From Ligilactobacillus agilis DSM 20509 (GTDB taxonomy: Bacteria > Bacillota > Bacilli > Lactobacillales > Lactobacillaceae): a stretch of 64,000 nucleotides of DNA. The notes beneath the pieces were generated by a model. The model did no database searches. It saw only the letters and a program-made list of their open reading frames with translations, and was not told where the DNA came from. The translations under genes and the position numbers were made by a program. Of the stretch, positions 1 through 64,000 are shown one piece after another. Each line of letters opens with the position of its first letter. The first letter of the stretch is position 1. The stretch is from the NCBI RefSeq assembly GCF_001436215.1, contig NZ_AYYP01000061.1, positions 1 to 64,000 on the forward strand. The letters are read 5' to 3'.

Positions 1-44
1 AAAAAAGCATGAAGTAGCGGGAAGTATCCACTATTTCATGCTTT
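1..44 (-). terminator. intrinsic terminator (minus-strand polarity)
   Basis: An 11-bp stem (7-17 with 31-41, one G-U pair) is flanked on the left by six A residues, so the U-tract lies on the minus strand. No minus-strand gene lies directly upstream of it. It may serve a gene left of the window as a partly bidirectional terminator, or stop leftward read-through. Confidence 0.6.
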
Positions 45-163
45 CAAGTTTCAGTTTACTAACAAAATCGGACGAAATATAGTTAAATTAAGGGTAAAAT
101 CTAAATTTCTTGTATATACAGGATTTAATTTGCAACAAATTTCCGAAAGTTTTGCAAAAAAGG

Positions 164-192
164 TTGTCTGTTACCTAAAAAATGAGTAGAAT
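164..192 (+). promoter_or_regulatory. sigma-A promoter of the DUF1304 gene
   Basis: TTGTCT (164-169), a 17-bp spacer and TAGAAT (187-192). It lies about 35 bp upstream of the start codon. Apart from this promoter the AT-rich stretch 45-226 shows nothing I can assign. Confidence 0.5.
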
Positions 193-226
193 AAACTGAA
201 AATTATTTTGAAAGGAAAATTAATTG

Positions 227-583
227 ATGAGTAAGTTAACTTTGATTTTGGCTACCTTGGTGGCACTTGAATTTTTCTATATCATGTACCTAGAAACCTT
301 TAGAACCACCTCTGCCAAGACGGCCAAAGTTTTTAAATTGACGCCGGCAGATTTAAGCAACCCTACGGTCCAAACTCTCTTTAAAAATCAAGGAATCTAC
401 AACGGGTTACTAGCTGTGTTGATTTTACTAGCAGTCTTTGTGTTTGCAAGTAAGATCGCGACTGTAATACTAATGGGCTACATTATCTTGGTGGCTGTAT
501 ATGGAAGTTTAACGAGCAATCCCAAGATTATTTTGATGCAAGGCGGGCTAGCAATTTTAACCTTGCTGAGCACTTTGCTTTAG
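227..583 (+). CDS. DUF1304 family small membrane protein
   Basis: A protein of about 118 residues made of four hydrophobic segments, at roughly residues 3-22, 55-74, 78-94 and 98-116. The sequence and layout match the DUF1304 family, whose function is unknown. A short polar region after the first helix contains the conserved-looking YLETFRTT stretch. I chose the ATG at 227. A TTG directly before it (224) is also possible, since the AAAGGA ribosome site at 211-216 suits both. The gene stands alone, with its own promoter in front and a strong bidirectional terminator behind. Family assignment is from recognition of the sequence and no function can be inferred from the neighbours. Confidence 0.75.
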   Translation: MSKLTLILATLVALEFFYIMYLETFRTTSAKTAKVFKLTPADLSNPTVQTLFKNQGIYNGLLAVLILLAVFVFASKIATVILMGYIILVAVYGSLTSNPKIILMQGGLAILTLLSTLL

Positions 584-590
584 CCAAGCA

Positions 591-637
591 AAAGAGCTGT
601 CAGTTTCTCAAAAAAATGGAACTGACAGCTCTTTTTT
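591..637. terminator. bidirectional intrinsic terminator
   Basis: A long perfect stem (AAAGAGCTGTCAGTTTC with its complement) has A-runs on the left and T-runs on the right. It separates the convergent DUF1304 gene and Rrf2 regulator gene. Confidence 0.9.
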
Positions 638-641
638 AGTA

Positions 642-1058
642 TTAAAAGCGGGCTTTGATAGCTGCGATAACATCTGCTAAGCTGGTGTCTTTTAGCTTGG
701 CAAAGGCTGCTTGCTCAGCCGCGGTATAAACCTGGTCTAAAACGGTCTGAATGTTGGCCCCCACTGGACAGTTGGGATTAGTCTTGGGGTCGATATGAAG
801 GAGTCGTTGCATGTCGATGGCCTGGTAAACATCGTAGAGATTGATTTCAGCCGGACTTTTGGCCAGGGAGGCCCCGGCTGCTCCTTGCCTAGTGACAATT
901 AGACCGGCAGTGCGTAAATTACTCATGAGACTTCGGACCACGCTGGGATTGGCTTCTATGCTGGCTGCGATTTGCCGACTGGAACGGTCGCCGTCTTTGA
1001 AAATTTCGAGGTAGGCGAGAATATGGATAGCGTCACTTAATTTATATGAAAACTTCAT
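642..1058 (-). CDS. Rrf2 family transcriptional regulator
   Basis: A 138-residue protein with an N-terminal winged helix-turn-helix: SYKLSDAIHILAYLEI, then SSRQIAASIEANPSVVRSLM as the recognition region. This is the Rrf2 pattern. It has only one cysteine (in NPNCPVG), so the three-cysteine Fe-S site of IscR or NsrR is absent. It is closer to the YwnA-like group that senses redox or other signals without a cluster. The start is the ATG at 1058, preceded by a clear GGAGG. It lies 63 bp downstream of the oxidoreductase gene on the same strand and is probably co-transcribed with it, so it most likely controls that gene. The ligand is unknown. Confidence 0.8.
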   Translation of the reverse strand: MKFSYKLSDAIHILAYLEIFKDGDRSSRQIAASIEANPSVVRSLMSNLRTAGLIVTRQGAAGASLAKSPAEINLYDVYQAIDMQRLLHIDPKTNPNCPVGANIQTVLDQVYTAAEQAAFAKLKDTSLADVIAAIKARF

Positions 1059-1121
1059 TAATAAATCCTCCGCAAATTTAGCTGCTAGCATTTTAGCACG
1101 GTTCTTAGAGCTTACGCAAGC

Positions 1122-1973
1122 TTAGTTTTGGAGTAGGTTAGCGACTGCAGCCGTAATTTCCAGGGGCTGTTTACCTAAGACTGTGGTTAGATCATCACTT
1201 GGCTGAGCTAAATCTCCCAGTGAATTTGGAATTTGGAAGGAGGCGTAAAGGGCAGCCGTTTCGTGGTCTAAACCAGTTTGCGCTAGGCTGTCAACGTAGT
1301 CTTCGTGGCTAAGCTTAGTTATGGTTACTGTTTGGTTAGTAGCCGTGCCTACGGCTTGAGCTAGTTCTTCATAGCTAAGGGGTGTTCCGGCAAATTCGTA
1401 GATTTCCTTAGGTTGTGCCATCAATAAGACGTTAGCTGCCGCTTGGGCATATTCACTTTCAAGGGCCCAGCCGGTTTTATTATCTGCCCAGTAAGCTCCG
1501 GTTTGGGTTTGAGCTAAGCCAGAAATTAAGCCTAGTTCATTTTCAAAGTACCAGTTATTACGTAAAAAACTGTGCTTAATGCCGCTAGCTTGAAGTAGCT
1601 GTTCGGTTAACTTATGGTCAGCTGCTAAGCTAGCTTGGGCGCTATTAGCGTGGGGGTAGCTAGTGTAGGCAACGTAGGTAACCCCCGCCTTCTTTAAGGC
1701 GTTAACAACATTTTGGTGTTGAATATCCCGGCTAACTGCTCCTCCTGGTTGCGAAGAAATAAAGAGAACTTTATCAATCCCCGTTAAGGCCTTGGTTAGT
1801 TCAACTTCACTGTCATAGTCAGCAGGGCGAATTTCTAGGTGAGGGAAGAGTTGTTTAGCCTTAGTTAGATTACGAGCAATAATGACTAACTCTTGACTGG
1901 GGAGCTTTTCTAATAGAGCCTTAACGGCGGCTTGACCAAATTTGCCGGTAGCGGCGGTAACTGCATATTTCAT
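1122..1973 (-). CDS. NmrA-like NAD(P)-binding oxidoreductase (QorB/SDR type)
   Basis: A 283-residue protein that starts MKYAVTAATGKFGQAAV. The TGxxG nucleotide-binding turn is at residues 9-13 of a Rossmann fold. It continues with the NmrA-family pattern (FISSQPGG, VAYTSYPHA, a YE.AQAAA stretch). Relatives include E. coli QorB (YtfG), an NADPH quinone reductase, and other NmrA-like reductases. The start is the ATG at 1973, because the other in-frame ATG overlaps the GAAAGGA ribosome site. Pairing with an Rrf2 regulator and a strong promoter suggests a role in quinone or electrophile stress, which is an inference. The exact substrate cannot be read from the sequence. Confidence 0.75.
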   Translation of the reverse strand: MKYAVTAATGKFGQAAVKALLEKLPSQELVIIARNLTKAKQLFPHLEIRPADYDSEVELTKALTGIDKVLFISSQPGGAVSRDIQHQNVVNALKKAGVTYVAYTSYPHANSAQASLAADHKLTEQLLQASGIKHSFLRNNWYFENELGLISGLAQTQTGAYWADNKTGWALESEYAQAAANVLLMAQPKEIYEFAGTPLSYEELAQAVGTATNQTVTITKLSHEDYVDSLAQTGLDHETAALYASFQIPNSLGDLAQPSDDLTTVLGKQPLEITAAVANLLQN

Positions 1974-2017
1974 AAAAAACATCCTTTCGACTTGTTGCCT
2001 TATCATTTACAAGTATT

Positions 2018-2045
2018 ATCATAGCATATGTTATTTTTAAGTCAA
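2018..2045 (-). promoter_or_regulatory. sigma-A promoter of the oxidoreductase-Rrf2 operon
   Basis: Reading the minus strand: TTGACT (2045-2040), a 16-bp spacer and TATGAT (2023-2018). The spacer contains CATATG and could carry the Rrf2 operator, but no clear palindrome can be assigned. Confidence 0.6.
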
Positions 2046-2108
2046 CATGTTTTTAAAATAATTTCTTGTGCTATACTAGATTAGAAAGAAAAAGAGTGGA
2101 GGAAGGAA

Positions 2109-3092
2109 ATGACAACAATTCGCGATGTCGCTAAGTTGGCAGGGGTTTCACCTTCAACTGCCTCAAGAGTGTTACACGATAGCGACATGATTAGTGAAGC
2201 AACCAAAAAGAAAGTCCGTCAAGCCATGAAGGAGCTAGATTATTCACCTAACTACTTGGCGCAAAATTTGGCTAATAAAAGTAATAATATGATTGGGATT
2301 GTTTTACCGGTCCGTCATGATCAACCAGCCCTCAGTAATAACCCGTTCTTCATGCAGATTATCCAAGGAATTGTAACCGTTTGTAATCAACGTAATTACA
2401 TGGTTAGCTTGGCTACTGGGCAAACCGATGAGGAATTAATCACGAATTTGACAACGTTAAGCAAGCAGGGGCAGATTAATAAGTTTATCTTTGTTTACTC
2501 GAAGGAAAATGACCCGGTCTTTGATTATGTTCAAAAACGAACGGAAGCCGAGACCATTGTGGTGGGCAGTCCTTACGCTAAGGTCACTAAAAGGGCCCGT
2601 TACGTGAACAACGACAACGTTCAAGCGGGTAAGGATTTGACTAATTACCTCCTCAAACGAGGCTACCAAGAGGTAGCTTACGTTTACTCTAATTTAAGTG
2701 AAGTGGTTCAAGAAGACCGGTATATGGGTTACAAAGATGCCCTAAAGGCCAAGGCCGAACATTTATTGTGCTTGGAGTCCAGCGACCAAACCGAATTAGT
2801 AGCTAATTTTTTGGAGACTAATCCAGAGGTGGATGCCTTTGTAGCCTGTGACGATATGACGGCTATTTTTCTTCAACAAATTTTGACTAGGTTAGGGCTA
2901 GCGGCCAATGCCTATGGGTTGGCGGGCTTTAATAACTCTTTGATTGGGCAGCTGGTTCATCCAAGCTTGACGTCAGTTGAGATTCACCCCTATGAATTGG
3001 GGATGGAAGCGGCTAAGCTTTTAACCCAGGCAACCACTAAGAACTACCTCTTAGTTGAACATACCATTATCAAACGGGATTCAACCAAGTAA
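2109..3092 (+). CDS. malR: LacI family maltose regulator (MalR-like)
   Basis: A 327-residue LacI/GalR protein. The N-terminal helix-turn-helix is TTIRDVAKLAGVSPSTASRV, with the hinge helix around residue 55 (NLANKSNNMIGI). It is followed by a periplasmic-binding-protein-like effector domain that has the GYQEVAYVYS and DAFVACDDMTA strands typical of the family. It is transcribed just ahead of the maltose phosphorylase operon and ends in its own terminator, which is the usual position of MalR in lactobacilli. It is therefore expected to repress the maltose operons at the LacI-type operators at 3170 and 10820. The maltose-pathway ligand is inferred from context. The second LacI protein at 6307 is an alternative binder of these sites. 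Confidence 0.85.
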   Translation: MTTIRDVAKLAGVSPSTASRVLHDSDMISEATKKKVRQAMKELDYSPNYLAQNLANKSNNMIGIVLPVRHDQPALSNNPFFMQIIQGIVTVCNQRNYMVSLATGQTDEELITNLTTLSKQGQINKFIFVYSKENDPVFDYVQKRTEAETIVVGSPYAKVTKRARYVNNDNVQAGKDLTNYLLKRGYQEVAYVYSNLSEVVQEDRYMGYKDALKAKAEHLLCLESSDQTELVANFLETNPEVDAFVACDDMTAIFLQQILTRLGLAANAYGLAGFNNSLIGQLVHPSLTSVEIHPYELGMEAAKLLTQATTKNYLLVEHTIIKRDSTK

Positions 3093-3096
3093 TAAT

Positions 3097-3147
3097 AGGT
3101 GCAGCTAATGCAAGTTAGGCAGGCTTGACATTGGCTGTGCCTTTTTA
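3097..3147 (+). terminator. intrinsic terminator after malR
   Basis: GGTGCAGC pairs with GCTGTGCC across an irregular loop, followed by TTTTTATTT. Confidence 0.7.
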
Positions 3148-3169
3148 TTTAAGCAAATTAAAAATTTAT

Positions 3170-3210
3170 TTACGAAACCGGTTGCGTAAGTTTTGTGCCT
3201 GTGCTATGAT
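3170..3210 (+). promoter_or_regulatory. maltose operon promoter with overlapping LacI-type operator
   Basis: The promoter is TTGCGT (3182-3187), a 17-bp spacer and TATGAT (3205-3210). A 20-bp near-perfect palindrome, TTACGAAACC-GGTTGCGTAA (3170-3189, one mismatched pair), covers the -35 box. Such symmetric sites with a central CG and AAACC/GGTT arms are typical of LacI-family regulators. The right arm GGTTGCGTAA recurs exactly at the malE promoter (10827-10836), which supports a shared regulator. Confidence 0.75.
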
Positions 3211-3281
3211 ATGAAATGTAAGGCCTTCCAGTTTATTGGTGAACTATAACAATTAATGTTAACTAAAGGGTGGTAATAATA

Positions 3282-5540
3282 GTGAAACGAATTTTTGAAA
3301 TTGATCCTTGGAAAATCATCAGTCATGATTTGAATCCAGCAGATAAAAGATTACAGGAAAGTATGACCAGTATTGGTAACGAATACATGGGAATGCGGGG
3401 GATGTTTGAAGAAAAATATTCTGCCGATAGCCATAAGGGAATTTATCTCGGGGGCGTTTGGTTCCCTGATAAGACCCGAGTTGGTTGGTGGAAAAACGGT
3501 TACCCTGAATACTTTGGTAAAGTCATTAACGCGGTAGACTTTGTTTCCGTAGACATTAAGCTTAACGGTGAATCAATCGACCTTGCCCAAGATAAGTATT
3601 CGGACTTTGAAGTTAGCCTGGATATGCAAAAAGGGATTTTGACTCGGACTTACACAATCCACAGAGGCGAAGCTAAGTTAAAGGTGACTTCAACTCGCTT
3701 CTTGAGTATTGTCTTAAAAGAACTTTACGCTAACCGACTTGAATTTGAAAACGTGGGCTCAGTTCCGGTTAGAGTCGAAGTTGCTTCTAAAATTGACGCT
3801 GACGTTTATAACGAAGATGCTAACTACGATGAACAATTTTGGAATGTCTTAGGCAAAGAAGTATCTGCTAAAGAGGGACGCTTAGTAGCTCAGACAATCC
3901 CTAATAACTTTGGTACCCCACAATTCATGACCGAGATGGCTATGTTTAATAGTGGCGACTTAGAGGCCGTTGATTTGGGGCAAACAGCTGAAAAAGAAGT
4001 AGTCAATACTTTAGCTACTGAATTAGCAGTTGGGGCTAAGGCTAACTTTGAAAAACGAGTAATCGTTACGACTTCGCGTGATTATGAAACTAAAGCAGAC
4101 TTAGACCAAGCTACTAGCAAGCTCCTTGATTTACAAGCAGAAAAGACTTTTGACCAATTACTAGCTGATCAAAAAGAAGCTTGGGCTAAGCGGTGGCAAA
4201 AAGCGGATGTGACAATTAGTGGTAATGACGAAGCTCAACAAGGGATTCGTTTTAACCTCTTCCAACTCTTTTCCACTTACTACGGTGATGACGCCCGCTT
4301 AAACATTGGGCCTAAGGGCTTTACTGGTGAAAAGTACGGTGGCGCTACTTACTGGGATACCGAAGCTTTTGCGGTGCCATTATATTTATCAACCGCAGAT
4401 CAAAGTGTGACGAGAAACTTGTTGGAATACCGCTACAAGCAGTTGCCAGGTGCCTATCATAATGCTAAGCAACAAGGCTTAAAGGGTGCCTTGTACCCAA
4501 TGGTAACTTTCAACGGAATTGAATGCCATAACGAATGGGAAATTACTTTTGAAGAAATTCACCGTAACGGAACGATTGCCTATGCAATTTACAACTACAC
4601 TCGCTATACTGGCGACCAAGAGTACGTAACCCACGATGGCTTCGACGTCTTAGTCGGGATTGCCCGCTTCTGGGCCGACCGGGTTCACTACTCCCAACGT
4701 AATGACAAGTACATGATTCACGGAGTTACTGGACCAAACGAATACGAAAACAACGTCAATAACAACTGGTATACTAACATGTTGGCTAAATGGTGCTTAA
4801 CTTACACCGACGAAATTGCAGCTAAAGTTGGGGAAGATAAATTAGCAGAACTAGGTTTAAACCAAGCTGAACGTGACAAGTGGCGCGAGATTGTAGCCAA
4901 GATGTACTTACCAGAAGATGAAGAACTAGGAATCTTTGTTCAACATGATGGCTTCTTAGACAAAGATTTACGTCCGGTGTCAGCCATCCCTGCCGACCAA
5001 TTACCATTGAACCAAAACTGGTCATGGGACCACATTTTAAGGTCACCATATATCAAGCAAGCCGACGTTTTACAAGGGATTTACTACTTCATTGATAAGT
5101 TTAGTCCAGCTCAAAAGAAGGCTAACTTTGACTTCTACGAACCATTTACAGTTCACGAATCAAGCTTATCTCCATCCATCCACGCGGTGTTAGCTGCTGA
5201 TTTACATGAAGAAGATAAGGCGGTTGAAATGTACTCACGGACAGCCCGCTTAGATTTGGATAACTACAATAACGATACCAACGATGGTTTGCACATTACC
5301 TCTATGACAGGTAGTTGGTTAGCAATTGTTCAAGGTTTTGCAGGCATGCGGGTAATTGATGATCAGTTAGTCTTTAACCCATTTGTTCCTAAAGACTGGG
5401 ATGGCTATAGCTTCCACATTAACTTTAGAGGGCGTCTTTTGAGCGTAAACGTGGATAAAGCGGGCACCAAGATTGACTTACTAGCAGGTGACGATTTAAC
5501 AATCAAGTTGAACGGTACCGAAGAAACATTAACAGCATAG
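3282..5540 (+). CDS. mapA: maltose phosphorylase (GH65)
   Basis: A 752-residue cytoplasmic enzyme that splits maltose with inorganic phosphate into glucose and beta-glucose-1-phosphate. It is a full-length GH65 protein. The N-terminal beta-sandwich begins [11 protein letters not shown], and the (alpha/alpha)6 barrel holds the general acid Glu487 in TGPNEYENN, the same position as in the Lactobacillus brevis enzyme (about 754 residues). The small C-terminal beta domain ends near [12 protein letters not shown] chose the GTG at 3282, because AAAGGGTGG lies eight bases before it and an in-frame GTG further up falls inside that site. It is the first gene of the operon and lies 11 bp ahead of pgmB, which uses its product. 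A kojibiose or trehalose phosphorylase is less likely given the maltose context. Confidence 0.95.
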
Positions 5541-5551
5541 GAGGCATTAGT

Positions 5552-6223
5552 TTGAAGGGTGTAGCATTTGATTTAGATGGGGTAATTACGGATACCGCCA
5601 AGTTTCACTTTGAGGCTTGGAGTAAGTTAGCCTTAGAAAAATTTGACTTAGAGTTACCGGCTGAATTTGAAAGTCAGCTCAAGGGAATTAGCCGGATTGA
5701 ATCGTTAGAGCGTATCTTAGCTTTTGGTAAGTTAAGCGGCAAGTATACCCCAGCGCAAGTTGCTGAGTTAGCGGACGAAAAGAATACTTATTATGTAGCG
5801 GCTATTTCCAAGTTGACTCAAGCAGATATCTTACCAGGCATTAGCCAACTCTTAGCAGATTTAAAGGCACAGCAAGTGAAATTGTCACTGGCTTCGGCTT
5901 CCAAGAATGCGCCCATGATTTTAGAAAAATTAGGGTTACTGACTTATTTTGATGCCATCGTGGATCCAAGTAAGTTGAAGGCTGGCAAACCAGCGCCAGA
6001 TATTTTCATTGAAGCAGCTAAGGCAGTTGGACTAGCACCTAGTGAATGTGTGGGCTTAGAGGATGCTAGTGCGGGAGTTGCTGCCATTAAGGCTGCAGGT
6101 ATGGTAGCCGTAGCAATTGGTGATAAAGAAGAGTTAGCTCAAGCAGATACAGTGGTTAGTTCAACGGCTGACTTAAACTATGACCTATTGGTTACTAGTT
6201 ACCAACAAGCACAAGGCAAATAA
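5552..6223 (+). CDS. pgmB: beta-phosphoglucomutase
   Basis: A 223-residue HAD-superfamily enzyme that converts beta-glucose-1-phosphate to glucose-6-phosphate. Motif I is FDLDGVITDTAKFH, with nucleophile Asp7 and acid/base Asp9. SASKNAP is motif II and GKPAPDIF carries the motif III lysine. GLEDASAGVAAIKAAG is motif IV, which binds Mg. The cap domain spans roughly residues 15-85. The start is TTG at 5552, with AGGAGG eight bases upstream. It follows maltose phosphorylase directly and completes the energy-saving maltose route, in which only one of the two glucose units needs ATP. Length and motifs are normal. Confidence 0.95.
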   Translation: MKGVAFDLDGVITDTAKFHFEAWSKLALEKFDLELPAEFESQLKGISRIESLERILAFGKLSGKYTPAQVAELADEKNTYYVAAISKLTQADILPGISQLLADLKAQQVKLSLASASKNAPMILEKLGLLTYFDAIVDPSKLKAGKPAPDIFIEAAKAVGLAPSECVGLEDASAGVAAIKAAGMVAVAIGDKEELAQADTVVSSTADLNYDLLVTSYQQAQGK

Positions 6224-6240
6224 ACACTAAATTACAGCAA

Positions 6241-6287
6241 TTCTACAATAGGGGTGGAAAGGGAATCTTTCTGCCCTTTTTTGTAGA
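6241..6287 (+). terminator. intrinsic terminator or attenuator after pgmB
   Basis: GGGGTGGAAAG pairs with CTTTCTGCCC, followed by a run of T. The hairpin is nested inside a TCTACAA/TTGTAGA pair. The genes beyond it continue on the same strand with no obvious new promoter, so some read-through seems likely. Confidence 0.65.
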
Positions 6288-6306
6288 TAGGCAAAGGGAT
6301 GATTAA

Positions 6307-7293
6307 ATGGTAACGTTAGCTGATGTAGCTAAGGAGGCGCACGTCTCTAAGATGACGGTTTCACGGGTAATTAACCACCCCGAAAAAGTCACTAAAGAAC
6401 TGCAAAAGATAGTCTTTGAAGCAATGGCTAAGTTAGATTATCAACCTAATTTAGCAGCTAGGGCTTTGGCTAGCCATAAAACGCGGATTATAAAATTATT
6501 TATTTTAGAAGAAATGTCGGTAGTAGAGCCCTACTATATGACTTTACTGGTGGGAATTTCTAAGCAACTCGAAAAACACGGGTATACACTCCAAGTCACT
6601 CCTAAACTCGAGTTAAATCCAGGTTTGTGTGACGGCTATATTATTACCGGCTTAAGGGAGCTAGATTACAGTAAATTAGCTGCCTTTCATAAACCTTTAA
6701 TCTTATTTGGTGATAATCGGCATGGCTATGATTTCGTTGATAACGATAATTATGAAGGGTTAAGACTAGCTACTCATTATGCCTTAAAGTGTGGTTATGA
6801 ACACTTAGTTTACGTTGGGACGGATATCGAAGAGCCGTTTGAACTAAAACGTCGTCAAGGTTATTTAGACGTGTTGGCAGAATCAAAACTTCAAAGTGAA
6901 TTATATTTCTGTGCTAATCATTCCCACGTGGCTGCTAACCTAATCAAGGCTAAAGTTGCTCAGTGGCAAGCTAATACCTGCTTTATTTGTGCTAGCGACC
7001 GGATTGCCTTAGGGGTTAGTCGGGCCTTAAAGGCTAGTGGTAAAGCGGTGGGCGAAGATTTTGGCGTGATTGGTCATGACGGGGTCTTTTTGGATCAAGT
7101 CGGTGACTTGACAACCATTAAACAACCGATTTTAGAAATGGGCCAGGCCTTAGTTGAAATTTTGTTAGCCAAAATTAATGGTCAGGATAGTAGTAATTAC
7201 CAACGAATCTATAAGTCAAAACTAGTAGTGCGCACTAGCACGAGAAAGGAAACAGATGCTTATGCAACCAATCATCTATCAGATTTATCCTAA
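6307..7293 (+). CDS. second LacI family regulator in the maltose locus
   Basis: A 328-residue LacI/GalR protein that begins MVTLADVAKEAHVSKMTVSRV (helix-turn-helix) with hinge RALASHKTRII. A divergent effector domain follows (DGYIITGLRE, HLVYVGTDIEE, FICASDRIALG). It is clearly a different protein from MalR at 2109. It lies inside the operon, after the pgmB terminator, and its last 38 bp overlap the start of the downstream glycosidase gene. Translational coupling and autoregulation are therefore likely. The effector is unknown. By context it should sense a maltodextrin or a phosphorylated intermediate. Whether it and MalR share operators cannot be read from the sequence. Confidence 0.8.
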   Translation: MVTLADVAKEAHVSKMTVSRVINHPEKVTKELQKIVFEAMAKLDYQPNLAARALASHKTRIIKLFILEEMSVVEPYYMTLLVGISKQLEKHGYTLQVTPKLELNPGLCDGYIITGLRELDYSKLAAFHKPLILFGDNRHGYDFVDNDNYEGLRLATHYALKCGYEHLVYVGTDIEEPFELKRRQGYLDVLAESKLQSELYFCANHSHVAANLIKAKVAQWQANTCFICASDRIALGVSRALKASGKAVGEDFGVIGHDGVFLDQVGDLTTIKQPILEMGQALVEILLAKINGQDSSNYQRIYKSKLVVRTSTRKETDAYATNHLSDLS

Positions 7294-8902
7294 AAGTTTT
7301 CAAGATAGTAACCACGATGGCATTGGGGATTTAAAGGGAATTGAACAACGTTTGGATTATCTAAAGGACTTAGGGGTTACCATGCTATGGTTAAACCCAA
7401 TCTATAAGTCACCTCAAGTCGATAATGGCTATGATGTGGCTGACTACTACCAAATTGATCCCAGCTTTGGCACCCTGGCAGACTTTAAGGCCTTAGTTGC
7501 TGCTGCCCATGAGCGGGGCTTAAAAATCATTATGGATTTTGTCATGAATCATACCTCAGATGAGCATCCCTGGTTTAAAGAGGCGCTAAAAGGGGCTGAT
7601 AATCCCTACCATGATTACTATTTGTGGCAGACGGCTCCTAGTGGGCAGTTGCCTAATAACTGGGCTTCCTTTTTTGGTGGGAGCGTTTGGGAACCAGTTG
7701 GTCATAATGAGTATTATTTTCACCTGTTTGATAAGCGGATGCCAGATTTAAACTGGCATAACCGTAAGGTCCGCCAAGAAATGGTTAAGATTGCCCAGTA
7801 TTGGCTTAATTTAGGGGTTGATGGTTTTCGTCTGGATGCCTTTATTCACATCGTAAAGGCCGATTTTAAACAAAATGTGATTACGGCTAAAAAAGGTCCC
7901 CAAATAGCTGAGGAATACTATGCTAACTTGCCTTTAGTCCAAGAATATTTAGAAGAGTTTATCAGTAAGTTAAAGCAACAAAAGCCGGATTTATTTATCA
8001 TCGGGGAAGCAGCTAGTGCCGAGGTTAGTCTAGGTTTTGATTACACTAACCCTAAGCGGGATTTGTGTGATACAGTAGTAACTTTTAGGTACTTTAAAGA
8101 AAAACCGAGCCCAGAATTGCCTGCCTTGGCCCGGCAAACGTTGGACTTAGTTCACCTAAAAACGGAACTTTCCAAGTGGCAGCAAGGGTTGGGCTTAGGG
8201 GCCTTACCGACCTTATACTGGAATAATCATGATTTACCCCGGATTTTGAGTCGGTTTGAAGTTTCAAGTGAGGCTAAGGAAAAATTGGTCAAGAGTCTAG
8301 CAGTAGCAATGTATCTCCAAAGGGGAATCCCTTGCATTTATTATGGAGAGGAGTTAGGGTTAGAGTCCTTGGAATTAAAGACGGTGGAAGCTTACCAAGA
8401 AAAGCTCGAGCTCAAGCAGGCCCTAGCAGCTGGCTATAGCCAAAATCAAATCGAGGCTAAATTACCATTGAAACATAAAATGGCGGCGCGGACCCCAATG
8501 CCTTGGGACGACACTAAAGTTCACCAAGGTTTTAGTGACGCTACCCCGTGGTTAGAAACTAAAGAGGACGCCCCAGTAACGGTTACAGCCCAATTGCACC
8601 GGGTCGATAGTTGCCTTAGTGCCTACAAGCAATTGTTAGCTTTAAAGAAAACTCCGTTATTTACAGCCGGGCAAGAAATTATTCTGCCAAGTGCAGAGGA
8701 TTTAGTAGTCTTTGAGCGCCAGTTAAATAATAAACGCGCCTTAGTTTTAGCCAACCTGTCTGCTAAACCCCAAGTCTTTAAAGGAGAGTTTACCCCCCAG
8801 ACTTGTGCATTTAAAAACGGAGACTACCAAGTAGTTGAACAAGAGATAAGATTAGCTGCTTATAGCAGTTGTGTCTTTATTAATGATGAGGAGGAAGCTT
8901 AA
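7256..8902 (+). CDS. GH13 alpha-glucosidase, probably alpha-1,4-acting
   Basis: A 548-residue cytoplasmic (beta/alpha)8-barrel glycosidase. The catalytic residues are nucleophile Asp194 (GFRLDAF), acid/base Glu251 (IIGEAAS) and Asp326 (NNHDLPR). Overall it resembles the oligo-1,6-glucosidase/alpha-glucosidase group. The residue after the nucleophile is Ala, which in that group goes with alpha-1,4 preference. Conserved region V reads MPDLNW instead of the usual QPDLNW, a feature reported for the group intermediate between oligo-1,6-glucosidases and neopullulanases. The start ATG at 7256 overlaps the preceding LacI gene, and a second ATG two codons on is also possible. It ends one base into the next gene. 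No signal peptide, so it acts on imported maltodextrins. Confidence 0.85.
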   Translation: MLMQPIIYQIYPKSFQDSNHDGIGDLKGIEQRLDYLKDLGVTMLWLNPIYKSPQVDNGYDVADYYQIDPSFGTLADFKALVAAAHERGLKIIMDFVMNHTSDEHPWFKEALKGADNPYHDYYLWQTAPSGQLPNNWASFFGGSVWEPVGHNEYYFHLFDKRMPDLNWHNRKVRQEMVKIAQYWLNLGVDGFRLDAFIHIVKADFKQNVITAKKGPQIAEEYYANLPLVQEYLEEFISKLKQQKPDLFIIGEAASAEVSLGFDYTNPKRDLCDTVVTFRYFKEKPSPELPALARQTLDLVHLKTELSKWQQGLGLGALPTLYWNNHDLPRILSRFEVSSEAKEKLVKSLAVAMYLQRGIPCIYYGEELGLESLELKTVEAYQEKLELKQALAAGYSQNQIEAKLPLKHKMAARTPMPWDDTKVHQGFSDATPWLETKEDAPVTVTAQLHRVDSCLSAYKQLLALKKTPLFTAGQEIILPSAEDLVVFERQLNNKRALVLANLSAKPQVFKGEFTPQTCAFKNGDYQVVEQEIRLAAYSSCVFINDEEEA

Positions 8903-10644
8903 TGAATCTAGCAGCATTATATCATCGTCCTGATAGTGAAATGGCCTATTTAAAAACGCCGACGGTCTTTCAAATTCGCTTACGGACCGCTAAGGATGAC
9001 GTAAACAAGGTCAGTTTGTATTATGGAGACCCTTATGGTAATAAGGTTAATGAAAAAGATGAGAGCCAGTGGGAATATCAAGAAATCGCAATGACTAAAC
9101 TAGGGACTAGCGAGTTATATGATTATTGGCAAGCGGAAGTGTCTTTGCCCTTAAAGCGGCTGCAATACCTGTTTGCGGTAGACTTTAAGGACGGACAAAG
9201 TTATTTCTATGATGACCGGCATGTTTGGCCCGCAACCAAAAAGCATTTATTAGCAAGCACCTGCTTTAGAATGCCTTACTTCCACGAAGTTGACCGGAAA
9301 AAAGCACCTGCTTGGGTTAAAGACACGGTTTGGTATCAAATTTTTCCTGAAAGATTTGCCAACGGCGATAAGAGTAATGATCCTAAGGGCACCTTAGCCT
9401 GGGGAAGTGTTCCACCTAGTCGGACTAACTACTTTGGCGGGGATTTGCAAGGGGTAATCGACCACTTAGATTATTTAAAAGAATTAGGAATTGGGGGGAT
9501 TTACTTCTGTCCGCTCTTTACAGCTGGGTCTAACCACAAGTATGACACCATCGATTACTTTAATATTGACCCGGCCTTTGGAGACAAGGCTAAGTTTAAG
9601 GAATTAGTTGATGAGGCTCACAAACGGGGCATCAAAATTATGTTAGATGCAGTCTTTAACCATATGGGAGATTTTGCGATGCAATGGCAAGATGTGGTTA
9701 AAAATGGCCAGGCTTCTCGTTTTAGTGATTGGTTCCACGTTAAATCATTCCCCGTTTCTTATGAAGAAGATGACCTAGAACATGCAAAAAACATCAGCTA
9801 TGATGTTTTTGCCAATACGCCCCACATGCCTAAACTTAATACCGCTAACCCAGAAGTTAAGGCCTACCTCTTAGAAATAGCAACCTATTGGATTAAGCAA
9901 TTCGATATCGATGCATGGCGGTTAGACGTGGCTAACGAAGTTGACCATCATTTTTGGAAAGCCTTCTATGAGGCTACGCATGCGCTAAAACCAGACTTCT
10001 ATGTTGTTGGTGAAGTATGGCATTCAGCCCAAGCTTGGTTAGCCCAAGAAGAATTTGATGCAATTATGAACTATCCCTTTACAGAGGCTATCTTGGATGG
10101 GGTCATCTTAAAGAAGACTAAGCCCAAAGAAATGTTGGCTGCCCTCCTAGATAACTTGATGAAGTATCGGGATCAAACTAACCAAGTGATGTTAAATTCC
10201 CTCGACACACATGATACTGCTAGAATTTTAACCCTAGCTAAAGGAAAACAAGACTTGGTAAAACAAGCCCTAGCGCTAATGTTTGTCCTTCCTGGTAGTC
10301 CTTGCCTTTATTATGGAACCGAGGTCGGAATGGCTGGGGGCAATGACCCTGCTTGCCGGGCCTGCATGGTATGGGATCAAACTAAGCAGGACTTAGAAAT
10401 GCTAGCTTTCACTAAGAAATTAATTGCCTTAAGAAAGAAATATGCAAGTTACTTAAATCAGGTTCCAAGTTGGAGTGAACAAGCAGGCTTAGTGACTTTG
10501 AATTTGGGTCAAAAATTGCAGGCAAGCTTTAACTTGGGCCAAAAAGCTGTCGCCTTCCCTACAGTTAGTCAACCATTGTTAGCCAATGGCTTAAGTGATA
10601 AGCAGTTACGGGCTGGTGGCTTTGTAATCAGTTTAGCTGACTGA
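8902..10644 (+). CDS. neopullulanase/cyclomaltodextrinase-type GH13 enzyme
   Basis: A 580-residue enzyme of the GH13_20 type. The N-terminal CBM34-like beta domain covers about residues 1-125 (SEMAYLKTPTVFQIRLRT). The barrel carries nucleophile Asp342 (WRLDVAN), acid/base Glu371 (VVGEVWH) and Asp438 (LDTHDT). Region V is MPKLN, the signature of neopullulanases, cyclomaltodextrinases and maltogenic amylases. There is no signal peptide, so the substrate is imported malto-oligosaccharide or cyclodextrin. The ATG shares one base with the stop codon of the preceding glycosidase, so the two are translationally coupled. Exact product preference (maltose or panose) cannot be read from the sequence. 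Confidence 0.88.
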   Translation: MNLAALYHRPDSEMAYLKTPTVFQIRLRTAKDDVNKVSLYYGDPYGNKVNEKDESQWEYQEIAMTKLGTSELYDYWQAEVSLPLKRLQYLFAVDFKDGQSYFYDDRHVWPATKKHLLASTCFRMPYFHEVDRKKAPAWVKDTVWYQIFPERFANGDKSNDPKGTLAWGSVPPSRTNYFGGDLQGVIDHLDYLKELGIGGIYFCPLFTAGSNHKYDTIDYFNIDPAFGDKAKFKELVDEAHKRGIKIMLDAVFNHMGDFAMQWQDVVKNGQASRFSDWFHVKSFPVSYEEDDLEHAKNISYDVFANTPHMPKLNTANPEVKAYLLEIATYWIKQFDIDAWRLDVANEVDHHFWKAFYEATHALKPDFYVVGEVWHSAQAWLAQEEFDAIMNYPFTEAILDGVILKKTKPKEMLAALLDNLMKYRDQTNQVMLNSLDTHDTARILTLAKGKQDLVKQALALMFVLPGSPCLYYGTEVGMAGGNDPACRACMVWDQTKQDLEMLAFTKKLIALRKKYASYLNQVPSWSEQAGLVTLNLGQKLQASFNLGQKAVAFPTVSQPLLANGLSDKQLRAGGFVISLAD

Positions 10645-10696
10645 ATTTTTTGATTAAATCAATTTTGTTAAAAAGGTTAAATTTTATTTAAAAAAA

Positions 10697-10746
10697 TAAA
10701 CGTCTAAGAATTATTAGCAGTTGTTGATAAACTTAGGCGTTTTTGA
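10697..10746 (+). terminator. intrinsic terminator closing the mapA operon
   Basis: AAACGTCTAAG pairs with CTTAGGCGTTT, followed by T residues. It separates the enzyme genes from the transporter genes. Confidence 0.85.
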
Positions 10747-10816
10747 TTGCTTTTTGTAACTAGTAAGAGAGGCTGAATAATAGAATGATGAGAATCTTGG
10801 TTAGCGATAACAATAA

Positions 10817-10857
10817 CGGTGAAAACGGTTGCGTAAACCCTGATTTATGAGTATTAT
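10817..10857 (+). promoter_or_regulatory. malE promoter with LacI-type half operator
   Basis: The promoter is TTGCGT (10829-10834), a 17-bp spacer and TATTAT (10852-10857). The sequence GGTTGCGTAA (10827-10836) is identical to the right arm of the operator at 3170-3189 and lies at the same place over the -35 box. The left arm here (CGGTGAAAAC) is degenerate. Shared control with mapA is inferred. Confidence 0.7.
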
Positions 10858-10910
10858 AAGAGATGTAATCAAGAAACGGCTTCCAAAAGCTGTTGTTGGG
10901 AGGAAATATC

Positions 10911-12155
10911 ATGGGTATTTGGAAAAAAGTCGGTTTAGCAACGCTAGCCGCTGGTTTAACTGTTGGATTAGCTGCTTGTGGTAGCAAGTCAAGCGAAAGT
11001 AACCAAAAAACCTTAACTGTTACTGTTGATAAGGGCTATAAGGACTACATCAACGACATTAAGGGTGATTTTGAAAAGAAAAATGGGGTTAAAGTGGTCG
11101 TTAAGACTAAGGATGCCTTGACAACCCTTGATTCTTTGAAGTTAGATGGGCCTGCTGGTAAAGCGGCTGACGTAATGATGGCTCCATTTGACCGGGTGGC
11201 TGTCTTAGGTAAGCAAGGCCAATTGGCAACAGTTAAGTTGGCTGATGACGGTCGCTATAACGATGCGGATAAGAAAAATGTTACGCTAAAGGGCAAGACT
11301 TACGGTGAACCTGTAACGATTGAAACCTTGGTTATGTATTATAACAAGGACTTGATTAAGAAAGCTCCAACTTCCTTTAAGGAATTAGAAACCTTATCTA
11401 AGGACAGCAAATTTGCCTATGAAAACGACAAGACCAAGAACGTAGCCTTCTTAACTCAATGGACTAACTTCTACAATGCTTACGGTTTAATTAAGGGTTA
11501 CGGTGGTTATGTCTTTGGTGATAACGGAACTAACCCTAAAGAAATTGGCTTGAATAACAAGGGTGCTGTTGAAGGGTTAACATACATCAGCGATTGGTTC
11601 AAGAATGTTTGGCCAAAAGGTATGATGTCAGCTTCATCTAACGAAAACTTTGTAACCGACCAATTCACAAGTGGCAAGACTGCTGTTATTATCGATGGTC
11701 CTTGGATGGCTGCTAAGTATAAGAAAGCTAAGGTTAACTACGGTGTGGCAGCATTGCCAACTCTTGACAATGGTAACAAATATCAAGCATTTGGCGGTGG
11801 TAAAGCTTGGGTTATTTCTAACTACTCTAAGCAAAAGGGCTTAAGCCAAAAGTGGTTAGACTATGTAACTAACAAGAAGAACCAAACTAAGTTCTTTAAA
11901 GACACCAACGAAGTACCTGCTAACGAACAAGCGCGTGATGCAGTTGCTAAGGGTGATAATGACTTAGCGAAAGCGGTTATTGCGCAATACAAGGATGCAG
12001 ATTCAATGCCAAACATCCCAGAAATGGCAGAAGTTTGGACTGGGGCTGAAAACCTAATTGTTGATTCAGCTGCTGGTAAGAAGACACCTCAACAAGCTGC
12101 AGATGCTGCTGTAAAGCAAATCAAGCAAACAATTCAACAAAAATATAAAGATTAA
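10911..12155 (+). CDS. malE: maltose/maltodextrin ABC transporter substrate-binding lipoprotein
   Basis: A 414-residue extracellular solute-binding protein of cluster 1. The signal peptide ends in lipobox LAAC, with the lipidated Cys at residue 23, so it is anchored to the outer face of the membrane. Typical regions are GYKDYINDIKGDFEKKNGVKV near the mature N-terminus, ETLVMYYNKDLI, and GKTAVIIDGPWM. The start ATG at 10911 has GGGAGGA at the right distance; an in-frame ATG 18 bp upstream lies before that site. The gene has its own promoter and is followed by a strong hairpin before malF, which should yield an excess of binding protein over permease. Together with MalF, MalG and MsmK it imports maltodextrins. 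Confidence 0.93.
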   Translation: MGIWKKVGLATLAAGLTVGLAACGSKSSESNQKTLTVTVDKGYKDYINDIKGDFEKKNGVKVVVKTKDALTTLDSLKLDGPAGKAADVMMAPFDRVAVLGKQGQLATVKLADDGRYNDADKKNVTLKGKTYGEPVTIETLVMYYNKDLIKKAPTSFKELETLSKDSKFAYENDKTKNVAFLTQWTNFYNAYGLIKGYGGYVFGDNGTNPKEIGLNNKGAVEGLTYISDWFKNVWPKGMMSASSNENFVTDQFTSGKTAVIIDGPWMAAKYKKAKVNYGVAALPTLDNGNKYQAFGGGKAWVISNYSKQKGLSQKWLDYVTNKKNQTKFFKDTNEVPANEQARDAVAKGDNDLAKAVIAQYKDADSMPNIPEMAEVWTGAENLIVDSAAGKKTPQQAADAAVKQIKQTIQQKYKD

Positions 12156-12175
12156 GATTCAACAATAGTTTTGAG

Positions 12176-12225
12176 GAGGGGTGGAGCTCTTGAAATCGCT
12201 AATTTTCAAGTCCGCCCCTCTTTTT
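12176..12225 (+). terminator. intercistronic hairpin between malE and malF
   Basis: GAGGGGTGGA with CTTGAAA pairs with TTTCAAG and TCCGCCCCTC, followed by TTTTT. It is a strong stem with few unpaired bases. No promoter is evident before malF, so this is best seen as a partial terminator or an mRNA-stabilising stem that sets malE above malFG. Confidence 0.8.
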
Positions 12226-12244
12226 ATCAAGGGAGGAAGATCTT

Positions 12245-13534
12245 ATGAAAAGTAAAAATCCTCAAAAAGCCATGTTGCTGTCGCTTATCCCTGGGTTAGG
12301 TCAAATCAGTAATGGTCAAAAGGCCAAGGGGGGCATCTTTCTAGGTGTTTTTGCCCTGTTCATTATTGAAATGCTAACCTTTGGGGCTAGTGCGGTTGAT
12401 GGCATCGTCAGTCTAGGTCATAATCCTGGCGTCGACAACTCAATGTTTTTACTGGTTAGAGGGACCTTGCAGTTATTAATTCTCGTTTTATTTGTAATGT
12501 TTTATGTTATTAATATGGTAGATGCTAAACACGTTGCCCAAATCCTTAATAAGGGTGGCCAGGTTGGAACAAGCTTTGCTGATATTAAGGAAAGCTTAGC
12601 CACTCACGGGTTTCCATACTTACTAACTTTTCCGGCTTACATCTTAATGATTTTTACAATCATCTTGCCGGTGCTGGTGACCTTGTTTATGGCTTTTACC
12701 AACTATGACTTTAACCACATTCCACCTGCTGCCTTAATTTCTTGGACGGGCTTGGAAAACTTGAAAGCCATCTTTACGTTAAGTTCTTATAAGGCAACCT
12801 TTGGGGCGGTTTTTGGTTGGACTTTAATTTGGACCTTATGTGCCTCAACTTTACAAATTGTCTTAGGAATCTTTACCGCGGTAGTTGCTCACCAAGACTT
12901 TATCAAGGGGAAAAAGATATTTGGGATTATCTTCTTACTTCCATGGGCGGTACCAGCCTTCGTAACCATTTTGAGTTTTTCAAATATTTTCAACGATTCG
13001 GCTGGGGCAATCAACGTGCAAGTAATTCCATTTTTGAACCACTTATTCCCATTCCTACACATTCCACAAATTTCCTGGATGACAGATCCATTTTGGACTA
13101 AGGTAGCTTTGATAATGATTCAAGGATGGTTAGGTTTCCCATATATTTACGTTTTAGTAACCGGGATTTTGCAATCAATCTCCGACGACTTATACGAAGC
13201 AGCAACAATCGATGGAGCTAGTGCATGGCAAAAATTCAGAAACATTACCTTACCTGCTATTTTTGCAGTGGCCGCTCCAACCTTTGTTACCCAATACACC
13301 TTTAACTTCAATAACTTCACCATTATTTACCTCTTTAATAATGGGGGCCCTGGTGATGTCGGTGGTGGGGCTGGTAATACAGATATCTTAATTTCCTGGA
13401 TTTACAAATTAACCACCGGGACGACGCCACAATACGGCTTAGCATCTGCAATTACCATTATTATTTCCTTAATCGTAATTGGGATTTCCTTAGCCGTCTT
13501 CAAGAAGACAAAAGCGTTTGATATGGAGGGATAG
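12245..13534 (+). CDS. malF: maltodextrin ABC transporter permease MalF
   Basis: A 429-residue integral membrane protein. It has an N-terminal extension with two or three extra hydrophobic segments ([44 protein letters not shown]), as in other MalF proteins. A six-helix permease core follows. The cytoplasmic EAA loop that docks the ATPase reads [15 protein letters not shown]. The start ATG at 12245 follows GGGAGGAAG. malG begins two bases after its stop, so the two permease subunits are made together. It forms the membrane channel with MalG and is driven by MsmK. Confidence 0.93.
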
Positions 13535-13536
13535 TT

Positions 13537-14397
13537 ATGGCAGCAAAGAAAAAATCAAGAAGCTCCATTAAGCGGCAACGGTTTATCAAGCACTTCTTTA
13601 CTTACCTCTATATGGTTGTACTAGCGGTGATTATCATTTACCCACTGTTAATTACCATGTTGACGGCTTTTAAGAATAGTGATGTAGTTGCCTTTACTTT
13701 AAGCTTTAAGGGTCCTTGGACCTTAGCTAACTTTACGAGCTTGTTTACGGATACACTTTATGGTACTTGGTATTGGAATACACTAGCAATTTCAATTATG
13801 ACCACCATTGTTCAGGTAGCAGTTGTTACCTTGGCAGGTTATACCTACAGTCGGTATAACTTTGTTGGCAAGAAATGGTCACTGACATTTTTCTTAGTGG
13901 TACAAATGGTACCAACAATGGCCGCCTTAACAGCCTTTTATGTATTAGGCATGTTGCTGAATGGTTTGGATCACTACTGGTTCTTAACTTTAATCTACAT
14001 CGGTGGTGGGATTCCTATGAATGCTTGGTTAATGAAGGGTTACTTTGACACAGTTCCTTACGACTTTGACGAGTCGGCCAAACTAGACGGTGCCGGTAAC
14101 TTCACCATTTTCTGGAAGATTGTCATGCCGTTAGTTAAACCAATGATTGCGGTTCAAGCTCTTTGGGCATTTATGGGACCGTTCGGAGATTATATGTTAG
14201 CTCGTTACTTATTGAGAGAAGAAAATCACTTAACAGTTGCTGTCGGGTTACAAGAATTTATTTCTGACCCTAAAGATCAACAAGTAGCCTTGTTCGCAGC
14301 CGGGGCCATCTTGGTAGCCTTACCAATTTGTGCACTGTTCTTCTACTTGCAACGCTACTTTGTAACTGGTTTAACAGCTGGTGGTGCCAAGGGTTAA
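13537..14397 (+). CDS. malG: maltodextrin ABC transporter permease MalG
   Basis: A 286-residue permease with six predicted membrane helices, the first at about residues 22-45. The EAA loop is [15 protein letters not shown]. The C-terminus ends [19 protein letters not shown], a tail that in MalG family members reaches into the channel. It lies directly after malF with a TGG-AGGG type ribosome site inside the malF end. It is the second channel subunit of the MalEFG-MsmK importer. Length is normal for the family. Confidence 0.93.
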
Positions 14398-14418
14398 ATT
14401 TGATTGGGGGAAAAAGAG

Positions 14419-15243
14419 ATGCGCAGACGGCCATTTCCGTTTAATTACTTTACAAATTTTGCTTCGGCTAAGCGCTTGTTTTTAGAGCGGGGGAGCTATT
14501 CTTGGGGGCAGTTAATTTTAGTAACCCTCTTCTTATTAGCGCTGGTGGTCTTACCTGTCCCCTTCTTTTATCAAGGGCAAACTAGTACTAACCTAGCTTT
14601 ATATATGCCCAGGGTTAATAAGTTGTTAGCTAATCCTAAACTAGAACAGGTAGCAAAGACGACTCCCTACACTAAGTCAGGCTATGCGTTTAAAGGCAAA
14701 CAGGTTTTATTGACTAACCGAAGTGAGATTGTAGGGGTTAATTTAGATAAACAAGATATTGCTAGTCATAAAACGGCGGTTTCTCTGAATAATAATAGTT
14801 TTGTCTTAAAGGATAAAGGTGTCAGTTACCATCTCTTTTACACTAAGCAATTTGCACCTAATCAAGGTAAGTTAAAGCAACAGTTGAGTCAAACTTGGTT
14901 TTTACGTAATAAGGCAGCAATTAGTTTTTCAATGATGACCTTAGTATTAAACCTCTTTTTGGTAACTAATTTACTCTTTAGCTTCGGGGCGGCCTTCTTC
15001 TTGTGGCTAGCTAGAAAGAGTCCAGCCTTAACCATTAATTCCTATAAGGAAGCGGTGGGGCTAATGGTTGGTATTTTAGGGCCAGCGACCTTATTAACAA
15101 TGATTGTTGAATTTGTTAAGTTTGATATTTCCTTGGCAATTTCAATTCAGATGATTGCGGCCGTCTGTTTGATGTTGGTGGTTTATGCTAAAACCCACTT
15201 CAACGAGCACTATTTAAACGACGAAAGGATTGGTAACAGATGA
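14419..15243 (+). CDS. DUF1189 family membrane protein (YvdJ/MalA-like)
   Basis: A 274-residue protein with one hydrophobic segment near residues 30-50 and three more in the C-terminal half (about 165-185, 205-230 and 235-255). Between them is an outward domain of about 115 residues. This is the DUF1189 layout, and in Bacillus subtilis the relative yvdJ also sits in the maltodextrin cluster after the permease genes. The function is unproven; a role in assembly or regulation of the transporter is only a guess. I start at the ATG 14419. The upstream in-frame TTG at 14404 lies in the GGGGG ribosome site. It overlaps the next gene by four bases. Confidence 0.8.
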   Translation: MRRRPFPFNYFTNFASAKRLFLERGSYSWGQLILVTLFLLALVVLPVPFFYQGQTSTNLALYMPRVNKLLANPKLEQVAKTTPYTKSGYAFKGKQVLLTNRSEIVGVNLDKQDIASHKTAVSLNNNSFVLKDKGVSYHLFYTKQFAPNQGKLKQQLSQTWFLRNKAAISFSMMTLVLNLFLVTNLLFSFGAAFFLWLARKSPALTINSYKEAVGLMVGILGPATLLTMIVEFVKFDISLAISIQMIAAVCLMLVVYAKTHFNEHYLNDERIGNR

Positions 15244-16829
15244 AATGGTGGCAAAAAGCAGTTGTTTATCAGATTTATCCCCGCTCATTTCAAGATAGCA
15301 ACGGCGATGGGATTGGGGATTTACCCGGAATTATTAGCCGCTTAGATTACTTGGCTAAGCTAGGAATCGGGGCCATTTGGTTGTCACCGGTTTACCAATC
15401 TCCTAACGTTGATAACGGCTATGATATTAGCGATTATCAAGCGATTGCTAAAGAATACGGCAGCATGGAAGATATGGACTTATTAATTAAAGAAGCTCGC
15501 AAACGGCAGATTAGAATTGTGATGGACTTAGTAGTTAACCACACTTCTGACCAGCACCCCTGGTTTATTGAAGCTAAGCGGAGTAAAACTAACCCTTACC
15601 ATGATTTCTATGTCTGGAGTGACCAAGCTAATGATTTGGGCTCAACTTTTGGTGGAAGCGCCTGGGAGTATGATGAGCACCTCAAGCAATATTACCTGCA
15701 CCTATTTACCAAGCAACAGCCTGATTTGAATTGGGCCAATGAGAACTTGCGTAAGGCCATCTACCAAATGATGAATTTTTGGATTGCCAAAGGAATTGGT
15801 GGTTTTCGGATGGATGTGATTGATTTAATCGGTAAACAACCGGCGCAAAAGATTACGGCCAACGGTCCCAAACTCCATACTTACTTGCAAGAAATGAATC
15901 AAGCCACTTTTGGTAACAGCGACTTAATGACAGTCGGTGAAACTTGGGGGGCAAGTCCTAAGGAAGCTAAGCTATATTCTGATCCTAAACGCCAAGAGTT
16001 AGCGATGGTCTTCCAGTTTGAACACATGACTTTAGACCAGGGGCAAAGCAAGTGGGATGTAAAATCCTTGGATGTGGCTAAGTTAAAGCAAGTCTTAAGT
16101 AAATGGCAGCAGGAATTAAGTCAAACTGGCTGGAACAGTCTTTTTTGGAATAATCATGACCTCCCAAGAATTGTTTCGCGCTGGGGTGATGAAGGTCAGT
16201 ACCGGCTTAAGAGTGCTAAGCTATTTGCAATCCTACTTCACTTGATGAAGGGAACCCCTTATATCTACCAGGGTGAAGAAATTGGGATGACTAATCGCAA
16301 GGTGACTTCTATTGACCAAGTTGATGATATTGAAAGTAGAAATGCTTACCAAGAGTTATTAGCTCAAGGGTTGAGTCAGAAAGAGGCCTTGTCTGCTATT
16401 AATAAAGTAGGACGTGATAACGCGCGAACCCCAATGCAATGGGATGCAAGTCCCAATGCGGGCTTCAGTCAAGGCCAACCTTGGCTAGCTGTTAACCCTA
16501 ATTATCAAACAATTAACGTTGCGCAAGCTTTAGCGGACCCTAATTCTATTTTCTACACTTATCAAAAGTTAATTGAACTTAGAAATAATAATCCCTTAGT
16601 GGTTTTAGGTGACTACCAACTTTTAAAGACCAGCCCTGAAGTATTTGCTTACTACCGAACTTATCAGGAACAAAAATGGTTAGTAGTAGCTAATCTTAGT
16701 CACAAGGAAAATTCAATTGAAATAACAGATGAAATAAGCCAAGTCATCCTCGATAACGGGGCTAAGCCTTTAGTTAAGGGACGCAACTTGTTAGAGCCCT
16801 ATGATGCCTTGGTAGTTAAATTAGCATAG
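15240..16829 (+). CDS. oligo-1,6-glucosidase / glucan 1,6-alpha-glucosidase (GH13_31)
   Basis: A 529-residue cytoplasmic enzyme. The catalytic residues are Asp192 (GFRMDVI), Glu234 (VGETWG) and Asp307 (NNHDLPR). Region V is QPDLNW, the oligo-1,6-glucosidase signature. The residue after the nucleophile is Val, which in this subfamily goes with alpha-1,6 hydrolysis (isomaltose, isomaltotriose, panose, dextran fragments). It differs at this residue from its paralogue at 7256, so the pair probably covers both linkages. Similar to DexB of streptococci and MalL of Bacillus. The ATG overlaps the preceding gene by four bases and msmK follows closely, so it belongs to the transport operon. Confidence 0.9.
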
Positions 16830-16840
16830 GAGTGATTTTC

Positions 16841-17953
16841 ATGGCAGAATTGCAATTAAAACACATTTATAAACATTACGATAACGCAGAACCAGGGGTT
16901 TACAACGTTACCGACTTTAACCTAGATATTGCCGATCGTGAGTTCATTGTTTTTGTCGGTCCTTCTGGGTGCGGTAAATCAACCACCTTACGGATGATTG
17001 CCGGATTAGAAGATATTTCCAAAGGAGAATTTTTAATTGATGGGCGCGTAGTTAATGATGAAGCCCCTAAAGACCGCGACATTGCGATGGTTTTCCAAAA
17101 TTACGCTTTGTATCCCCATATGTCAGTTTATGATAACATGGCCTTTGGTTTGAAATTAAGAAAGTATGATAAGGCCGAAATCGATAAGCGGGTTCACCAT
17201 GCAGCCGATATCTTAGGCCTAGAAAAATTCCTTCAAAGAAAGCCAGCTGACCTATCTGGGGGACAACGTCAACGGGTTGCCTTAGGGCGGGCAATCGTTC
17301 GGGATGCACCCATCTTTTTGATGGACGAACCCTTGTCTAACTTGGATGCTAAACTCCGGGTTTCAATGAGAGCCGAAATTGCTAAGTTACACCGTGAGTT
17401 AAAGACAACTACGATTTACGTAACCCACGATCAAACCGAAGCGATGACAATGGCCGACCGGATTGTAGTTATGCGTGATGGTAAGATTCAACAAGTGGGA
17501 ACCCCACAAGAAATTTATAATAATCCCGCTAATGTCTTTGTAGGTGGCTTCATTGGGTCTCCTGCCATGAACTTCTTTAAAGTCACTCTTAAAGGTAATA
17601 AGATTTTTGATACTAAGCACGATTTAGAGCTAGAAGTGCCAGAAGGTTGCCTCAAAGTTCTTAAGGACAAAGGCTATGAAGGTAAGGAAGTTATCTTTGG
17701 AATTCGGCCTGAAGATATTCACTCAGAACGTGCCTTCCTGGAAACATTCCCTAATTCCGTTGTTAAGGCGGAAGTAGTCGTTTCAGAATTGCTAGGAGCA
17801 GAATCCCAACTTTACAGTAAGGTGGGTGCAACTGAATTTGTTTCTAAGGTTAACGCCCGTGACTTTATGCAACCAGGTGAAAGCCTTGAGCTAGGCTTTG
17901 ATGTTAATAAGGCGCATTTCTTTGACCCTGAAAGTGAATTAGCAGTTTACTAG
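16841..17953 (+). CDS. msmK: sugar ABC transporter ATP-binding protein (MsmK/MalK type)
   Basis: A 370-residue ATPase of the carbohydrate importer class. Walker A is GPSGCGKST, the signature is [15 protein letters not shown], and Walker B is [15 protein letters not shown]-terminal OB/TOBE regulatory domain covers about residues 240-370 and includes FGIRPEDIH. The start is ATG 16841, with AGGAG eight bases before; an upstream GTG at 16832 is inside that site. It energises MalFG and, as MsmK does in other Firmicutes, may also serve other sugar importers. Last gene of the operon. Confidence 0.93.
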
Positions 17954-17968
17954 TCTCATCAAGGATAA

Positions 17969-18007
17969 AAAGGTTAGTTGGACAGACTTCCAACTAGCCT
18001 TTTTTTG
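17969..18007 (+). terminator. intrinsic terminator of the transport operon
   Basis: AAGGTTAGTTGG pairs with CCAACTAGCCTT around an eight-base loop, followed by seven T residues. Confidence 0.92.
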
Positions 18008-18056
18008 CTTGCTTGTTAGTTAGGAAGGCATTAAGCTAATAATGATGAGGTGAACC

Positions 18057-18728
18057 ATGAAGAAGATACTAATTTTTGAAGACGAACCAGCAATTATTGA
18101 AGCAATCAAGCAAGAGCTCACCAAGTGGCAGTATCAAGTTGAGGCTATTAGTGACTGGGAGCACGTGTTAGAACAGGTCCAAGCCTTTAAGCCGGAGTTA
18201 ATCTTGATGGATATTTCTTTACCGGCCTTTGATGGCTTTTATTGGACGCAAAAGCTAAGGGAGTTTACTAAGGTGCCAATTATTTTCATTTCGTCGGCAG
18301 ACCTCAACCAAAATGCCGTGCGCGCGCTAATGATCGGGGCTGACGATTACCTGGTAAAACCCTTTGCACTTGATTTGTTGGTGGCCAAGATGCAAGTTTT
18401 ATTTAAGCGCTTAGATCAACAGCCAGACGAACACCTCTTAACCTTTGCTAGCTATCAGCTAAACCAGCTAACTAATGAGTTAAGTCAAGGAGAAGCTGTG
18501 GTTAAGCTAACTCCAACCGAGAGTTTGATTTTAAAACTATTAGTAATTAATCAAGGTGAAATTGTAACGAAGCTAAAGTTAATTCAAGCTTTATGGCAGG
18601 GGAATAATTTTATCGATGAAAATGCCTTGAATGTCAACATTAGCCGCCTACGGACTAAATTAGCACCAGTTGGATTAAAGGATAAGTTAGTAACGGTTAG
18701 GGGGAAGGGGTACTTATTGGTATTATGA
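18057..18728 (+). CDS. OmpR-family response regulator (BceR-like)
   Basis: A 223-residue response regulator. The receiver domain has the acidic pair in FEDEP, phospho-acceptor Asp52 in LILMDISLP, and the conserved Lys in DDYLVKPF. The C-terminal winged helix covers about residues 130-223 and ends in VTVRGKGYLL. It overlaps the kinase gene by four bases. The kinase is of the short intramembrane-sensing type and an ABC exporter of BceAB type follows. The system is thus expected to respond to cell-wall-active peptides such as bacitracin or bacteriocins and to induce the transporter. The actual inducer is not readable. Confidence 0.88.
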   Translation: MKKILIFEDEPAIIEAIKQELTKWQYQVEAISDWEHVLEQVQAFKPELILMDISLPAFDGFYWTQKLREFTKVPIIFISSADLNQNAVRALMIGADDYLVKPFALDLLVAKMQVLFKRLDQQPDEHLLTFASYQLNQLTNELSQGEAVVKLTPTESLILKLLVINQGEIVTKLKLIQALWQGNNFIDENALNVNISRLRTKLAPVGLKDKLVTVRGKGYLLVL

Positions 18729-19666
18729 GAGTTTATGTAAAGAGTTTATTGGATAAGTGGCCGTTAATACTAGCCTACTTTGCCAGTATTTTGGCTGTGA
18801 CCCTACTTGTTTACCTAAAGTCGCTTTCCTTTGAATTAGTCTTAGACTACTTGCGGTTAACGTGGTTATTTGCTTTAGGGGGTCTTGTACTTAGTGTATT
18901 GTCTGAAGCAAGGAAGCTGGTGTTATTAGAGAAGGGGAAGAGTCCTTTGGGTAGTAGTTACTTAGAACAAGCTTATGAAGTATACTTAGCTGACCAGGAG
19001 GCTCAATTAAAGGAAACCGAGCGGCAGTTGCGGACGATTTATGAAGAGCGGGCGGATTATTTAAAAATTTGGAGTCATGAAATCAAAACCCCGCTGACCG
19101 CCTTAACCTTGTTAGCCCAAACTAAAGAAGAAATTCCGGCCACCGAAGTTAATCACCAAGTTGACGTGGCTAGTTACCAATTAAATTTGCTGCTTAACTA
19201 TGAGCGGATGGCCGATTTTAACCATGACTTGGAGTTTCGTCCGGTTGATTTATTAGCTTTGATTCAAGCAGTAGCCCAAAAAAACATGAATTTTTTCATC
19301 GCCAAAAATATTGGCCTGCAAATTGAGGTCAAACCGGTGAAGGTAGTCACTGATCCCAAGTGGTTGAGTTTTATAGTCGAACAAATTTTGATTAACGCTG
19401 CCAAGTATAGTAGGGCTAACAAGATCGTCAAGATTAGTTACCAGGCGGGCAAATTGGAGGTTAGTGACCAAGGAATTGGCATCAGCGCTAGTGATTTGCC
19501 CCGTATTTTTGAGGCGGGTTTTACCGGCGCAAACGGTCGTAAGTATGGGGCTGCTACTGGGATGGGCTTGTATATTGTTAAAAACATGGCCCAAAAGTTA
19601 AACATTGATTTAAAGGTGAGCTCTATTTTGGACCAAGGGACGGTAGTTAGCTTGAATTTCAACTAA
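18725..19666 (+). CDS. intramembrane-sensing histidine kinase (BceS-like)
   Basis: A 313-residue kinase with two N-terminal membrane helices (about residues 12-31 and 38-58), almost no extracellular loop, and no sensor domain. The phosphorylated His is in WSHEIKTPLTAL. The ATP-binding domain has N-box ILINAAKYS, G1 box DQGIGIS and G2 box GMGLYIVKNM. Kinases of this design do not bind the drug themselves but sense transport by the partner BceAB. It overlaps the regulator gene and ends in a terminator 13 bp downstream. The transporter genes therefore have a separate transcript. Confidence 0.88.
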   Translation: MRVYVKSLLDKWPLILAYFASILAVTLLVYLKSLSFELVLDYLRLTWLFALGGLVLSVLSEARKLVLLEKGKSPLGSSYLEQAYEVYLADQEAQLKETERQLRTIYEERADYLKIWSHEIKTPLTALTLLAQTKEEIPATEVNHQVDVASYQLNLLLNYERMADFNHDLEFRPVDLLALIQAVAQKNMNFFIAKNIGLQIEVKPVKVVTDPKWLSFIVEQILINAAKYSRANKIVKISYQAGKLEVSDQGIGISASDLPRIFEAGFTGANGRKYGAATGMGLYIVKNMAQKLNIDLKVSSILDQGTVVSLNFN

Positions 19667-19678
19667 ATAACAAATTGT

Positions 19679-19725
19679 AAGGTTTTTGCTTTAATCGTAA
19701 CTAGGATTAGAGCAAAAGCCTTTTT
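19679..19725 (+). terminator. intrinsic terminator after bceRS
   Basis: AAGGTTTTTGCT and TAATC pair with GATTA and AGCAAAAGCCTT, followed by TTTTT. The T-tract runs straight into TATAAT (19725-19730), a likely -10 box for the transporter genes, whose -35 region is weak. That fits a promoter that needs BceR. Confidence 0.8.
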
Positions 19726-19764
19726 ATAATGAGAATATAAATTAAAGCAAAGGGGAAATTAGTA

Positions 19765-20514
19765 GTGGCAATCTTAACTTTAAAGCACGTAACTAAAAGT
19801 TTTAACAAGCAGACTAAGGTTTTAAAAGACATTAACCTTGAGGTGGAAAAAGGAGAATATGTAGCCATAATGGGGGAATCAGGGGCAGGTAAGTCAACCT
19901 TACTAAACATCATCGCAACCTTGGATAAGGCTACTAGTGGGGAAGTTAGCCTAACCGGTTTTGATTTGAATAAGTTAAAGGAAAGTGAAGCTGCCAAATT
20001 TAGACGCCAACACTTGGGCTTTGTTTTTCAACACTTTAACCTTTTAGATACATTGAGTAACCGTGACAATATTTATCTGCCAATGGTTTTAAATAAGGAA
20101 AAGCATCAAGAAATGGCTCAGCGCTTAGAACCGCTAGCAAGTCAATTGGAAATTGAGTCCTTATTAGACCGCTATCCTTACGAAATTTCTGGAGGGCAGG
20201 CGCAACGGATTGCGGTTGCCCGGGCATTAATTACCAAACCGGAACTATTATTAGCCGATGAACCGACGGGGGCGCTCGATTCCCAAAATACTAAGCGGTT
20301 ATTAGACCTATTTACTAAGGTTAACCAAGCGGGCCAAACCATCTTGATGGTAACCCATAGTGCGTTAGCGGCTAGTTACTCCAAACGGACCCTCTTTATT
20401 AAAGATGGGCTGATTTATCACGAACTCTACCGCGGAGATTCCAGCCAACAAGAGTACCTGCAAAAAATCTCTGCGGGCTTAACTGCACTAACCAGTGAAG
20501 GGGGGCTTAATTAA
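19765..20514 (+). CDS. peptide-resistance ABC transporter ATPase (BceA-like)
   Basis: A 249-residue ATPase of the MacB/LolD-like class. Walker A is GESGAGKST, the signature is ISGGQAQRIAVARAL, and Walker B is LLLADEPTGALDS. The start is GTG 19765 after AAAGGGGA. Its stop shares one base with the permease start. With the permease and the upstream two-component system it makes a complete BceRSAB-type module that removes peptide antibiotics from their lipid target. The first 30 residues (LTLKHVTKSFNKQTKVL) are typical. Confidence 0.9.
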   Translation: MAILTLKHVTKSFNKQTKVLKDINLEVEKGEYVAIMGESGAGKSTLLNIIATLDKATSGEVSLTGFDLNKLKESEAAKFRRQHLGFVFQHFNLLDTLSNRDNIYLPMVLNKEKHQEMAQRLEPLASQLEIESLLDRYPYEISGGQAQRIAVARALITKPELLLADEPTGALDSQNTKRLLDLFTKVNQAGQTILMVTHSALAASYSKRTLFIKDGLIYHELYRGDSSQQEYLQKISAGLTALTSEGGLN

Positions 20515-22445
20515 TGTTAGAACTAAAATTGGGTTGGCAGAGTTTGCGTAATAATAAGCAACTGTATCTGCCATTTACCCTAGCAACTTCGTTGTTAATA
20601 GGAGTCTTTTATATTTTTCAAGCGATTATTAACAACGACTCGCTTGCCAAGATTCCGACTGCTTCGGCGATTAATTCTATTATGCAAGTGGCTTTAGTCT
20701 TTACTTCCTTAATTATTGTAGTCTTTATGTTTTATATTAATAATATTGTCGCCAAGCAACGGAATAAGGAATTAGGACTTTATAGTATGTTAGGGATGAC
20801 TAAGGCTAACCTCTTTTTCCTAGTTTTGGGAGTGGACGTGTGTTTATTTGGCTTTAGTCTGGTTTTAGGTTTATTAATCGGTTTAAGTTTTATAAAGTTT
20901 GTTTTATTAGCATTTGTTAAACTCCTAGATTTGAAGTTAGTCCACCTTACTGTATTTAGCGGGCAAGCACTCTTGCTAATGGTGGCCTTCTTCCTTGCAA
21001 TCTTCATGGCTTTGTTGTTAGTAGACTTGGCCAAACTAAGTCAGGTCCGGCCGGTAGAGCTATGGAACGCTACCAAAAAAGGGGAGCGCCTCCCAAAGAA
21101 TTCATGGTTTACTAAGCTGTTAGGATTAGCGGGAGTGGCAACGTTAATAGGAGGTTACTATCTCTCTGTCATTACTAAGCCGAACGCTTCGGTTATTACT
21201 ACCTTCTTTTTGGCGATTATTTTAGTAGTAATAGGCACCTACGCCCTTTTTACCAGCGCAAGTATTTTCTTTTTGAACTTACTAAAGCAAAACAAAAATT
21301 ATTATTATAAACGTAATCACTTTATCACCGTCTCAGGGATGTTATACCGGATGAAGCAAAACGGGGTGGGGCTGGCTTCCATCTGCCTTTTATGTACGGC
21401 TTCAATCGTGGTTTTGGTTGCAACCAGCAGTTTAATGGCGGGTAAGGACAATCAAATTAAGCAAAGCGCGCCACTTGATGTCAGCATTACGAGCAAAAAA
21501 ATCACGCCAGCTACCTATAAAAAGGCTCAGGAATTGGCAGCTAAGTACAAGGTAACCTTAATTAATAAAAAGTCTCAACGGATTAGTCATTTAGCGTTGG
21601 CAAATATTGAAGCAGGTAAGTTAAAAATTAGTCAAGATGCCAACACCGCTAACTACGAAGTGTTAACTTTACCACTAGCTGATTATAACCGGGTTGAGGG
21701 CACAAATTATCACTTGAAAAATAATGAACTGCTAGTTTATGCAACAGATAAAAAGGTGAAGCTAAAACAACTGCAAATTAAGGGCAAGAATTATCGGGTA
21801 AGAATGTTATCTGAATATAAATATCGCTTAGGCGATGTTGCGACCCTAACTGGATTATATTTGATTGCTCCCGACGCTAAGAGTGCGCAATCCTTATTGA
21901 ATATCCCCCTAAACGAAACCTATAGCTTTGATCTTAAAGGGACGGATCAGGCTAAGAAAAATTACAGCCAAGCCGCTAGTCAGCAGCTAAGGGGGCGTAA
22001 TTCTGAAAATTTTGTCACCACTAAAGTTGAAGTCAGCGAAATTATGAACCAATTTTATGGGGGCATGTTATTTGTAGGCTTAATGCTCAGTGTGACGATG
22101 CTATTAACAACTGGGATGATTATCTACTATAAGCAGGTTTCTGAAGGTTATGCTGACCGGGCTCGCTTTAAGACGATGCAACAAGTGGGCTTGAGCTTAG
22201 CGGAAACTAAACAAGCAATCAATAGCCAGGTGCTGATGGTCTTTATGTTTCCAATTGTAGTGGCAGCAATTCACCTATGTTTTGCCTTACCTGCTTTAGC
22301 TAGTGTCTTGAAGCTCTTTTCGATGTATGATTTGAAGTTACTGCTAATTGTGGCTGTGACGATGCTAGCAATTTTAATTATAATCTACTTGTTGATTTAC
22401 AGTTTAACTACCAAGGTCTATCGCCGGATTGTTAACGCTGATTAA
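20514..22445 (+). CDS. FtsX-domain ABC permease (BceB-like)
   Basis: A 643-residue membrane protein. The first helix starts near residue 18 (PFTLATSLLIGVFYIF). Four-helix FtsX domains lie at about residues 55-190 and 510-640, with two further helices between. A large extracellular domain spans about residues 310-505 (from MAGKDNQIKQSAP to VEVSEIMNQF). That domain is the hallmark of BceB permeases, where it takes part in drug recognition and in signalling to the kinase. The gene is translationally coupled to the ATPase gene and ends in a strong bidirectional terminator. The protected target, such as bacitracin, nisin or another bacteriocin, is unknown. Confidence 0.9.
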   Translation: MLELKLGWQSLRNNKQLYLPFTLATSLLIGVFYIFQAIINNDSLAKIPTASAINSIMQVALVFTSLIIVVFMFYINNIVAKQRNKELGLYSMLGMTKANLFFLVLGVDVCLFGFSLVLGLLIGLSFIKFVLLAFVKLLDLKLVHLTVFSGQALLLMVAFFLAIFMALLLVDLAKLSQVRPVELWNATKKGERLPKNSWFTKLLGLAGVATLIGGYYLSVITKPNASVITTFFLAIILVVIGTYALFTSASIFFLNLLKQNKNYYYKRNHFITVSGMLYRMKQNGVGLASICLLCTASIVVLVATSSLMAGKDNQIKQSAPLDVSITSKKITPATYKKAQELAAKYKVTLINKKSQRISHLALANIEAGKLKISQDANTANYEVLTLPLADYNRVEGTNYHLKNNELLVYATDKKVKLKQLQIKGKNYRVRMLSEYKYRLGDVATLTGLYLIAPDAKSAQSLLNIPLNETYSFDLKGTDQAKKNYSQAASQQLRGRNSENFVTTKVEVSEIMNQFYGGMLFVGLMLSVTMLLTTGMIIYYKQVSEGYADRARFKTMQQVGLSLAETKQAINSQVLMVFMFPIVVAAIHLCFALPALASVLKLFSMYDLKLLLIVAVTMLAILIIIYLLIYSLTTKVYRRIVNAD

Positions 22446-22483
22446 AAAAGAGGAGCAGATTGAAAAATCTGCTCCTCTTTTTT
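22444..22483. terminator. bidirectional intrinsic terminator
   Basis: AAAGAGGAGCAGATT pairs with AATCTGCTCCTCTTT, with A-run and T-run on opposite sides. It separates bceB from the convergent uspA gene. Confidence 0.93.
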
Positions 22484-22486
22484 CGG

Positions 22487-22912
22487 CTAACGAATGACCC
22501 AAACTGAAATGGGGGCATACTTAGCCATATAAGCCGCTTGACTGCCGAGGTGACGTGCCAGTCCCTTCTTAGCTAAAGAACCGATAATTAAGAGGTCGGG
22601 CTGAAGTTGCGGGATGATTTGTTTAACAATTGTTTCACCTGGATTTCCCTTGGCAGTGAGGGTTTTAACTTGGTTAACACCAGCTTTCTGGGCTTGACGC
22701 TGGTATTTTGTTAGGTGTTCGGCTAAATCACGATACTTACCGTGAATAAAATCTTTATCTAGTGATTCATAAACGTTGATGTCATGTTCTTCCAAGACGG
22801 AAATAATATCTAGCTCGGCTGAATTTTGTTTAGCAAAATCGATGGCGTAATCAAAGGCCTTAAGCGCATCGGCTGAGTCATCAACCCCAACTAAAATTTT
22901 ATTAAAGTTCAT
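22487..22912 (-). CDS. universal stress protein (UspA family)
   Basis: A 141-residue single-domain Usp that begins MNFNKILVGVDDSADALKAF. The ATP-binding type loop G2xG9xG(S/T) appears as a GNPGETIV...IIGSLAKKGLARHLGSQAAYM pattern, though the final part is not canonical. The start ATG at 22912 has GGAAG eight bases before it and lies 11 bases inside the end of mntH, so the two are one operon. Pairing of mntH with a Usp gene is common in lactobacilli. Role in manganese or stress physiology is inferred. Confidence 0.85.
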   Translation of the reverse strand: MNFNKILVGVDDSADALKAFDYAIDFAKQNSAELDIISVLEEHDINVYESLDKDFIHGKYRDLAEHLTKYQRQAQKAGVNQVKTLTAKGNPGETIVKQIIPQLQPDLLIIGSLAKKGLARHLGSQAAYMAKYAPISVWVIR

Positions 22913-24503
22913 CAAGCACACTTCCTTTTGTTTGACTTTGGGCGGCTAACTTAGCTTGAAGTTTCTTATCACCTTGGTGAAGTTCGACCACCGTCCAAAC
23001 TAATAAGGCCAAGATAGCGACAATCAAGAAGTAGGCGATTCCGTGGGCCCATGCCAACTGACTAGCACTAGGATTATCACCAAAGAAGTCAGCGATTGAA
23101 TCAGGCAGGCCCTTCATGTTAAGGACAGTCAGTGAAATAACTGAGAGCCAACCGAAGAATTTAACCACGGGGCTATTTTTGAAACGTTTGCCCATTTCGA
23201 CTTCACTATTAGTCATCAGTAAGAGGGGCAACATTGAAAATGGTAATGCAAAGGCCAAGAAGACCTGTGAGTTATTCATTAAGGTGTTAATAGCTTCGTG
23301 TTGCTTAATGACGCTTAAGTGGTTAGTCATTGCCACGCAAATCAAGACTGGAATAACGGAAATTAAGCGGGTAATTAGGCGGCGGGCCCACAGTGGCATT
23401 TTCATGTGGACGAACCCTTCCATAATGACTTGGCCGGTTAGGGTCCCTGTGATAGTTGAGTTTTGCCCTGAAGCTAGTAAAGCAACCGCAAACAGGGTTG
23501 AGAGAATTCCAGAACGAGCGACCTCAACTAAGATACCGTTACTTAGAGTCGAAGTGTCAGATAAAGCATGGTACAAGCCAAAGAAAGATGGGTCTTGGAC
23601 AGAACCGGTCTTAAAAACGGCCACCCCCATGATTAATAACAAGGAATTGACGATAAAGGCAAAAGTTAGCTGGATATTTGAATCCCAAGTGGTAAAACGT
23701 ACTGTCCGGGCAACGTCTTCTTCATCGTGGTGGTTAATTTTTCTTGTTTGAGAAATAGCCGAATGAAGGTAAAGGTTGTGGGGCATTACGGTAGCTCCAA
23801 TAATCCCCAGGGCCCCTTTAATAGGGGTTAAGCCACCAACGTTTGGGTGGTCAGAGAAAGTTTGCGCGCTAGGAATTAAGCCGGCAATAACTTGTGACCA
23901 GTTGGGATTTGAAAGGGCTACTTGGTAGCAGAAAACAAATAAAATTACCAAAATCAAACAAACTACTAGGGCTTCAATTTTCCGAAAACCAACTTTAGTT
24001 AGCAATAATAAGAGCAAAACATCAAAAACGGTTAAGAAAACAGCAAAGACTAGCGGAATATTGAAGAGGAGGTAAAGTGCAATAGCAGCCCCGATAACTT
24101 CGGCAATATCGGTTGCCATGATGGCTAACTCCGTTAAAATCCAGAGCACAATCCCCAAGCTTTTACTGGTACGGGCTCTGATTGCTTGGGCAAGATCCAT
24201 TTGACTTACGATGCCCAGTTTGGCGGCCATATATTGGAGTAACATGGCAATCAAACTCGACATTAAAATCACAGACATTAACAGGTAGGAAAAGTCTTGC
24301 CCACCAGTGATAGAAGTTGACCAGTTACCAGGATCCATGTAACCAACCGCAACAAGTGCACCGGGGCCAGAATACATGAAGAGGGTTTTGAGGAACCCTT
24401 TACCCTTGGGAACTTCAACCGTCCCATTAATTTCTTCAAGCGAGGGGCCGTTAGCATATTCGATTAGGTGGTGCTTACGACTCACAGAACTATTTGCTTC
24501 CAT
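22902..24503 (-). CDS. mntH: Nramp family Mn2+/proton symporter MntH
   Basis: A 533-residue membrane protein of the Nramp family. The metal-binding motif in helix 1 is MDPGNWSTSITGG, helix 6 has MPHNLYLHSA, and the conserved transport motif is GQNSTITGTLTGQVIMEGF. It imports Mn2+, which lactobacilli use at high levels against oxidative stress. The start is ATG 24503 after AAGGAGTGA; the upstream reading frame has no other ribosome site. It overlaps the Usp gene downstream. A 20-bp palindrome at 24570 lies in the promoter region and is the likely manganese-sensing control site. Confidence 0.93.
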   Translation of the reverse strand: MEANSSVSRKHHLIEYANGPSLEEINGTVEVPKGKGFLKTLFMYSGPGALVAVGYMDPGNWSTSITGGQDFSYLLMSVILMSSLIAMLLQYMAAKLGIVSQMDLAQAIRARTSKSLGIVLWILTELAIMATDIAEVIGAAIALYLLFNIPLVFAVFLTVFDVLLLLLLTKVGFRKIEALVVCLILVILFVFCYQVALSNPNWSQVIAGLIPSAQTFSDHPNVGGLTPIKGALGIIGATVMPHNLYLHSAISQTRKINHHDEEDVARTVRFTTWDSNIQLTFAFIVNSLLLIMGVAVFKTGSVQDPSFFGLYHALSDTSTLSNGILVEVARSGILSTLFAVALLASGQNSTITGTLTGQVIMEGFVHMKMPLWARRLITRLISVIPVLICVAMTNHLSVIKQHEAINTLMNNSQVFLAFALPFSMLPLLLMTNSEVEMGKRFKNSPVVKFFGWLSVISLTVLNMKGLPDSIADFFGDNPSASQLAWAHGIAYFLIVAILALLVWTVVELHQGDKKLQAKLAAQSQTKGSVLDEL

Positions 24504-24569
24504 AATTAAATCACTCCTTAAAAAAATACAAATTAATAATAACATTATTTAACTAGAATGTTAATATAT

Positions 24570-24589
24570 TTTTTAGGTTAACCTAAAAA
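24570..24589. promoter_or_regulatory. palindromic operator upstream of mntH (MntR-type, putative)
   Basis: A perfect 20-bp inverted repeat with core TTAGGTTAACCTAA lies 67 bp before the mntH start. Position and symmetry fit a DtxR/MntR manganese repressor site. The regulator gene is not in the window, so the assignment is by context. Confidence 0.55.
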
Positions 24590-24627
24590 TATCCAAAAAA
24601 TTAGAATAAAAGAGTTTGTAAAAAAAC

Positions 24628-24658
24628 TTGTCTTAGAGTTAACTCTAAGTTCTATAAT
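24628..24658 (+). promoter_or_regulatory. MerR/NmlR-type promoter of the alcohol dehydrogenase gene
   Basis: TTGTCT (24628-24633) and TATAAT (24653-24658) are 19 bp apart. The spacer is almost filled by a perfect 18-bp palindrome, CTTAGAGTT-AACTCTAAG (24632-24649). A long spacer with a palindrome between the two boxes is the classic design for MerR-family activators. The pattern CTTxxAGTxxACTxxAAG matches the NmlR/AdhR class that controls aldehyde-detoxifying dehydrogenases. Confidence 0.65.
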
Positions 24659-24708
24659 GTGGATTGTAAGTTAGTAATGTGCTTGCACAGAAAGGAAGGA
24701 TTAACCCT

Positions 24709-25752
24709 ATGAAGAAAGCAATTTTTGAAGAAGCGGGAAAGATGGGTGTGGTCGAATCGCCAGTACCTGTGATTGAAAATGATGATGACGTGATTATTAA
24801 GGTGGTTAGAGCTTGTGTATGTGGGTCTGATCTGTGGGCTTACTCTGCTGGTGATGCTAAGGAGGCCCATTCAGAAAACTCCGGTCATGAAGCGCTTGGA
24901 ATTGTAGAAGCAGTGGGGCCTGCAATTAACACGGTCAAAAAAGGTGACTTCGTAATTGTGCCATTTACTCATGGTTGCGGTCACTGTCCGGCTTGTTTGG
25001 CGGGCTTTGATGGGGTTTGTCAAGCTCACAGTAATAATTTTAGCATGGGCTTTCAAGCGCAATACCTTAAGTTTGCTTACGGTGACTGGGCTTTAGTCAA
25101 GGTTCCTGGGCAACCTAGTGATTATAGCGAAGGAATGCTTAAATCACTTTTAACCTTATCAGATGTGATGGCTACAGGTTATCACGCCGCTGTGACTGCC
25201 CGTGTTTCTAAGGGGGATAAGGTAGTAGTTGTCGGTGACGGGGCCGTTGGTCAGTGCGCAGTTATTGCGGCCAAGATGTTGGGGGCTGCCCAAATTATTA
25301 TTATGAGTCGCCATGAAGACCGGCAACAAATGGCACTCGAAGCTGGGGCAACTGCCTTTGTGGCTGAACGTGGTCAGGAAGGAATTGATAAGGTACTTGA
25401 ATTGACTGGCGGAAGTGGGGCAGATGCAGTCTTAGAATGTGTTGGTGCTCAAGCTGCGACTGAACAAGCATTTGGCGTAGTTCGCCCAGGTGGTCGGATT
25501 GGCCGGGTAGGCTTGCCACACGGCGAAAAGATGGCCCCAACCGCTACTTTTTACCGCAATATTACCTTAGCTGGTGGGCCTGCTTCGGTAACAACTTACG
25601 ATAAAAAAGTTCTATTAAAAGCTGTTTTAGACGGGGAGATTAATCCGGGCAAGGTCTTTACTCATAGTTATAAACTTGACCAGATTAACCAAGCTTATCA
25701 AGACATGGCAGCTAGAAAGGCAATCAAATCCTACATTGTGTTTGATGACTAA
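24709..25752 (+). CDS. zinc-dependent alcohol dehydrogenase
   Basis: A 347-residue medium-chain dehydrogenase. The catalytic zinc site has Cys in CVCGSDLW and GHEALG. The structural zinc cysteines are in CGHCPACLAGFDGVC. The Rossmann fold is VVVVGDGAVGQCAV. The start ATG 24709 follows AAAGGAAGGA. It is a single-gene unit behind a MerR-type promoter and ends in a clear terminator. Relatives controlled by NmlR or AdhR handle aldehydes such as methylglyoxal or formaldehyde, so an aldehyde reductase role in carbonyl stress is a reasonable inference. The true substrate is not readable. Confidence 0.85.
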   Translation: MKKAIFEEAGKMGVVESPVPVIENDDDVIIKVVRACVCGSDLWAYSAGDAKEAHSENSGHEALGIVEAVGPAINTVKKGDFVIVPFTHGCGHCPACLAGFDGVCQAHSNNFSMGFQAQYLKFAYGDWALVKVPGQPSDYSEGMLKSLLTLSDVMATGYHAAVTARVSKGDKVVVVGDGAVGQCAVIAAKMLGAAQIIIMSRHEDRQQMALEAGATAFVAERGQEGIDKVLELTGGSGADAVLECVGAQAATEQAFGVVRPGGRIGRVGLPHGEKMAPTATFYRNITLAGGPASVTTYDKKVLLKAVLDGEINPGKVFTHSYKLDQINQAYQDMAARKAIKSYIVFDD

Positions 25753-25755
25753 TTA

Positions 25756-25798
25756 AGCAAGCGCGCTGAAATACGAGTTGTATTTTGGCGCGCTTATT
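25756..25798 (+). terminator. intrinsic terminator after the dehydrogenase gene
   Basis: AAGCGCGC and AAATAC pair with GTATTT and GCGCGCTT, followed by a short T-rich stretch. Confidence 0.8.
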
Positions 25799-25860
25799 TC
25801 TTGCCCTTTACTTTTAGATAATGAATAATAGAGACAAAAGCATTTATTTGAGGTGAGAAT

Positions 25861-26442
25861 GTGAAAGTCAAAGATATTATTACAATAGGAATTTACACGG
25901 TGTTATATTTTATTTTGATGTCGCTTGGGACCCTAATTGCGGTTTTGTTAACCCATAATCCTAATATGAAGTTTGCCCCTGCAATTACAGCCTTGTTAGC
26001 CGGGACGGTCTATATGTTATTGGTTGTTAAGGTGCAAAAATTTGGCGCGATCACCTTGATGGCGGCTGTACTAGGACTATTTTTCTTGGTGTCTGGTCAT
26101 TCCATGTTAGCTTTTATCCCCAGCTTGTTATGCGGACTTTTAGCTGATGTAGCCGCTAAGTTAGGCCGTTATCAAAGTAAGCTCTTAAATCTATTATCCT
26201 ACTGCTTGTTTTCGTTAGGTAACCTAGCGCCAATTATCATGATGTGGACCATGAAACAAGCCTATATTAGTCAGCTGTTAGCTAAGGGGAAAGATATGGC
26301 TTACGTTCACAAGGTGTTAATTAATTTTGATTTAGGAAATGTGTCAGTGTTAGTAGGAACGATTCTGATTTGCGCTATCGTCGGGGGCTTGTTTGGTCAG
26401 CATTTAGTAAGTAAACATTTTAAGGCTGCGGGGCTAGTTTGA
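25861..26442 (+). CDS. ECF transporter substrate-specific component (Trep_Strep/MptD family)
   Basis: A 193-residue membrane protein with about six helices, starting KVKDIITIGIYTVLYFILM and including the LLCGLLADVAAKLGRY stretch. It matches the Trep_Strep/MptD family of putative S components. The substrate is unknown. The start is GTG 25861 after GAGGTGA. The T gene starts on its stop codon (ATGA). Since the T and A genes follow directly, this is a dedicated ECF importer of the group I type. The 100 bp upstream show no riboswitch I can recognise, so the usual clue to the vitamin is missing. Confidence 0.78.
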   Translation: MKVKDIITIGIYTVLYFILMSLGTLIAVLLTHNPNMKFAPAITALLAGTVYMLLVVKVQKFGAITLMAAVLGLFFLVSGHSMLAFIPSLLCGLLADVAAKLGRYQSKLLNLLSYCLFSLGNLAPIIMMWTMKQAYISQLLAKGKDMAYVHKVLINFDLGNVSVLVGTILICAIVGGLFGQHLVSKHFKAAGLV

Positions 26443-27119
26443 TGAACCGGGGTTATGATGTCAGGACCAAACTGCTATTTTTACTCTTAGCTAATTATTA
26501 TGCCTTAGTTACTCCTGGGATAGGGGTGATTTGGGTTTTGATTTTATTATTTAGCTTGGATTTTATTTGGCGGCACGAATACGTGCGGCTAGCAAGCTAC
26601 CTTATCTTTTTTGGTTTGGCAACGGCCTGTTTAAGCTTAAATATAGATGAAGCTAGTCATCCTTACCTAGGCTTCTTTTTATTAGGCGGACTGACAATCA
26701 TGCCGTGTTTTATGGTGGGGTTGAGTATCCTACGGACTCCTGTTCATGAGTTCATTCAGACCTTACGTAAGTGGCGGGTGCCTGAGAGTATTTTACTGGT
26801 TTTGGCGGTAGCAATGAGATTTTTACCAACGGTCACGGGAAGTTACCTAAATATTAGGGCTGCACTTAAGTTGAGGGGTGAATTTGTAAGTTGGTATCAG
26901 TACTTGCTTCACCCCCTAGCCTACTTTGAAAAAATCTTAGTCCCCTTACTATTAAATGCCACCCGCCTGGGCCAAGACTTAACAATTGCAGCCTTGACGA
27001 AGGCGGTTGGTAGCCACCATAAGACTTCTTATCGTAATTATGTTTTTACTGGTAAGGATTACCTAGGCTGGTTTGGCTTAGGCGGGTTAGTGCTTTTTAC
27101 CTTAGGAGGCTTTTTATGA
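26442..27119 (+). CDS. ECF transporter transmembrane component T
   Basis: A 225-residue CbiQ/EcfT family protein with about five helices. The coupling region is RTPVHEFIQTLRKWRVPESILL, followed by AMRFLPTVTGSYLNIRAALKLRGEF, which contains the arginine-containing coupling helices that touch the ATPases. I use the ATG at 26442, which overlaps the S-component stop. The preceding TTG is in frame but offers no better ribosome site. It overlaps the ATPase gene by four bases. It links the S component to the fused ATPase. Confidence 0.83.
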   Translation: MNRGYDVRTKLLFLLLANYYALVTPGIGVIWVLILLFSLDFIWRHEYVRLASYLIFFGLATACLSLNIDEASHPYLGFFLLGGLTIMPCFMVGLSILRTPVHEFIQTLRKWRVPESILLVLAVAMRFLPTVTGSYLNIRAALKLRGEFVSWYQYLLHPLAYFEKILVPLLLNATRLGQDLTIAALTKAVGSHHKTSYRNYVFTGKDYLGWFGLGGLVLFTLGGFL

Positions 27120-28504
27120 TAGAGGTTGAGAATTTAAGTTTTACCTATGCTGGTCAGAAAAAGCCTGCGCTTAAAATCCCCCACTTAGAAATAGCTGCGG
27201 GGCGGTGTGTCGTTTTAACCGGAATCAGTGGCAGTGGCAAGAGCACCTTTTTAAGGGTTTTAAATGGCTTGATTCCGGAATATTTCCCGGGAAATTTACA
27301 GGGAAAAGTAACGCTTAACCAGCAAGATTTGACCCAGCAGAGTGTAGAAGAGATTGCGGCCCAAGTGGGTTCTGTCTTTCAAAATCCCCGGCGGCAATTT
27401 TTCTTTGCTAAGGTCAGTGATGAGTTAGCTTTTCCTGCTGAAAATCAAGGGCAAGCGCCGGAACAAATCTGGCGGCAATTAAGACTAACCGAGCAAGAAT
27501 TGGGACTAGCTGGCTTGTTATCAGCCCAATTAGCTGAACTTTCAGGGGGACAAAAGCAGCGGGTAGCATTAGCAGCAGCCCAAATGCAGCGGCCTCAGAT
27601 TTTGGTCTTGGATGAACCGACGGCTAATTTGGACAAGCAGGGTATCGCGTTGTTGCAGGCGAATTTAGCCAAATTAAAGGCTCAGGGACTAACCATCATT
27701 ATCGCAGAGCATCGGTTGGATTATTTGCGTGAGGTGGCTGATGATTATTACTATTTTACTGCCGGTGAAATTAAACGAAGTTGGACTAAGGCGGAGTGGT
27801 TAAAACTTACAGACCGGCAGCGGCTAGCTTATGGATTAAGGCCACTACAAGTGGAAACTTTTTCTAAAGCTAGGTTGCAGGTGACTGGCCAAAATACACT
27901 GGCATTGAAGGATCTTACTTTGAAATGGCATCAACAAGAGTTAGGCTGGCTAAAGGAATTTAGCTTAACTTCGGGTATTATTTATGGCTTAACAGGAGCT
28001 AATGGCCTGGGGAAAACCAGTTTAGCCAAGGTTTTGGTAGGTTTAAAAAAAGCACGGTCACATTTGACTTGGAATGGGCGGGCGCTGACGCAACGGGCCT
28101 TACTAGCTAAAAGTAGTTTGTTAATGCAAGATGTTAGCCAGCAACTATTTTTGCCCACAGTTCAAGCTGAACTAAACGCTAGTGGGGCCACGGAGCAAGA
28201 GGTGACTGCGATGGCAGCCAAGCTGGATTTAAGCGAGTTATTAGCCAGTCACCCCTTTAGCCTTTCTGGTGGGCAGCAACAAAGAGTGGCGTTAGGTCGC
28301 GCTTTACTTGCACAAAAAGAATTATTTATTTTAGACGAGCCAACTAGCGGGTTAGATGAGCAAAATATGCGCCGGGTGGCAGATTTGCTGTTAGAATTAA
28401 AAAGTTCCAAGCGAATAGTAATGGTGATTAGTCATGATCAGGAGTTAATTAATTTAACTTGCGATGAAGTTTTGAACTTATCCGATTTTTTAACTAAGAA
28501 GTAG
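27116..28504 (+). CDS. ECF transporter ATPase, two fused ABC domains
   Basis: A 462-residue protein with two complete ATPase domains. The first has Walker A GISGSGKST, signature LSGGQKQRVALAAAQ and Walker B ILVLDEPTANLD. The second starts around residue 255, with Walker A GANGLGKTS, signature [15 protein letters not shown] and Walker B LFILDEPTSGLD. Fusion of the A1 and A2 subunits is usual in group I ECF systems and means that this importer does not depend on the shared EcfAA'T module. The gene ends 70 bp before gltX, with no clear terminator in between. Confidence 0.88.
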   Translation: MIEVENLSFTYAGQKKPALKIPHLEIAAGRCVVLTGISGSGKSTFLRVLNGLIPEYFPGNLQGKVTLNQQDLTQQSVEEIAAQVGSVFQNPRRQFFFAKVSDELAFPAENQGQAPEQIWRQLRLTEQELGLAGLLSAQLAELSGGQKQRVALAAAQMQRPQILVLDEPTANLDKQGIALLQANLAKLKAQGLTIIIAEHRLDYLREVADDYYYFTAGEIKRSWTKAEWLKLTDRQRLAYGLRPLQVETFSKARLQVTGQNTLALKDLTLKWHQQELGWLKEFSLTSGIIYGLTGANGLGKTSLAKVLVGLKKARSHLTWNGRALTQRALLAKSSLLMQDVSQQLFLPTVQAELNASGATEQEVTAMAAKLDLSELLASHPFSLSGGQQQRVALGRALLAQKELFILDEPTSGLDEQNMRRVADLLLELKSSKRIVMVISHDQELINLTCDEVLNLSDFLTKK

Positions 28505-28574
28505 TTTATTTTTAAGGCTATTCATTGTATGATTATTAAGTATATTGTAATTTAAAAGAAAGAGGCGCTTAATA

Positions 28575-30062
28575 GTGGCAAAAAATAAAATTCGCGTTCG
28601 TTATGCTCCTAGTCCTACAGGACACTTGCACATCGGTAATGCGCGAACAGCATTATTCAACTATTTATTTGCACGACGTAATAAAGGGACGTTTGTAATC
28701 AGAATTGAAGATACTGATACTAAACGTAACATTGCGGATGGTGAAAGAAGCCAATTAGATAATTTAACTTGGTTAGGGATGGACTGGGATGAAGGTCCAG
28801 ACAAGCCAGGTAACTATGGCCCATACCGTCAATCAGAACGTAAGGAAATCTATGCTCCTTTAATTCAAGAATTATTGGACAAAGATTTGGCTTATGAATC
28901 TTACATGACCGAAGAAGAACTAGCAGCTCAACGTGAGGAACAAAAGGCCAATGGTGAAGCTCCTCGCTATGTTTACGAATACGAAGGTATGACTAAAGAA
29001 GAAATCGCTGCTAAGCAAGCTGAGGCTAAGGCTAAGGGCTTAAAACCAGTTGTGCGGATTCGGGTTCCTCATAACAAGGTTTATGAATGGGATGACATGG
29101 TTAAAGGTCACATCAGCTTTAAATCCGATACAATCGGGGGCGACTTTGTTATCCAAAAACGTGATGGAATGCCTACTTACAACTTTGCGGTAGTTGTTGA
29201 TGACCACTTGATGGAAATCAGTCACGTCTTGCGGGGGGATGACCACGTTGCCAACACACCTAAGCAATTGGTAGTTTATGAAGCTTTTGGTTGGCAAGCA
29301 CCTGAATTTGGTCACATGTCTTTAATCATCAACACTGAAACTGGTAAGAAGTTAAGTAAGCGTGATGAATCTGTGCTTCAATTCATCGAACAATATCGTT
29401 CGTTGGGTTACTTGCCAGAAGCAATGTTTAACTTCATCACGTTACTTGGTTGGTCACCAGTCGGTGAAGATGAAATCTATAGCCGCCAAGAATTTATCAA
29501 AATGTTCGATCCTAAGCGTTTAAGCAAGTCACCAGCTGCTTTTGATGGTAAGAAGCTTGAATGGATTAACAACCAATATGTTAAGGCTGCCAGTGAAGAT
29601 GAAATTATGCACTCTGCCTTGTTACAGTTAATTAAGGCCGGCAAGGTTGAAGCTGATCCAGAACCATTGAAACTTGAATGGGCTCGGAAATTAATCAGTC
29701 TTTATAAGCACCAAATGTCATACACTGGTCAAATTGTAGATATGGCCGAAGTCTTCTTTGAAGAACCACCTGCTTTGAGCCAAGCTGCCAAGGAAGAATT
29801 AGCTGATGACTCAGCCAAAGTGGTCTTAGAAGCATTTGCTAAGAAGGCTAAGGCGCTCCCACTCTTCGATGGACCAGCAATTATGGCAGCCATTAAGGAG
29901 ATTCAAAAGGAAACTAAGGTCAAGGGACGGAAACTTTACATGCCAATCCGGATTGCAACCACCCGTGAAACTCATGGTCCTGAATTAGGACCTTCCATCG
30001 AGTTGCTTGGTCGCAAGAAGGCTTTAGCTCACCTCGAACAAACTTTAGCTGAAATGAACTAA
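28575..30062 (+). CDS. gltX: glutamyl-tRNA synthetase
   Basis: A 495-residue class I synthetase. The HIGH motif is [14 protein letters not shown] near the N-terminus and KMSKS appears as KLSKRDES near residue 255. In most Firmicutes this enzyme is non-discriminating and also charges tRNA-Gln. The start is GTG 28575. No T-box leader fits in the short upstream gap. It is followed by a terminator and then cysS, the conserved Firmicute order (cysE, normally between them in Bacillus, is absent). Confidence 0.96.
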
Positions 30063-30073
30063 TTAAGGTTCGG

Positions 30074-30115
30074 AAAGGTTAGTAGTTATGATAGATAACC
30101 GCTAGCCTTTTTTTA
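30074..30115 (+). terminator. intrinsic terminator after gltX
   Basis: AAGGTTAG and GTTAT pair with ATAAC and CTAGCCTT (two internal mismatches), followed by seven T residues. Its stem resembles that of the terminator at 17969. Confidence 0.88.
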
Positions 30116-30180
30116 TTATTTATGGCATCATATATAATGAGTAAGTATATTTTTTAATGGGAAAATTAGGTGGGTTAGAA

Positions 30181-31593
30181 ATGATTCAATTATATAATAC
30201 GTTAACCAAGCAAAAAGAAGAATTTAAGCCCCAAGTACCTGGCCAAGTCTTGATGTATGTTTGTGGCCCAACGGTCTACAACTACATTCACATTGGAAAT
30301 GCGCGTAGTGCCATTGCTTTTGACACAGTCCGACGCTATTTTGAGTACCGGGGCTATCAAGTTAAGTATGTTTCTAATTTTACAGATGTTGATGATAAGA
30401 TTATTAAAGCTAGCCAGGAAATGAACTTGAGTGTTGAAGAGGTCACCGCCAAATTTATTGCGGCTTTTTATGAAGATACAGCCGCCCTCAATGTCAAAAA
30501 AGCTAGCTTAAATCCCCGGGTTATGGAAAATATGGCTGATATCATTAACTTTGTGGCTGACTTAATTGCTAAGGGTTATGCCTACGAAGTTCAAGGAGAC
30601 GTTTATTACCGGGCGCGAAAGTTTAAACATTATGGCCAGTTATCAGGCCAGTCAATAGATGCCTTAGAACAAGGGGCTTCTGAACGCTTGAGTGTGGAAG
30701 ACCAAGCTAAAAAAGAAGATCCACTCGATTTTGCTTTGTGGAAGGCTGCCAAGCCGGGAGAAATTTCTTGGCAATCACCTTGGGGCTTAGGTAGACCAGG
30801 GTGGCATATCGAATGCTCGGTGATGGCTACTAAGTACTTGGGCAAGACTATTGATATTCATGCCGGCGGCCAAGACCTTGAATTTCCTCACCATGAAAAT
30901 GAAATCGCACAGAGTGAAGCAGAAACGGGGCAAAGGTTTGCTAATTATTGGCTCCATAACGGCTTTGTGACGATTGGGGAAGACGATGAAAAGATGAGTA
31001 AGTCATTGGGGAATTTCGTGACCGTTCATGATTTAGTCAAGCAGGTTGATCCTCAGGTCATCCGCTTCTTTATGGCCACAACTCAGTACCGGCGCCCAAT
31101 TCGTTATAGTCAAGCTAACCTGACTGAAGCTGCCAATAACTTAGCCAAGTTGAAGACGGCCTATGACAATTTAACCTTTAGGTTAAAGGATGCAACTGAG
31201 GCTGAGCTTGAAGCGGAAGTTAAGCAAGAATTTGCGGGGTATGAACAGCAATTTGTGGCGGCAATGGACGACGATTTCAATGCTCAAAATGGGATTGCGG
31301 CCGTTTATGAAATGGCTAAGCAATTAAATATTTACGCTGAAAAAGAAAGGGTAGTTAAGGAAACAATTACTTACCTCTTGACGAACTTCACCAAGGTTTT
31401 AGCCGTTTTTGGGATTGAGTTTAGCGAAAATGATGTCAAACCAGATGCAGAAATCGAAGCGTTGATTGCTGAAAGAGATGCTGCAAGGGCTCAGAAGAAT
31501 TTTGCGCGTAGTGACGAAATTAGGGACCAACTAAAAGAACAAGGGATTATCTTAGAAGATACGCCCCAAGGAACGAGATGGAAGAGAAGTTAA
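30181..31593 (+). CDS. cysS: cysteinyl-tRNA synthetase
   Basis: A 470-residue class I synthetase. [18 protein letters not shown] carries the zinc Cys and the HIGH motif, the other zinc ligands are in HIECSVMA and [10 protein letters not shown], and KMSKS is [11 protein letters not shown]. The start ATG at 30181 follows TAGGTGG; an in-frame ATG 24 bp upstream lacks a ribosome site. TATAAT at 30133-30138 is a likely -10 box. Its stop overlaps the Mini-III gene, so cysS, mrnC, rlmB and yacP form one operon. Confidence 0.95.
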
Positions 31594-31994
31594 TGATTGA
31601 AACGGATTATCAACAAATGAATGGGATTGCGCTTGCGTACATGGGCGATGCCATTTACGAAGTATATGTAAGACAGCACCTTTTAGCTAAAGGAATGACC
31701 AAACCAACTAAGCTTCATCACCGGGCAACACACTACGTGTCCGCCAAAGCCCAAGCATTTTTAATTGAAAAAATGTTAGAGCAAGAATTACTTGAGAAAG
31801 AAGAGTTAGACTACTTCAAGCGAGGAAGAAACGCTAAAAGTTATACCTCTGCTAAAAATACTTCAGTGGTTACCTACCGAATTTCAACCGGATTTGAAGC
31901 TCTATTTGGTTACTTATACTTAAGCGGGCAAAAGGAACGCTTGGATTATTTAGCTCAGTGGTGTATTGAGACAGTAGAAAGGGAAGGTAAGTAG
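31593..31994 (+). CDS. mrnC: Mini-ribonuclease III
   Basis: A 133-residue RNase III catalytic domain without a double-stranded RNA-binding domain. The signature is [18 protein letters not shown] and the second catalytic region is [14 protein letters not shown]. It matures 23S rRNA ends in Bacillus. I start at the ATG 31593, which overlaps the cysS stop with GGAAGAG upstream. An ATG 15 bp earlier is also possible. The position after cysS and before rlmB is the conserved one. Confidence 0.9.
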
Positions 31995-31996
31995 GT

Positions 31997-32743
31997 GTGG
32001 TAGACAAGAAGACTGAGGACTTTGTAATCGGGCGCCATCCAGTCAAGGCGGCGCTGATGAGTGGTCAAACAATCAACAAAGTTTTTATTCAAGCAGGTTT
32101 AAAGGCAGACGCACTCAATGAAATAATTAAGTTAGCTAAAAAGCAAAATTTAATTATTTCTCAAGTACCTAAATCGAAGCTAGACCTGCTAGCGGATCGG
32201 CAAAATCACCAAGGGGTGGTCTTGGCAGTGGCGGCTTATGAATACGCCGAGCTAGATGACTTATTTGCAGCGGCAAAAGCCAAGGACGAAGCGCCCTTCT
32301 TTTTAATTTTAGATGGGATTGAAGATCCCCACAACCTTGGCTCCATTATGCGAACAGCTGATGCAGCTGGGGTGCATGGCATCATTATTCCTAAGCGGCG
32401 GGCGGTTCAACTAACTGCCACCGTGGCCAAAACCTCTACGGGGGCAATTGAATACGTACCGGTTGTGCGGGTAACTAATTTGGCCCAAACGATTGCCGAG
32501 TTAAAGGAACGAGGCTTGTGGATTTTTGGGACAGACATGGCCGGGCAAGATTACCGAACTTGGGATGCTAATGGGCCAACCGCGCTAGTAATTGGTAATG
32601 AAGGTAAGGGTATTTCGCCATTAATAAAAAAGGCCTGTGACGGGATGTTAACCATTCCAATGGTTGGCCATGTTCAAAGTCTAAATGCTAGTGTGGCAGC
32701 TAGTCTTCTTATTTACCAGGGATTTAGTTCACGAGGTAAATAG
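31997..32743 (+). CDS. rlmB: 23S rRNA (guanosine-2'-O-)-methyltransferase RlmB
   Basis: A 248-residue SpoU-family methyltransferase. The N-terminal substrate domain (FVIGRHPVKAALMSG) is followed by the knotted catalytic domain with motif 1 ILDGIEDPHNLGSIMRTADA, motif 2 ALVIGNEGKGIS and motif 3 IPMVGHVQSLNASVAASLL. It uses S-adenosylmethionine to methylate the 2'-OH of a guanosine in 23S rRNA. The start is GTG 31997, two bases after the Mini-III stop. Bacillus relatives are named YacO. Confidence 0.92.
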   Translation: MVDKKTEDFVIGRHPVKAALMSGQTINKVFIQAGLKADALNEIIKLAKKQNLIISQVPKSKLDLLADRQNHQGVVLAVAAYEYAELDDLFAAAKAKDEAPFFLILDGIEDPHNLGSIMRTADAAGVHGIIIPKRRAVQLTATVAKTSTGAIEYVPVVRVTNLAQTIAELKERGLWIFGTDMAGQDYRTWDANGPTALVIGNEGKGISPLIKKACDGMLTIPMVGHVQSLNASVAASLLIYQGFSSRGK

Positions 32744-32745
32744 GA

Positions 32746-33273
32746 ATGAAAAAACAAACTTTAATCGTTGACGCTTACAATATGATTGGTAACTGGCCAC
32801 AATTGGCTAAGTTAAAGAAAGCAGATCAGCTAGAAGCGGCCCGGGATGAGTTATTGCGGATTTTATCTAATTACCATAAGCAGAGCAATTCAGACATTAT
32901 CGTGGTTTTTGATGCAATGTTTGTCCCCGGGCTTTCCAAAAGCTATAAACAGTTTAACCTAGAGGTGGTGTGGACGGAAGAAGGCCAAACTGCCGATAGT
33001 TATATTGAAGCTTTGGCGGGAAAAATGCAGTCGACCTTAAATCAGGTGACGGTTGCGACTAGCGATCAAGCCGAGCAGTGGACGGTCTTTTCGCAAGGGG
33101 CCTTAAGAAAACCGGCTTGGGAGTTGTACCAAGATATCAAACGGGCCAATAAGGAAGTCCATGCGACTGCCAGACGCTATCAAGATGAAAATACTGTCCG
33201 GCATTCACCTTTTGATGAGCAGCAGTTGGAACAACTAGCGGCTTTACGTGATCAGTTAAGTCAGCACGATTGA
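32746..33273 (+). CDS. NYN domain RNA-binding/ribonuclease protein (YacP/Rae1)
   Basis: A 175-residue NYN (PIN-like) domain protein. Acidic residues expected in the active site lie in TLIVDAYNMIGNWP, IIVVFDAMF and TEEGQTADSYIE, and VATSDQAEQW fits the fourth conserved segment. The Bacillus relative YacP (Rae1) cuts mRNA at the ribosome A site. It follows rlmB by two bases. A sigH-like gene, often found next in Firmicutes, is absent here, and rpmG follows 55 bp later with its own promoter. Confidence 0.85.
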   Translation: MKKQTLIVDAYNMIGNWPQLAKLKKADQLEAARDELLRILSNYHKQSNSDIIVVFDAMFVPGLSKSYKQFNLEVVWTEEGQTADSYIEALAGKMQSTLNQVTVATSDQAEQWTVFSQGALRKPAWELYQDIKRANKEVHATARRYQDENTVRHSPFDEQQLEQLAALRDQLSQHD

Positions 33274-33284
33274 TACGAGTAAGA

Positions 33285-33314
33285 TTGACAAAGCATCTTT
33301 TTAGGTGCTAGAGT
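33285..33314 (+). promoter_or_regulatory. promoter of rpmG-secE
   Basis: TTGACA (33285-33290), an 18-bp spacer and TAGAGT (33309-33314), about 15 bp before the rpmG start. Confidence 0.65.
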
Positions 33315-33328
33315 AAAGGAGAAATTAA

Positions 33329-33478
33329 ATGGCTAAGAAAAAAGTTGCGTTAGCATGTTCAGAGTGTGGTTCACGTAATTATACATTAACCGAAAATCCT
33401 AACCGGCAAGAACGGTTAGAAGTTAAGAAATTTTGTAAGTATTGCAATAAGCATACGATTCACCGCGAAACTAAGTAA
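33329..33478 (+). CDS. rpmG: 50S ribosomal protein L33
   Basis: A 49-residue protein that starts [18 protein letters not shown] and ends [15 protein letters not shown]. Both CxxC zinc knuckles (CSEC and CKYC) are present, so it is the zinc-containing form. AAAGGAG precedes the ATG. secE follows after 15 bp, the conserved order. Firmicutes often have a second, zinc-free L33 elsewhere. Confidence 0.95.
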
Positions 33479-33493
33479 GAAAGTGGGAAAAGC

Positions 33494-33658
33494 ATGAAGT
33501 TTTTTAAGAGTGTTGTCCAAACGATGAAAGAAACAACCTGGCTAAATGCGAAGGAAACAAGACGGGATACAACGACAGTGGTTATAATGTCGATTCTGTT
33601 TGTGGCTTTCTTTGCCGTGATTGATTATTTGATTCAGTTAGCCTTGAATTTACTATAA
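33494..33658 (+). CDS. secE: preprotein translocase subunit SecE
   Basis: A 54-residue single-span membrane protein with an amphipathic N-terminus, MKFFKSVVQTMKETTWLN, and one helix at about residues 28-53. It stabilises SecY in the translocon. It follows rpmG as expected, but nusG, normally next, is missing here and appears at 39794 after an intervening block of unrelated genes. Confidence 0.93.
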   Translation: MKFFKSVVQTMKETTWLNAKETRRDTTTVVIMSILFVAFFAVIDYLIQLALNLL

Positions 33659-33663
33659 GCATT

Positions 33664-33688
33664 AAGCCCACCTTGATTTGGTGGGCTT
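33664..33688 (+). terminator. hairpin after secE
   Basis: AAGCCCACC pairs with GGTGGGCTT around a seven-base loop, directly after the secE stop. The T-run is weak (TTAATTGTT). Confidence 0.6.
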
Positions 33689-33706
33689 AATTGTTGATAA
33701 CTTAAT

Positions 33707-33756
33707 AAGCAGCCCGAATTCTAGGCTTATTCTTCCTAGAATTCGGGCTGCTTTAT
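33707..33756. terminator. strong bidirectional terminator between secE and bglA
   Basis: A perfect stem (AAGCAGCCCGAATTCTAGG with its complement) around a nine-base loop has A/T runs at each side. It closes the minus-strand beta-glucoside operon and backs up the secE terminator. Confidence 0.9.
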
Positions 33757-33761
33757 TAGTA

Positions 33762-37221
<3,460 letters not shown>

Positions 37222-37282
37222 AATAGCAACCTCCAATAAAAAATTTTGAGTAATAAGTGCAGTAAAGAGTTTTTTGCAAAAG

Positions 37283-37381
37283 AAAAACCCAGAAACTCAT
37301 TTAGAGTACAGCTACCCCTAAGGGTAAAAGCAATCTAATTAAGTTTCTGGGTTGATGCCTAGTCGAACTAGTAACACACCT
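37283..37381 (-). promoter_or_regulatory. RAT antiterminator element and leader terminator of the beta-glucoside operon
   Basis: On the minus strand the leader has a ribonucleic-antiterminator-like element (37381-37350, containing GTGTTACT and AGGCATCAACC) that overlaps the 5' arm of a terminator. The terminator stem is AACCCAGAAACT with AGTTTCTGGGTT, ending in TTTTTC (37352-37283). A BglG/LicT-type protein, active when the sugar is present, would bind the RAT and block the terminator. No such gene lies in the window. Confidence 0.8.
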
Positions 37382-37394
37382 CTTTACGGCTATT

Positions 37395-37425
37395 ATAATA
37401 CCGATTACAGAAAGCGTTGTCAATG
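37395..37425 (-). promoter_or_regulatory. promoter with overlapping cre site for the beta-glucoside operon
   Basis: The minus-strand promoter is TTGACA (37423-37418), a 17-bp spacer and TATTAT (37400-37395). A catabolite-responsive element, AGAAAGCGTTGTCA on the plus strand (37409-37422), matches the CcpA consensus at all but the first position. It overlaps the -35 box, so CcpA with P-Ser-HPr should repress. Confidence 0.8.
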
Positions 37426-37443
37426 GCATTTTTAAAAATTGTT

Positions 37444-37473
37444 GGAATAAATTTAAAAAAGCATAGTGGCTTG
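37444..37473. repeat. left copy of a 30-bp perfect direct repeat
   Basis: The repeat runs from GGAATAAATTT to AGTGGCTTG and is identical to 38639-38668. This copy lies upstream of the lipoprotein gene and corresponds to the last codons and stop of the choloylglycine-hydrolase family gene, but without the rest of that gene. Confidence 0.93.
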
Positions 37474-37635
37474 TCCAAAAGTACTGAACTCTTCTAACCT
37501 AGTGAAAATTGAAAATAATAAAGTATCTAAGATGATTATAAACTTTTTTTAAGCAATTAATAACTTGCAAATATATATATATATAATGTTAAGAGAAGTT
37601 TAAGATTATATAAAGTTAATTTAAAGGAGATTTTT

Positions 37636-38556
37636 ATGAAAAAGTATATTTTATTAGGTTTTAGTTTGTTAATAGTACTTTTTTCATTGACAGCTTGTAA
37701 AGATAAAGGTACTAAAATAAATGGTCATACTGTTTATAAAACAGAAATTACATCAATTAAAACTGATAGTGATCAAGACTGGAAAATAACTGGAACTACA
37801 GACGCTCCAGACGGGACAAAAATTTTAGCTTTTAGTAATGATAAAAGCGATTACTATAACTGGACACTTAGCTATACAGATTCTGATTGGGTTAAAGTAA
37901 AAGACGGTAAATTTAAGCTAGCAGTAGATCCTACTGAGGTTACAAATGATGATGCTTGGGATGAAGCAAATAAAGATATTAAGGTAACTATAGTAGCTGT
38001 ATCAGAATATGATAAGGATGCTGATGACGAAGCACCTAAAGCTTTAGTAAAAGGTATTAGAAAGAATTTCACACCAGAGAAGTTAACTACTACAAAGAAG
38101 CAGGTTAAGTATAAAGAAAAACTTGAAGAAGAAGACAGTGATGAAGAAGATAGTGACTCTGATAGTTCTTCATCAGAAAGCAGAGATAATGAAGACGAAG
38201 ATACAGATTCAGAAGATACAGATTCATCAGTAAATACTTCGGATAAGTCGCAATACCAAAGTGTTACGTATGATCAGTTAGCTAGGACACCTGACGATTT
38301 TAAGAAAAAGCTAATTACTATTTCAGGTACAGTTTTGCAATCAATTGTTGGTGAAGATGGGACAACTGAATTAATAGTTGACACGACTGGAAATGGTGAT
38401 GTTATTGAGGTTTTAGAAATGAATAAAAGTTCAGTTCGTCATTTAGAGGGTGACAGTGTTACAATTTATGGTGTTTCTGGAGGCTTGACGTCTTATGAAT
38501 CGTCTGGTAGCGGTACAGTAACCGCGCCTTTGATAGGAGCTTATATTATTGAATAA
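37636..38556 (+). CDS. AT-rich lipoprotein with acidic linker and OB-fold-like C-terminal domain
   Basis: A 306-residue lipoprotein of unknown function. The signal peptide is residues 1-20, with lipobox LTAC and lipidated Cys21. A first domain of beta character spans about 30-145. An Asp/Glu/Ser-rich linker lies at about 162-205 (LEEEDSDEEDSDSD). A C-terminal domain at about 207-306 begins YQSVTYDQLARTPDD and resembles small OB-fold (tRNA_anti-like) domains in other Firmicute lipoproteins. Codon use is unlike the neighbours, rich in AT with many ATA and AGA codons. The gene lies alone inside a 1.2-kb segment bounded by 30-bp direct repeats, which points to acquisition from elsewhere. AAAGGAG precedes the ATG. 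It faces the cell exterior; the binding partner is unknown. Confidence 0.8.
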   Translation: MKKYILLGFSLLIVLFSLTACKDKGTKINGHTVYKTEITSIKTDSDQDWKITGTTDAPDGTKILAFSNDKSDYYNWTLSYTDSDWVKVKDGKFKLAVDPTEVTNDDAWDEANKDIKVTIVAVSEYDKDADDEAPKALVKGIRKNFTPEKLTTTKKQVKYKEKLEEEDSDEEDSDSDSSSSESRDNEDEDTDSEDTDSSVNTSDKSQYQSVTYDQLARTPDDFKKKLITISGTVLQSIVGEDGTTELIVDTTGNGDVIEVLEMNKSSVRHLEGDSVTIYGVSGGLTSYESSGSGTVTAPLIGAYIIE

Positions 38557-38579
38557 CGCTAGATAAATACTTTAATTTA

Positions 38580-38625
38580 AAAAGAAAACTATTCTTCGTA
38601 TTTTTAGAAGAGTAGTTTTCTTTTT
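38580..38625 (+). terminator. intrinsic terminator of the lipoprotein gene
   Basis: AAAGAAAACTA and TCTTC pair with GAAGA and TAGTTTTCTTT, followed by T residues. It lies 24 bp after the stop, inside the repeat-bounded segment. Confidence 0.85.
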
Positions 38626-38638
38626 ATACACTGATAAC

Positions 38639-38668
38639 GGAATAAATTTAAAAAAGCATAGTGGCTTG
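38639..38668. repeat. right copy of the 30-bp direct repeat
   Basis: Identical to 37444-37473. Bases 38648-38668 are the last codons and stop of the minus-strand hydrolase gene. The copies start 1195 bp apart. Confidence 0.93.
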
Positions 38669-39622
38669 CCAGGTAGATGGGAGCTGGAAAACCTTGACTG
38701 TTGGGCGGTTGAGTAAGTCTGAATTTAAACTCACCCCGAAAATTTGTGCTTGACCAACTGGCTTAAAGTAGTAGCTTAAACTTTGAGCTGAGGTAACAGT
38801 TTGATAAACCGTATAAGTAGGACGGTGGGCCTTACTTTTAGGCACGGAAACAGCGTCTAGTAGTTTAAAGGCGAGGTCCGCTGCCTCTAGCTCATTTGCT
38901 GGAACGTCAACCATTTCCTTGAGCCAAGCCGCCTTGACAAAGCGCTGGCTGGGAGTATAACCACCGCTAGGTTGCTTTTTACCGGCTTGTTTACCAGTCG
39001 TAACGTGAAAGGCACCTAAGGGACTGTTTCCAGCTAAAAATTCAGGCGTGAAGTCAAGGTAGCTGTCCATCTTAGCTAGTTGCTTTTCAAAACTAGGCAT
39101 ATTAGTTACGACTCCTAAAGGATTTTCAATTACCTTTAAAGGAGAGTGCGAAGGTTCAATTACAATGCTACGTCCGCTGGCGTCGCTGACAGCAAAGTGG
39201 AGTTCATCACCGCCGTGTTTTAATTGGCTTTTAAGGGCCATGAGTTGAATCGTTGGTAGTTGTTTTTCTAAATCGGCAATGGATTTAAAGTTACCAAGGG
39301 TATAAAGGACAAACTCAAAGGCGGCCAACTGGATGTTAGCATCGTTTTTTTCAGTGGTTAGGCTGGTGCCGTTAGCGAAGGTTAGTTTTTGAACGCTTAG
39401 GCCCCACTCATTGATGCCATCGCTTAAGTCGATTAGGTTTTGGTCCTGGAAACCAGTTCCTACCACGGCGTACTTGTTTTGGTAAGGACGGTGGTTATAA
39501 ATAGACTGCCACTGATAGTTGCGGGGCACAAAGATGGGACTAACATAAAGGTCGTACCAATCCATGGTTCGACCTAATAGATAACTTTTGTCGGTAGCGC
39601 TTACGAAAATGCTGGTGCACAT
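38648..39622 (-). CDS. choloylglycine hydrolase family protein (linear amide C-N hydrolase)
   Basis: A 324-residue N-terminal nucleophile hydrolase. Removal of Met exposes the catalytic Cys2 (MCTSIF). Other family residues are Arg18 and Asp21 (GRTMDWYD), an Asn in VVTNMPSFE and an Arg in PSQRFV. The family includes bile salt hydrolases and penicillin V acylases. The loop that helps tell these apart (GLSVQKLTFANG) matches neither pattern, so the substrate stays open. The start ATG 39622 follows GTGAGG, and TTTACA-17 bp-CATACT upstream is a possible promoter. The 3' end coincides with the right copy of the direct repeat, so this gene was the likely insertion or recombination target. Confidence 0.85.
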   Translation of the reverse strand: MCTSIFVSATDKSYLLGRTMDWYDLYVSPIFVPRNYQWQSIYNHRPYQNKYAVVGTGFQDQNLIDLSDGINEWGLSVQKLTFANGTSLTTEKNDANIQLAAFEFVLYTLGNFKSIADLEKQLPTIQLMALKSQLKHGGDELHFAVSDASGRSIVIEPSHSPLKVIENPLGVVTNMPSFEKQLAKMDSYLDFTPEFLAGNSPLGAFHVTTGKQAGKKQPSGGYTPSQRFVKAAWLKEMVDVPANELEAADLAFKLLDAVSVPKSKAHRPTYTVYQTVTSAQSLSYYFKPVGQAQIFGVSLNSDLLNRPTVKVFQLPSTWQATMLF

Positions 39623-39717
39623 AATAAAACCTCACTTTCTTACGCTTATAAGTATGAAATAGATTGTTTAAAATGTAAAGTAACTTGGCTAGTTGCTAGC
39701 AATTCTAAAGAAGCTAT

Positions 39718-39763
39718 GCTATAATTTGCATGTCGGAAAGCTTCACGTTGGCGAGGCTTTTTT
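39718..39763 (+). promoter_or_regulatory. nusG promoter and leader hairpin with T-tract
   Basis: An extended -10 box, TGC-TATAAT (TATAAT at 39720-39725), is followed a few bases after the expected start site by a small terminator-like hairpin. AAGCTTC pairs with GAGGCTT (39738-39759, one G-U), and then comes TTTTTT. It lies between the promoter and the nusG ribosome site and so could attenuate nusG itself. Confidence 0.6.
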
Positions 39764-39793
39764 ATTTTGGAAAAAATTAAAGGAGAAGAAACA

Positions 39794-40345
39794 ATGGTTG
39801 AATCAAACGAAAAAAAGTGGTACGTATTGCACACATATGCCGGTTATGAAAACAAGGTAAAAGAAAACCTTGAATCCCGGGCACAGTCAATGGGGATGGA
39901 AGAAAATATTTTTCGGGTAGTAGTGCCTGAAGAAGAAAAAGTTGAAAAGGCTAAGAACGGTAAAGAAAAAGTTGAAATGCTAAAAACTTTCCCAGGTTAC
40001 GTCCTAGTTGAAATGGTAATGACTGACCAGTCATGGTATGTTGTTCGTAACACTCCTGGGGTAACAGGTTTCGTTGGTTCTCATGGGGCCGGTAGTAAGC
40101 CAGCCCCTCTGTTGGATGAAGAAATTCAACACATCTTACACGAATTAGGAATGAGTAGCCGGCATGCAGATTTAGACTTAGAGGTAGGCGAGTCAGTTAA
40201 GATTGTAGCCGGACCATTTACTGGTTTAGTAGGTAAGATTACCGAAATCGATACTGAAAAGATGAAATTAACAGTTGATGTAGATATGTTTGGTCGGGAA
40301 ACTTCGACTGAACTTGACTACGATCAAGCAGAAAAATTAGCTTAA
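39794..40345 (+). CDS. nusG: transcription termination/antitermination factor NusG
   Basis: A 183-residue factor. The NGN domain starts KKWYVLHTYAGYENKVKENL and includes MLKTFPGYVLVEM and NTPGVTGFVG. The C-terminal KOW domain has GESVKIVAGPFTGLVGKI. It binds RNA polymerase and modulates pausing. The start ATG 39794 has AGGAG eight bases before; an in-frame ATG 27 bp upstream has no ribosome site. Unlike the usual order it is separated from secE by about 6 kb and is not followed by rplK-rplA, so it has its own promoter and leader. Confidence 0.95.
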   Translation: MVESNEKKWYVLHTYAGYENKVKENLESRAQSMGMEENIFRVVVPEEEKVEKAKNGKEKVEMLKTFPGYVLVEMVMTDQSWYVVRNTPGVTGFVGSHGAGSKPAPLLDEEIQHILHELGMSSRHADLDLEVGESVKIVAGPFTGLVGKITEIDTEKMKLTVDVDMFGRETSTELDYDQAEKLA

Positions 40346-40363
40346 TGAGAGGAAGCGTTGCTA

Positions 40364-41197
40364 ATGCTAAGAAGAAAGAACCTATTGGTAGGGGGGCTTT
40401 TAGCTTTAGGAGCGCTTTTTTTGCGCAAATTTGAAGCCTGGGCCAAGCCTGATATTAGACCCCAAGTTCGGATTAGTAATCAAGTTCCGACCCTTTTTAT
40501 CCATGGTTACAATGGGAACCGTTTCTCCTTTGGGCCGCTGATTGAACGTTTTGGCAAATATGGTTGGGGTAAAAAGACGGCGGTGATTGTTGTTAACCCT
40601 GATGGCAGTATGAAAATTAGCGGGGACCCTAGCTTACCGGGAGGGTTGGTTCAGGTTTTGTTTGTGAAGAATCGTTTTCCTTTAACTAAGCAAAGTGATT
40701 GGCTTTACCGCCTAACCTATGTGTTAAAACAAAATTATCACCTCAAATCCCTAAACATTGTAGCCCATTCACAGGGTGGAGTAACGGTACTTAATTACCT
40801 TAGCGAACATGCCAACGACATTATGTTAACGCAAGTGGTAAAGGTAGTAACGCTCGGGGCCCCCTTCAATGACTTTGAAACCGGCAAAACTACTAAGGTT
40901 TTAGAGCGCAATGCACCTGAGATTTTAACCCCGTTATTCAAGAAGTTAAAGAAGTCGCGCTGGCGTTATCAAAATCAAATTGAATTTCTAAACATTGCCG
41001 GTGATAAGGATGACGGGAGCTTTTCGGATGGGCAGGTCGCTTTAAGTTCGGTCTTAACCCTGGCTAATTTAATCGATGACTCGGTGAGAAACTACCAAGA
41101 GTATGTGGTTAAAGGGAAAAAGGCCGGGCATAATTACCTTTTGCGTAACCAACAGGTAGACCAAGTAATCGGGAACTTTTTATTTGACCTCAAGTAG
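40364..41197 (+). CDS. alpha/beta hydrolase, DUF915 family, membrane-anchored or secreted
   Basis: A 277-residue protein with an N-terminal hydrophobic signal or anchor (LLVGGLLALGALFL). An alpha/beta hydrolase fold follows: oxyanion region PTLFIHGYNGN, nucleophile elbow VAHSQGG, an Asp near NIAGDKDDG, and His in KKAGHNYLL. This is the DUF915 pattern common in lactobacilli, whose substrate is unknown. Acylglycerol or ester hydrolysis outside the cell is a guess from the fold. I take ATG 40364; a TTG two codons earlier is too close to the GAGGAAG site. The gene lies 18 bp after nusG and is probably co-transcribed. Confidence 0.8.
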   Translation: MLRRKNLLVGGLLALGALFLRKFEAWAKPDIRPQVRISNQVPTLFIHGYNGNRFSFGPLIERFGKYGWGKKTAVIVVNPDGSMKISGDPSLPGGLVQVLFVKNRFPLTKQSDWLYRLTYVLKQNYHLKSLNIVAHSQGGVTVLNYLSEHANDIMLTQVVKVVTLGAPFNDFETGKTTKVLERNAPEILTPLFKKLKKSRWRYQNQIEFLNIAGDKDDGSFSDGQVALSSVLTLANLIDDSVRNYQEYVVKGKKAGHNYLLRNQQVDQVIGNFLFDLK

Positions 41198-41256
41198 TAG
41201 CTAAAAAACTCAGCTAATTGTTATAATGGAATAAATTACCTTAAGGGGGGAAAACT

Positions 41257-42384
41257 TTGTTATTTTTAAAACTAGTAGCCACTTATTTAGTGGAACCGCT
41301 CTTTTTATTAGGTCTAGTAGCTAGCTATATCTTGTATTTGACGCGGATTAAAAGGGAGCGCCACTTTTTTAGGATTGCAGTTAACCGGGATTTTTATGAA
41401 CTGAGACATTTTTTAAAGCACGGACTCTTGTTAGGAATTAGTGGGTCAATTGTAACCCTAGGATTAGGTCTAACCCTAGGCTGGCAGGTGGTAGTCATTT
41501 ACCAAGCATTGGCCTGCTTAGCGTTAGTAGCAGGTATTCAAGCCAACTTGGCTTTCTTAGCCCTACTGTTGACAGGGCTTTTAGCCGGGGGAGTCGCTTA
41601 CCTTAATCCTAGTTGGTGGTCCTTTGATAAAATAGTTCCTAGCCAGTTAACGGGCGTCATGTTACTAGTAGTACTTTACCTGGCTTTTAAGCTCGTTTTA
41701 CTAAGGGCCCAAAAGTTTGATTGGTTTTCACCCCAAATTAAGGCGGGCAAACGGGGGCGGCGGATTGCAACTTACTTTTGGCGCGAGGTAAGTGTGATTC
41801 CACTGGTGGTATTGGTACCAGGAAGTTGGTTAAAAGTTAGCGGGGCTTGGCCAGTGCTTACAATTGGCCACCAAAGCTACAGCCTCTTTATAATGCCCTT
41901 TTTAATAGCAGTTTCGGTTAAATTAGCTAAGCAAGTGCCGACGATGGCGTTAGGTCTATACCGGAAGCAAACCTGGCTGTTATTGGGGTTAGCCAGTGGT
42001 TTGACGGTGGTGAGCTACTTTTATCCTAGCGCCAGCCTAGTTGGTTTTGGCAGCTTAGCCTTGCTCTGGCTCTATCAGGCCTACCGCCGGAAACAAGCCG
42101 ATTTGCGGGCGGATTTTTGGTATGTTGAAACCAATCAAGGCGTGCGGGTGGTAGCAGTTAAACCTAAGACCCCGGCAGCCAAAATGAAGCTAGTTCCAGG
42201 TGACATTATTATTGAATGTAATCAGCAGTTGGTTAATTCTGAAGCAGAGTTGTACCAAGCCCTCCAGGCCAACTCAGCTTACTGTAAGTTAAGGGTTAGG
42301 GGTTTTAATGGTGAATTACGGTTGGCGGAAAGCGCAATCTACGCCGGCGCCCCCCATGAGATTGGTTTGATTCTGTTTCATTAG
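41257..42384 (+). CDS. polytopic membrane protein with C-terminal PDZ domain (MinJ-like)
   Basis: A 375-residue protein with about seven or eight membrane helices in residues 1-280. A PDZ domain follows at about residues 285-375 (GVRVVAVKPKTPAAKMKLVPGDIII). Bacillus MinJ, which links DivIVA to MinD at division sites, has this arrangement. Lactobacilli carry similar proteins of unproven function, so a division role is an inference. The start is TTG 41257 after GGGGGG. It ends 11 bp before the response regulator gene, suggesting co-transcription with phoPR. Confidence 0.7.
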   Translation: MLFLKLVATYLVEPLFLLGLVASYILYLTRIKRERHFFRIAVNRDFYELRHFLKHGLLLGISGSIVTLGLGLTLGWQVVVIYQALACLALVAGIQANLAFLALLLTGLLAGGVAYLNPSWWSFDKIVPSQLTGVMLLVVLYLAFKLVLLRAQKFDWFSPQIKAGKRGRRIATYFWREVSVIPLVVLVPGSWLKVSGAWPVLTIGHQSYSLFIMPFLIAVSVKLAKQVPTMALGLYRKQTWLLLGLASGLTVVSYFYPSASLVGFGSLALLWLYQAYRRKQADLRADFWYVETNQGVRVVAVKPKTPAAKMKLVPGDIIIECNQQLVNSEAELYQALQANSAYCKLRVRGFNGELRLAESAIYAGAPHEIGLILFH

Positions 42385-42395
42385 AGGTGATTTAG

Positions 42396-43109
42396 TTGGT
42401 AAAGAAGATACTGGTGGTTGATGATGAATCGGCGATTGTAACGCTGTTAAAATATAATCTAGAAAATGAGGGTTATCAGGTAACGACTTGTGATAATGGG
42501 CAAGCGGCCTTTGAATTAGCCCTAGCAAACTCGTTTGACTTTATTTTGTTAGACTTGATGTTACCAGGTTTAGATGGAATCGAGGTTACTAAGCGTTTGC
42601 GGCAAGAAAAGGTGCAAACACCAATTATTATGATTACCGCCAAAAATAGTGAGTATGATAAGATTATCGGACTTGAACTAGGGGCGGATGATTACCTCAC
42701 CAAGCCATTTTCTCCGCGGGAGGTCATTGCTCGTCTAAAAGCGATTAGTCGGCGTTTACCAGTCCAAGAAGCTGGGCAGCTCAAAGTAGAAAAAGAGCGG
42801 TATCACTTTGCTGACTTTACGGTTGATTTAGCCAACGTAGCGGTTGTGGTTCACGGGCGGAAGGTGAAGTTAACACCTAAAGAATTTGAATTGCTAGCTT
42901 ATTTTGTCAAGCGCCCTAACCGGGTCTTGAGTAGGGATAAGCTATTAAGTGGGGTTTGGGGTTATGATTACGCAGGCCAAACCCGGTTAGTCGATATGCA
43001 CGTCAGCCACCTGCGTGAAAAAATTGAACCCAACCCTAAGCAGCCTCAATACATTCAAACCATTAGGGGCTTTGGCTATCGTTTTACGGGAGAAGTAAAT
43101 GAAACTTAA
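42396..43109 (+). CDS. OmpR-family response regulator (PhoP/PhoB type)
   Basis: A 237-residue response regulator. The receiver domain starts KKILVVDDESAIV, with phospho-acceptor Asp in FILLDLMLPGLDG and Lys in DDYLTKPF. The winged helix has KLTPKEFELLAYF and ends YIQTIRGFGYRFTG. The sequence is closest to the PhoP/PhoB group. No pst phosphate transporter genes follow here, so phosphate sensing is not confirmed by the neighbours. The start is TTG 42396 after AGAGGTGA. It overlaps the kinase gene by 11 bases. Confidence 0.85.
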   Translation: MVKKILVVDDESAIVTLLKYNLENEGYQVTTCDNGQAAFELALANSFDFILLDLMLPGLDGIEVTKRLRQEKVQTPIIMITAKNSEYDKIIGLELGADDYLTKPFSPREVIARLKAISRRLPVQEAGQLKVEKERYHFADFTVDLANVAVVVHGRKVKLTPKEFELLAYFVKRPNRVLSRDKLLSGVWGYDYAGQTRLVDMHVSHLREKIEPNPKQPQYIQTIRGFGYRFTGEVNET

Positions 43110-44478
43110 AAATTATGTTTTACTGTATTGCTTAACCTGTTTGGGCTTAGTTGTTAGTGTGATTGGCTACGACTGGTATGAGGGGAGCAATTTTGACAGT
43201 CAGTGGCACAGTTTAGGCCTCTATAGTTTAGTAGTCAGTTTTGTTTTAACCAGCCTTTATTTTGGCTATGATTTATGGCAGCAAAAAAGGCAGGCGGCTG
43301 AAATCAAGTTACTAAATGATAAATTAGTCGACTTGTTAAAAGAGGGCGCCTATCATCATGTTATTTTAAAGCCGAGTGATCCTTATTATCAGTTAGCTCA
43401 GTCAATTAATGCTATTCAAAGCAAACAAAAACGGTTTGTAAAAAATTTTGTCCGCCAACAAAGGGGTTACTTCAGCTTGTTAGAGTATCTAACCAGTGGG
43501 GTAATGTTAATTGACCAAGATAATTTGATTTATACGGCCAATCACGCCTTAAATGAAATTTTTGCAAAGGATTTGAATCAAAAACAATCCCCTTACTACT
43601 ATGTCTTAGACAACTTTGAATTAATTCAGTTAATCGAGCAGGCTATCCGGACAAAAAGTGACCAGGCTAAAGAAATCAAGCACCACCAAGATGGAGAAAA
43701 ACTGTTAGCGGTGCAAGTTCGCTATATTCCGTTAAGCAAACATCACTTTTTGATAATGTGCTTGGTGGATGATGTTACCCAAAAACGCAAGTTAGAGCAG
43801 CAACAAAAGGACTTTTTAGCTAACTTAAGTCATGAATTAAAAACCCCGATTACTTCAATTAGTGGCTTTAGCGAGACCTTGTTAGCGGGGGCGCTAAGCG
43901 ATCAAACGGTTAGCCGGCAGTTTGTGGAGATTATCCACCGTGAAAGTAAGGAGTTAGCCGAACTAATCGAGGATGGCCTATCTCTAGCCAGAATTGAAGA
44001 CGACCGGGCCTTAAATCTGACCAGCTTTAACCTCTATGCTTTTTGTAACGCCAGTTTAGATTCTTTCACTAAGCTGATTTTTGAAAAGCAGATTAAGGTT
44101 AAGTTAGAGGTGGAACCTGACTTAGAAATTGTCTGTGATCAGCGTAAGTTACGACACATTCTAAATAACTTACTCCAAAATGGCTTACGGTATAACCGGC
44201 CTGAGGGGAAATTAACCATTAAGGCGAACTTGTTAGCCAATGAGTGGCAATTAATTGTTAGTGACACGGGAATCGGAATTGAAAAAGCCGAACAGAAGCG
44301 GATTTTTGAACGGTTTTATCGGGTTGACCAGTCACGGACAAAGGCGATAGTAGGAACTGGCCTAGGGTTAGCGGTTGTCAAGGAGTATGTCGAGCTACTT
44401 TCGGGAGATATTAGTTTGGTAAGTAAGCCTAATGAGGGGAGTACCTTTACCGTAACCCTCCCGCGTTTTGAACTTTAA
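43099..44478 (+). CDS. sensor histidine kinase (PhoR type)
   Basis: A 459-residue kinase with two membrane helices (about residues 5-23 and 38-57). A PAS-like domain lies at about 115-220 (LEYLTSGVMLIDQDNLIYTAN). The phospho-His is in NLSHELKTPITSISGF, and the ATPase domain has the N box NNLLQNGLRYN, VSDTGIGIE and GTGLGLAVVKEYV. The extracytoplasmic part is only about 15 residues long, so sensing is probably in the membrane or through the PAS domain. It pairs with the upstream regulator. A gap of about 90 bp with a promoter separates it from pspC. Confidence 0.85.
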   Translation: MKLKNYVLLYCLTCLGLVVSVIGYDWYEGSNFDSQWHSLGLYSLVVSFVLTSLYFGYDLWQQKRQAAEIKLLNDKLVDLLKEGAYHHVILKPSDPYYQLAQSINAIQSKQKRFVKNFVRQQRGYFSLLEYLTSGVMLIDQDNLIYTANHALNEIFAKDLNQKQSPYYYVLDNFELIQLIEQAIRTKSDQAKEIKHHQDGEKLLAVQVRYIPLSKHHFLIMCLVDDVTQKRKLEQQQKDFLANLSHELKTPITSISGFSETLLAGALSDQTVSRQFVEIIHRESKELAELIEDGLSLARIEDDRALNLTSFNLYAFCNASLDSFTKLIFEKQIKVKLEVEPDLEIVCDQRKLRHILNNLLQNGLRYNRPEGKLTIKANLLANEWQLIVSDTGIGIEKAEQKRIFERFYRVDQSRTKAIVGTGLGLAVVKEYVELLSGDISLVSKPNEGSTFTVTLPRFEL

Positions 44479-44490
44479 AAAACTCTAAAC

Positions 44491-44533
44491 TTGAGTCAAA
44501 ATCTTGGTAACAAGGGCTCAAAGTAGGTAGAAT
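44491..44533 (+). promoter_or_regulatory. promoter with inverted repeat upstream of pspC
   Basis: The promoter is TTGGTA (44504-44509), an 18-bp spacer and TAGAAT (44528-44533). An interrupted inverted repeat overlaps the -35 box: TTGAG and CTTG pair with CAAG and CTCAA (44491-44519). It may be an operator for an envelope-stress regulator; none can be named. Confidence 0.45.
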
Positions 44534-44567
44534 TAAGTTAAGAATAGTGAATGTGGGAGGAAGTTTA

Positions 44568-44906
44568 ATGGCTAAGAAATTGTATCGGTCTCATAACCGC
44601 TTGATTGCCGGTGTTTGTGCCGGGCTAGCCGAGTATTTTAACATAAAAGTTAAGACGGTCCGGTTGAGTTTTGTAGCAGCTACGTTAATTTGTGGGATAT
44701 TACCCCACCTTTCAGTAGTGCCGGTAGGAATTTATATCATCTTGGCGTTGGTGATGCCATTGAATCCGCAGCAAGAGCAGTTTTCATATTTTGATTTATT
44801 CAAATTATTTACTGGTCAGACTGCTAAACCAAACCAGACAAACTCTGAGTACACTAAGTCTGGGCGAAAAATTATTAAAGATGCACGGGAACGTGACATC
44901 CATTAA
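44568..44906 (+). CDS. PspC domain protein
   Basis: A 112-residue protein with a classic PspC domain: KKLYRSHNRLIAGVCAGLAEYF followed by a membrane segment (SVVPVGIYIILALVMPL). The C-terminal tail of about 40 residues is charged and probably cytoplasmic. PspC proteins are envelope stress sensors, and in Firmicutes such genes are usually controlled by envelope-stress systems. The start ATG 44568 follows GGGAGGAA. It forms a pair with the next gene. Confidence 0.85.
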   Translation: MAKKLYRSHNRLIAGVCAGLAEYFNIKVKTVRLSFVAATLICGILPHLSVVPVGIYIILALVMPLNPQQEQFSYFDLFKLFTGQTAKPNQTNSEYTKSGRKIIKDARERDIH

Positions 44907-44923
44907 CTAGAGGAGGAATTATT

Positions 44924-45268
44924 TTGGGATTTTGGCAAAGGGCAGCCGTTAATGCGTTAACTTTCATTGCCTTAGCAGGCTTTTTTCCGGAAATTTTTCA
45001 TGTTGGGTCAATTTGGATGGCCTTTGTGGCAGCAGTAGTTTTAGGGGTTTTAAATATGTTTGTGAAGCCATTTTTGGTATTAATCTCGCTTCCAATTACC
45101 TTTCTAACCTTAGGCTTCTTTTACTGGGTAATTAATGCCTTGATGTTAGAAATGACATCGACTTTTGTTGGGAATGCCTTTGAGTTTGCCAACTTTAGTT
45201 CGGCCTTAATCGTCGCTTTGATTTTAAGCGTGGTAAACTTGGTTATTACCAACTATTTGGCTCGGTAA
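44924..45268 (+). CDS. YvlD family (phage holin 4 superfamily) membrane protein
   Basis: A 114-residue protein with four hydrophobic segments, starting GFWQRAAVNALTFIAL and including the conserved VLGVLNMFVKPFLVLISLP. This matches YvlD of Bacillus, which despite the holin superfamily name is a chromosomal envelope protein that helps resist membrane-active peptides. The start is TTG 44924 after AGAGGAGG. It follows pspC by 17 bp, as in the Bacillus yvlABCD group, and ends in a terminator. Confidence 0.82.
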   Translation: MGFWQRAAVNALTFIALAGFFPEIFHVGSIWMAFVAAVVLGVLNMFVKPFLVLISLPITFLTLGFFYWVINALMLEMTSTFVGNAFEFANFSSALIVALILSVVNLVITNYLAR

Positions 45269-45280
45269 GAACTTAGCGTT

Positions 45281-45325
45281 TAGATAGTTTTTCACGACTG
45301 AGGTTGCGAGAAACTATTTTTTTTA
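45281..45325 (+). terminator. intrinsic terminator after yvlD
   Basis: TAGTTTTTC pairs with GAGAAACTA (one G-U) across a large loop, followed by eight T residues. Confidence 0.8.
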
Positions 45326-45409
45326 TAGCGAAATCCTTTTAGTTGGTGGTAAACCGGTTACAAAATGGTAAAATAAGATTATCGTAGTTAAATACGGGGA
45401 GTGATTAAT

Positions 45410-46342
45410 GTGAATAAAGTAAGTGTAGCTGAATTGGTAGATGCTAATGGTTTAATTGTTTATTCGGGAGGAATGTATCTAAAAGAACGGTTTATCACCA
45501 CCAGTGATATTTCACGTCCGGGCCTGGAATTAACCGGCTATTTCGATTATTATCCTGAAGAACGGGTGCAATTAATGGGAATGACCGAGATTTCTTACGC
45601 CCATAAGATGGAGCCGGCTGCCAGAAAGGAAATTATGGAGCGGATGTGTGGCGAAAATACCCCTTGTTTTGTGATTTCCCGCTACCTATCGGTTCCTGAA
45701 GAAATGGAACAAGCGGCTAAAGAGCACCAGATTCCAATTTTACGGTCAAAATTGCCAACCACTAGGTTGTCATCCAAATTAACCGACTACTTAGAAAGTA
45801 AGTTGGCTGAAAGAAAATCCCTGCACGGGGTTTTAGTCGATATTTATGGACTAGGGGTCTTAATCACTGGTGACTCAGGAGTTGGTAAGTCAGAAACAGC
45901 CCTGGACTTAATTAAGCGGGGCCACCGGTTAATTGCCGATGACCGGGTAGAAGTCTATCAACAAGATGAGCAAACTATTATTGGGGAAGCACCTAAGATT
46001 TTACAGCACCTCTTAGAAATTAGGGGAGTTGGCATTATTGATGTCATGAACCTCTTTGGGGCGGGGGCTGTGCGGACTTCTACCGATATTTCTTTGATTG
46101 TGCACCTTGAAAACTGGAGCAAGGATAAGCAATTCGATCGTTTAGGTAGTGGCGAACAATCAGTCCAAATTTTTGACGTGGCAATTCCTAAGATTACCAT
46201 TCCAGTTAAGGTAGGGCGGAATATGGCCATTATTATTGAGGCAGCTGCGATGAATTACCGGGCTAAGACAATGGGGTATGACGCTACCAAGGCCTTTGAA
46301 CGCAACCTTAATAGTTTGATTCAAGAAAATTCACAAGACTAA
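45410..46342 (+). CDS. hprK: HPr kinase/phosphorylase
   Basis: A 310-residue bifunctional enzyme that phosphorylates HPr on Ser46 and removes that phosphate, the central switch of carbon catabolite repression with CcpA. Walker A GDSGVGKS is at residues 154-161 and the HprK signature is [20 protein letters not shown]. The start is GTG 45410, with GGAG eight bases before; an upstream in-frame GTG lies in that site. It heads hprK-lgt-trxB. The cre site at 37409 is an example of a target that depends on this enzyme. Confidence 0.95.
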
Positions 46343-46365
46343 CAAGAAAAGAGAGAAGAGCAGCG

Positions 46366-47202
46366 ATGTTAAGTGCTATTAATCCAATCGCACTGAAATT
46401 AGGTCCCCTGTCAGTTCACTGGTATGGGGTGATTATTGCAAGTGCGGTGATCATAGCGGTTACCTTAGCGGTGATTGAAGGTAAAAAACGGGGTTTAGTA
46501 GAAGATGATTTTTATGATTTCTTGCTTTGGGCGCTACCGGTAGCTTTGATAACCGCTAGAAGTTACTATGTTATTTTTCAGTGGCCTTATTATGCCAGCC
46601 ATCCCAGTGAAATTTATCGTATTTGGGATGGAGGAATTGCCATCTACGGGGCTTTAATCGGAGCCTTAATTGTCCTAATCATTTTTTGCCGGCAAAAGCA
46701 GATTTCCGCCTGGTTATTTTTGGATGTGATTGCCCCCACGGTAATTTTGGCTCAAGGTATCGGCCGCTGGGGGAACTTTATTAACCAAGAAGCCCACGGC
46801 GGGGTAACTAGCTTAAGTTTCTTACACCAGTTACATTTGCCAGCCTTTATTATTAACCAAATGTATATTAACGGAAATTACTACCAACCAACCTTTTTAT
46901 ATGAGTCACTGTGGGATGTGTTAGGCTTTTTAATTTTAATTAGTCTCCGCCATCGGCAAGGACTCTTTAAGCAAGGAGAAGTGTTTTTAAGCTACGTTTT
47001 ATGGTATTCCTTTGGCCGCTTCTTTATTGAAGGAATGCGGACGGATAGTTTAATGCTGGGAGGATTACGTGTTTCGCAGTGGTTATCAGTGGTTCTCTTT
47101 ATAGTTGCTTTAGGAATTTGGGCTTACCGGCGCTACTATAATCCACTTAATGCGTGGTATGTAGACGGTAGTAAGCAAGATACTTTACAAAAAACTAAAT
47201 AA
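46366..47202 (+). CDS. lgt: prolipoprotein diacylglyceryl transferase
   Basis: A 278-residue integral membrane enzyme that adds diacylglycerol to the lipobox cysteine of prolipoproteins, for example MalE and the lipoprotein at 37636 in this window. Family motifs are [13 protein letters not shown] and the Lgt signature [14 protein letters not shown], and [10 protein letters not shown]-like sequence appears as [14 protein letters not shown]. There are about seven helices. It follows hprK by 23 bp. gpsA, which often follows lgt, is absent, and trxB comes next. Confidence 0.94.
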
Positions 47203-47267
47203 TGTTATACTAACAAAAAGTAAGTGATGTTAATGAGAGTAAGTAAATAGATTTGAAAGGTGATAAC

Positions 47268-48194
47268 ATGGCAAAAGAATATGATGTAATCGTAATTGGT
47301 GCAGGTCCTGGGGGAATGACGGCTGCCTTATACGCTTCCCGGGCTAACCTTAAGGTTTTAATGCTAGATCGGGGAATTTATGGTGGGCAGATGAACAATA
47401 CCGCGGAAGTTGAAAACTATCCTGGTTACAAGTCAATTCTTGGTCCTGATTTGGCGGAAAAAATGTATGAAAGTACCATTCAATTTGGGGCTGAATACGC
47501 TTATGGTAACGTTGAAAGCGTCGAATTAGTAGCTGATAATTTAAAGTTGGTTAAGACTGATAGTGATGAATACCAGGCACCGGTTGTAATTATTGCAACT
47601 GGTTCGCAGCACAGAAAATTAGGTGTTCCCGGCGAAGAAGAGTATGGTGGCCGGGGGGTCTCATACTGCGCCGTTTGCGACGGGGCCTTCTTTAGGGATA
47701 AAAAAGTAGCAGTCGTTGGCGGTGGTGATTCGGCAATTGAAGAAGGAATTTACCTTACTCAATTAGCCCAAAACGTGAATGTTATCCACAGACGTGACCA
47801 ACTCCGGGCGCAAGCAATCATCCAACAACGGGCTTTTGCCAACGATAAGATGACCTTTACTTGGGATACCGTTGTCAAAGAAATTAAGGGTGACGGTCAA
47901 AAGGTAACCGGCTTATTAGTTCACAACAAAAAAACTGGTGAAGATAGCGAAATCGAAGCTAGTGGGGTCTTTATTTACGTTGGGATTGAACCAATGACAG
48001 AGGCTTTCCAAAATCTAGGGATTACCGATGAAGCGGGTTGGATTGAAACCAACGACCGGATGGAAACGAAGATTCCTGGAATTTACGCTTTAGGTGACGT
48101 TAGAAAGAAAAACTTACGCCAAATTACAACTGCCGTTGGTGATGGCGGAATTGCCGGGCAAGAAGCCTTTAACTACCTACAAACAATTAAATAA
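47268..48194 (+). CDS. trxB: thioredoxin reductase
   Basis: A 308-residue FAD enzyme that reduces thioredoxin with NADPH. The FAD site is VIVIGAGPGGMTAAL, the redox-active pair SYCAVCDGAFF, the NADPH site VVGGGDSAIEE, and the C-terminal FAD motif GIYALGDVR. The start ATG 47268 follows GAAAGGTG; an in-frame ATG 15 bp upstream has no ribosome site. It ends in a strong terminator, closing the hprK operon. Confidence 0.95.
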   Translation: MAKEYDVIVIGAGPGGMTAALYASRANLKVLMLDRGIYGGQMNNTAEVENYPGYKSILGPDLAEKMYESTIQFGAEYAYGNVESVELVADNLKLVKTDSDEYQAPVVIIATGSQHRKLGVPGEEEYGGRGVSYCAVCDGAFFRDKKVAVVGGGDSAIEEGIYLTQLAQNVNVIHRRDQLRAQAIIQQRAFANDKMTFTWDTVVKEIKGDGQKVTGLLVHNKKTGEDSEIEASGVFIYVGIEPMTEAFQNLGITDEAGWIETNDRMETKIPGIYALGDVRKKNLRQITTAVGDGGIAGQEAFNYLQTIK

Positions 48195-48200
48195 TTACCA

Positions 48201-48241
48201 AGCCCCCAGCAAAAAGTTTGATTGGCCTTTTGCTGGGGGCT
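48201..48241 (+). terminator. intrinsic terminator after trxB
   Basis: AGCCCCCAGCAAAA pairs with TTTTGCTGGGGGCT. The T-tract beyond is short (TAATTATTT). Confidence 0.85.
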
Positions 48242-48366
48242 AATTATTTAACCGGCTGGTAACTGATGTAAGCCTAGGCTGACAATTAAGTTCGTAAGAA
48301 AAGAATGAAAACTTTAACTAATTTTATTTCCAATTTTGTTTTCAAAGCCCGCAACTAAATAAATAT

Positions 48367-48515
48367 GCTATAATGTAAACGGATATATGATGGTTACGTT
48401 TTAGTATTTAGCTTAATCAAGCGCGGTTAGTTGATGGAGTTAAATATTGAACTGATTAGTTGTATCCAGTAGACGGATATTACTTTAGGTAATAGTTAAA
48501 TTAGGGAGTGATTTC
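48367..48515 (+). promoter_or_regulatory. pgm promoter and structured 5' leader
   Basis: An extended -10 box, TGC-TATAAT (TATAAT at 48369-48374), is followed by a leader of about 135 nt. It contains ACGGATAT twice (48379-48386 and 48473-48480), and TATCC (48463-48467) could pair with either copy. A small ATTAC-TTTA-GGTAAT hairpin lies nearer the ribosome site. Bases 48242-48360 hold nothing I can assign. Confidence 0.45.
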
Positions 48516-50243
48516 ATGAGTTGGAAAGAAACTTATAACACTTGGAAAGATTATGCAGATTTAGATGCTGAGTTAAAGGATGAACTAGCTAATTTAGCTG
48601 GTAATGACGCAGCGTTAGAAGATGCCTTTTACACCCCAATGGAATTTGGGACTGCTGGAATGCGTGGCCTTCTAGGTGCCGGAATTAACCGCATGAATAT
48701 TTACACTGTTCGCCAAGCAACTGCTGGGTTAGCAGCCTTCATGTTGACTTTAGATGAAGCTACTAGAAATCGTGGGGTCGCAATCAGCTATGATTCACGG
48801 CACCATTCACAAGACTTTGCCTTTGAAGCTGCTAGGGTTTTAGGGGCACAAGGGATTCCAACCTTTGTATTTGAAAGCTTACGTCCTACCCCAGAACTTT
48901 CCTTTACGGTTAGACATTTGCATACATACGCCGGGATTATGATTACTGCTAGTCATAACCCAAAGGAATATAATGGTTACAAGATTTATGGGGAAGATGG
49001 CGCCCAAATGCCACCAAAAGAATCAGACTTGATTACAAAGTACATTCGGGAAGTGGACGACTTATTTGCAATTAAGGTTGCTTCCAAGGAAGAATTAATT
49101 GACGCCGGTGTCTTGAAGGTTATCGGGGCCGAAGTAGACCAAGACTACCTAGACCAAGTCAAGACTGTAACGATTAACAAGGAATTAGTGGCTGAAGAAG
49201 GCAAGACGATGAAGTTAATCTTTAGCCCATTACACGGAACTGGGGCAATGCTAGGGGAAAAGGCTTTGCGTCAAGCAGGCTTTGAAAACTTCACGATGGT
49301 GCCTGAACAATCCAAGCCAGATTCAGACTTCACCACCGTTAAGAAACCTAACCCAGAAGATCCAGCCGCCTTTAATTTGGCAATTGAATTGGGTAAGAAA
49401 GAAGGGGCTGATCTCCTAGTAGCAGTTGACCCTGATGCCGACCGGTTAGGGGCAGCTGTTCGGCAACCAAATGGTGACTACCAACTCTTGACTGGTAACC
49501 AAATTGCAGCCGTAATGTTAAATTACATTTTAACTGCACACAAGGAAGCCGGTAGTTTACCAGCTAACGCAGCCGCTGTTAAGTCAATCGTTTCTAGTGA
49601 ATTTGCAACCAAGGTGGCTGCTAGCTACGGAGTAGAAATGATTAACGTGTTAACCGGCTTCAAGTTTATCGCCGAACAAATCAAGCACTTTGAAGATACC
49701 AATGAACATACTTTCATGATGGGCTTTGAAGAAAGTTACGGTTACTTAGTACGGCCATTCGTTCGCGATAAGGATGCAATTCAATCACTAGTAATGTTAG
49801 CTGAAGTAGCTGCTTACTACAAGAAACAAGGCAAGAACCTCTACGATGGTTTGCAAGAATTATTTGAAAAGCATGGTTACTATGCTGAAAAGACCATTTC
49901 CTTAACGTTTGATGGGGTTGAAGGGGCTAAAGAAATTGCTGACTTGATGACTAAGTTCAGAAACGATGCTCCTAGTGAATTTGCCGGCTACGAAGTGGCT
50001 GCCTTGGAAGACTTTGCTAAGTCAGAAAAACGTTTGGCAGACGGAACGGTTACAAAGATTGACCTGCCAACTTCAAACGTATTGAAATATATCTTAGCAG
50101 ATGGAACTTGGATTGCAGTACGTCCATCAGGGACAGAACCAAAGATTAAGTTCTATATTGGGACCCAAGCAGATAGTTTGGCTAAGGCGGAAGAAAAACG
50201 GGCTGCCTTTGAAGATGCAATCACTGCCTTTGTTAAAGGTTAA
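48516..50243 (+). CDS. pgcA: phosphoglucomutase/phosphomannomutase (alpha-PGM)
   Basis: A 575-residue alpha-D-phosphohexomutase that interconverts alpha-glucose-1-phosphate and glucose-6-phosphate, feeding UDP-glucose and envelope glycan synthesis. The start of the first domain is FGTAGMRGLLGAG. The phosphoserine loop is ITASHNPKEYNGYK, the Mg loop DPDADRLG, the sugar-binding loop GFEESYG, and the phosphate-binding loop RPSGTEPKIK. It lies alone between a terminator and the hrt operon. It handles the alpha anomer, in contrast to PgmB at 5552. Confidence 0.94.
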   Translation: MSWKETYNTWKDYADLDAELKDELANLAGNDAALEDAFYTPMEFGTAGMRGLLGAGINRMNIYTVRQATAGLAAFMLTLDEATRNRGVAISYDSRHHSQDFAFEAARVLGAQGIPTFVFESLRPTPELSFTVRHLHTYAGIMITASHNPKEYNGYKIYGEDGAQMPPKESDLITKYIREVDDLFAIKVASKEELIDAGVLKVIGAEVDQDYLDQVKTVTINKELVAEEGKTMKLIFSPLHGTGAMLGEKALRQAGFENFTMVPEQSKPDSDFTTVKKPNPEDPAAFNLAIELGKKEGADLLVAVDPDADRLGAAVRQPNGDYQLLTGNQIAAVMLNYILTAHKEAGSLPANAAAVKSIVSSEFATKVAASYGVEMINVLTGFKFIAEQIKHFEDTNEHTFMMGFEESYGYLVRPFVRDKDAIQSLVMLAEVAAYYKKQGKNLYDGLQELFEKHGYYAEKTISLTFDGVEGAKEIADLMTKFRNDAPSEFAGYEVAALEDFAKSEKRLADGTVTKIDLPTSNVLKYILADGTWIAVRPSGTEPKIKFYIGTQADSLAKAEEKRAAFEDAITAFVKG

Positions 50244-50258
50244 GAACTGAACTAAATT

Positions 50259-50300
50259 AAAAGGATGCACAGATGAATTGTTCATTTGTGCATCCTTTTT
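50259..50300. terminator. bidirectional intrinsic terminator
   Basis: AAAAGGATGCACA and ATGAA pair with TTCAT and TGTGCATCCTTTT, with A and T runs on opposite sides. It lies between the convergent pgm and hrtA genes. Confidence 0.92.
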
Positions 50301-50301
50301 G

Positions 50302-50976
50302 CTAGGCTTCTTTAGTTAAAATCCCATCGGTGATTTGGTAGATGGAGTCGGCATGCTTACGCAACCTAAGGTCATGTGTAACCACGATTACAGCCTTATT
50401 TTCTTTTTGAGCTAAGTCATGAAGCATTAAGCCAACTTCCTCAACCCGGTGACTATCCAAAGCGGCGGTAGGCTCATCAGCCAGGATAATTTCAGGGTTA
50501 GTGTAGAGGGCCCGGGCGATAGCCACCCGTTGATTTTGCCCCCCTGATAGGTTAGCAGGGTACTTATCCACTAAGTCGGCAATTTCTAGTTTAGCCAGCA
50601 AGGCATTGAGTTTAGCAGAAGAGAGGTTATTACTTTTCTTAATCCGGCTAACGAAATTAAATTGATCTTTGACCTTTAAGTAAGGAACTAAGTTGTAAGC
50701 TTGAAGTACAAAACCAATTTTTTCTAACCGAATCTTTTCTTGTTGGCGCGAGGAAAGTTGGGCTAAATCAAGTCCATTCAGTTTGACCTGGCCACTGCTA
50801 GGGGTTTGTAAGCTACCAAGGATTGTCAAAAAGGTACTTTTACCAGAACCGGATGGACCCAAAATTAAAATAAGTTGCCCTTTATCTGCTTTGAAATTGA
50901 CGTTTTTTAAAGCAGTGACTTGACCTAAACCACTCCCAAAGGTTTTACTGATATTTATTAGTTCAATGGTTGCCAT
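50302..50976 (-). CDS. hrtA: heme-efflux-type ABC transporter ATPase (HrtA-like)
   Basis: A 224-residue ATPase of the MacB/LolD-like class. Walker A is GPSGSGKST, the signature is LSGGQNQRVAIARAL and Walker B is IILADEPTAALDS. It is the last gene of a three-gene operon in the order regulator, permease, ATPase, the same as hrtRBA of Lactococcus lactis. The promoter carries two sites much like the lactococcal HrtR operator. I therefore call it a heme-efflux ATPase, though proteins of this class also export other substrates. ATG 50976 follows GAAAGGA. Confidence 0.75.
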   Translation of the reverse strand: MATIELINISKTFGSGLGQVTALKNVNFKADKGQLILILGPSGSGKSTFLTILGSLQTPSSGQVKLNGLDLAQLSSRQQEKIRLEKIGFVLQAYNLVPYLKVKDQFNFVSRIKKSNNLSSAKLNALLAKLEIADLVDKYPANLSGGQNQRVAIARALYTNPEIILADEPTAALDSHRVEEVGLMLHDLAQKENKAVIVVTHDLRLRKHADSIYQITDGILTKEA

Positions 50977-50997
50977 AACTTTTTCCTTTCTATTTGG

Positions 50998-52056
50998 TTA
51001 GCTGTTGATAACTGTGACGGGGTCGACTTTTAAGATGGTTCTAACGGGCAGTAAACTTCCAAGTAGGCTAGCAAATAAGAGGCCTGCCGCCACTAAGCCA
51101 AGCGCGACTGGGTCAAAGAAAATCGGGGCCGCCTTGGGGATGAATAGTGCACTTAACCAGGTTAAGAGTCCGCCTAAAATGGTCCCGCTTAAAGCCAGTA
51201 GCATAGCCTGGATGATGGTAGTTGCTACTAAGGTTTTAGCCGGAATTCCTTGCGCTCGTAAAACAGCGTAGTTAGGTAGTTTTTGAATGGTAATAATGTA
51301 TAAGAATACTGCAATTATAATTAAAGAAATTACCAGCAAAAAGCCAATCATTAAGGCGAAGGTGAGGTTTTGGGCGCTATAACCAGGCAATTTATTGATT
51401 AGCTGGGTGACCGAGTAGGTCTTGAGATTGGTTGCCTTAAAATGCAACTTTTCTTTGCTTAAAAGGGCGCTAGCTGTGAAGTTGGGGCCAACGTTTTTAA
51501 GGTTTTGCCAAGCCGTTAACTGGCCGTAAGCGACTGGGGCGACATTGTATTGATGATTTTTAACGAAACCAACAATTTTAAATTTATCCTTGAGAGAATT
51601 GAGGGTGACCGTATCGTTTAAGTGGTAGCCACTATTTTTGAAGTTTTCATCGACTACTAACTGGTGTGAGTTAGTGGGCATTTTACCGGCGGTTAATTTA
51701 AGGTTGCGGTAGATGAACTGCTGGGGCTTTAAGCCGATAAAACTAGCACCAACGTTGGCGTGGTGAGGCTTTTTTACAACAATGGAAGCCTGCCCGATTA
51801 AAGCGGTGTGGGCATTTTGCGGGAGGGTGGCAACCATTTCCTTGGTCAATAAGGATTGGTTTAAGTTAACATTGGCATCTTGATTGAGGACAATTTGCTT
51901 GAAGTGCCAGTTATTGATGGCATTAGTGTTTTGATTAGCTAAGCCAAAGGCCAGGCCAGTCAAAATGAAAATCAGGTAGCTGATGAGTAAAAACATAACG
52001 ACAATCAAGCTATACCGTAGTTTTTCGTACCGAAATTCTTTGAGGGCTAAAAACAT
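50998..52056 (-). CDS. hrtB: heme-efflux-type ABC permease (HrtB-like)
   Basis: A 352-residue FtsX-family permease. One helix is near the N-terminus (YSLIVVMFLLISYLIFILTG), an extracellular domain spans about residues 40-230, and three helices lie in the C-terminal 120 residues (about 232-255, 282-305 and 315-338). This four-helix layout is that of MacB/HrtB proteins that expel heme from the membrane. The start MFLALKEFRYEK is similar to HrtB proteins. It begins three bases after the regulator stop codon, with GAAAGGAG inside the regulator gene end. Heme as substrate is inferred from operon order and operator match. Confidence 0.77.
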   Translation of the reverse strand: MFLALKEFRYEKLRYSLIVVMFLLISYLIFILTGLAFGLANQNTNAINNWHFKQIVLNQDANVNLNQSLLTKEMVATLPQNAHTALIGQASIVVKKPHHANVGASFIGLKPQQFIYRNLKLTAGKMPTNSHQLVVDENFKNSGYHLNDTVTLNSLKDKFKIVGFVKNHQYNVAPVAYGQLTAWQNLKNVGPNFTASALLSKEKLHFKATNLKTYSVTQLINKLPGYSAQNLTFALMIGFLLVISLIIIAVFLYIITIQKLPNYAVLRAQGIPAKTLVATTIIQAMLLALSGTILGGLLTWLSALFIPKAAPIFFDPVALGLVAAGLLFASLLGSLLPVRTILKVDPVTVINS

Positions 52057-52059
52057 AAG

Positions 52060-52569
52060 CTAGACTCCTTTCAAAAAAGTGGTTAATGCTTCCTCTAACC
52101 GCGCAAGGTACAACTCTTGGTGCTCTGGCTCAAGTAAGCAGGCAAAAATAGCTTCGTGACAGAGAGTAGCAACCGCCCAGTCCTTTGAAGCCAGTTGCTT
52201 CATTGGAGAATGAAGTCTAAGGAAATAATCGTTTTGGGTAACGCTTAGGCGGATGAAGTCGTAGTAAGGACTATTTTTCGTTCCGCTTAAGAAGTTTGTG
52301 ATTAGTAAGATGTAGTCCTTAGCGGTCAGTGCCTTGCTGAAATTAAGGTCTTGGTGAATGTCTGCTAGCGCTAACTGATATAGATATTGGTAGGCATCAG
52401 TTAGGTCAGTAAAATATTTATAAAAGGCTCCGCGGGCAATTTGTGCTTGCTTAATGATTGGGGCGACTTGGGCAGTTGCCAAGGGAACGCGCGAAAATTC
52501 GTGCAATAGCGCCTGGGTGATGCGGGCCTGTTTTTCGGCGGGTAGGTTAAGAAAAGTGCTTTTTACCAT
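52060..52569 (-). CDS. hrtR: TetR family regulator (HrtR-like)
   Basis: A 169-residue TetR-type repressor. The N-terminal helix-turn-helix is VAPIIKQAQIARGAFYKYFTDLTDAYQYL, which resembles the RGSFYQYF stretch of lactococcal HrtR. The C-terminal ligand domain is short and divergent. As the first gene of the operon it should repress its own promoter until heme binds. Two palindromes with TGACA/TGTCA arms lie over the promoter. Heme sensing is an inference; the coordinating residues cannot be assigned from the sequence. Confidence 0.75.
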   Translation of the reverse strand: MVKSTFLNLPAEKQARITQALLHEFSRVPLATAQVAPIIKQAQIARGAFYKYFTDLTDAYQYLYQLALADIHQDLNFSKALTAKDYILLITNFLSGTKNSPYYDFIRLSVTQNDYFLRLHSPMKQLASKDWAVATLCHEAIFACLLEPEHQELYLARLEEALTTFLKGV

Positions 52570-52585
52570 AAATATAACTCCTTTG

Positions 52586-52643
52586 GTGACATTGTGTCAC
52601 TTGGTGATTACAAGTATAACTTTAAAGTGACACGCTGTCAACT
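52586..52643 (-). promoter_or_regulatory. hrt promoter with two HrtR-type operators
   Basis: The minus-strand promoter is TTGACA (52641-52636), a 17-bp spacer and TATACT (52618-52613). Operator 1, TGACATTGTGTCA (52587-52599), lies downstream of the start site. Operator 2, TGACACGCTGTCA (52628-52640), overlaps the -35 box. Each differs from the lactococcal core TGACACAGTGTCA at two central positions. Confidence 0.78.
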
Positions 52644-52663
52644 CAGAAAAGACAAATTAGCTG

Positions 52664-52689
52664 TGAAAATACGTTCGGTGTGGTATGAT
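52664..52689 (+). promoter_or_regulatory. uvrB promoter with a LexA/DinR-like box
   Basis: The extended -10 is TGG-TATGAT (TATGAT at 52684-52689). TGAAA-ATAC-GTTCG (52664-52677) lies over the -35 region. It has one perfect and one degenerate arm of the Gram-positive LexA site CGAAC-RNRY-GTTCG, with the right spacing. SOS control of uvrBA is usual, which supports the call. Confidence 0.55.
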
Positions 52690-52725
52690 TATAAAGGATT
52701 TTAAGCTAGAAATGAGGGGTAAAGA

Positions 52726-54726
52726 GTGATTGAAAGACAAGCAGACCGAAAATTTGAATTAGTCTCGGATTACCAGCCAACAGGTGATCAGCCAGAAGCC
52801 ATTGAAGAATTGACCGCCGGGCTTAAGGCTGGTAAAAAAGCCCAAATTTTGTTAGGGGCAACGGGAACGGGGAAAACCTTTACCATTTCAAATGTAATTA
52901 AAAATGTTAATAAACCAACCTTGGTGTTAGCACATAACAAGACCTTAGCAGGGCAGTTATACGGAGAGTTTAAGGAATTCTTCCCCAATAACGCGGTGGA
53001 ATACTTTGTTTCCTACTACGATTACTATCAACCCGAAGCCTACGTACCTTCTAGTGATACTTACATTGAAAAGGATTCAAGTATTAATGATGAGATTGAT
53101 AAGTTACGACACTCGGCTACTAGTTCCCTCTTAGAGCGAAATGACGTCATCGTGGTGGCGTCCGTTTCGTCAATTTTTGGGTTAGGGGATCCGACCGAAT
53201 ACCGGGAACACACCCTCTCACTGCGAGTGGGGCAAGAATTGAGTCGGGACAAATTGTTACGTTCCTTGGTCGATATTCAGTTTGAGCGTAATGACATTGA
53301 CTTTCAACGGGGCCGTTTTCGGGTAAGAGGCGATGTAGTGGAGATTTTCCCGGCCTCACGTGATGATAAGGCTTTGCGGGTCGAATTTTTTGGTGATGAA
53401 ATTGACCGGATTCGCGAAGTCGATCCCTTAACGGGGGAAGTTTATGGTCAAAGAGAACACGTGGCTATCTTCCCTGCTACCCACTTTATGACTAATGAAG
53501 ACCGGTTGAAGGTGGCAATTGATGGAATTGAAAGTGAATTAACTGAGCGAGTAGCAGAGCTAACTGCAGAAGAAAAACTTTTAGAAGCTCAGCGCTTAAA
53601 GCAAAGAACTACTTATGATATTGAAATGCTCCGGGAAATGGGATATTGCTCGGGAATTGAAAACTATTCACGGCACATGGATGGCAGACGGCCAGGTCAG
53701 CCACCCTATACCTTGTTAGACTTCTTTCCCAAAGACTTCTTAATCGTGGTAGACGAATCTCATGTGACTATGCCCCAAGTGCGTGGAATGTATAATGGGG
53801 ACCGCTCACGTAAGCAAATGTTAGTCGATTATGGTTTTAGACTACCATCGGCCTTAGATAATCGGCCCTTACAGTTGAGTGAGTTTGAAAAGCACGTTAA
53901 CCAAATTATCTATATGTCGGCTACTCCTGGTCCTTATGAGATGGAACAAACCGCTACGGTGGTTCAACAGATTATTCGGCCAACTGGCTTGCTTGATCCG
54001 ACTATTGATGTTAGACCAAGTATGGGGCAGATGGATGATTTGGTAGCCGAAATTCAAAAGCGCATCGAAGCCGATGAGCGGGTCTTTGTAACGACCTTAA
54101 CTAAAAAGATGGCGGAAGATTTAACCGACTACTTCAAGGAGTTAAGCATCAAGGTCCGCTACCTTCACTCAGACATTAAAACCTTAGAAAGAACCCGCTT
54201 AATTAGGGATTTACGCCTAGGAAAATTTGATGTCTTAGTGGGAATTAACCTTTTACGGGAAGGAATTGATGTGCCGGAGGTCTCCTTGATTGTGATTTTA
54301 GATGCGGATAAGGAAGGCTTCTTACGCAATGAACGTTCCTTAATTCAAACAATCGGGCGGGCTGCCCGCAATGCGCATGGACACGTGATTATGTACGCAG
54401 ACAATGTCACTGAGTCGATGCAAAAAGCGATTGCTGAAACCAAACGGCGGCGGTCAATTCAAGAGGCTTACAACGAAGCCCATCATATTGTTCCTAAGAC
54501 AATTAAAAAAGAAATCCGGGCTAATATTTCCGCTTCGGAAAAGGTGGCAGCTAAGTCTAAGAAAGCTGAACTTGACCTAGACTTTGTTGATATGAACAAG
54601 AAGGAACAACAGGCATTAATCGCCAGCTTAGAGGCCCAAATGAAGCAAGCTGCCAAGCAGTTAGACTTTGAAGAGGCTGCTACTTTACGTGATACAATTT
54701 TAGAGTTAAAAGCACAACTTGATTAA
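52726..54726 (+). CDS. uvrB: excinuclease ABC subunit B
   Basis: A 666-residue nucleotide-excision repair helicase-like protein. Walker A is [10 protein letters not shown] near residue 45. The beta-hairpin that inserts into damaged DNA is at [12 protein letters not shown]. The DEAD-like motif reads DESHVT, and helicase motifs V and VI are [17 protein letters not shown] and QTIGRAARN. The C-terminal UVR domain ([18 protein letters not shown]) binds UvrC. The start is GTG 52726 after GAGGGG. uvrA follows 20 bp later in the same operon. Confidence 0.96.
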
Positions 54727-54746
54727 GCGAAGAGAGGGGAAAGATT

Positions 54747-57599
54747 TTGGCGCAAAATAAAATTATTGTGCACGGTGCACGAGCTCATAACTTAAAAAAC
54801 ATTGACGTAGAAATTCCTAAAGATAAGTTAGTGGTTGTGACTGGTTTATCCGGTTCGGGTAAAAGTTCGCTAGCATTTGATACCCTATACGCCGAGGGGC
54901 AAAGACGGTATGTAGAGAGCTTATCGGCTTATGCCCGCCAGTTTTTAGGTCAGATGGATAAGCCGGACGTTGATTCGATTGACGGCTTATCTCCAGCTAT
55001 TTCCATTGACCAAAAAACCACCTCCAAAAACCCCCGCTCAACGGTAGGAACGGTTACGGAGATTAATGACTACTTGCGTTTATTATGGGCCCGGGTTGGA
55101 AAACCGGTTTGTCCTAATGATGGGCATGAGATTACCAGTCAGTCACCAGAACAAATGGTAAATAAGGTGTTGGCCTTGCCAGAACGGACTAAGTTAATGA
55201 TTTTGGCACCGATTATTCGGGCTAAAAAGGGGCAACACAAAAAGGTCTTAGAAAAGATTAAGGCCCAAGGGTTTGTCCGGGTAATTATTGATGGGCAAAT
55301 GCATGACGTTGAAGAGCAGCTTGAATTAGATAAAAACCAACAACATACGATTGACGTAGTGGTTGACCGCATTGTCATCAAAGAGGGGATTCGCTCGCGC
55401 TTATTTGATTCCTTTGAAGCGGCCCTTCATCTCTCGGATGGATATGCTAGCGTGCAAATTATTGACGGGGAGTTACTGCAATTTTCTGAAAACTTTGCCT
55501 GTGCTTACTGTGGGTTTACTATCGGTGAGCTAGAACCACGCCTTTTTTCTTTTAACGCACCGTTTGGGGCCTGTCCTGACTGCGATGGCTTGGGGATGAA
55601 GTTGGAAGTTGACGAAGACTTGGTGGTTCCAGACCGGACTAAAACCTTACGTGAGGGGGCAATGGCACCTTGGAACCCAATTTCATCTAAATACTACCCG
55701 AGCTTGTTAGAACAGGCCTGTCAGGCGTTTGGAATTGATATGGATACGCCCTTTGAGAAGTTAGCTAAAAAAGACCAGCAGTTAGTATTATATGGTGACG
55801 ACAGCCGGGTCTTTCATTTCACCTTTGAAAGTGACTTTGGCGGCTTGCGTGACTTAGATACTAAGTTTGAAGGGGTGATTCCTAACGTTGAGCGGCGCTA
55901 CCGGGAAACTAATAGTGACTTTACCAGAGACGTAATGCGTCAATATATGACCAGTTTAACTTGCCAGACCTGTCATGGTTACCGGTTAAATAAACAGGCC
56001 TTGGCAGTTAAAATTGCGGGCCAACACATTGGGCAAGTTTCTGATTATGCCATCGGTGATAGCTTGAAGTTCTTTAGCAAGTTACAATTTTCTGCGCAAG
56101 ACGAACAGATTGCTAAACCGATTTTAAAAGAAATTTGTGACCGGCTGACCTTCCTGGAAAACGTCGGTCTTGATTACTTGACCTTAAGCCGGGCTTCAAG
56201 AACCTTATCAGGGGGAGAAGCGCAAAGAATTAGGCTAGCCACTCAAATTGGCTCTAACCTCTCCGGAGTAATGTACATTTTGGATGAGCCTTCCATTGGG
56301 CTCCACCAACGAGATAACGACCGGTTAATTGCTTCCCTAAAGAAGATGTGTGAACTAGGTAATACCTTGATTGTGGTGGAACACGATGAAGATACCATGA
56401 GAGCGGCTGATTATTTAATTGATATTGGTCCTGGAGCGGGGGCTAACGGGGGGCAAATTATGGCTGCCGGCACCCCTAAACAGGTGGCACGCTCTAAAAA
56501 GTCGCTAACCGGACAATATTTAGCTGGAAAGAAGTTTATTCCCATTCCAGACCGACGCAGGAGTGGTAATGGCAAGTTTGTTAAAATCTACGGGGCCCAA
56601 GAAAATAATTTGAAAAAGCTTGACGTAAGCTTTCCTCTAGGTGAATTTATTGCGGTGACAGGTGTGTCAGGTTCGGGTAAATCAACCTTAGTCAACATGA
56701 TTTTGGAACGAGCCTTGGCTCAAAAGCTGAACCGCGCCTCCGAAAAGCCAGGTAAATTTACCAAAATCACTGGAACTGAAGCACTCGAAAAGGTGATTAA
56801 TATTGACCAAAGTCCGATTGGGCGGACACCACGAAGTAACCCGGCAACTTATACCGGAGTTTTTGATGACATTCGAACCCTCTTTGCTCAAACCAACCAG
56901 GCCAAGTTACGGGGCTATGGAAAAGGCCGCTTTAGCTTTAACGTTAAGGGGGGCCGCTGCGAAGCCTGCAAGGGGGACGGAATTATTAAGATTGAAATGA
57001 ACTTCTTGCCGGACGTTTACGTACCGTGTGAAGTCTGTCATGGGAGTCGCTATAACTCCGAAACGTTAGAGGTTGAGTATAAGGGGAAAAATATTGCCCA
57101 AATTTTAGAGATGACCGTTGAAGAAGCCTTAGAATTTTTCGAAGCCATTCCGAAGATAAGACGCAAATTGCAGACGATTGTTGACGTAGGGTTAGGTTAC
57201 GTGGCTCTGGGTCAACCAGCTACCACCCTATCTGGGGGGGAGGCTCAACGGATGAAGTTAGCTTCTGAATTGCACCGTAAGTCTAATGGCAAGACCTTTT
57301 ATATCTTAGACGAACCAACTACTGGTTTACACAGTGATGATATTAAGCGCCTATTAGAGGTCTTACAGCGCCTAGTTTCAAAGGGAAATACGGTCTTAGT
57401 GATTGAGCATAACCTAGATGTAATTAAGACGGCTGATTATCTAATTGACCTTGGACCTGAAGGTGGTGCTGGTGGTGGCACGATTGTGGCTTGCGGTAGT
57501 CCTGAGGAAATAGTTAAGGTTAGTGCTAGTTACACTGGTAAGTATCTAAAACCAATCTTAGAAAAGGGCCACTATTTTACGCCCACTGACGAGCAGTAG
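54747..57599 (+). CDS. uvrA: excinuclease ABC subunit A
   Basis: A 950-residue damage-recognition ATPase with two ABC modules. The first Walker A is [10 protein letters not shown] near residue 35 and the second [10 protein letters not shown] near residue 640. Two ABC signatures are [12 protein letters not shown] and [12 protein letters not shown]. The zinc modules are CAYCGF...CPDCDG and CEACKGDG...CEVCHGSRY. Length is normal. The start is TTG 54747 after GAGGGGAAAG. It ends 61 bp before luxS, with no clear terminator. Confidence 0.96.
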
Positions 57600-57660
57600 C
57601 CTTGCAATTTTAAGGAAAGGTGCTAGAGTAAAAAGTATCAATACTAGAGGAGTGATTTTT

Positions 57661-58131
57661 TTGGCTGAAGTAGAAAGTTTTACATTAGATCACACGGCGG
57701 TAAAAGCCCCCTATGTTCGTTTAATTACGGTTGAGCAAGGAAAGCATGGTGACGAAATTTCTAACTTTGATTTGCGCTTGGTTCAACCTAACGAAAATGC
57801 CATTCCTACAGCAGGGTTGCATACAATTGAACACATGTTGGCTGGTTATTTGCGTGACCACATGGAGGGTGTGATTGATTGTTCACCATTTGGTTGCCGG
57901 ACAGGTTTTCACCTAATTATGTGGGGAAAGCATGATACGGTAGAGGTTGCAAAGGCTCTGAAGGCTTCTTTGAACGACATTTTAAATGCTTCATGGGAAG
58001 ATGTTCAAGGCACAGACATTAAGTCTTGTGGTAATTATCGTGATCACTCGCTTTTCTCAGCCCAAGAATGGTGCAAGAAGATTTTGGCCGAAGGGATTTC
58101 TTCTGACCCATTTGAAAGAAAAGTTATTTAG
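57661..58131 (+). CDS. luxS: S-ribosylhomocysteine lyase
   Basis: A 156-residue metalloenzyme of the activated methyl cycle that cleaves S-ribosylhomocysteine to homocysteine and DPD, the precursor of autoinducer 2. Metal ligands are His54 and His58 (HTIEHMLAG) and Cys123 (KSCGNYRDH); the catalytic Glu57 is present. I take the TTG at 57661, with AGGAG eight bases before; a GTG three codons upstream lies in that site. It sits between uvrA and rapZ and is followed by its own terminator. No pfs or metabolic partner gene is beside it. Confidence 0.94.
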
Positions 58132-58152
58132 GATAAGTTGCTTAATTTAAGG

Positions 58153-58198
58153 GGTGCTTAGCTTTTGGTTAAATTCAGAAGTTAGGCACTTTTTTTAA
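58153..58198 (+). terminator. intrinsic terminator after luxS
   Basis: GTGCTTAGCTTTTG pairs with CAGAAGTTAGGCAC (several G-U pairs), followed by seven T residues. Confidence 0.85.
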
Positions 58199-58232
58199 GA
58201 TAGTTATTTTTTGAAGAAACACCCGGCTTGTA

Positions 58233-58241
58233 TGGTATAAT
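58233..58241 (+). promoter_or_regulatory. extended -10 promoter of the rapZ-yvcK-whiA operon
   Basis: TGG-TATAAT (TATAAT at 58236-58241), with TTGAAG at 58211-58216 as a distant -35 candidate (19-bp spacer). It lies between the luxS terminator and rapZ. Confidence 0.5.
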
Positions 58242-58273
58242 TCTTATATTGGCTTTGATTTGGAGTGATTAAA

Positions 58274-59158
58274 ATGACAGAAACACAAAGTTTGGTAATT
58301 GTAACAGGAATGAGTGGTGCAGGTAAGACGGTTGCCATGCAATCATTTGAAGATTTAGGGTATTTTTGCGTAGATAATATGCCCCCTAGCTTGTTACCTA
58401 AATTTTGGGATTTAGTTAAAGAGTCCGGTAAGGTTAAAAAGGTCGCCCTAGTAATCGACCTGCGTTCGCGGGCATTTTATGATGAAATTGGAGAAATGTT
58501 GTCTGAAATGGACGAAACGGACTTTGTTCACAAGAAAATCTTGTTTTTAGATTCTTCAGACGAAGAATTGGTGGCACGGTATAAGGAAACAAGGCGGGCG
58601 CATCCCCTTGCAATGGAAGGCCGGATTTTAGATGGGGTTCACCTTGAACGTGAGTTGTTAGCAACGATTAAAGCCCAAGCCCAATTGGTGATTGATACCA
58701 GTAAATTGTCACCCCGCCAATTACGTGAAGAAATTTTCCACAATTTTGAAACTAATGACGTGAAGTCATTTCACGTTGAGGTGATGTCTTTTGGTTTTAA
58801 GTATGGGCTGCCAATTGACGCTGACATTGTGATGGACGTCCGCTTCTTGCCTAACCCTTATTATGTTGCTGAATTACGTAATAAGACCGGTTTGGACCAA
58901 GCAGTAAGTGAGTATGTCATGAACTCTGATACAACGGAAGAATTTTATCAAAGTTTTATTAAGGTGTTAGAAACAGTTTTACCAGGGTATAAACGTGAAG
59001 GAAAATCTAGTGTGACGATTGCAATCGGTTGTACGGGGGGACAACACCGGTCTGTAGCATTGGCTGAAAGGATTGGCAAGGCGTTAGCGGCTAACTATCC
59101 TGTCAGAATTTCACACCGTGATATGAATAAACGAAAGGAAAGTGTTAACCGCTCATGA
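58274..59158 (+). CDS. rapZ: RNase adapter protein RapZ (YvcJ)
   Basis: A 294-residue nucleotide-binding protein. The Walker A motif GMSGAGKT is at residues 12-19. The C-terminal domain has [24 protein letters not shown] and the conserved [10 protein letters not shown]. In Bacillus (YvcJ) it binds and hydrolyses nucleotides and influences competence; in E. coli it controls GlmS-related small RNA decay. The start ATG 58274 follows GGAGTGA. It overlaps yvcK by four bases. The cluster rapZ-yvcK-whiA is strongly conserved in Firmicutes. Confidence 0.94.
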
Positions 59159-60153
59159 CAAAATTTACAAGCAAACGTAAGCGGCCTAAGATTGTGGTGA
59201 TTGGTGGCGGGACAGGCTTGCCTGTGATTTTAAATAGCTTGCATAAGGAAAATGCAGATATCACCGCGGTAGTAACGGTCGCAGATGATGGAGGTTCTTC
59301 TGGAATTATCCGCGATTATATTAACGTGGTTCCGCCCGGTGACATTCGTAATGTCTTGGTCTCCCTTTCAGATTTACCCCAGGTTTACAAGGATATTTTT
59401 CAGTATCGGTTTGAGTCAAAGGATCAATTCTTTTCGGGACACGCAATTGGTAACCTGGTGATTGCCGCTTTATCCGAGATGAAACAGGGGGATATTTTTA
59501 GCTCTGTCCAAGAATTGTCAGAAATGATGAAAGTTGATGGGCATGTTTATCCCGCTGCTAATATCCCCTTGGTTTTAAACGCCCGTTTTAGTGATGGGGC
59601 GGTGATTTCTGGTGAAGCTGAGATTACCGCGGCGGGTAAGACTATCACCGATGTTTGGGTAACTACGGGGGATGATTCCCTTCCTGAGGCGCGTCCAGAA
59701 GTAATTCAAGCCATCATGGAGGCGGACCAGATTGTTTTAGGACCGGGCAGTTTATTTACCAGCATTTTGCCCAACTTAATGATTAGCAACGTGGGGCAAG
59801 CGGTTTGTGAAACCCAGGCTGAAGTGGTGTATATCTGTAATATCATGACCCAAAAGGGTGAAACAGAACGGTTTAGCGATGCAGACCATGTTAGGGTCTT
59901 AAACCAGCATTTGAATAAAAAATTTATTAACACGGTATTGGTTAATACGGAACCAGTACCAACAGATTATATGGACAGGCAAAAATATGATGAGTACCTC
60001 TACCAAGTCCGCTATGATTTTAAGGGGTTACGAGACCAGGGCTGCCGGGTGATTTCCGACAATTTCCTTTTACTACGGGACCACGGGGTATTTCATGATG
60101 GCGATAAGGTAGTAGAGGAGTTAATGCGGCTGATTGGCCAATTGCCTGTTTAG
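59155..60153 (+). CDS. yvcK: gluconeogenesis factor YvcK (CofD-like, MgfK)
   Basis: A 332-residue CofD/UPF0052 family protein. The nucleotide-binding region is [15 protein letters not shown], followed by [28 protein letters not shown], and [14 protein letters not shown] lies in the second half. In Bacillus it binds UDP-GlcNAc or related UDP-sugars and is needed for growth on gluconeogenic carbon and for cell shape. The ATG overlaps the rapZ stop region. whiA starts 21 bp after its end. Confidence 0.93.
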
Positions 60154-60174
60154 GAAGGAAGGCTAGAGCAGTAG

Positions 60175-61104
60175 ATGTCGTATGCAAGTGAAGTGAAAAA
60201 AGAATTAACGATGCTTGAGGTCCATTTTGGAAATGCCAAGGCTGAATTGATGGCCTTAATCCGGATGAATGGCTCTTTGGGAATCTATAACCATAAATTT
60301 GTGCTCAATGTTCAAACAGAAAATCCGGCGATTGCCCGGCGAATTTATAAGTTATTGAAACAGTTCTATGATATTGATAGTGAGCTATTGGTTAGACGCA
60401 AGATGAAGTTAAAAAAGAATAATCTTTATATTGTGCGCCTAAAGACGGGGTCTGACCATGTTTTAAAGGACCTGGATATCTTGGATGGATTTCAGATTAA
60501 GGAGACAGTCCCGCTGAAATTCTTAGATGATGATGCGAAGGTCCGCTCTTATTTACGGGGAGCGTTTTTGGCAGCAGGTTCGGTTAATAATCCGGAAACA
60601 AGTCGTTATCATTTAGAAATTTATTCCTTGTACGAAGATCATAATAATACTATTTGCGAAATGATGAATCGCTATGGTTTAAACGCCAGAAAAACGGAGC
60701 GGCGTAGCGGCTATATTACCTACCTAAAGGAAGCTGAAAAAATCGCTGACTTCTTATCCTTAATAGGGGCGACTAATTCCATGTTGAAGTTCGAGGATAT
60801 TAGGATTGTCCGGGATATGCGCAATTCAGTTAACCGGATTGTTAACTGTGAAACGGCTAATATGAATAAAGTTGCTGACGCGGCGCGAAAGCAGATCGAA
60901 AATATTGATTATATTGAGCGGACGGTCGGACTCAGTAAGTTGCCGGATAAGTTACAAGCGGTAGCCCAGGCAAGAAAGGCCCACCCAGAGGTGTCGTTAA
61001 AGGAATTGGGTGAGTTGGTGGCAGGGGGGCCTATCTCTAAATCCGGCGTGAACCACCGCCTACGTAAGATAAATGAATTTGCCCAAAAATTGCAGGTAAA
61101 TTAA
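60175..61104 (+). CDS. whiA: DNA-binding protein WhiA
   Basis: A 309-residue protein with an N-terminal degenerate LAGLIDADG-like homing-endonuclease fold ([31 protein letters not shown]). The C-terminal helix-turn-helix is about residues 225-305 ([28 protein letters not shown]). In Bacillus it affects chromosome segregation and division. In actinomycetes it is a sporulation regulator. The start is ATG 60175 after AGGAAGG. Last gene of the rapZ operon; there is no clear hairpin before the clpP control region. Confidence 0.93.
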
Positions 61105-61127
61105 TGTTCAAGCAAGTGGTCAAAAAG

Positions 61128-61157
61128 TTTGACGTTCTTTGACCAATGTATTAAACT
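61128..61157 (+). promoter_or_regulatory. clpP promoter with CtsR operator
   Basis: On the minus strand, GGTCAAA-GAA-CGTCAAA (61144-61128) matches the CtsR tandem heptad site at all but one base. It overlaps a promoter, TTGACG (61129-61134), 17 bp, TAAACT (61152-61157). Heat or protein stress should relieve CtsR repression. ctsR is not in the window. Confidence 0.8.
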
Positions 61158-61218
61158 AGCAGTAAAGTCATGAGAGTTCTAAAACATGACGGATAAAAAT
61201 ACTGGGAGGTTTCTCACT

Positions 61219-61809
61219 ATGAATTTAGTTCCAACAGTTATTGAACAATCATCACAAGGTGAACGTGCCTATGATATTTATTCACGTTTATTAAAAGATC
61301 GAATTATTATGGTTTCTGGGGAAGTTAATGACGACATGGCTAACGCAATTATTGCGCAGCTTTTGTTCTTAGATGCCCAAGACCCTGAAAAAGACATTTA
61401 CATGTACATTAATTCTCCAGGTGGCTCTGTTTCAGCTGGATTAGCTATTTACGATACCATGAACTTTGTCAATGCTGACGTGCAAACAATCGTAATGGGG
61501 ATGGCTGCTTCGATGGCCTCTGTGCTTGCAACAGCCGGGACTAAGGGCAAGCGCTTTGCTTTACCTAACTCTGAAATTATGATTCACCAACCACTAGGTG
61601 GAGCCCAAGGGCAATCAACTGAAATTCAAATTGCAGCCGAACACATTTTGAAGACAAGAAAGTTGATTAACCAAATTTTAGCTGATGGATCAGGCCAAGA
61701 CATTGAAACCATCAATAAAGATACTGAACGTGATAACTTCATGACAGCTCAACAAGCGGTAGAATATGGGTTGATTGACGGAATCATGAAAAACAAGAAA
61801 AAAGCTTAA
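61219..61809 (+). CDS. clpP: ATP-dependent Clp protease proteolytic subunit
   Basis: A 196-residue serine protease subunit that forms a tetradecamer with ClpX, ClpC or ClpE. The catalytic triad is Ser98 (GMAASMAS), His123 (MIHQPLGG) and an Asp in NKDTERDNF. The start ATG 61219 follows GGGAGG; an in-frame ATG 33 bp upstream has no ribosome site. The CtsR operator upstream shows stress control. A strong terminator follows 10 bp after the stop. Confidence 0.97.
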
Positions 61810-61819
61810 GCTTTAGGTT

Positions 61820-61856
61820 AAAAAAGACGCGGGCTAATTTAGTCCGCGTCTTTTTT
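61820..61856 (+). terminator. intrinsic terminator after clpP
   Basis: AAAAAAGACGCGG pairs with CCGCGTCTTTTTT around a nine- to eleven-base loop. Confidence 0.95.
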
Positions 61857-61885
61857 AGGCCCAACTTTTTGTTAAGCGTTTTATA

Positions 61886-61894
61886 TGGTATAAT
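61886..61894 (+). promoter_or_regulatory. extended -10 promoter, probably for rpoN
   Basis: TGG-TATAAT (TATAAT at 61889-61894) lies on the plus strand after the clpP terminator. The only plus-strand gene it can serve is rpoN at 62086. Its transcript would run antisense through the tRNA-Arg gene. Confidence 0.45.
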
Positions 61895-61907
61895 ATCTAA
61901 GTTAATA

Positions 61908-61934
61908 AAAAAGGCTAGCACTTACTGCTAGCCT
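61908..61934 (-). terminator. intrinsic terminator of the tRNA-Arg gene
   Basis: On the minus strand, AGGCTAGCA pairs with TGCTAGCCT around GTAAG, followed by TTTTT. It starts eight bases after the tRNA 3' end. Confidence 0.92.
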
Positions 61935-61940
61935 GAGTTA

Positions 61941-62012
61941 TGCGCCACGGGGGAGTCGAACCCTCATTTCAAGAACCGGAATCTTGCGTGCTATCCATTA
62001 CACTAGCGGCGC
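61941..62012 (-). tRNA. tRNA-Arg (anticodon CCG)
   Basis: A 72-nt cloverleaf on the minus strand. The acceptor stem is GCGCCGC with GTGGCGC (one G-U pair), the anticodon stem CAAGA/TCTTG with loop TTCCGGT, so the anticodon is CCG (reads CGG). The T-loop is GTTCGACTC. The CCA end is not encoded and must be added by enzyme. Upstream on the minus strand is TTGTAA (62052-62047), 17 bp, TAATAT (62029-62024). Confidence 0.97.
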
Positions 62013-62085
62013 GTACTCTTATTATATTATCGTAAGTCATGTAAAATTACAAGTATAAAAATAAATTTTTTTTGGAGGAATTTTA

Positions 62086-63399
62086 ATGGCCCTAGAACAA
62101 GGCTTTAGTCAAGAGCAAAGACAGGTGCAAAAACTAGCGATGACGCAGCGGATGCAACAGTCAATTCAAGTATTACGCTACAATGCTGAAGATTTACAAG
62201 CTTACCTTAAACAACAGGAACTAGATAACCCTTTTATCAGTGTCAATTTAGCTACCAACTATAATTCCTCACAGGCTGGCGCTGAATCTAAGGATGATTG
62301 GCAAACTTATACCAGTGTGCGTAAGCAACAGTCACTGTTTGAGTACTTGTTGGATCAGATTCACTTAACCATGCGTGCAACGCCAATTAGGAAATGGGTC
62401 ATCTATTTATTAGAGCATTTAGATTCTAACGGTTACCTCCGGTTAGATTTAAAGACCGTTAGCGAAGAACAAGGTGTTAGTGAGATTACTTTACTAGATG
62501 CTTTAACTTTACTTCAACGTTTAGACCCACCGGGAGTAGGGGCGCGTAATTTACAGGAATGCTTGTTGCTTCAAATTGAAAATGACGCCCATGCTCCCAA
62601 GTTAGCCCAGCAAGTGATTAAAAACGAGTTTGAAGCCTTCGCAGACCGGAAGTGGGAACAAATCGCGAAAAAATTAGGGGTAAGGCTAGCAGAGATTCAG
62701 ACGGTATTTGATTACGTTAGGACCTTGTCTCCTGCGCCAGGAGCCGCCTATGACCAAAATCAAGTGGGTTACATAATTCCTGATTTAGTCTTGATTGAAA
62801 CGAACCAACAGCTGGAATTAAAAACAACCAAGTATACGCAACCCCAGCTTGAATTCAAACAGTCATACTATGATCGCTTAGCCAAACAAGATGACCAGGA
62901 GGTCAAAAAGTATTTAGCCCAAAAACAAAAGGAATATGAACACCTATATAATGACTTGCTCCAAAGAGGACAGACGCTTTTGCGGGTGGGCCAAGAAATT
63001 GTTGACTATCAAAGGGATTTCTTTATAAAAGATGAACACCCCTTAAAGCCACTCTTATTAAGGGATGTTGCCCACAAGTTACAGCTGCATGAATCAACCA
63101 TCAGCCGGGCGGTTAACGGCAAATATATGCAGACTAGCTTTGGGACCTTTGAACTGAAACACTTCTTCTCACAGGCGGTCAATTATCAAACTGAAACGGG
63201 CGAGTCTGTAAGTAGCGATGATGTTCATAAGTATATTAGCGAGCTGGTTGCTAATGAGGACAAGCGCAAGCCTCTATCCGATCAAAAGCTCAGTGAATTA
63301 TTGAAACAAAAAGAACTAACTGTTTCACGTAGGACGGTTGCTAAATACCGGGAGCAATTAAATATTCCTAGTTCCAGTAAGAGAAAACGGTTTGATTAG
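62086..63399 (+). CDS. rpoN: RNA polymerase sigma-54 factor
   Basis: A 437-residue sigma factor. The glutamine-rich region I (EQRQVQKLAMTQRMQQSIQVL) contacts activators. The central core-binding domain has LLEHLDSNGYL and LDPPGVGARNLQECLLLQ. The DNA-binding part has the helix-turn-helix LHESTISRAVNGKYMQTSFG and the RpoN box RRTVAKYREQL. In lactobacilli it serves a few PTS operons together with LevR/ManR-type activators. No activator or clear -24/-12 promoter is seen in this window. The start ATG follows TTTGGAGG. Confidence 0.95.
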   Translation: MALEQGFSQEQRQVQKLAMTQRMQQSIQVLRYNAEDLQAYLKQQELDNPFISVNLATNYNSSQAGAESKDDWQTYTSVRKQQSLFEYLLDQIHLTMRATPIRKWVIYLLEHLDSNGYLRLDLKTVSEEQGVSEITLLDALTLLQRLDPPGVGARNLQECLLLQIENDAHAPKLAQQVIKNEFEAFADRKWEQIAKKLGVRLAEIQTVFDYVRTLSPAPGAAYDQNQVGYIIPDLVLIETNQQLELKTTKYTQPQLEFKQSYYDRLAKQDDQEVKKYLAQKQKEYEHLYNDLLQRGQTLLRVGQEIVDYQRDFFIKDEHPLKPLLLRDVAHKLQLHESTISRAVNGKYMQTSFGTFELKHFFSQAVNYQTETGESVSSDDVHKYISELVANEDKRKPLSDQKLSELLKQKELTVSRRTVAKYREQLNIPSSSKRKRFD

Positions 63400-63519
63400 C
63401 CTTTTAACAGAATTTATTTTGAAATTCAAAGTTAGAGATTATTTGTTAATCGACTAGGAAGTAGGGAAAATGTTCGTTCTTTTAGCTTGAAAGGAAACAA
63501 GTTTAAAGTAAAATTCGGG

Positions 63520-63565
63520 AAAACTGGTAAATGCTTAATTACTTTAAGTATTTACCAGTTTTTTA
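63520..63565 (+). terminator. intrinsic terminator after rpoN
   Basis: AAAACTGGTAAATGCTTAA pairs with TTTAAGTATTTACCAGTTTT, followed by T residues. It lies about 120 bp after the rpoN stop; bases 63400-63519 show nothing else. Confidence 0.92.
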
Positions 63566-63587
63566 TGAGATTAAAGCGGTCTTTGGC

Positions 63588-63616
63588 TTGCAAAATATTT
63601 CTTTTGTTGCTATAAT
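63588..63616 (+). promoter_or_regulatory. cggR/gap operon promoter
   Basis: TTGCAA (63588-63593), a 17-bp spacer and TGC-extended TATAAT (63611-63616). A strong sigma-A promoter with a leader of about 130 nt before cggR. Confidence 0.8.
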
Positions 63617-63716
63617 TTTAATCGTAATTGAGGTGTGGTAACAATTTAACTGATAGGTAGCGATTGTTATTATACTTTGTTTTTTTAACTTACTGGGTCG
63701 CTAGACGACACTGTTG

Positions 63717-63732
63717 GACGTCGAATGTCCCG
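63717..63732. promoter_or_regulatory. candidate CggR operator in the cggR leader
   Basis: On the minus strand, CGGGAC-N6-CGTC (63732-63717) matches one half of the Bacillus CggR operator (CGGGAC-N6-TGTC) at nine of ten fixed bases. A further TGTC follows. It lies between the promoter and the cggR start, as in Bacillus. Confidence 0.45.
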
Positions 63733-63750
63733 CGAGAAAGAGGCCATAAG

Positions 63751-64000
63751 ATGCACCAGGAATTAGAATGGATCGAGTTAATCGCCCCTGATATGGTTGA
63801 TGTTATGAGCCAGCGTTTTATAATCTTGCGTAATATCAGTTGGGCACAGCCGGTTGGTAGACGTTCGCTTGCACAGACCTTAGGAATGAGTGAGCGGGTT
63901 TTACGGACCGAGACTGATTTCTTAAAGAAGCAGGAGTTAATCTCTGTCACTAAGTCGGGCATGATTTTAACTGCTAAGGGTCAAGAAACCATTTATGGTT
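63751..64000 (+). CDS. cggR: central glycolytic genes regulator CggR (5' part)
   Basis: The first 83 codons of a SorC/DeoR-type regulator, cut by the window end. It starts MHQELEWIELIAPDMVDVMS. A winged helix-turn-helix domain follows (GRRSLAQTLGMSERVLRTETDFLKKQELI), which is characteristic of CggR. In Firmicutes it represses the gapA-pgk-tpi-eno operon until fructose-1,6-bisphosphate accumulates. AAGAGG precedes the ATG. Its position after rpoN, with a strong promoter and candidate operator, supports the call. The effector domain is outside the window. Confidence 0.9.
   Translation, partial: MHQELEWIELIAPDMVDVMSQRFIILRNISWAQPVGRRSLAQTLGMSERVLRTETDFLKKQELISVTKSGMILTAKGQETIYG

Follow-up and report, generated by a model that had tools for sequence, protein, structure and literature searches.

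Organisation of the locus

The window analysed here comprises bases 1-64000 of a 97-kb contig from a draft genome of 2.06 Mb in 72 contigs. Within it, a single lipoprotein gene occupies an AT-rich segment between a bile-salt-hydrolase-like gene of the choloylglycine-hydrolase family and a PTS gene (35248-37236), and a 30-bp direct repeat bounds the segment on both sides. The features of the locus, by window position, are:

37395-37423, minus strand: promoter-like sequence (TTGACA-17-TATTAT) preceding the PTS gene, 20 bp outside the left repeat
37444-37473, no strand assigned: left copy of the 30-bp direct repeat, duplicating the hydrolase 3′ end away from the gene; putative att site on the chromosome/PTS side
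37474-38638, no strand assigned: the segment enclosed by the two copies, foreign in composition (G+C about 0.31)
37636-38556, plus strand: lipoprotein gene, 306 aa, with a lipobox (LTAC, by eye), an N-terminal part, an acidic Ser/Asp/Glu linker and a C-terminal part
38578-38626, no strand assigned: terminator-like hairpin between the lipoprotein stop codon and the right repeat, folding on both strands
38639-38668, no strand assigned: right copy of the 30-bp repeat, made up of the hydrolase gene's last 6 codons, its stop and 9 trailing bases; putative att site on the gene side
38648-39622, minus strand: choloylglycine-hydrolase family gene (CBAH; Pfam CBAH, E 1.8e-57), intact, the putative target gene

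The two repeat copies are identical at 30 of 30 bases and spaced 1195 bp apart, which is the length of one unit, and the sequence outside both copies diverges immediately on either side. The right copy begins with nine trailing bases (38639-38647), continues through the stop codon (38648-38650) and ends with 18 coding bases, the six codons for Q-A-T-M-L-F. When one repeat unit was removed in a script, the hydrolase frame stayed intact and ended in WQATMLF-stop. The initial annotation had described an identical pair at these positions, a right copy formed by the last codons, stop and nine trailing bases of the hydrolase gene, and a gene that would survive collapse of the repeats, all of which was borne out. 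A direct-repeat search of the 64-kb window (length at least 24 bp, seed 16) reported the 30-bp pair as its sole family, and the longest exact repeat in each of 30 order-2 simulated windows (30/30) measured only 15–18 bp, so the pair is not a product of chance. No third copy with up to three mismatches was found in the 2.06 Mb of the genome, and the earlier caution that the repeat might be a common dispersed sequence thus falls away. An assembly artefact, conceivable in a draft of 72 contigs, is highly improbable: the repeat lies well inside the 97-kb contig, the genome is 99.99% complete with 0.25% contamination, and a 30-bp repeat is shorter than the usual read length.

The composition of the segment sets it apart from its surroundings, with a G+C content of 0.31 against 0.42 for the window and a third-position G+C of 0.20 in the lipoprotein gene against 0.33-0.45 in three genes nearby. 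The plus strand carries one long ORF (37636-38556), overlapped on the other strand by an ORF of 66 aa. AT-rich sequence and a ribosome-binding site (by eye) precede the lipoprotein gene, and the hairpin that follows it has a 20-bp stem and a loop of 9. Its folding energy is -23.7 kcal/mol on the plus strand and -18.9 kcal/mol on the other (z -6.1 and -4.1), and on neither strand did any of 200 shuffles fold as well; the hairpin may act as a terminator on either strand. A simple terminator scan, whose loops span 3-8, did not list the hairpin at 38578-38626, whose loop exceeds the upper limit of 8. The earlier picture of an AT-rich segment holding a single lipoprotein gene with its own terminator agrees with these results.

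No inverted repeat starts at the segment ends, where 15 of 50 positions agree, in line with the absence of terminal inverted repeats stated at the outset. One imperfect subterminal inverted pair (37477-37497 and 38604-38624, 76% over 21) was listed; its right arm is part of the hairpin, and several chance-like pairs of similar quality appeared in the same listing. A transposing element of unknown type that duplicates 30 bp of its target would account for the flanking direct repeats, and the imperfect subterminal pair likewise counts in its favour. We regard this origin as very improbable, given that no inverted repeat starts at the ends and the lipoprotein gene is the sole long plus-strand ORF; moreover, it is integrases that typically use a target placed exactly over a stop codon.

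The promoter-like site of the PTS gene lies only 20 bp from the left copy, and host sequence therefore resumes directly outside it. The leader of the PTS gene contains an imperfect 32-bp inverted repeat (37286-37353), which we take to be possibly an antiterminator hairpin; this region had no Rfam match at E up to 0.5. An ortholog of the hydrolase is present in L. salivarius DSM 20555 (NZ_AYYT01000003.1, 55%). In the seven ortholog loci examined (43-56% identity) neither nusG nor the PTS gene adjoins the hydrolase gene, and an empty site consequently cannot be read there.

The lipoprotein family and its genomic contexts

The N-terminus of the window protein is hydrophobic and carries LTAC, as read from the translation. 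The protein had no match in Pfam, NCBIfam or PADLOC, and an AlphaFold model built without an alignment was too poor for use (mean pLDDT 42.7). Its C-terminal half matches phrog_5319 (E 2.3e-15), which includes ORF22 of phage A2, and its N-terminal part is common to lipoproteins of prophage lysogeny modules. Among 14 family members, a single one matched an OB-fold, and only weakly (E 0.0081).

Relatives were found by tblastn (E 1e-5 or better) in 19 of 50,697 phage records, corresponding to 12 phages since 14 of the 19 are GenBank/RefSeq pairs of seven phages, and in 2 of 72,556 plasmid records. Each phage match covers less than half of the window protein, either one half or the other, at below 60% identity throughout, and none covers 80%. 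In phages Sha1 and A2 the relative gene sits between cI and int, while in the Oenococcus phage phi9805 its end is separated from the annotated attR by 871 bp that contain two small ORFs. Among bacteria, matches occurred in 4 of 26 genomes of the genus, the source genome included, and in 58 of 397 genomes of the family Lactobacillaceae, sampled at one genome per species. Single-protein scans of genome contigs and viral contigs returned nothing; a search with the family alignment found seven IMG/VR viral loci, in five of which an integrase follows the gene. The other two end at a contig edge, and L130 repeats L116, one of the bacterial loci described below, over the last 1.9 kb. The viral locus L131 has the same reading-frame starts as L118, and is not an exact copy of it.

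We inspected the contexts (12-17 kb per locus) of 16 of the 29 non-window bacterial loci, namely the 11 best-scoring and five that match the N-terminal half or most of the protein; most of the other 13 match the C-terminal half only. A tyrosine integrase match was present in 7 of the 16 and a resolvase instead in one. The remaining eight, where the search covered tyrosine integrases over 15-16 kb, had no such match, and no exact flanking repeat longer than 12 bp in a scan of ±1.5 kb. As judged from these neighbourhoods, the lipoprotein is a frequent, though not exclusive, prophage lysogeny gene, and the eight contexts without a tyrosine integrase match indicate that it can also spread or persist by other routes.

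These eight contexts bear on an origin by illegitimate or homology-assisted import, in which a fragment carrying the lipoprotein gene was joined at the hydrolase end and the 30 bp were duplicated by repair or template switching, or were left over from a tandem duplication after deletion. Relatives lacking a tyrosine integrase match are common (8/16, in a search for tyrosine integrases alone), and the gene evidently also occurs in chromosomes without att-like repeats. Even so, the duplicate at the window locus is compact, perfect over 30 bp and sharp-ended, and runs across the stop and last codons as att cores do, whereas the usual products of illegitimate and repair events are short microhomologies or long duplications. 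We consider import unlikely.

Exact flanking repeats of at least 20 bp were present at 3 of 33 lipoprotein loci, the window's included, against 1 of 28 hydrolase control loci. Two of these loci, L055 and L051, adjoin an integrase gene (L051 by eye) and were considered as att parallels, but the repeated sequence there is a spacer adjoining other genes within one module, and the att reading thus gains no support from them. The lysogeny modules L055/L124 and L051 contain several lipoprotein or membrane-protein genes in a row, separated by repeated spacers (42 and 21 bp, exact) that could permit gene exchange by recombination.

A hint of function comes from two relatives (L119:6766-7716 and L120:7232-8182, from two genomes of one genus), in which Ltp repeats (PF07553, E about 1e-38) come after the same N-terminal domain as in the window lipoprotein. 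The Ltp of phage TP-J34 scored E 7.8e-34 for PF07553 in the same scan. The arrangement looks as if one anchor domain pairs with different exclusion heads, and by family resemblance the window lipoprotein is probably anchored outside the cell membrane, where it would block DNA entry of related phages (superinfection exclusion). This role is argued from the family, since the Ltp repeats occur in two relatives, while the Pfam scan detected no PF07553 repeats in the window protein and direct comparison with Ltp gave no meaningful alignment. Like the window gene's relatives, the Ltp of Streptococcus phage TP-J34 is presented in PMC3952083 as the product of a lysogeny-module lipoprotein gene, and the discussion of that paper raises ltp as one of the ‘morons’; the window gene differs in having no other gene with it between its repeats. 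Lactobacillus phage A2 ORF22 (phrog_5319) and its relatives share the C-terminal part of the window protein, at 45% over about 90 residues, and in A2 the gene adjoins xis and int. The N-terminal part of the window protein, in contrast, was left unmatched by tblastn in ORF22.

Search for an integrase, attP and further copies

The segment contains no integrase, repressor or other phage gene, its sole long plus-strand ORF being without a Pfam match. The genome has five tyrosine-recombinase (PF00589) matches, all on other contigs: two resemble Xer in size, one has a tRNA-Ser gene next to it, one is near a dipeptidase-like gene (by eye) and one is short. Three resolvase-family (PF00239) matches fall on two other contigs, which agrees with the initial annotation that the segment holds no recombinase. 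Two adjacent large serine-recombinase open frames of 529 and 527 aa were noted in this genome (G000:C39:45515-47968).

At the phage-type integrases, the best likeness to the 30-bp core was 18/30 on contig C42 and 17/30 on contig C30, values reached by 1098 and 1927 of 2000 shuffles, respectively. The short recombinase on contig C43 gave 20/30, which 58 of 2000 shuffles reached; as an att site this match is weak among the 17 regions tested, and for that reason it was not counted. The top core match in each of 14 further regions of phages or prophages stayed within the control maximum. The viral contigs contained neither exact 23- and 19-base patterns of the repeat nor a 20-base pattern spanning the repeat into the hydrolase gene. 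A 25-base version of the repeat was found in 2 of the 397 family genomes, the source genome and G109; the latter match has three mismatches with no other likeness seen and is attributed to chance.

The 30-bp repeat matched 153 phage records at E up to 10. Among the best 20 of these 153, the top match (21 bp, E 0.01) falls in two unannotated 3-kb Listeria contigs and is explained as AT-rich chance similarity; the same 21 bp also occur within a phosphatase coding region of a Listeria record. The matching plasmid records, 75 with an E limit of 10 and 2 with a limit of 0.3, were likewise discarded as AT-rich chance. With the whole segment as query, no match was found in the phage records, a 45-bp Cetobacterium match (E 0.002) in the plasmid records was set aside, and a wider plasmid search yielded only a match to a glucosidase gene. 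Thus no credible attP or other element carrying the core was found in the source genome, the 397 family genomes, the viral contigs or the phage and plasmid matches inspected. The proposal that the same repeat might be joined to an integrase or phage elsewhere accordingly met with no convincing match in any of these collections.

An integrase downstream of a hydrolase paralog in Ligilactobacillus genome G003 was rejected as a parallel: the surroundings are a type I restriction locus (by eye), and no repeat of at least 18 bp lies around it. This locus (L128:7992-18170) comprises several specificity-subunit genes and a tyrosine recombinase, by eye, and looks like a shuffling specificity locus.

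Weissella cibaria NH9449 has a 1526-bp circular record (L032; NZ_CP061508.1, 1-1526) whose sole long ORF is a relative of the lipoprotein, with 33% identity over 270 residues. Bases 1163-1316 of this record (154 bp), which include a palindrome with a perfect 13-bp stem, recur in the co-resident plasmid pNH9449-4 and in other, larger plasmids, mostly from Weissella but also from Leuconostoc. A second shared stretch of 44-47 bp occurs in two further plasmids, with no rep gene tied to it. We rejected the record as an excised circle, the palindrome region being common to plasmids that include pNH9449-4, which has an annotated replication initiation gene; the record looks like a rep-less satellite plasmid with a possible exclusion gene.

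These searches weigh on the idea of a small non-autonomous element, in which a single-att circle of about 1.2 kb would have been integrated, and would still be excisable, through an integrase acting in trans. The cargo gene is self-contained, with AT-rich upstream sequence, a ribosome-binding site (by eye) and the hairpin, and the Weissella record places a member of the family on minimal DNA. Nevertheless, that circle resembles a rep-less plasmid satellite rather than an excised cassette, the core matches at C42 and C30 are no better than shuffles and that at C43 is weak after 17 regions, and no other copy of the repeat was found. Such an element is, in our judgement, decidedly unlikely. A narrower form, in which a 1.2-kb single-gene phage-exclusion cassette was moved at the gene 3′ end by an integrase of the resident prophages in trans, appears slightly less probable still; were it true, immunity genes would move between sites as minimal cargo.

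Origin of the segment and comparison with known systems

Site-specific integration leaves a characteristic footprint, foreign DNA flanked by a duplicated gene 3′ end. Taken together, the duplicated 3′ end, the intact gene, the foreign composition and the prophage-type cargo make integrase-mediated insertion the best explanation of the locus. The integration reading of the initial annotation is supported by the footprint and the cargo family. Its suggestion of a small cargo element moved in trans has no direct support: the searches described above turned up neither a further repeat copy nor an attP, and none of the integrases examined has a similar site next to it. The missing element genes make a deletion remnant likelier than an active element, and a trimmed remnant of a larger element needs fewer assumptions than a small trans-moved one. 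We therefore favour, as the probable origin, an integrative element at the hydrolase 3′ end, in all likelihood a prophage, that was deleted except for a remnant bounded by attL and attR.

We infer the following course of events, in which the repeats are taken as att sites, a larger element as deleted and exclusion as the function of the cargo. An integrative element, most likely a prophage, would have inserted site-specifically into the 3′ end of the hydrolase gene, and the two 30-bp copies would represent the attL and attR cores. The gene-side copy would supply the last codons of the hydrolase, so that the gene would never have been broken. An internal deletion would then have removed the integrase, repressor and other element genes, leaving the lipoprotein gene and its hairpin between the att sites, and exclusion of related phages would be a reason for keeping the gene after loss of the phage. 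For an ancestor with the gene near attR, the arrangement of phi9805, one deletion would be enough, whereas a gene between repressor and integrase would call for two. Where the loci examined have an integrase, it usually separates the gene from the expected att, and an origin from such a lysogeny module would therefore require two deletions.

Through this clean footprint a stand-alone lipoprotein gene is tied to an integration event, which hints at a way for exclusion genes of prophages to remain in bacterial chromosomes after the phage is lost. Since the repeats are perfect, the integration was perhaps recent. The hydrolase 3′ end is a possible attachment site in the genus; literature titles and abstracts, which are weak evidence of absence, contained no report of it in this role.

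Among known systems, pdif modules combine small cargo and short sites with a recombinase, XerCD, that acts in trans. The 30-bp repeat differs from these sites in having no XerC/XerD-like inverted arms (at best 5 of 9 positions paired, a value that 1586 of 2000 shuffles equal).

Att-bounded leftovers of this kind are already known, and by analogy the closest described kind is the streptococcal CIME (cis-mobilizable element). CIMEs are characterised, in the parts of PMC7563491 and PMC5704250 that deal with them, as att-bounded cargo at gene 3′ ends without recombination or transfer genes, the ‘classical’ ones measuring 1.2-13 kb. The segment likewise has two direct repeats (30/30), the 3′ end of an intact target gene within the repeat, and no integrase, relaxase or conjugation gene, its one long plus-strand ORF having no Pfam match. 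CIMEs derive, according to the same descriptions, from ICEs or IMEs, whereas the cargo of the segment points instead to a phage ancestor.
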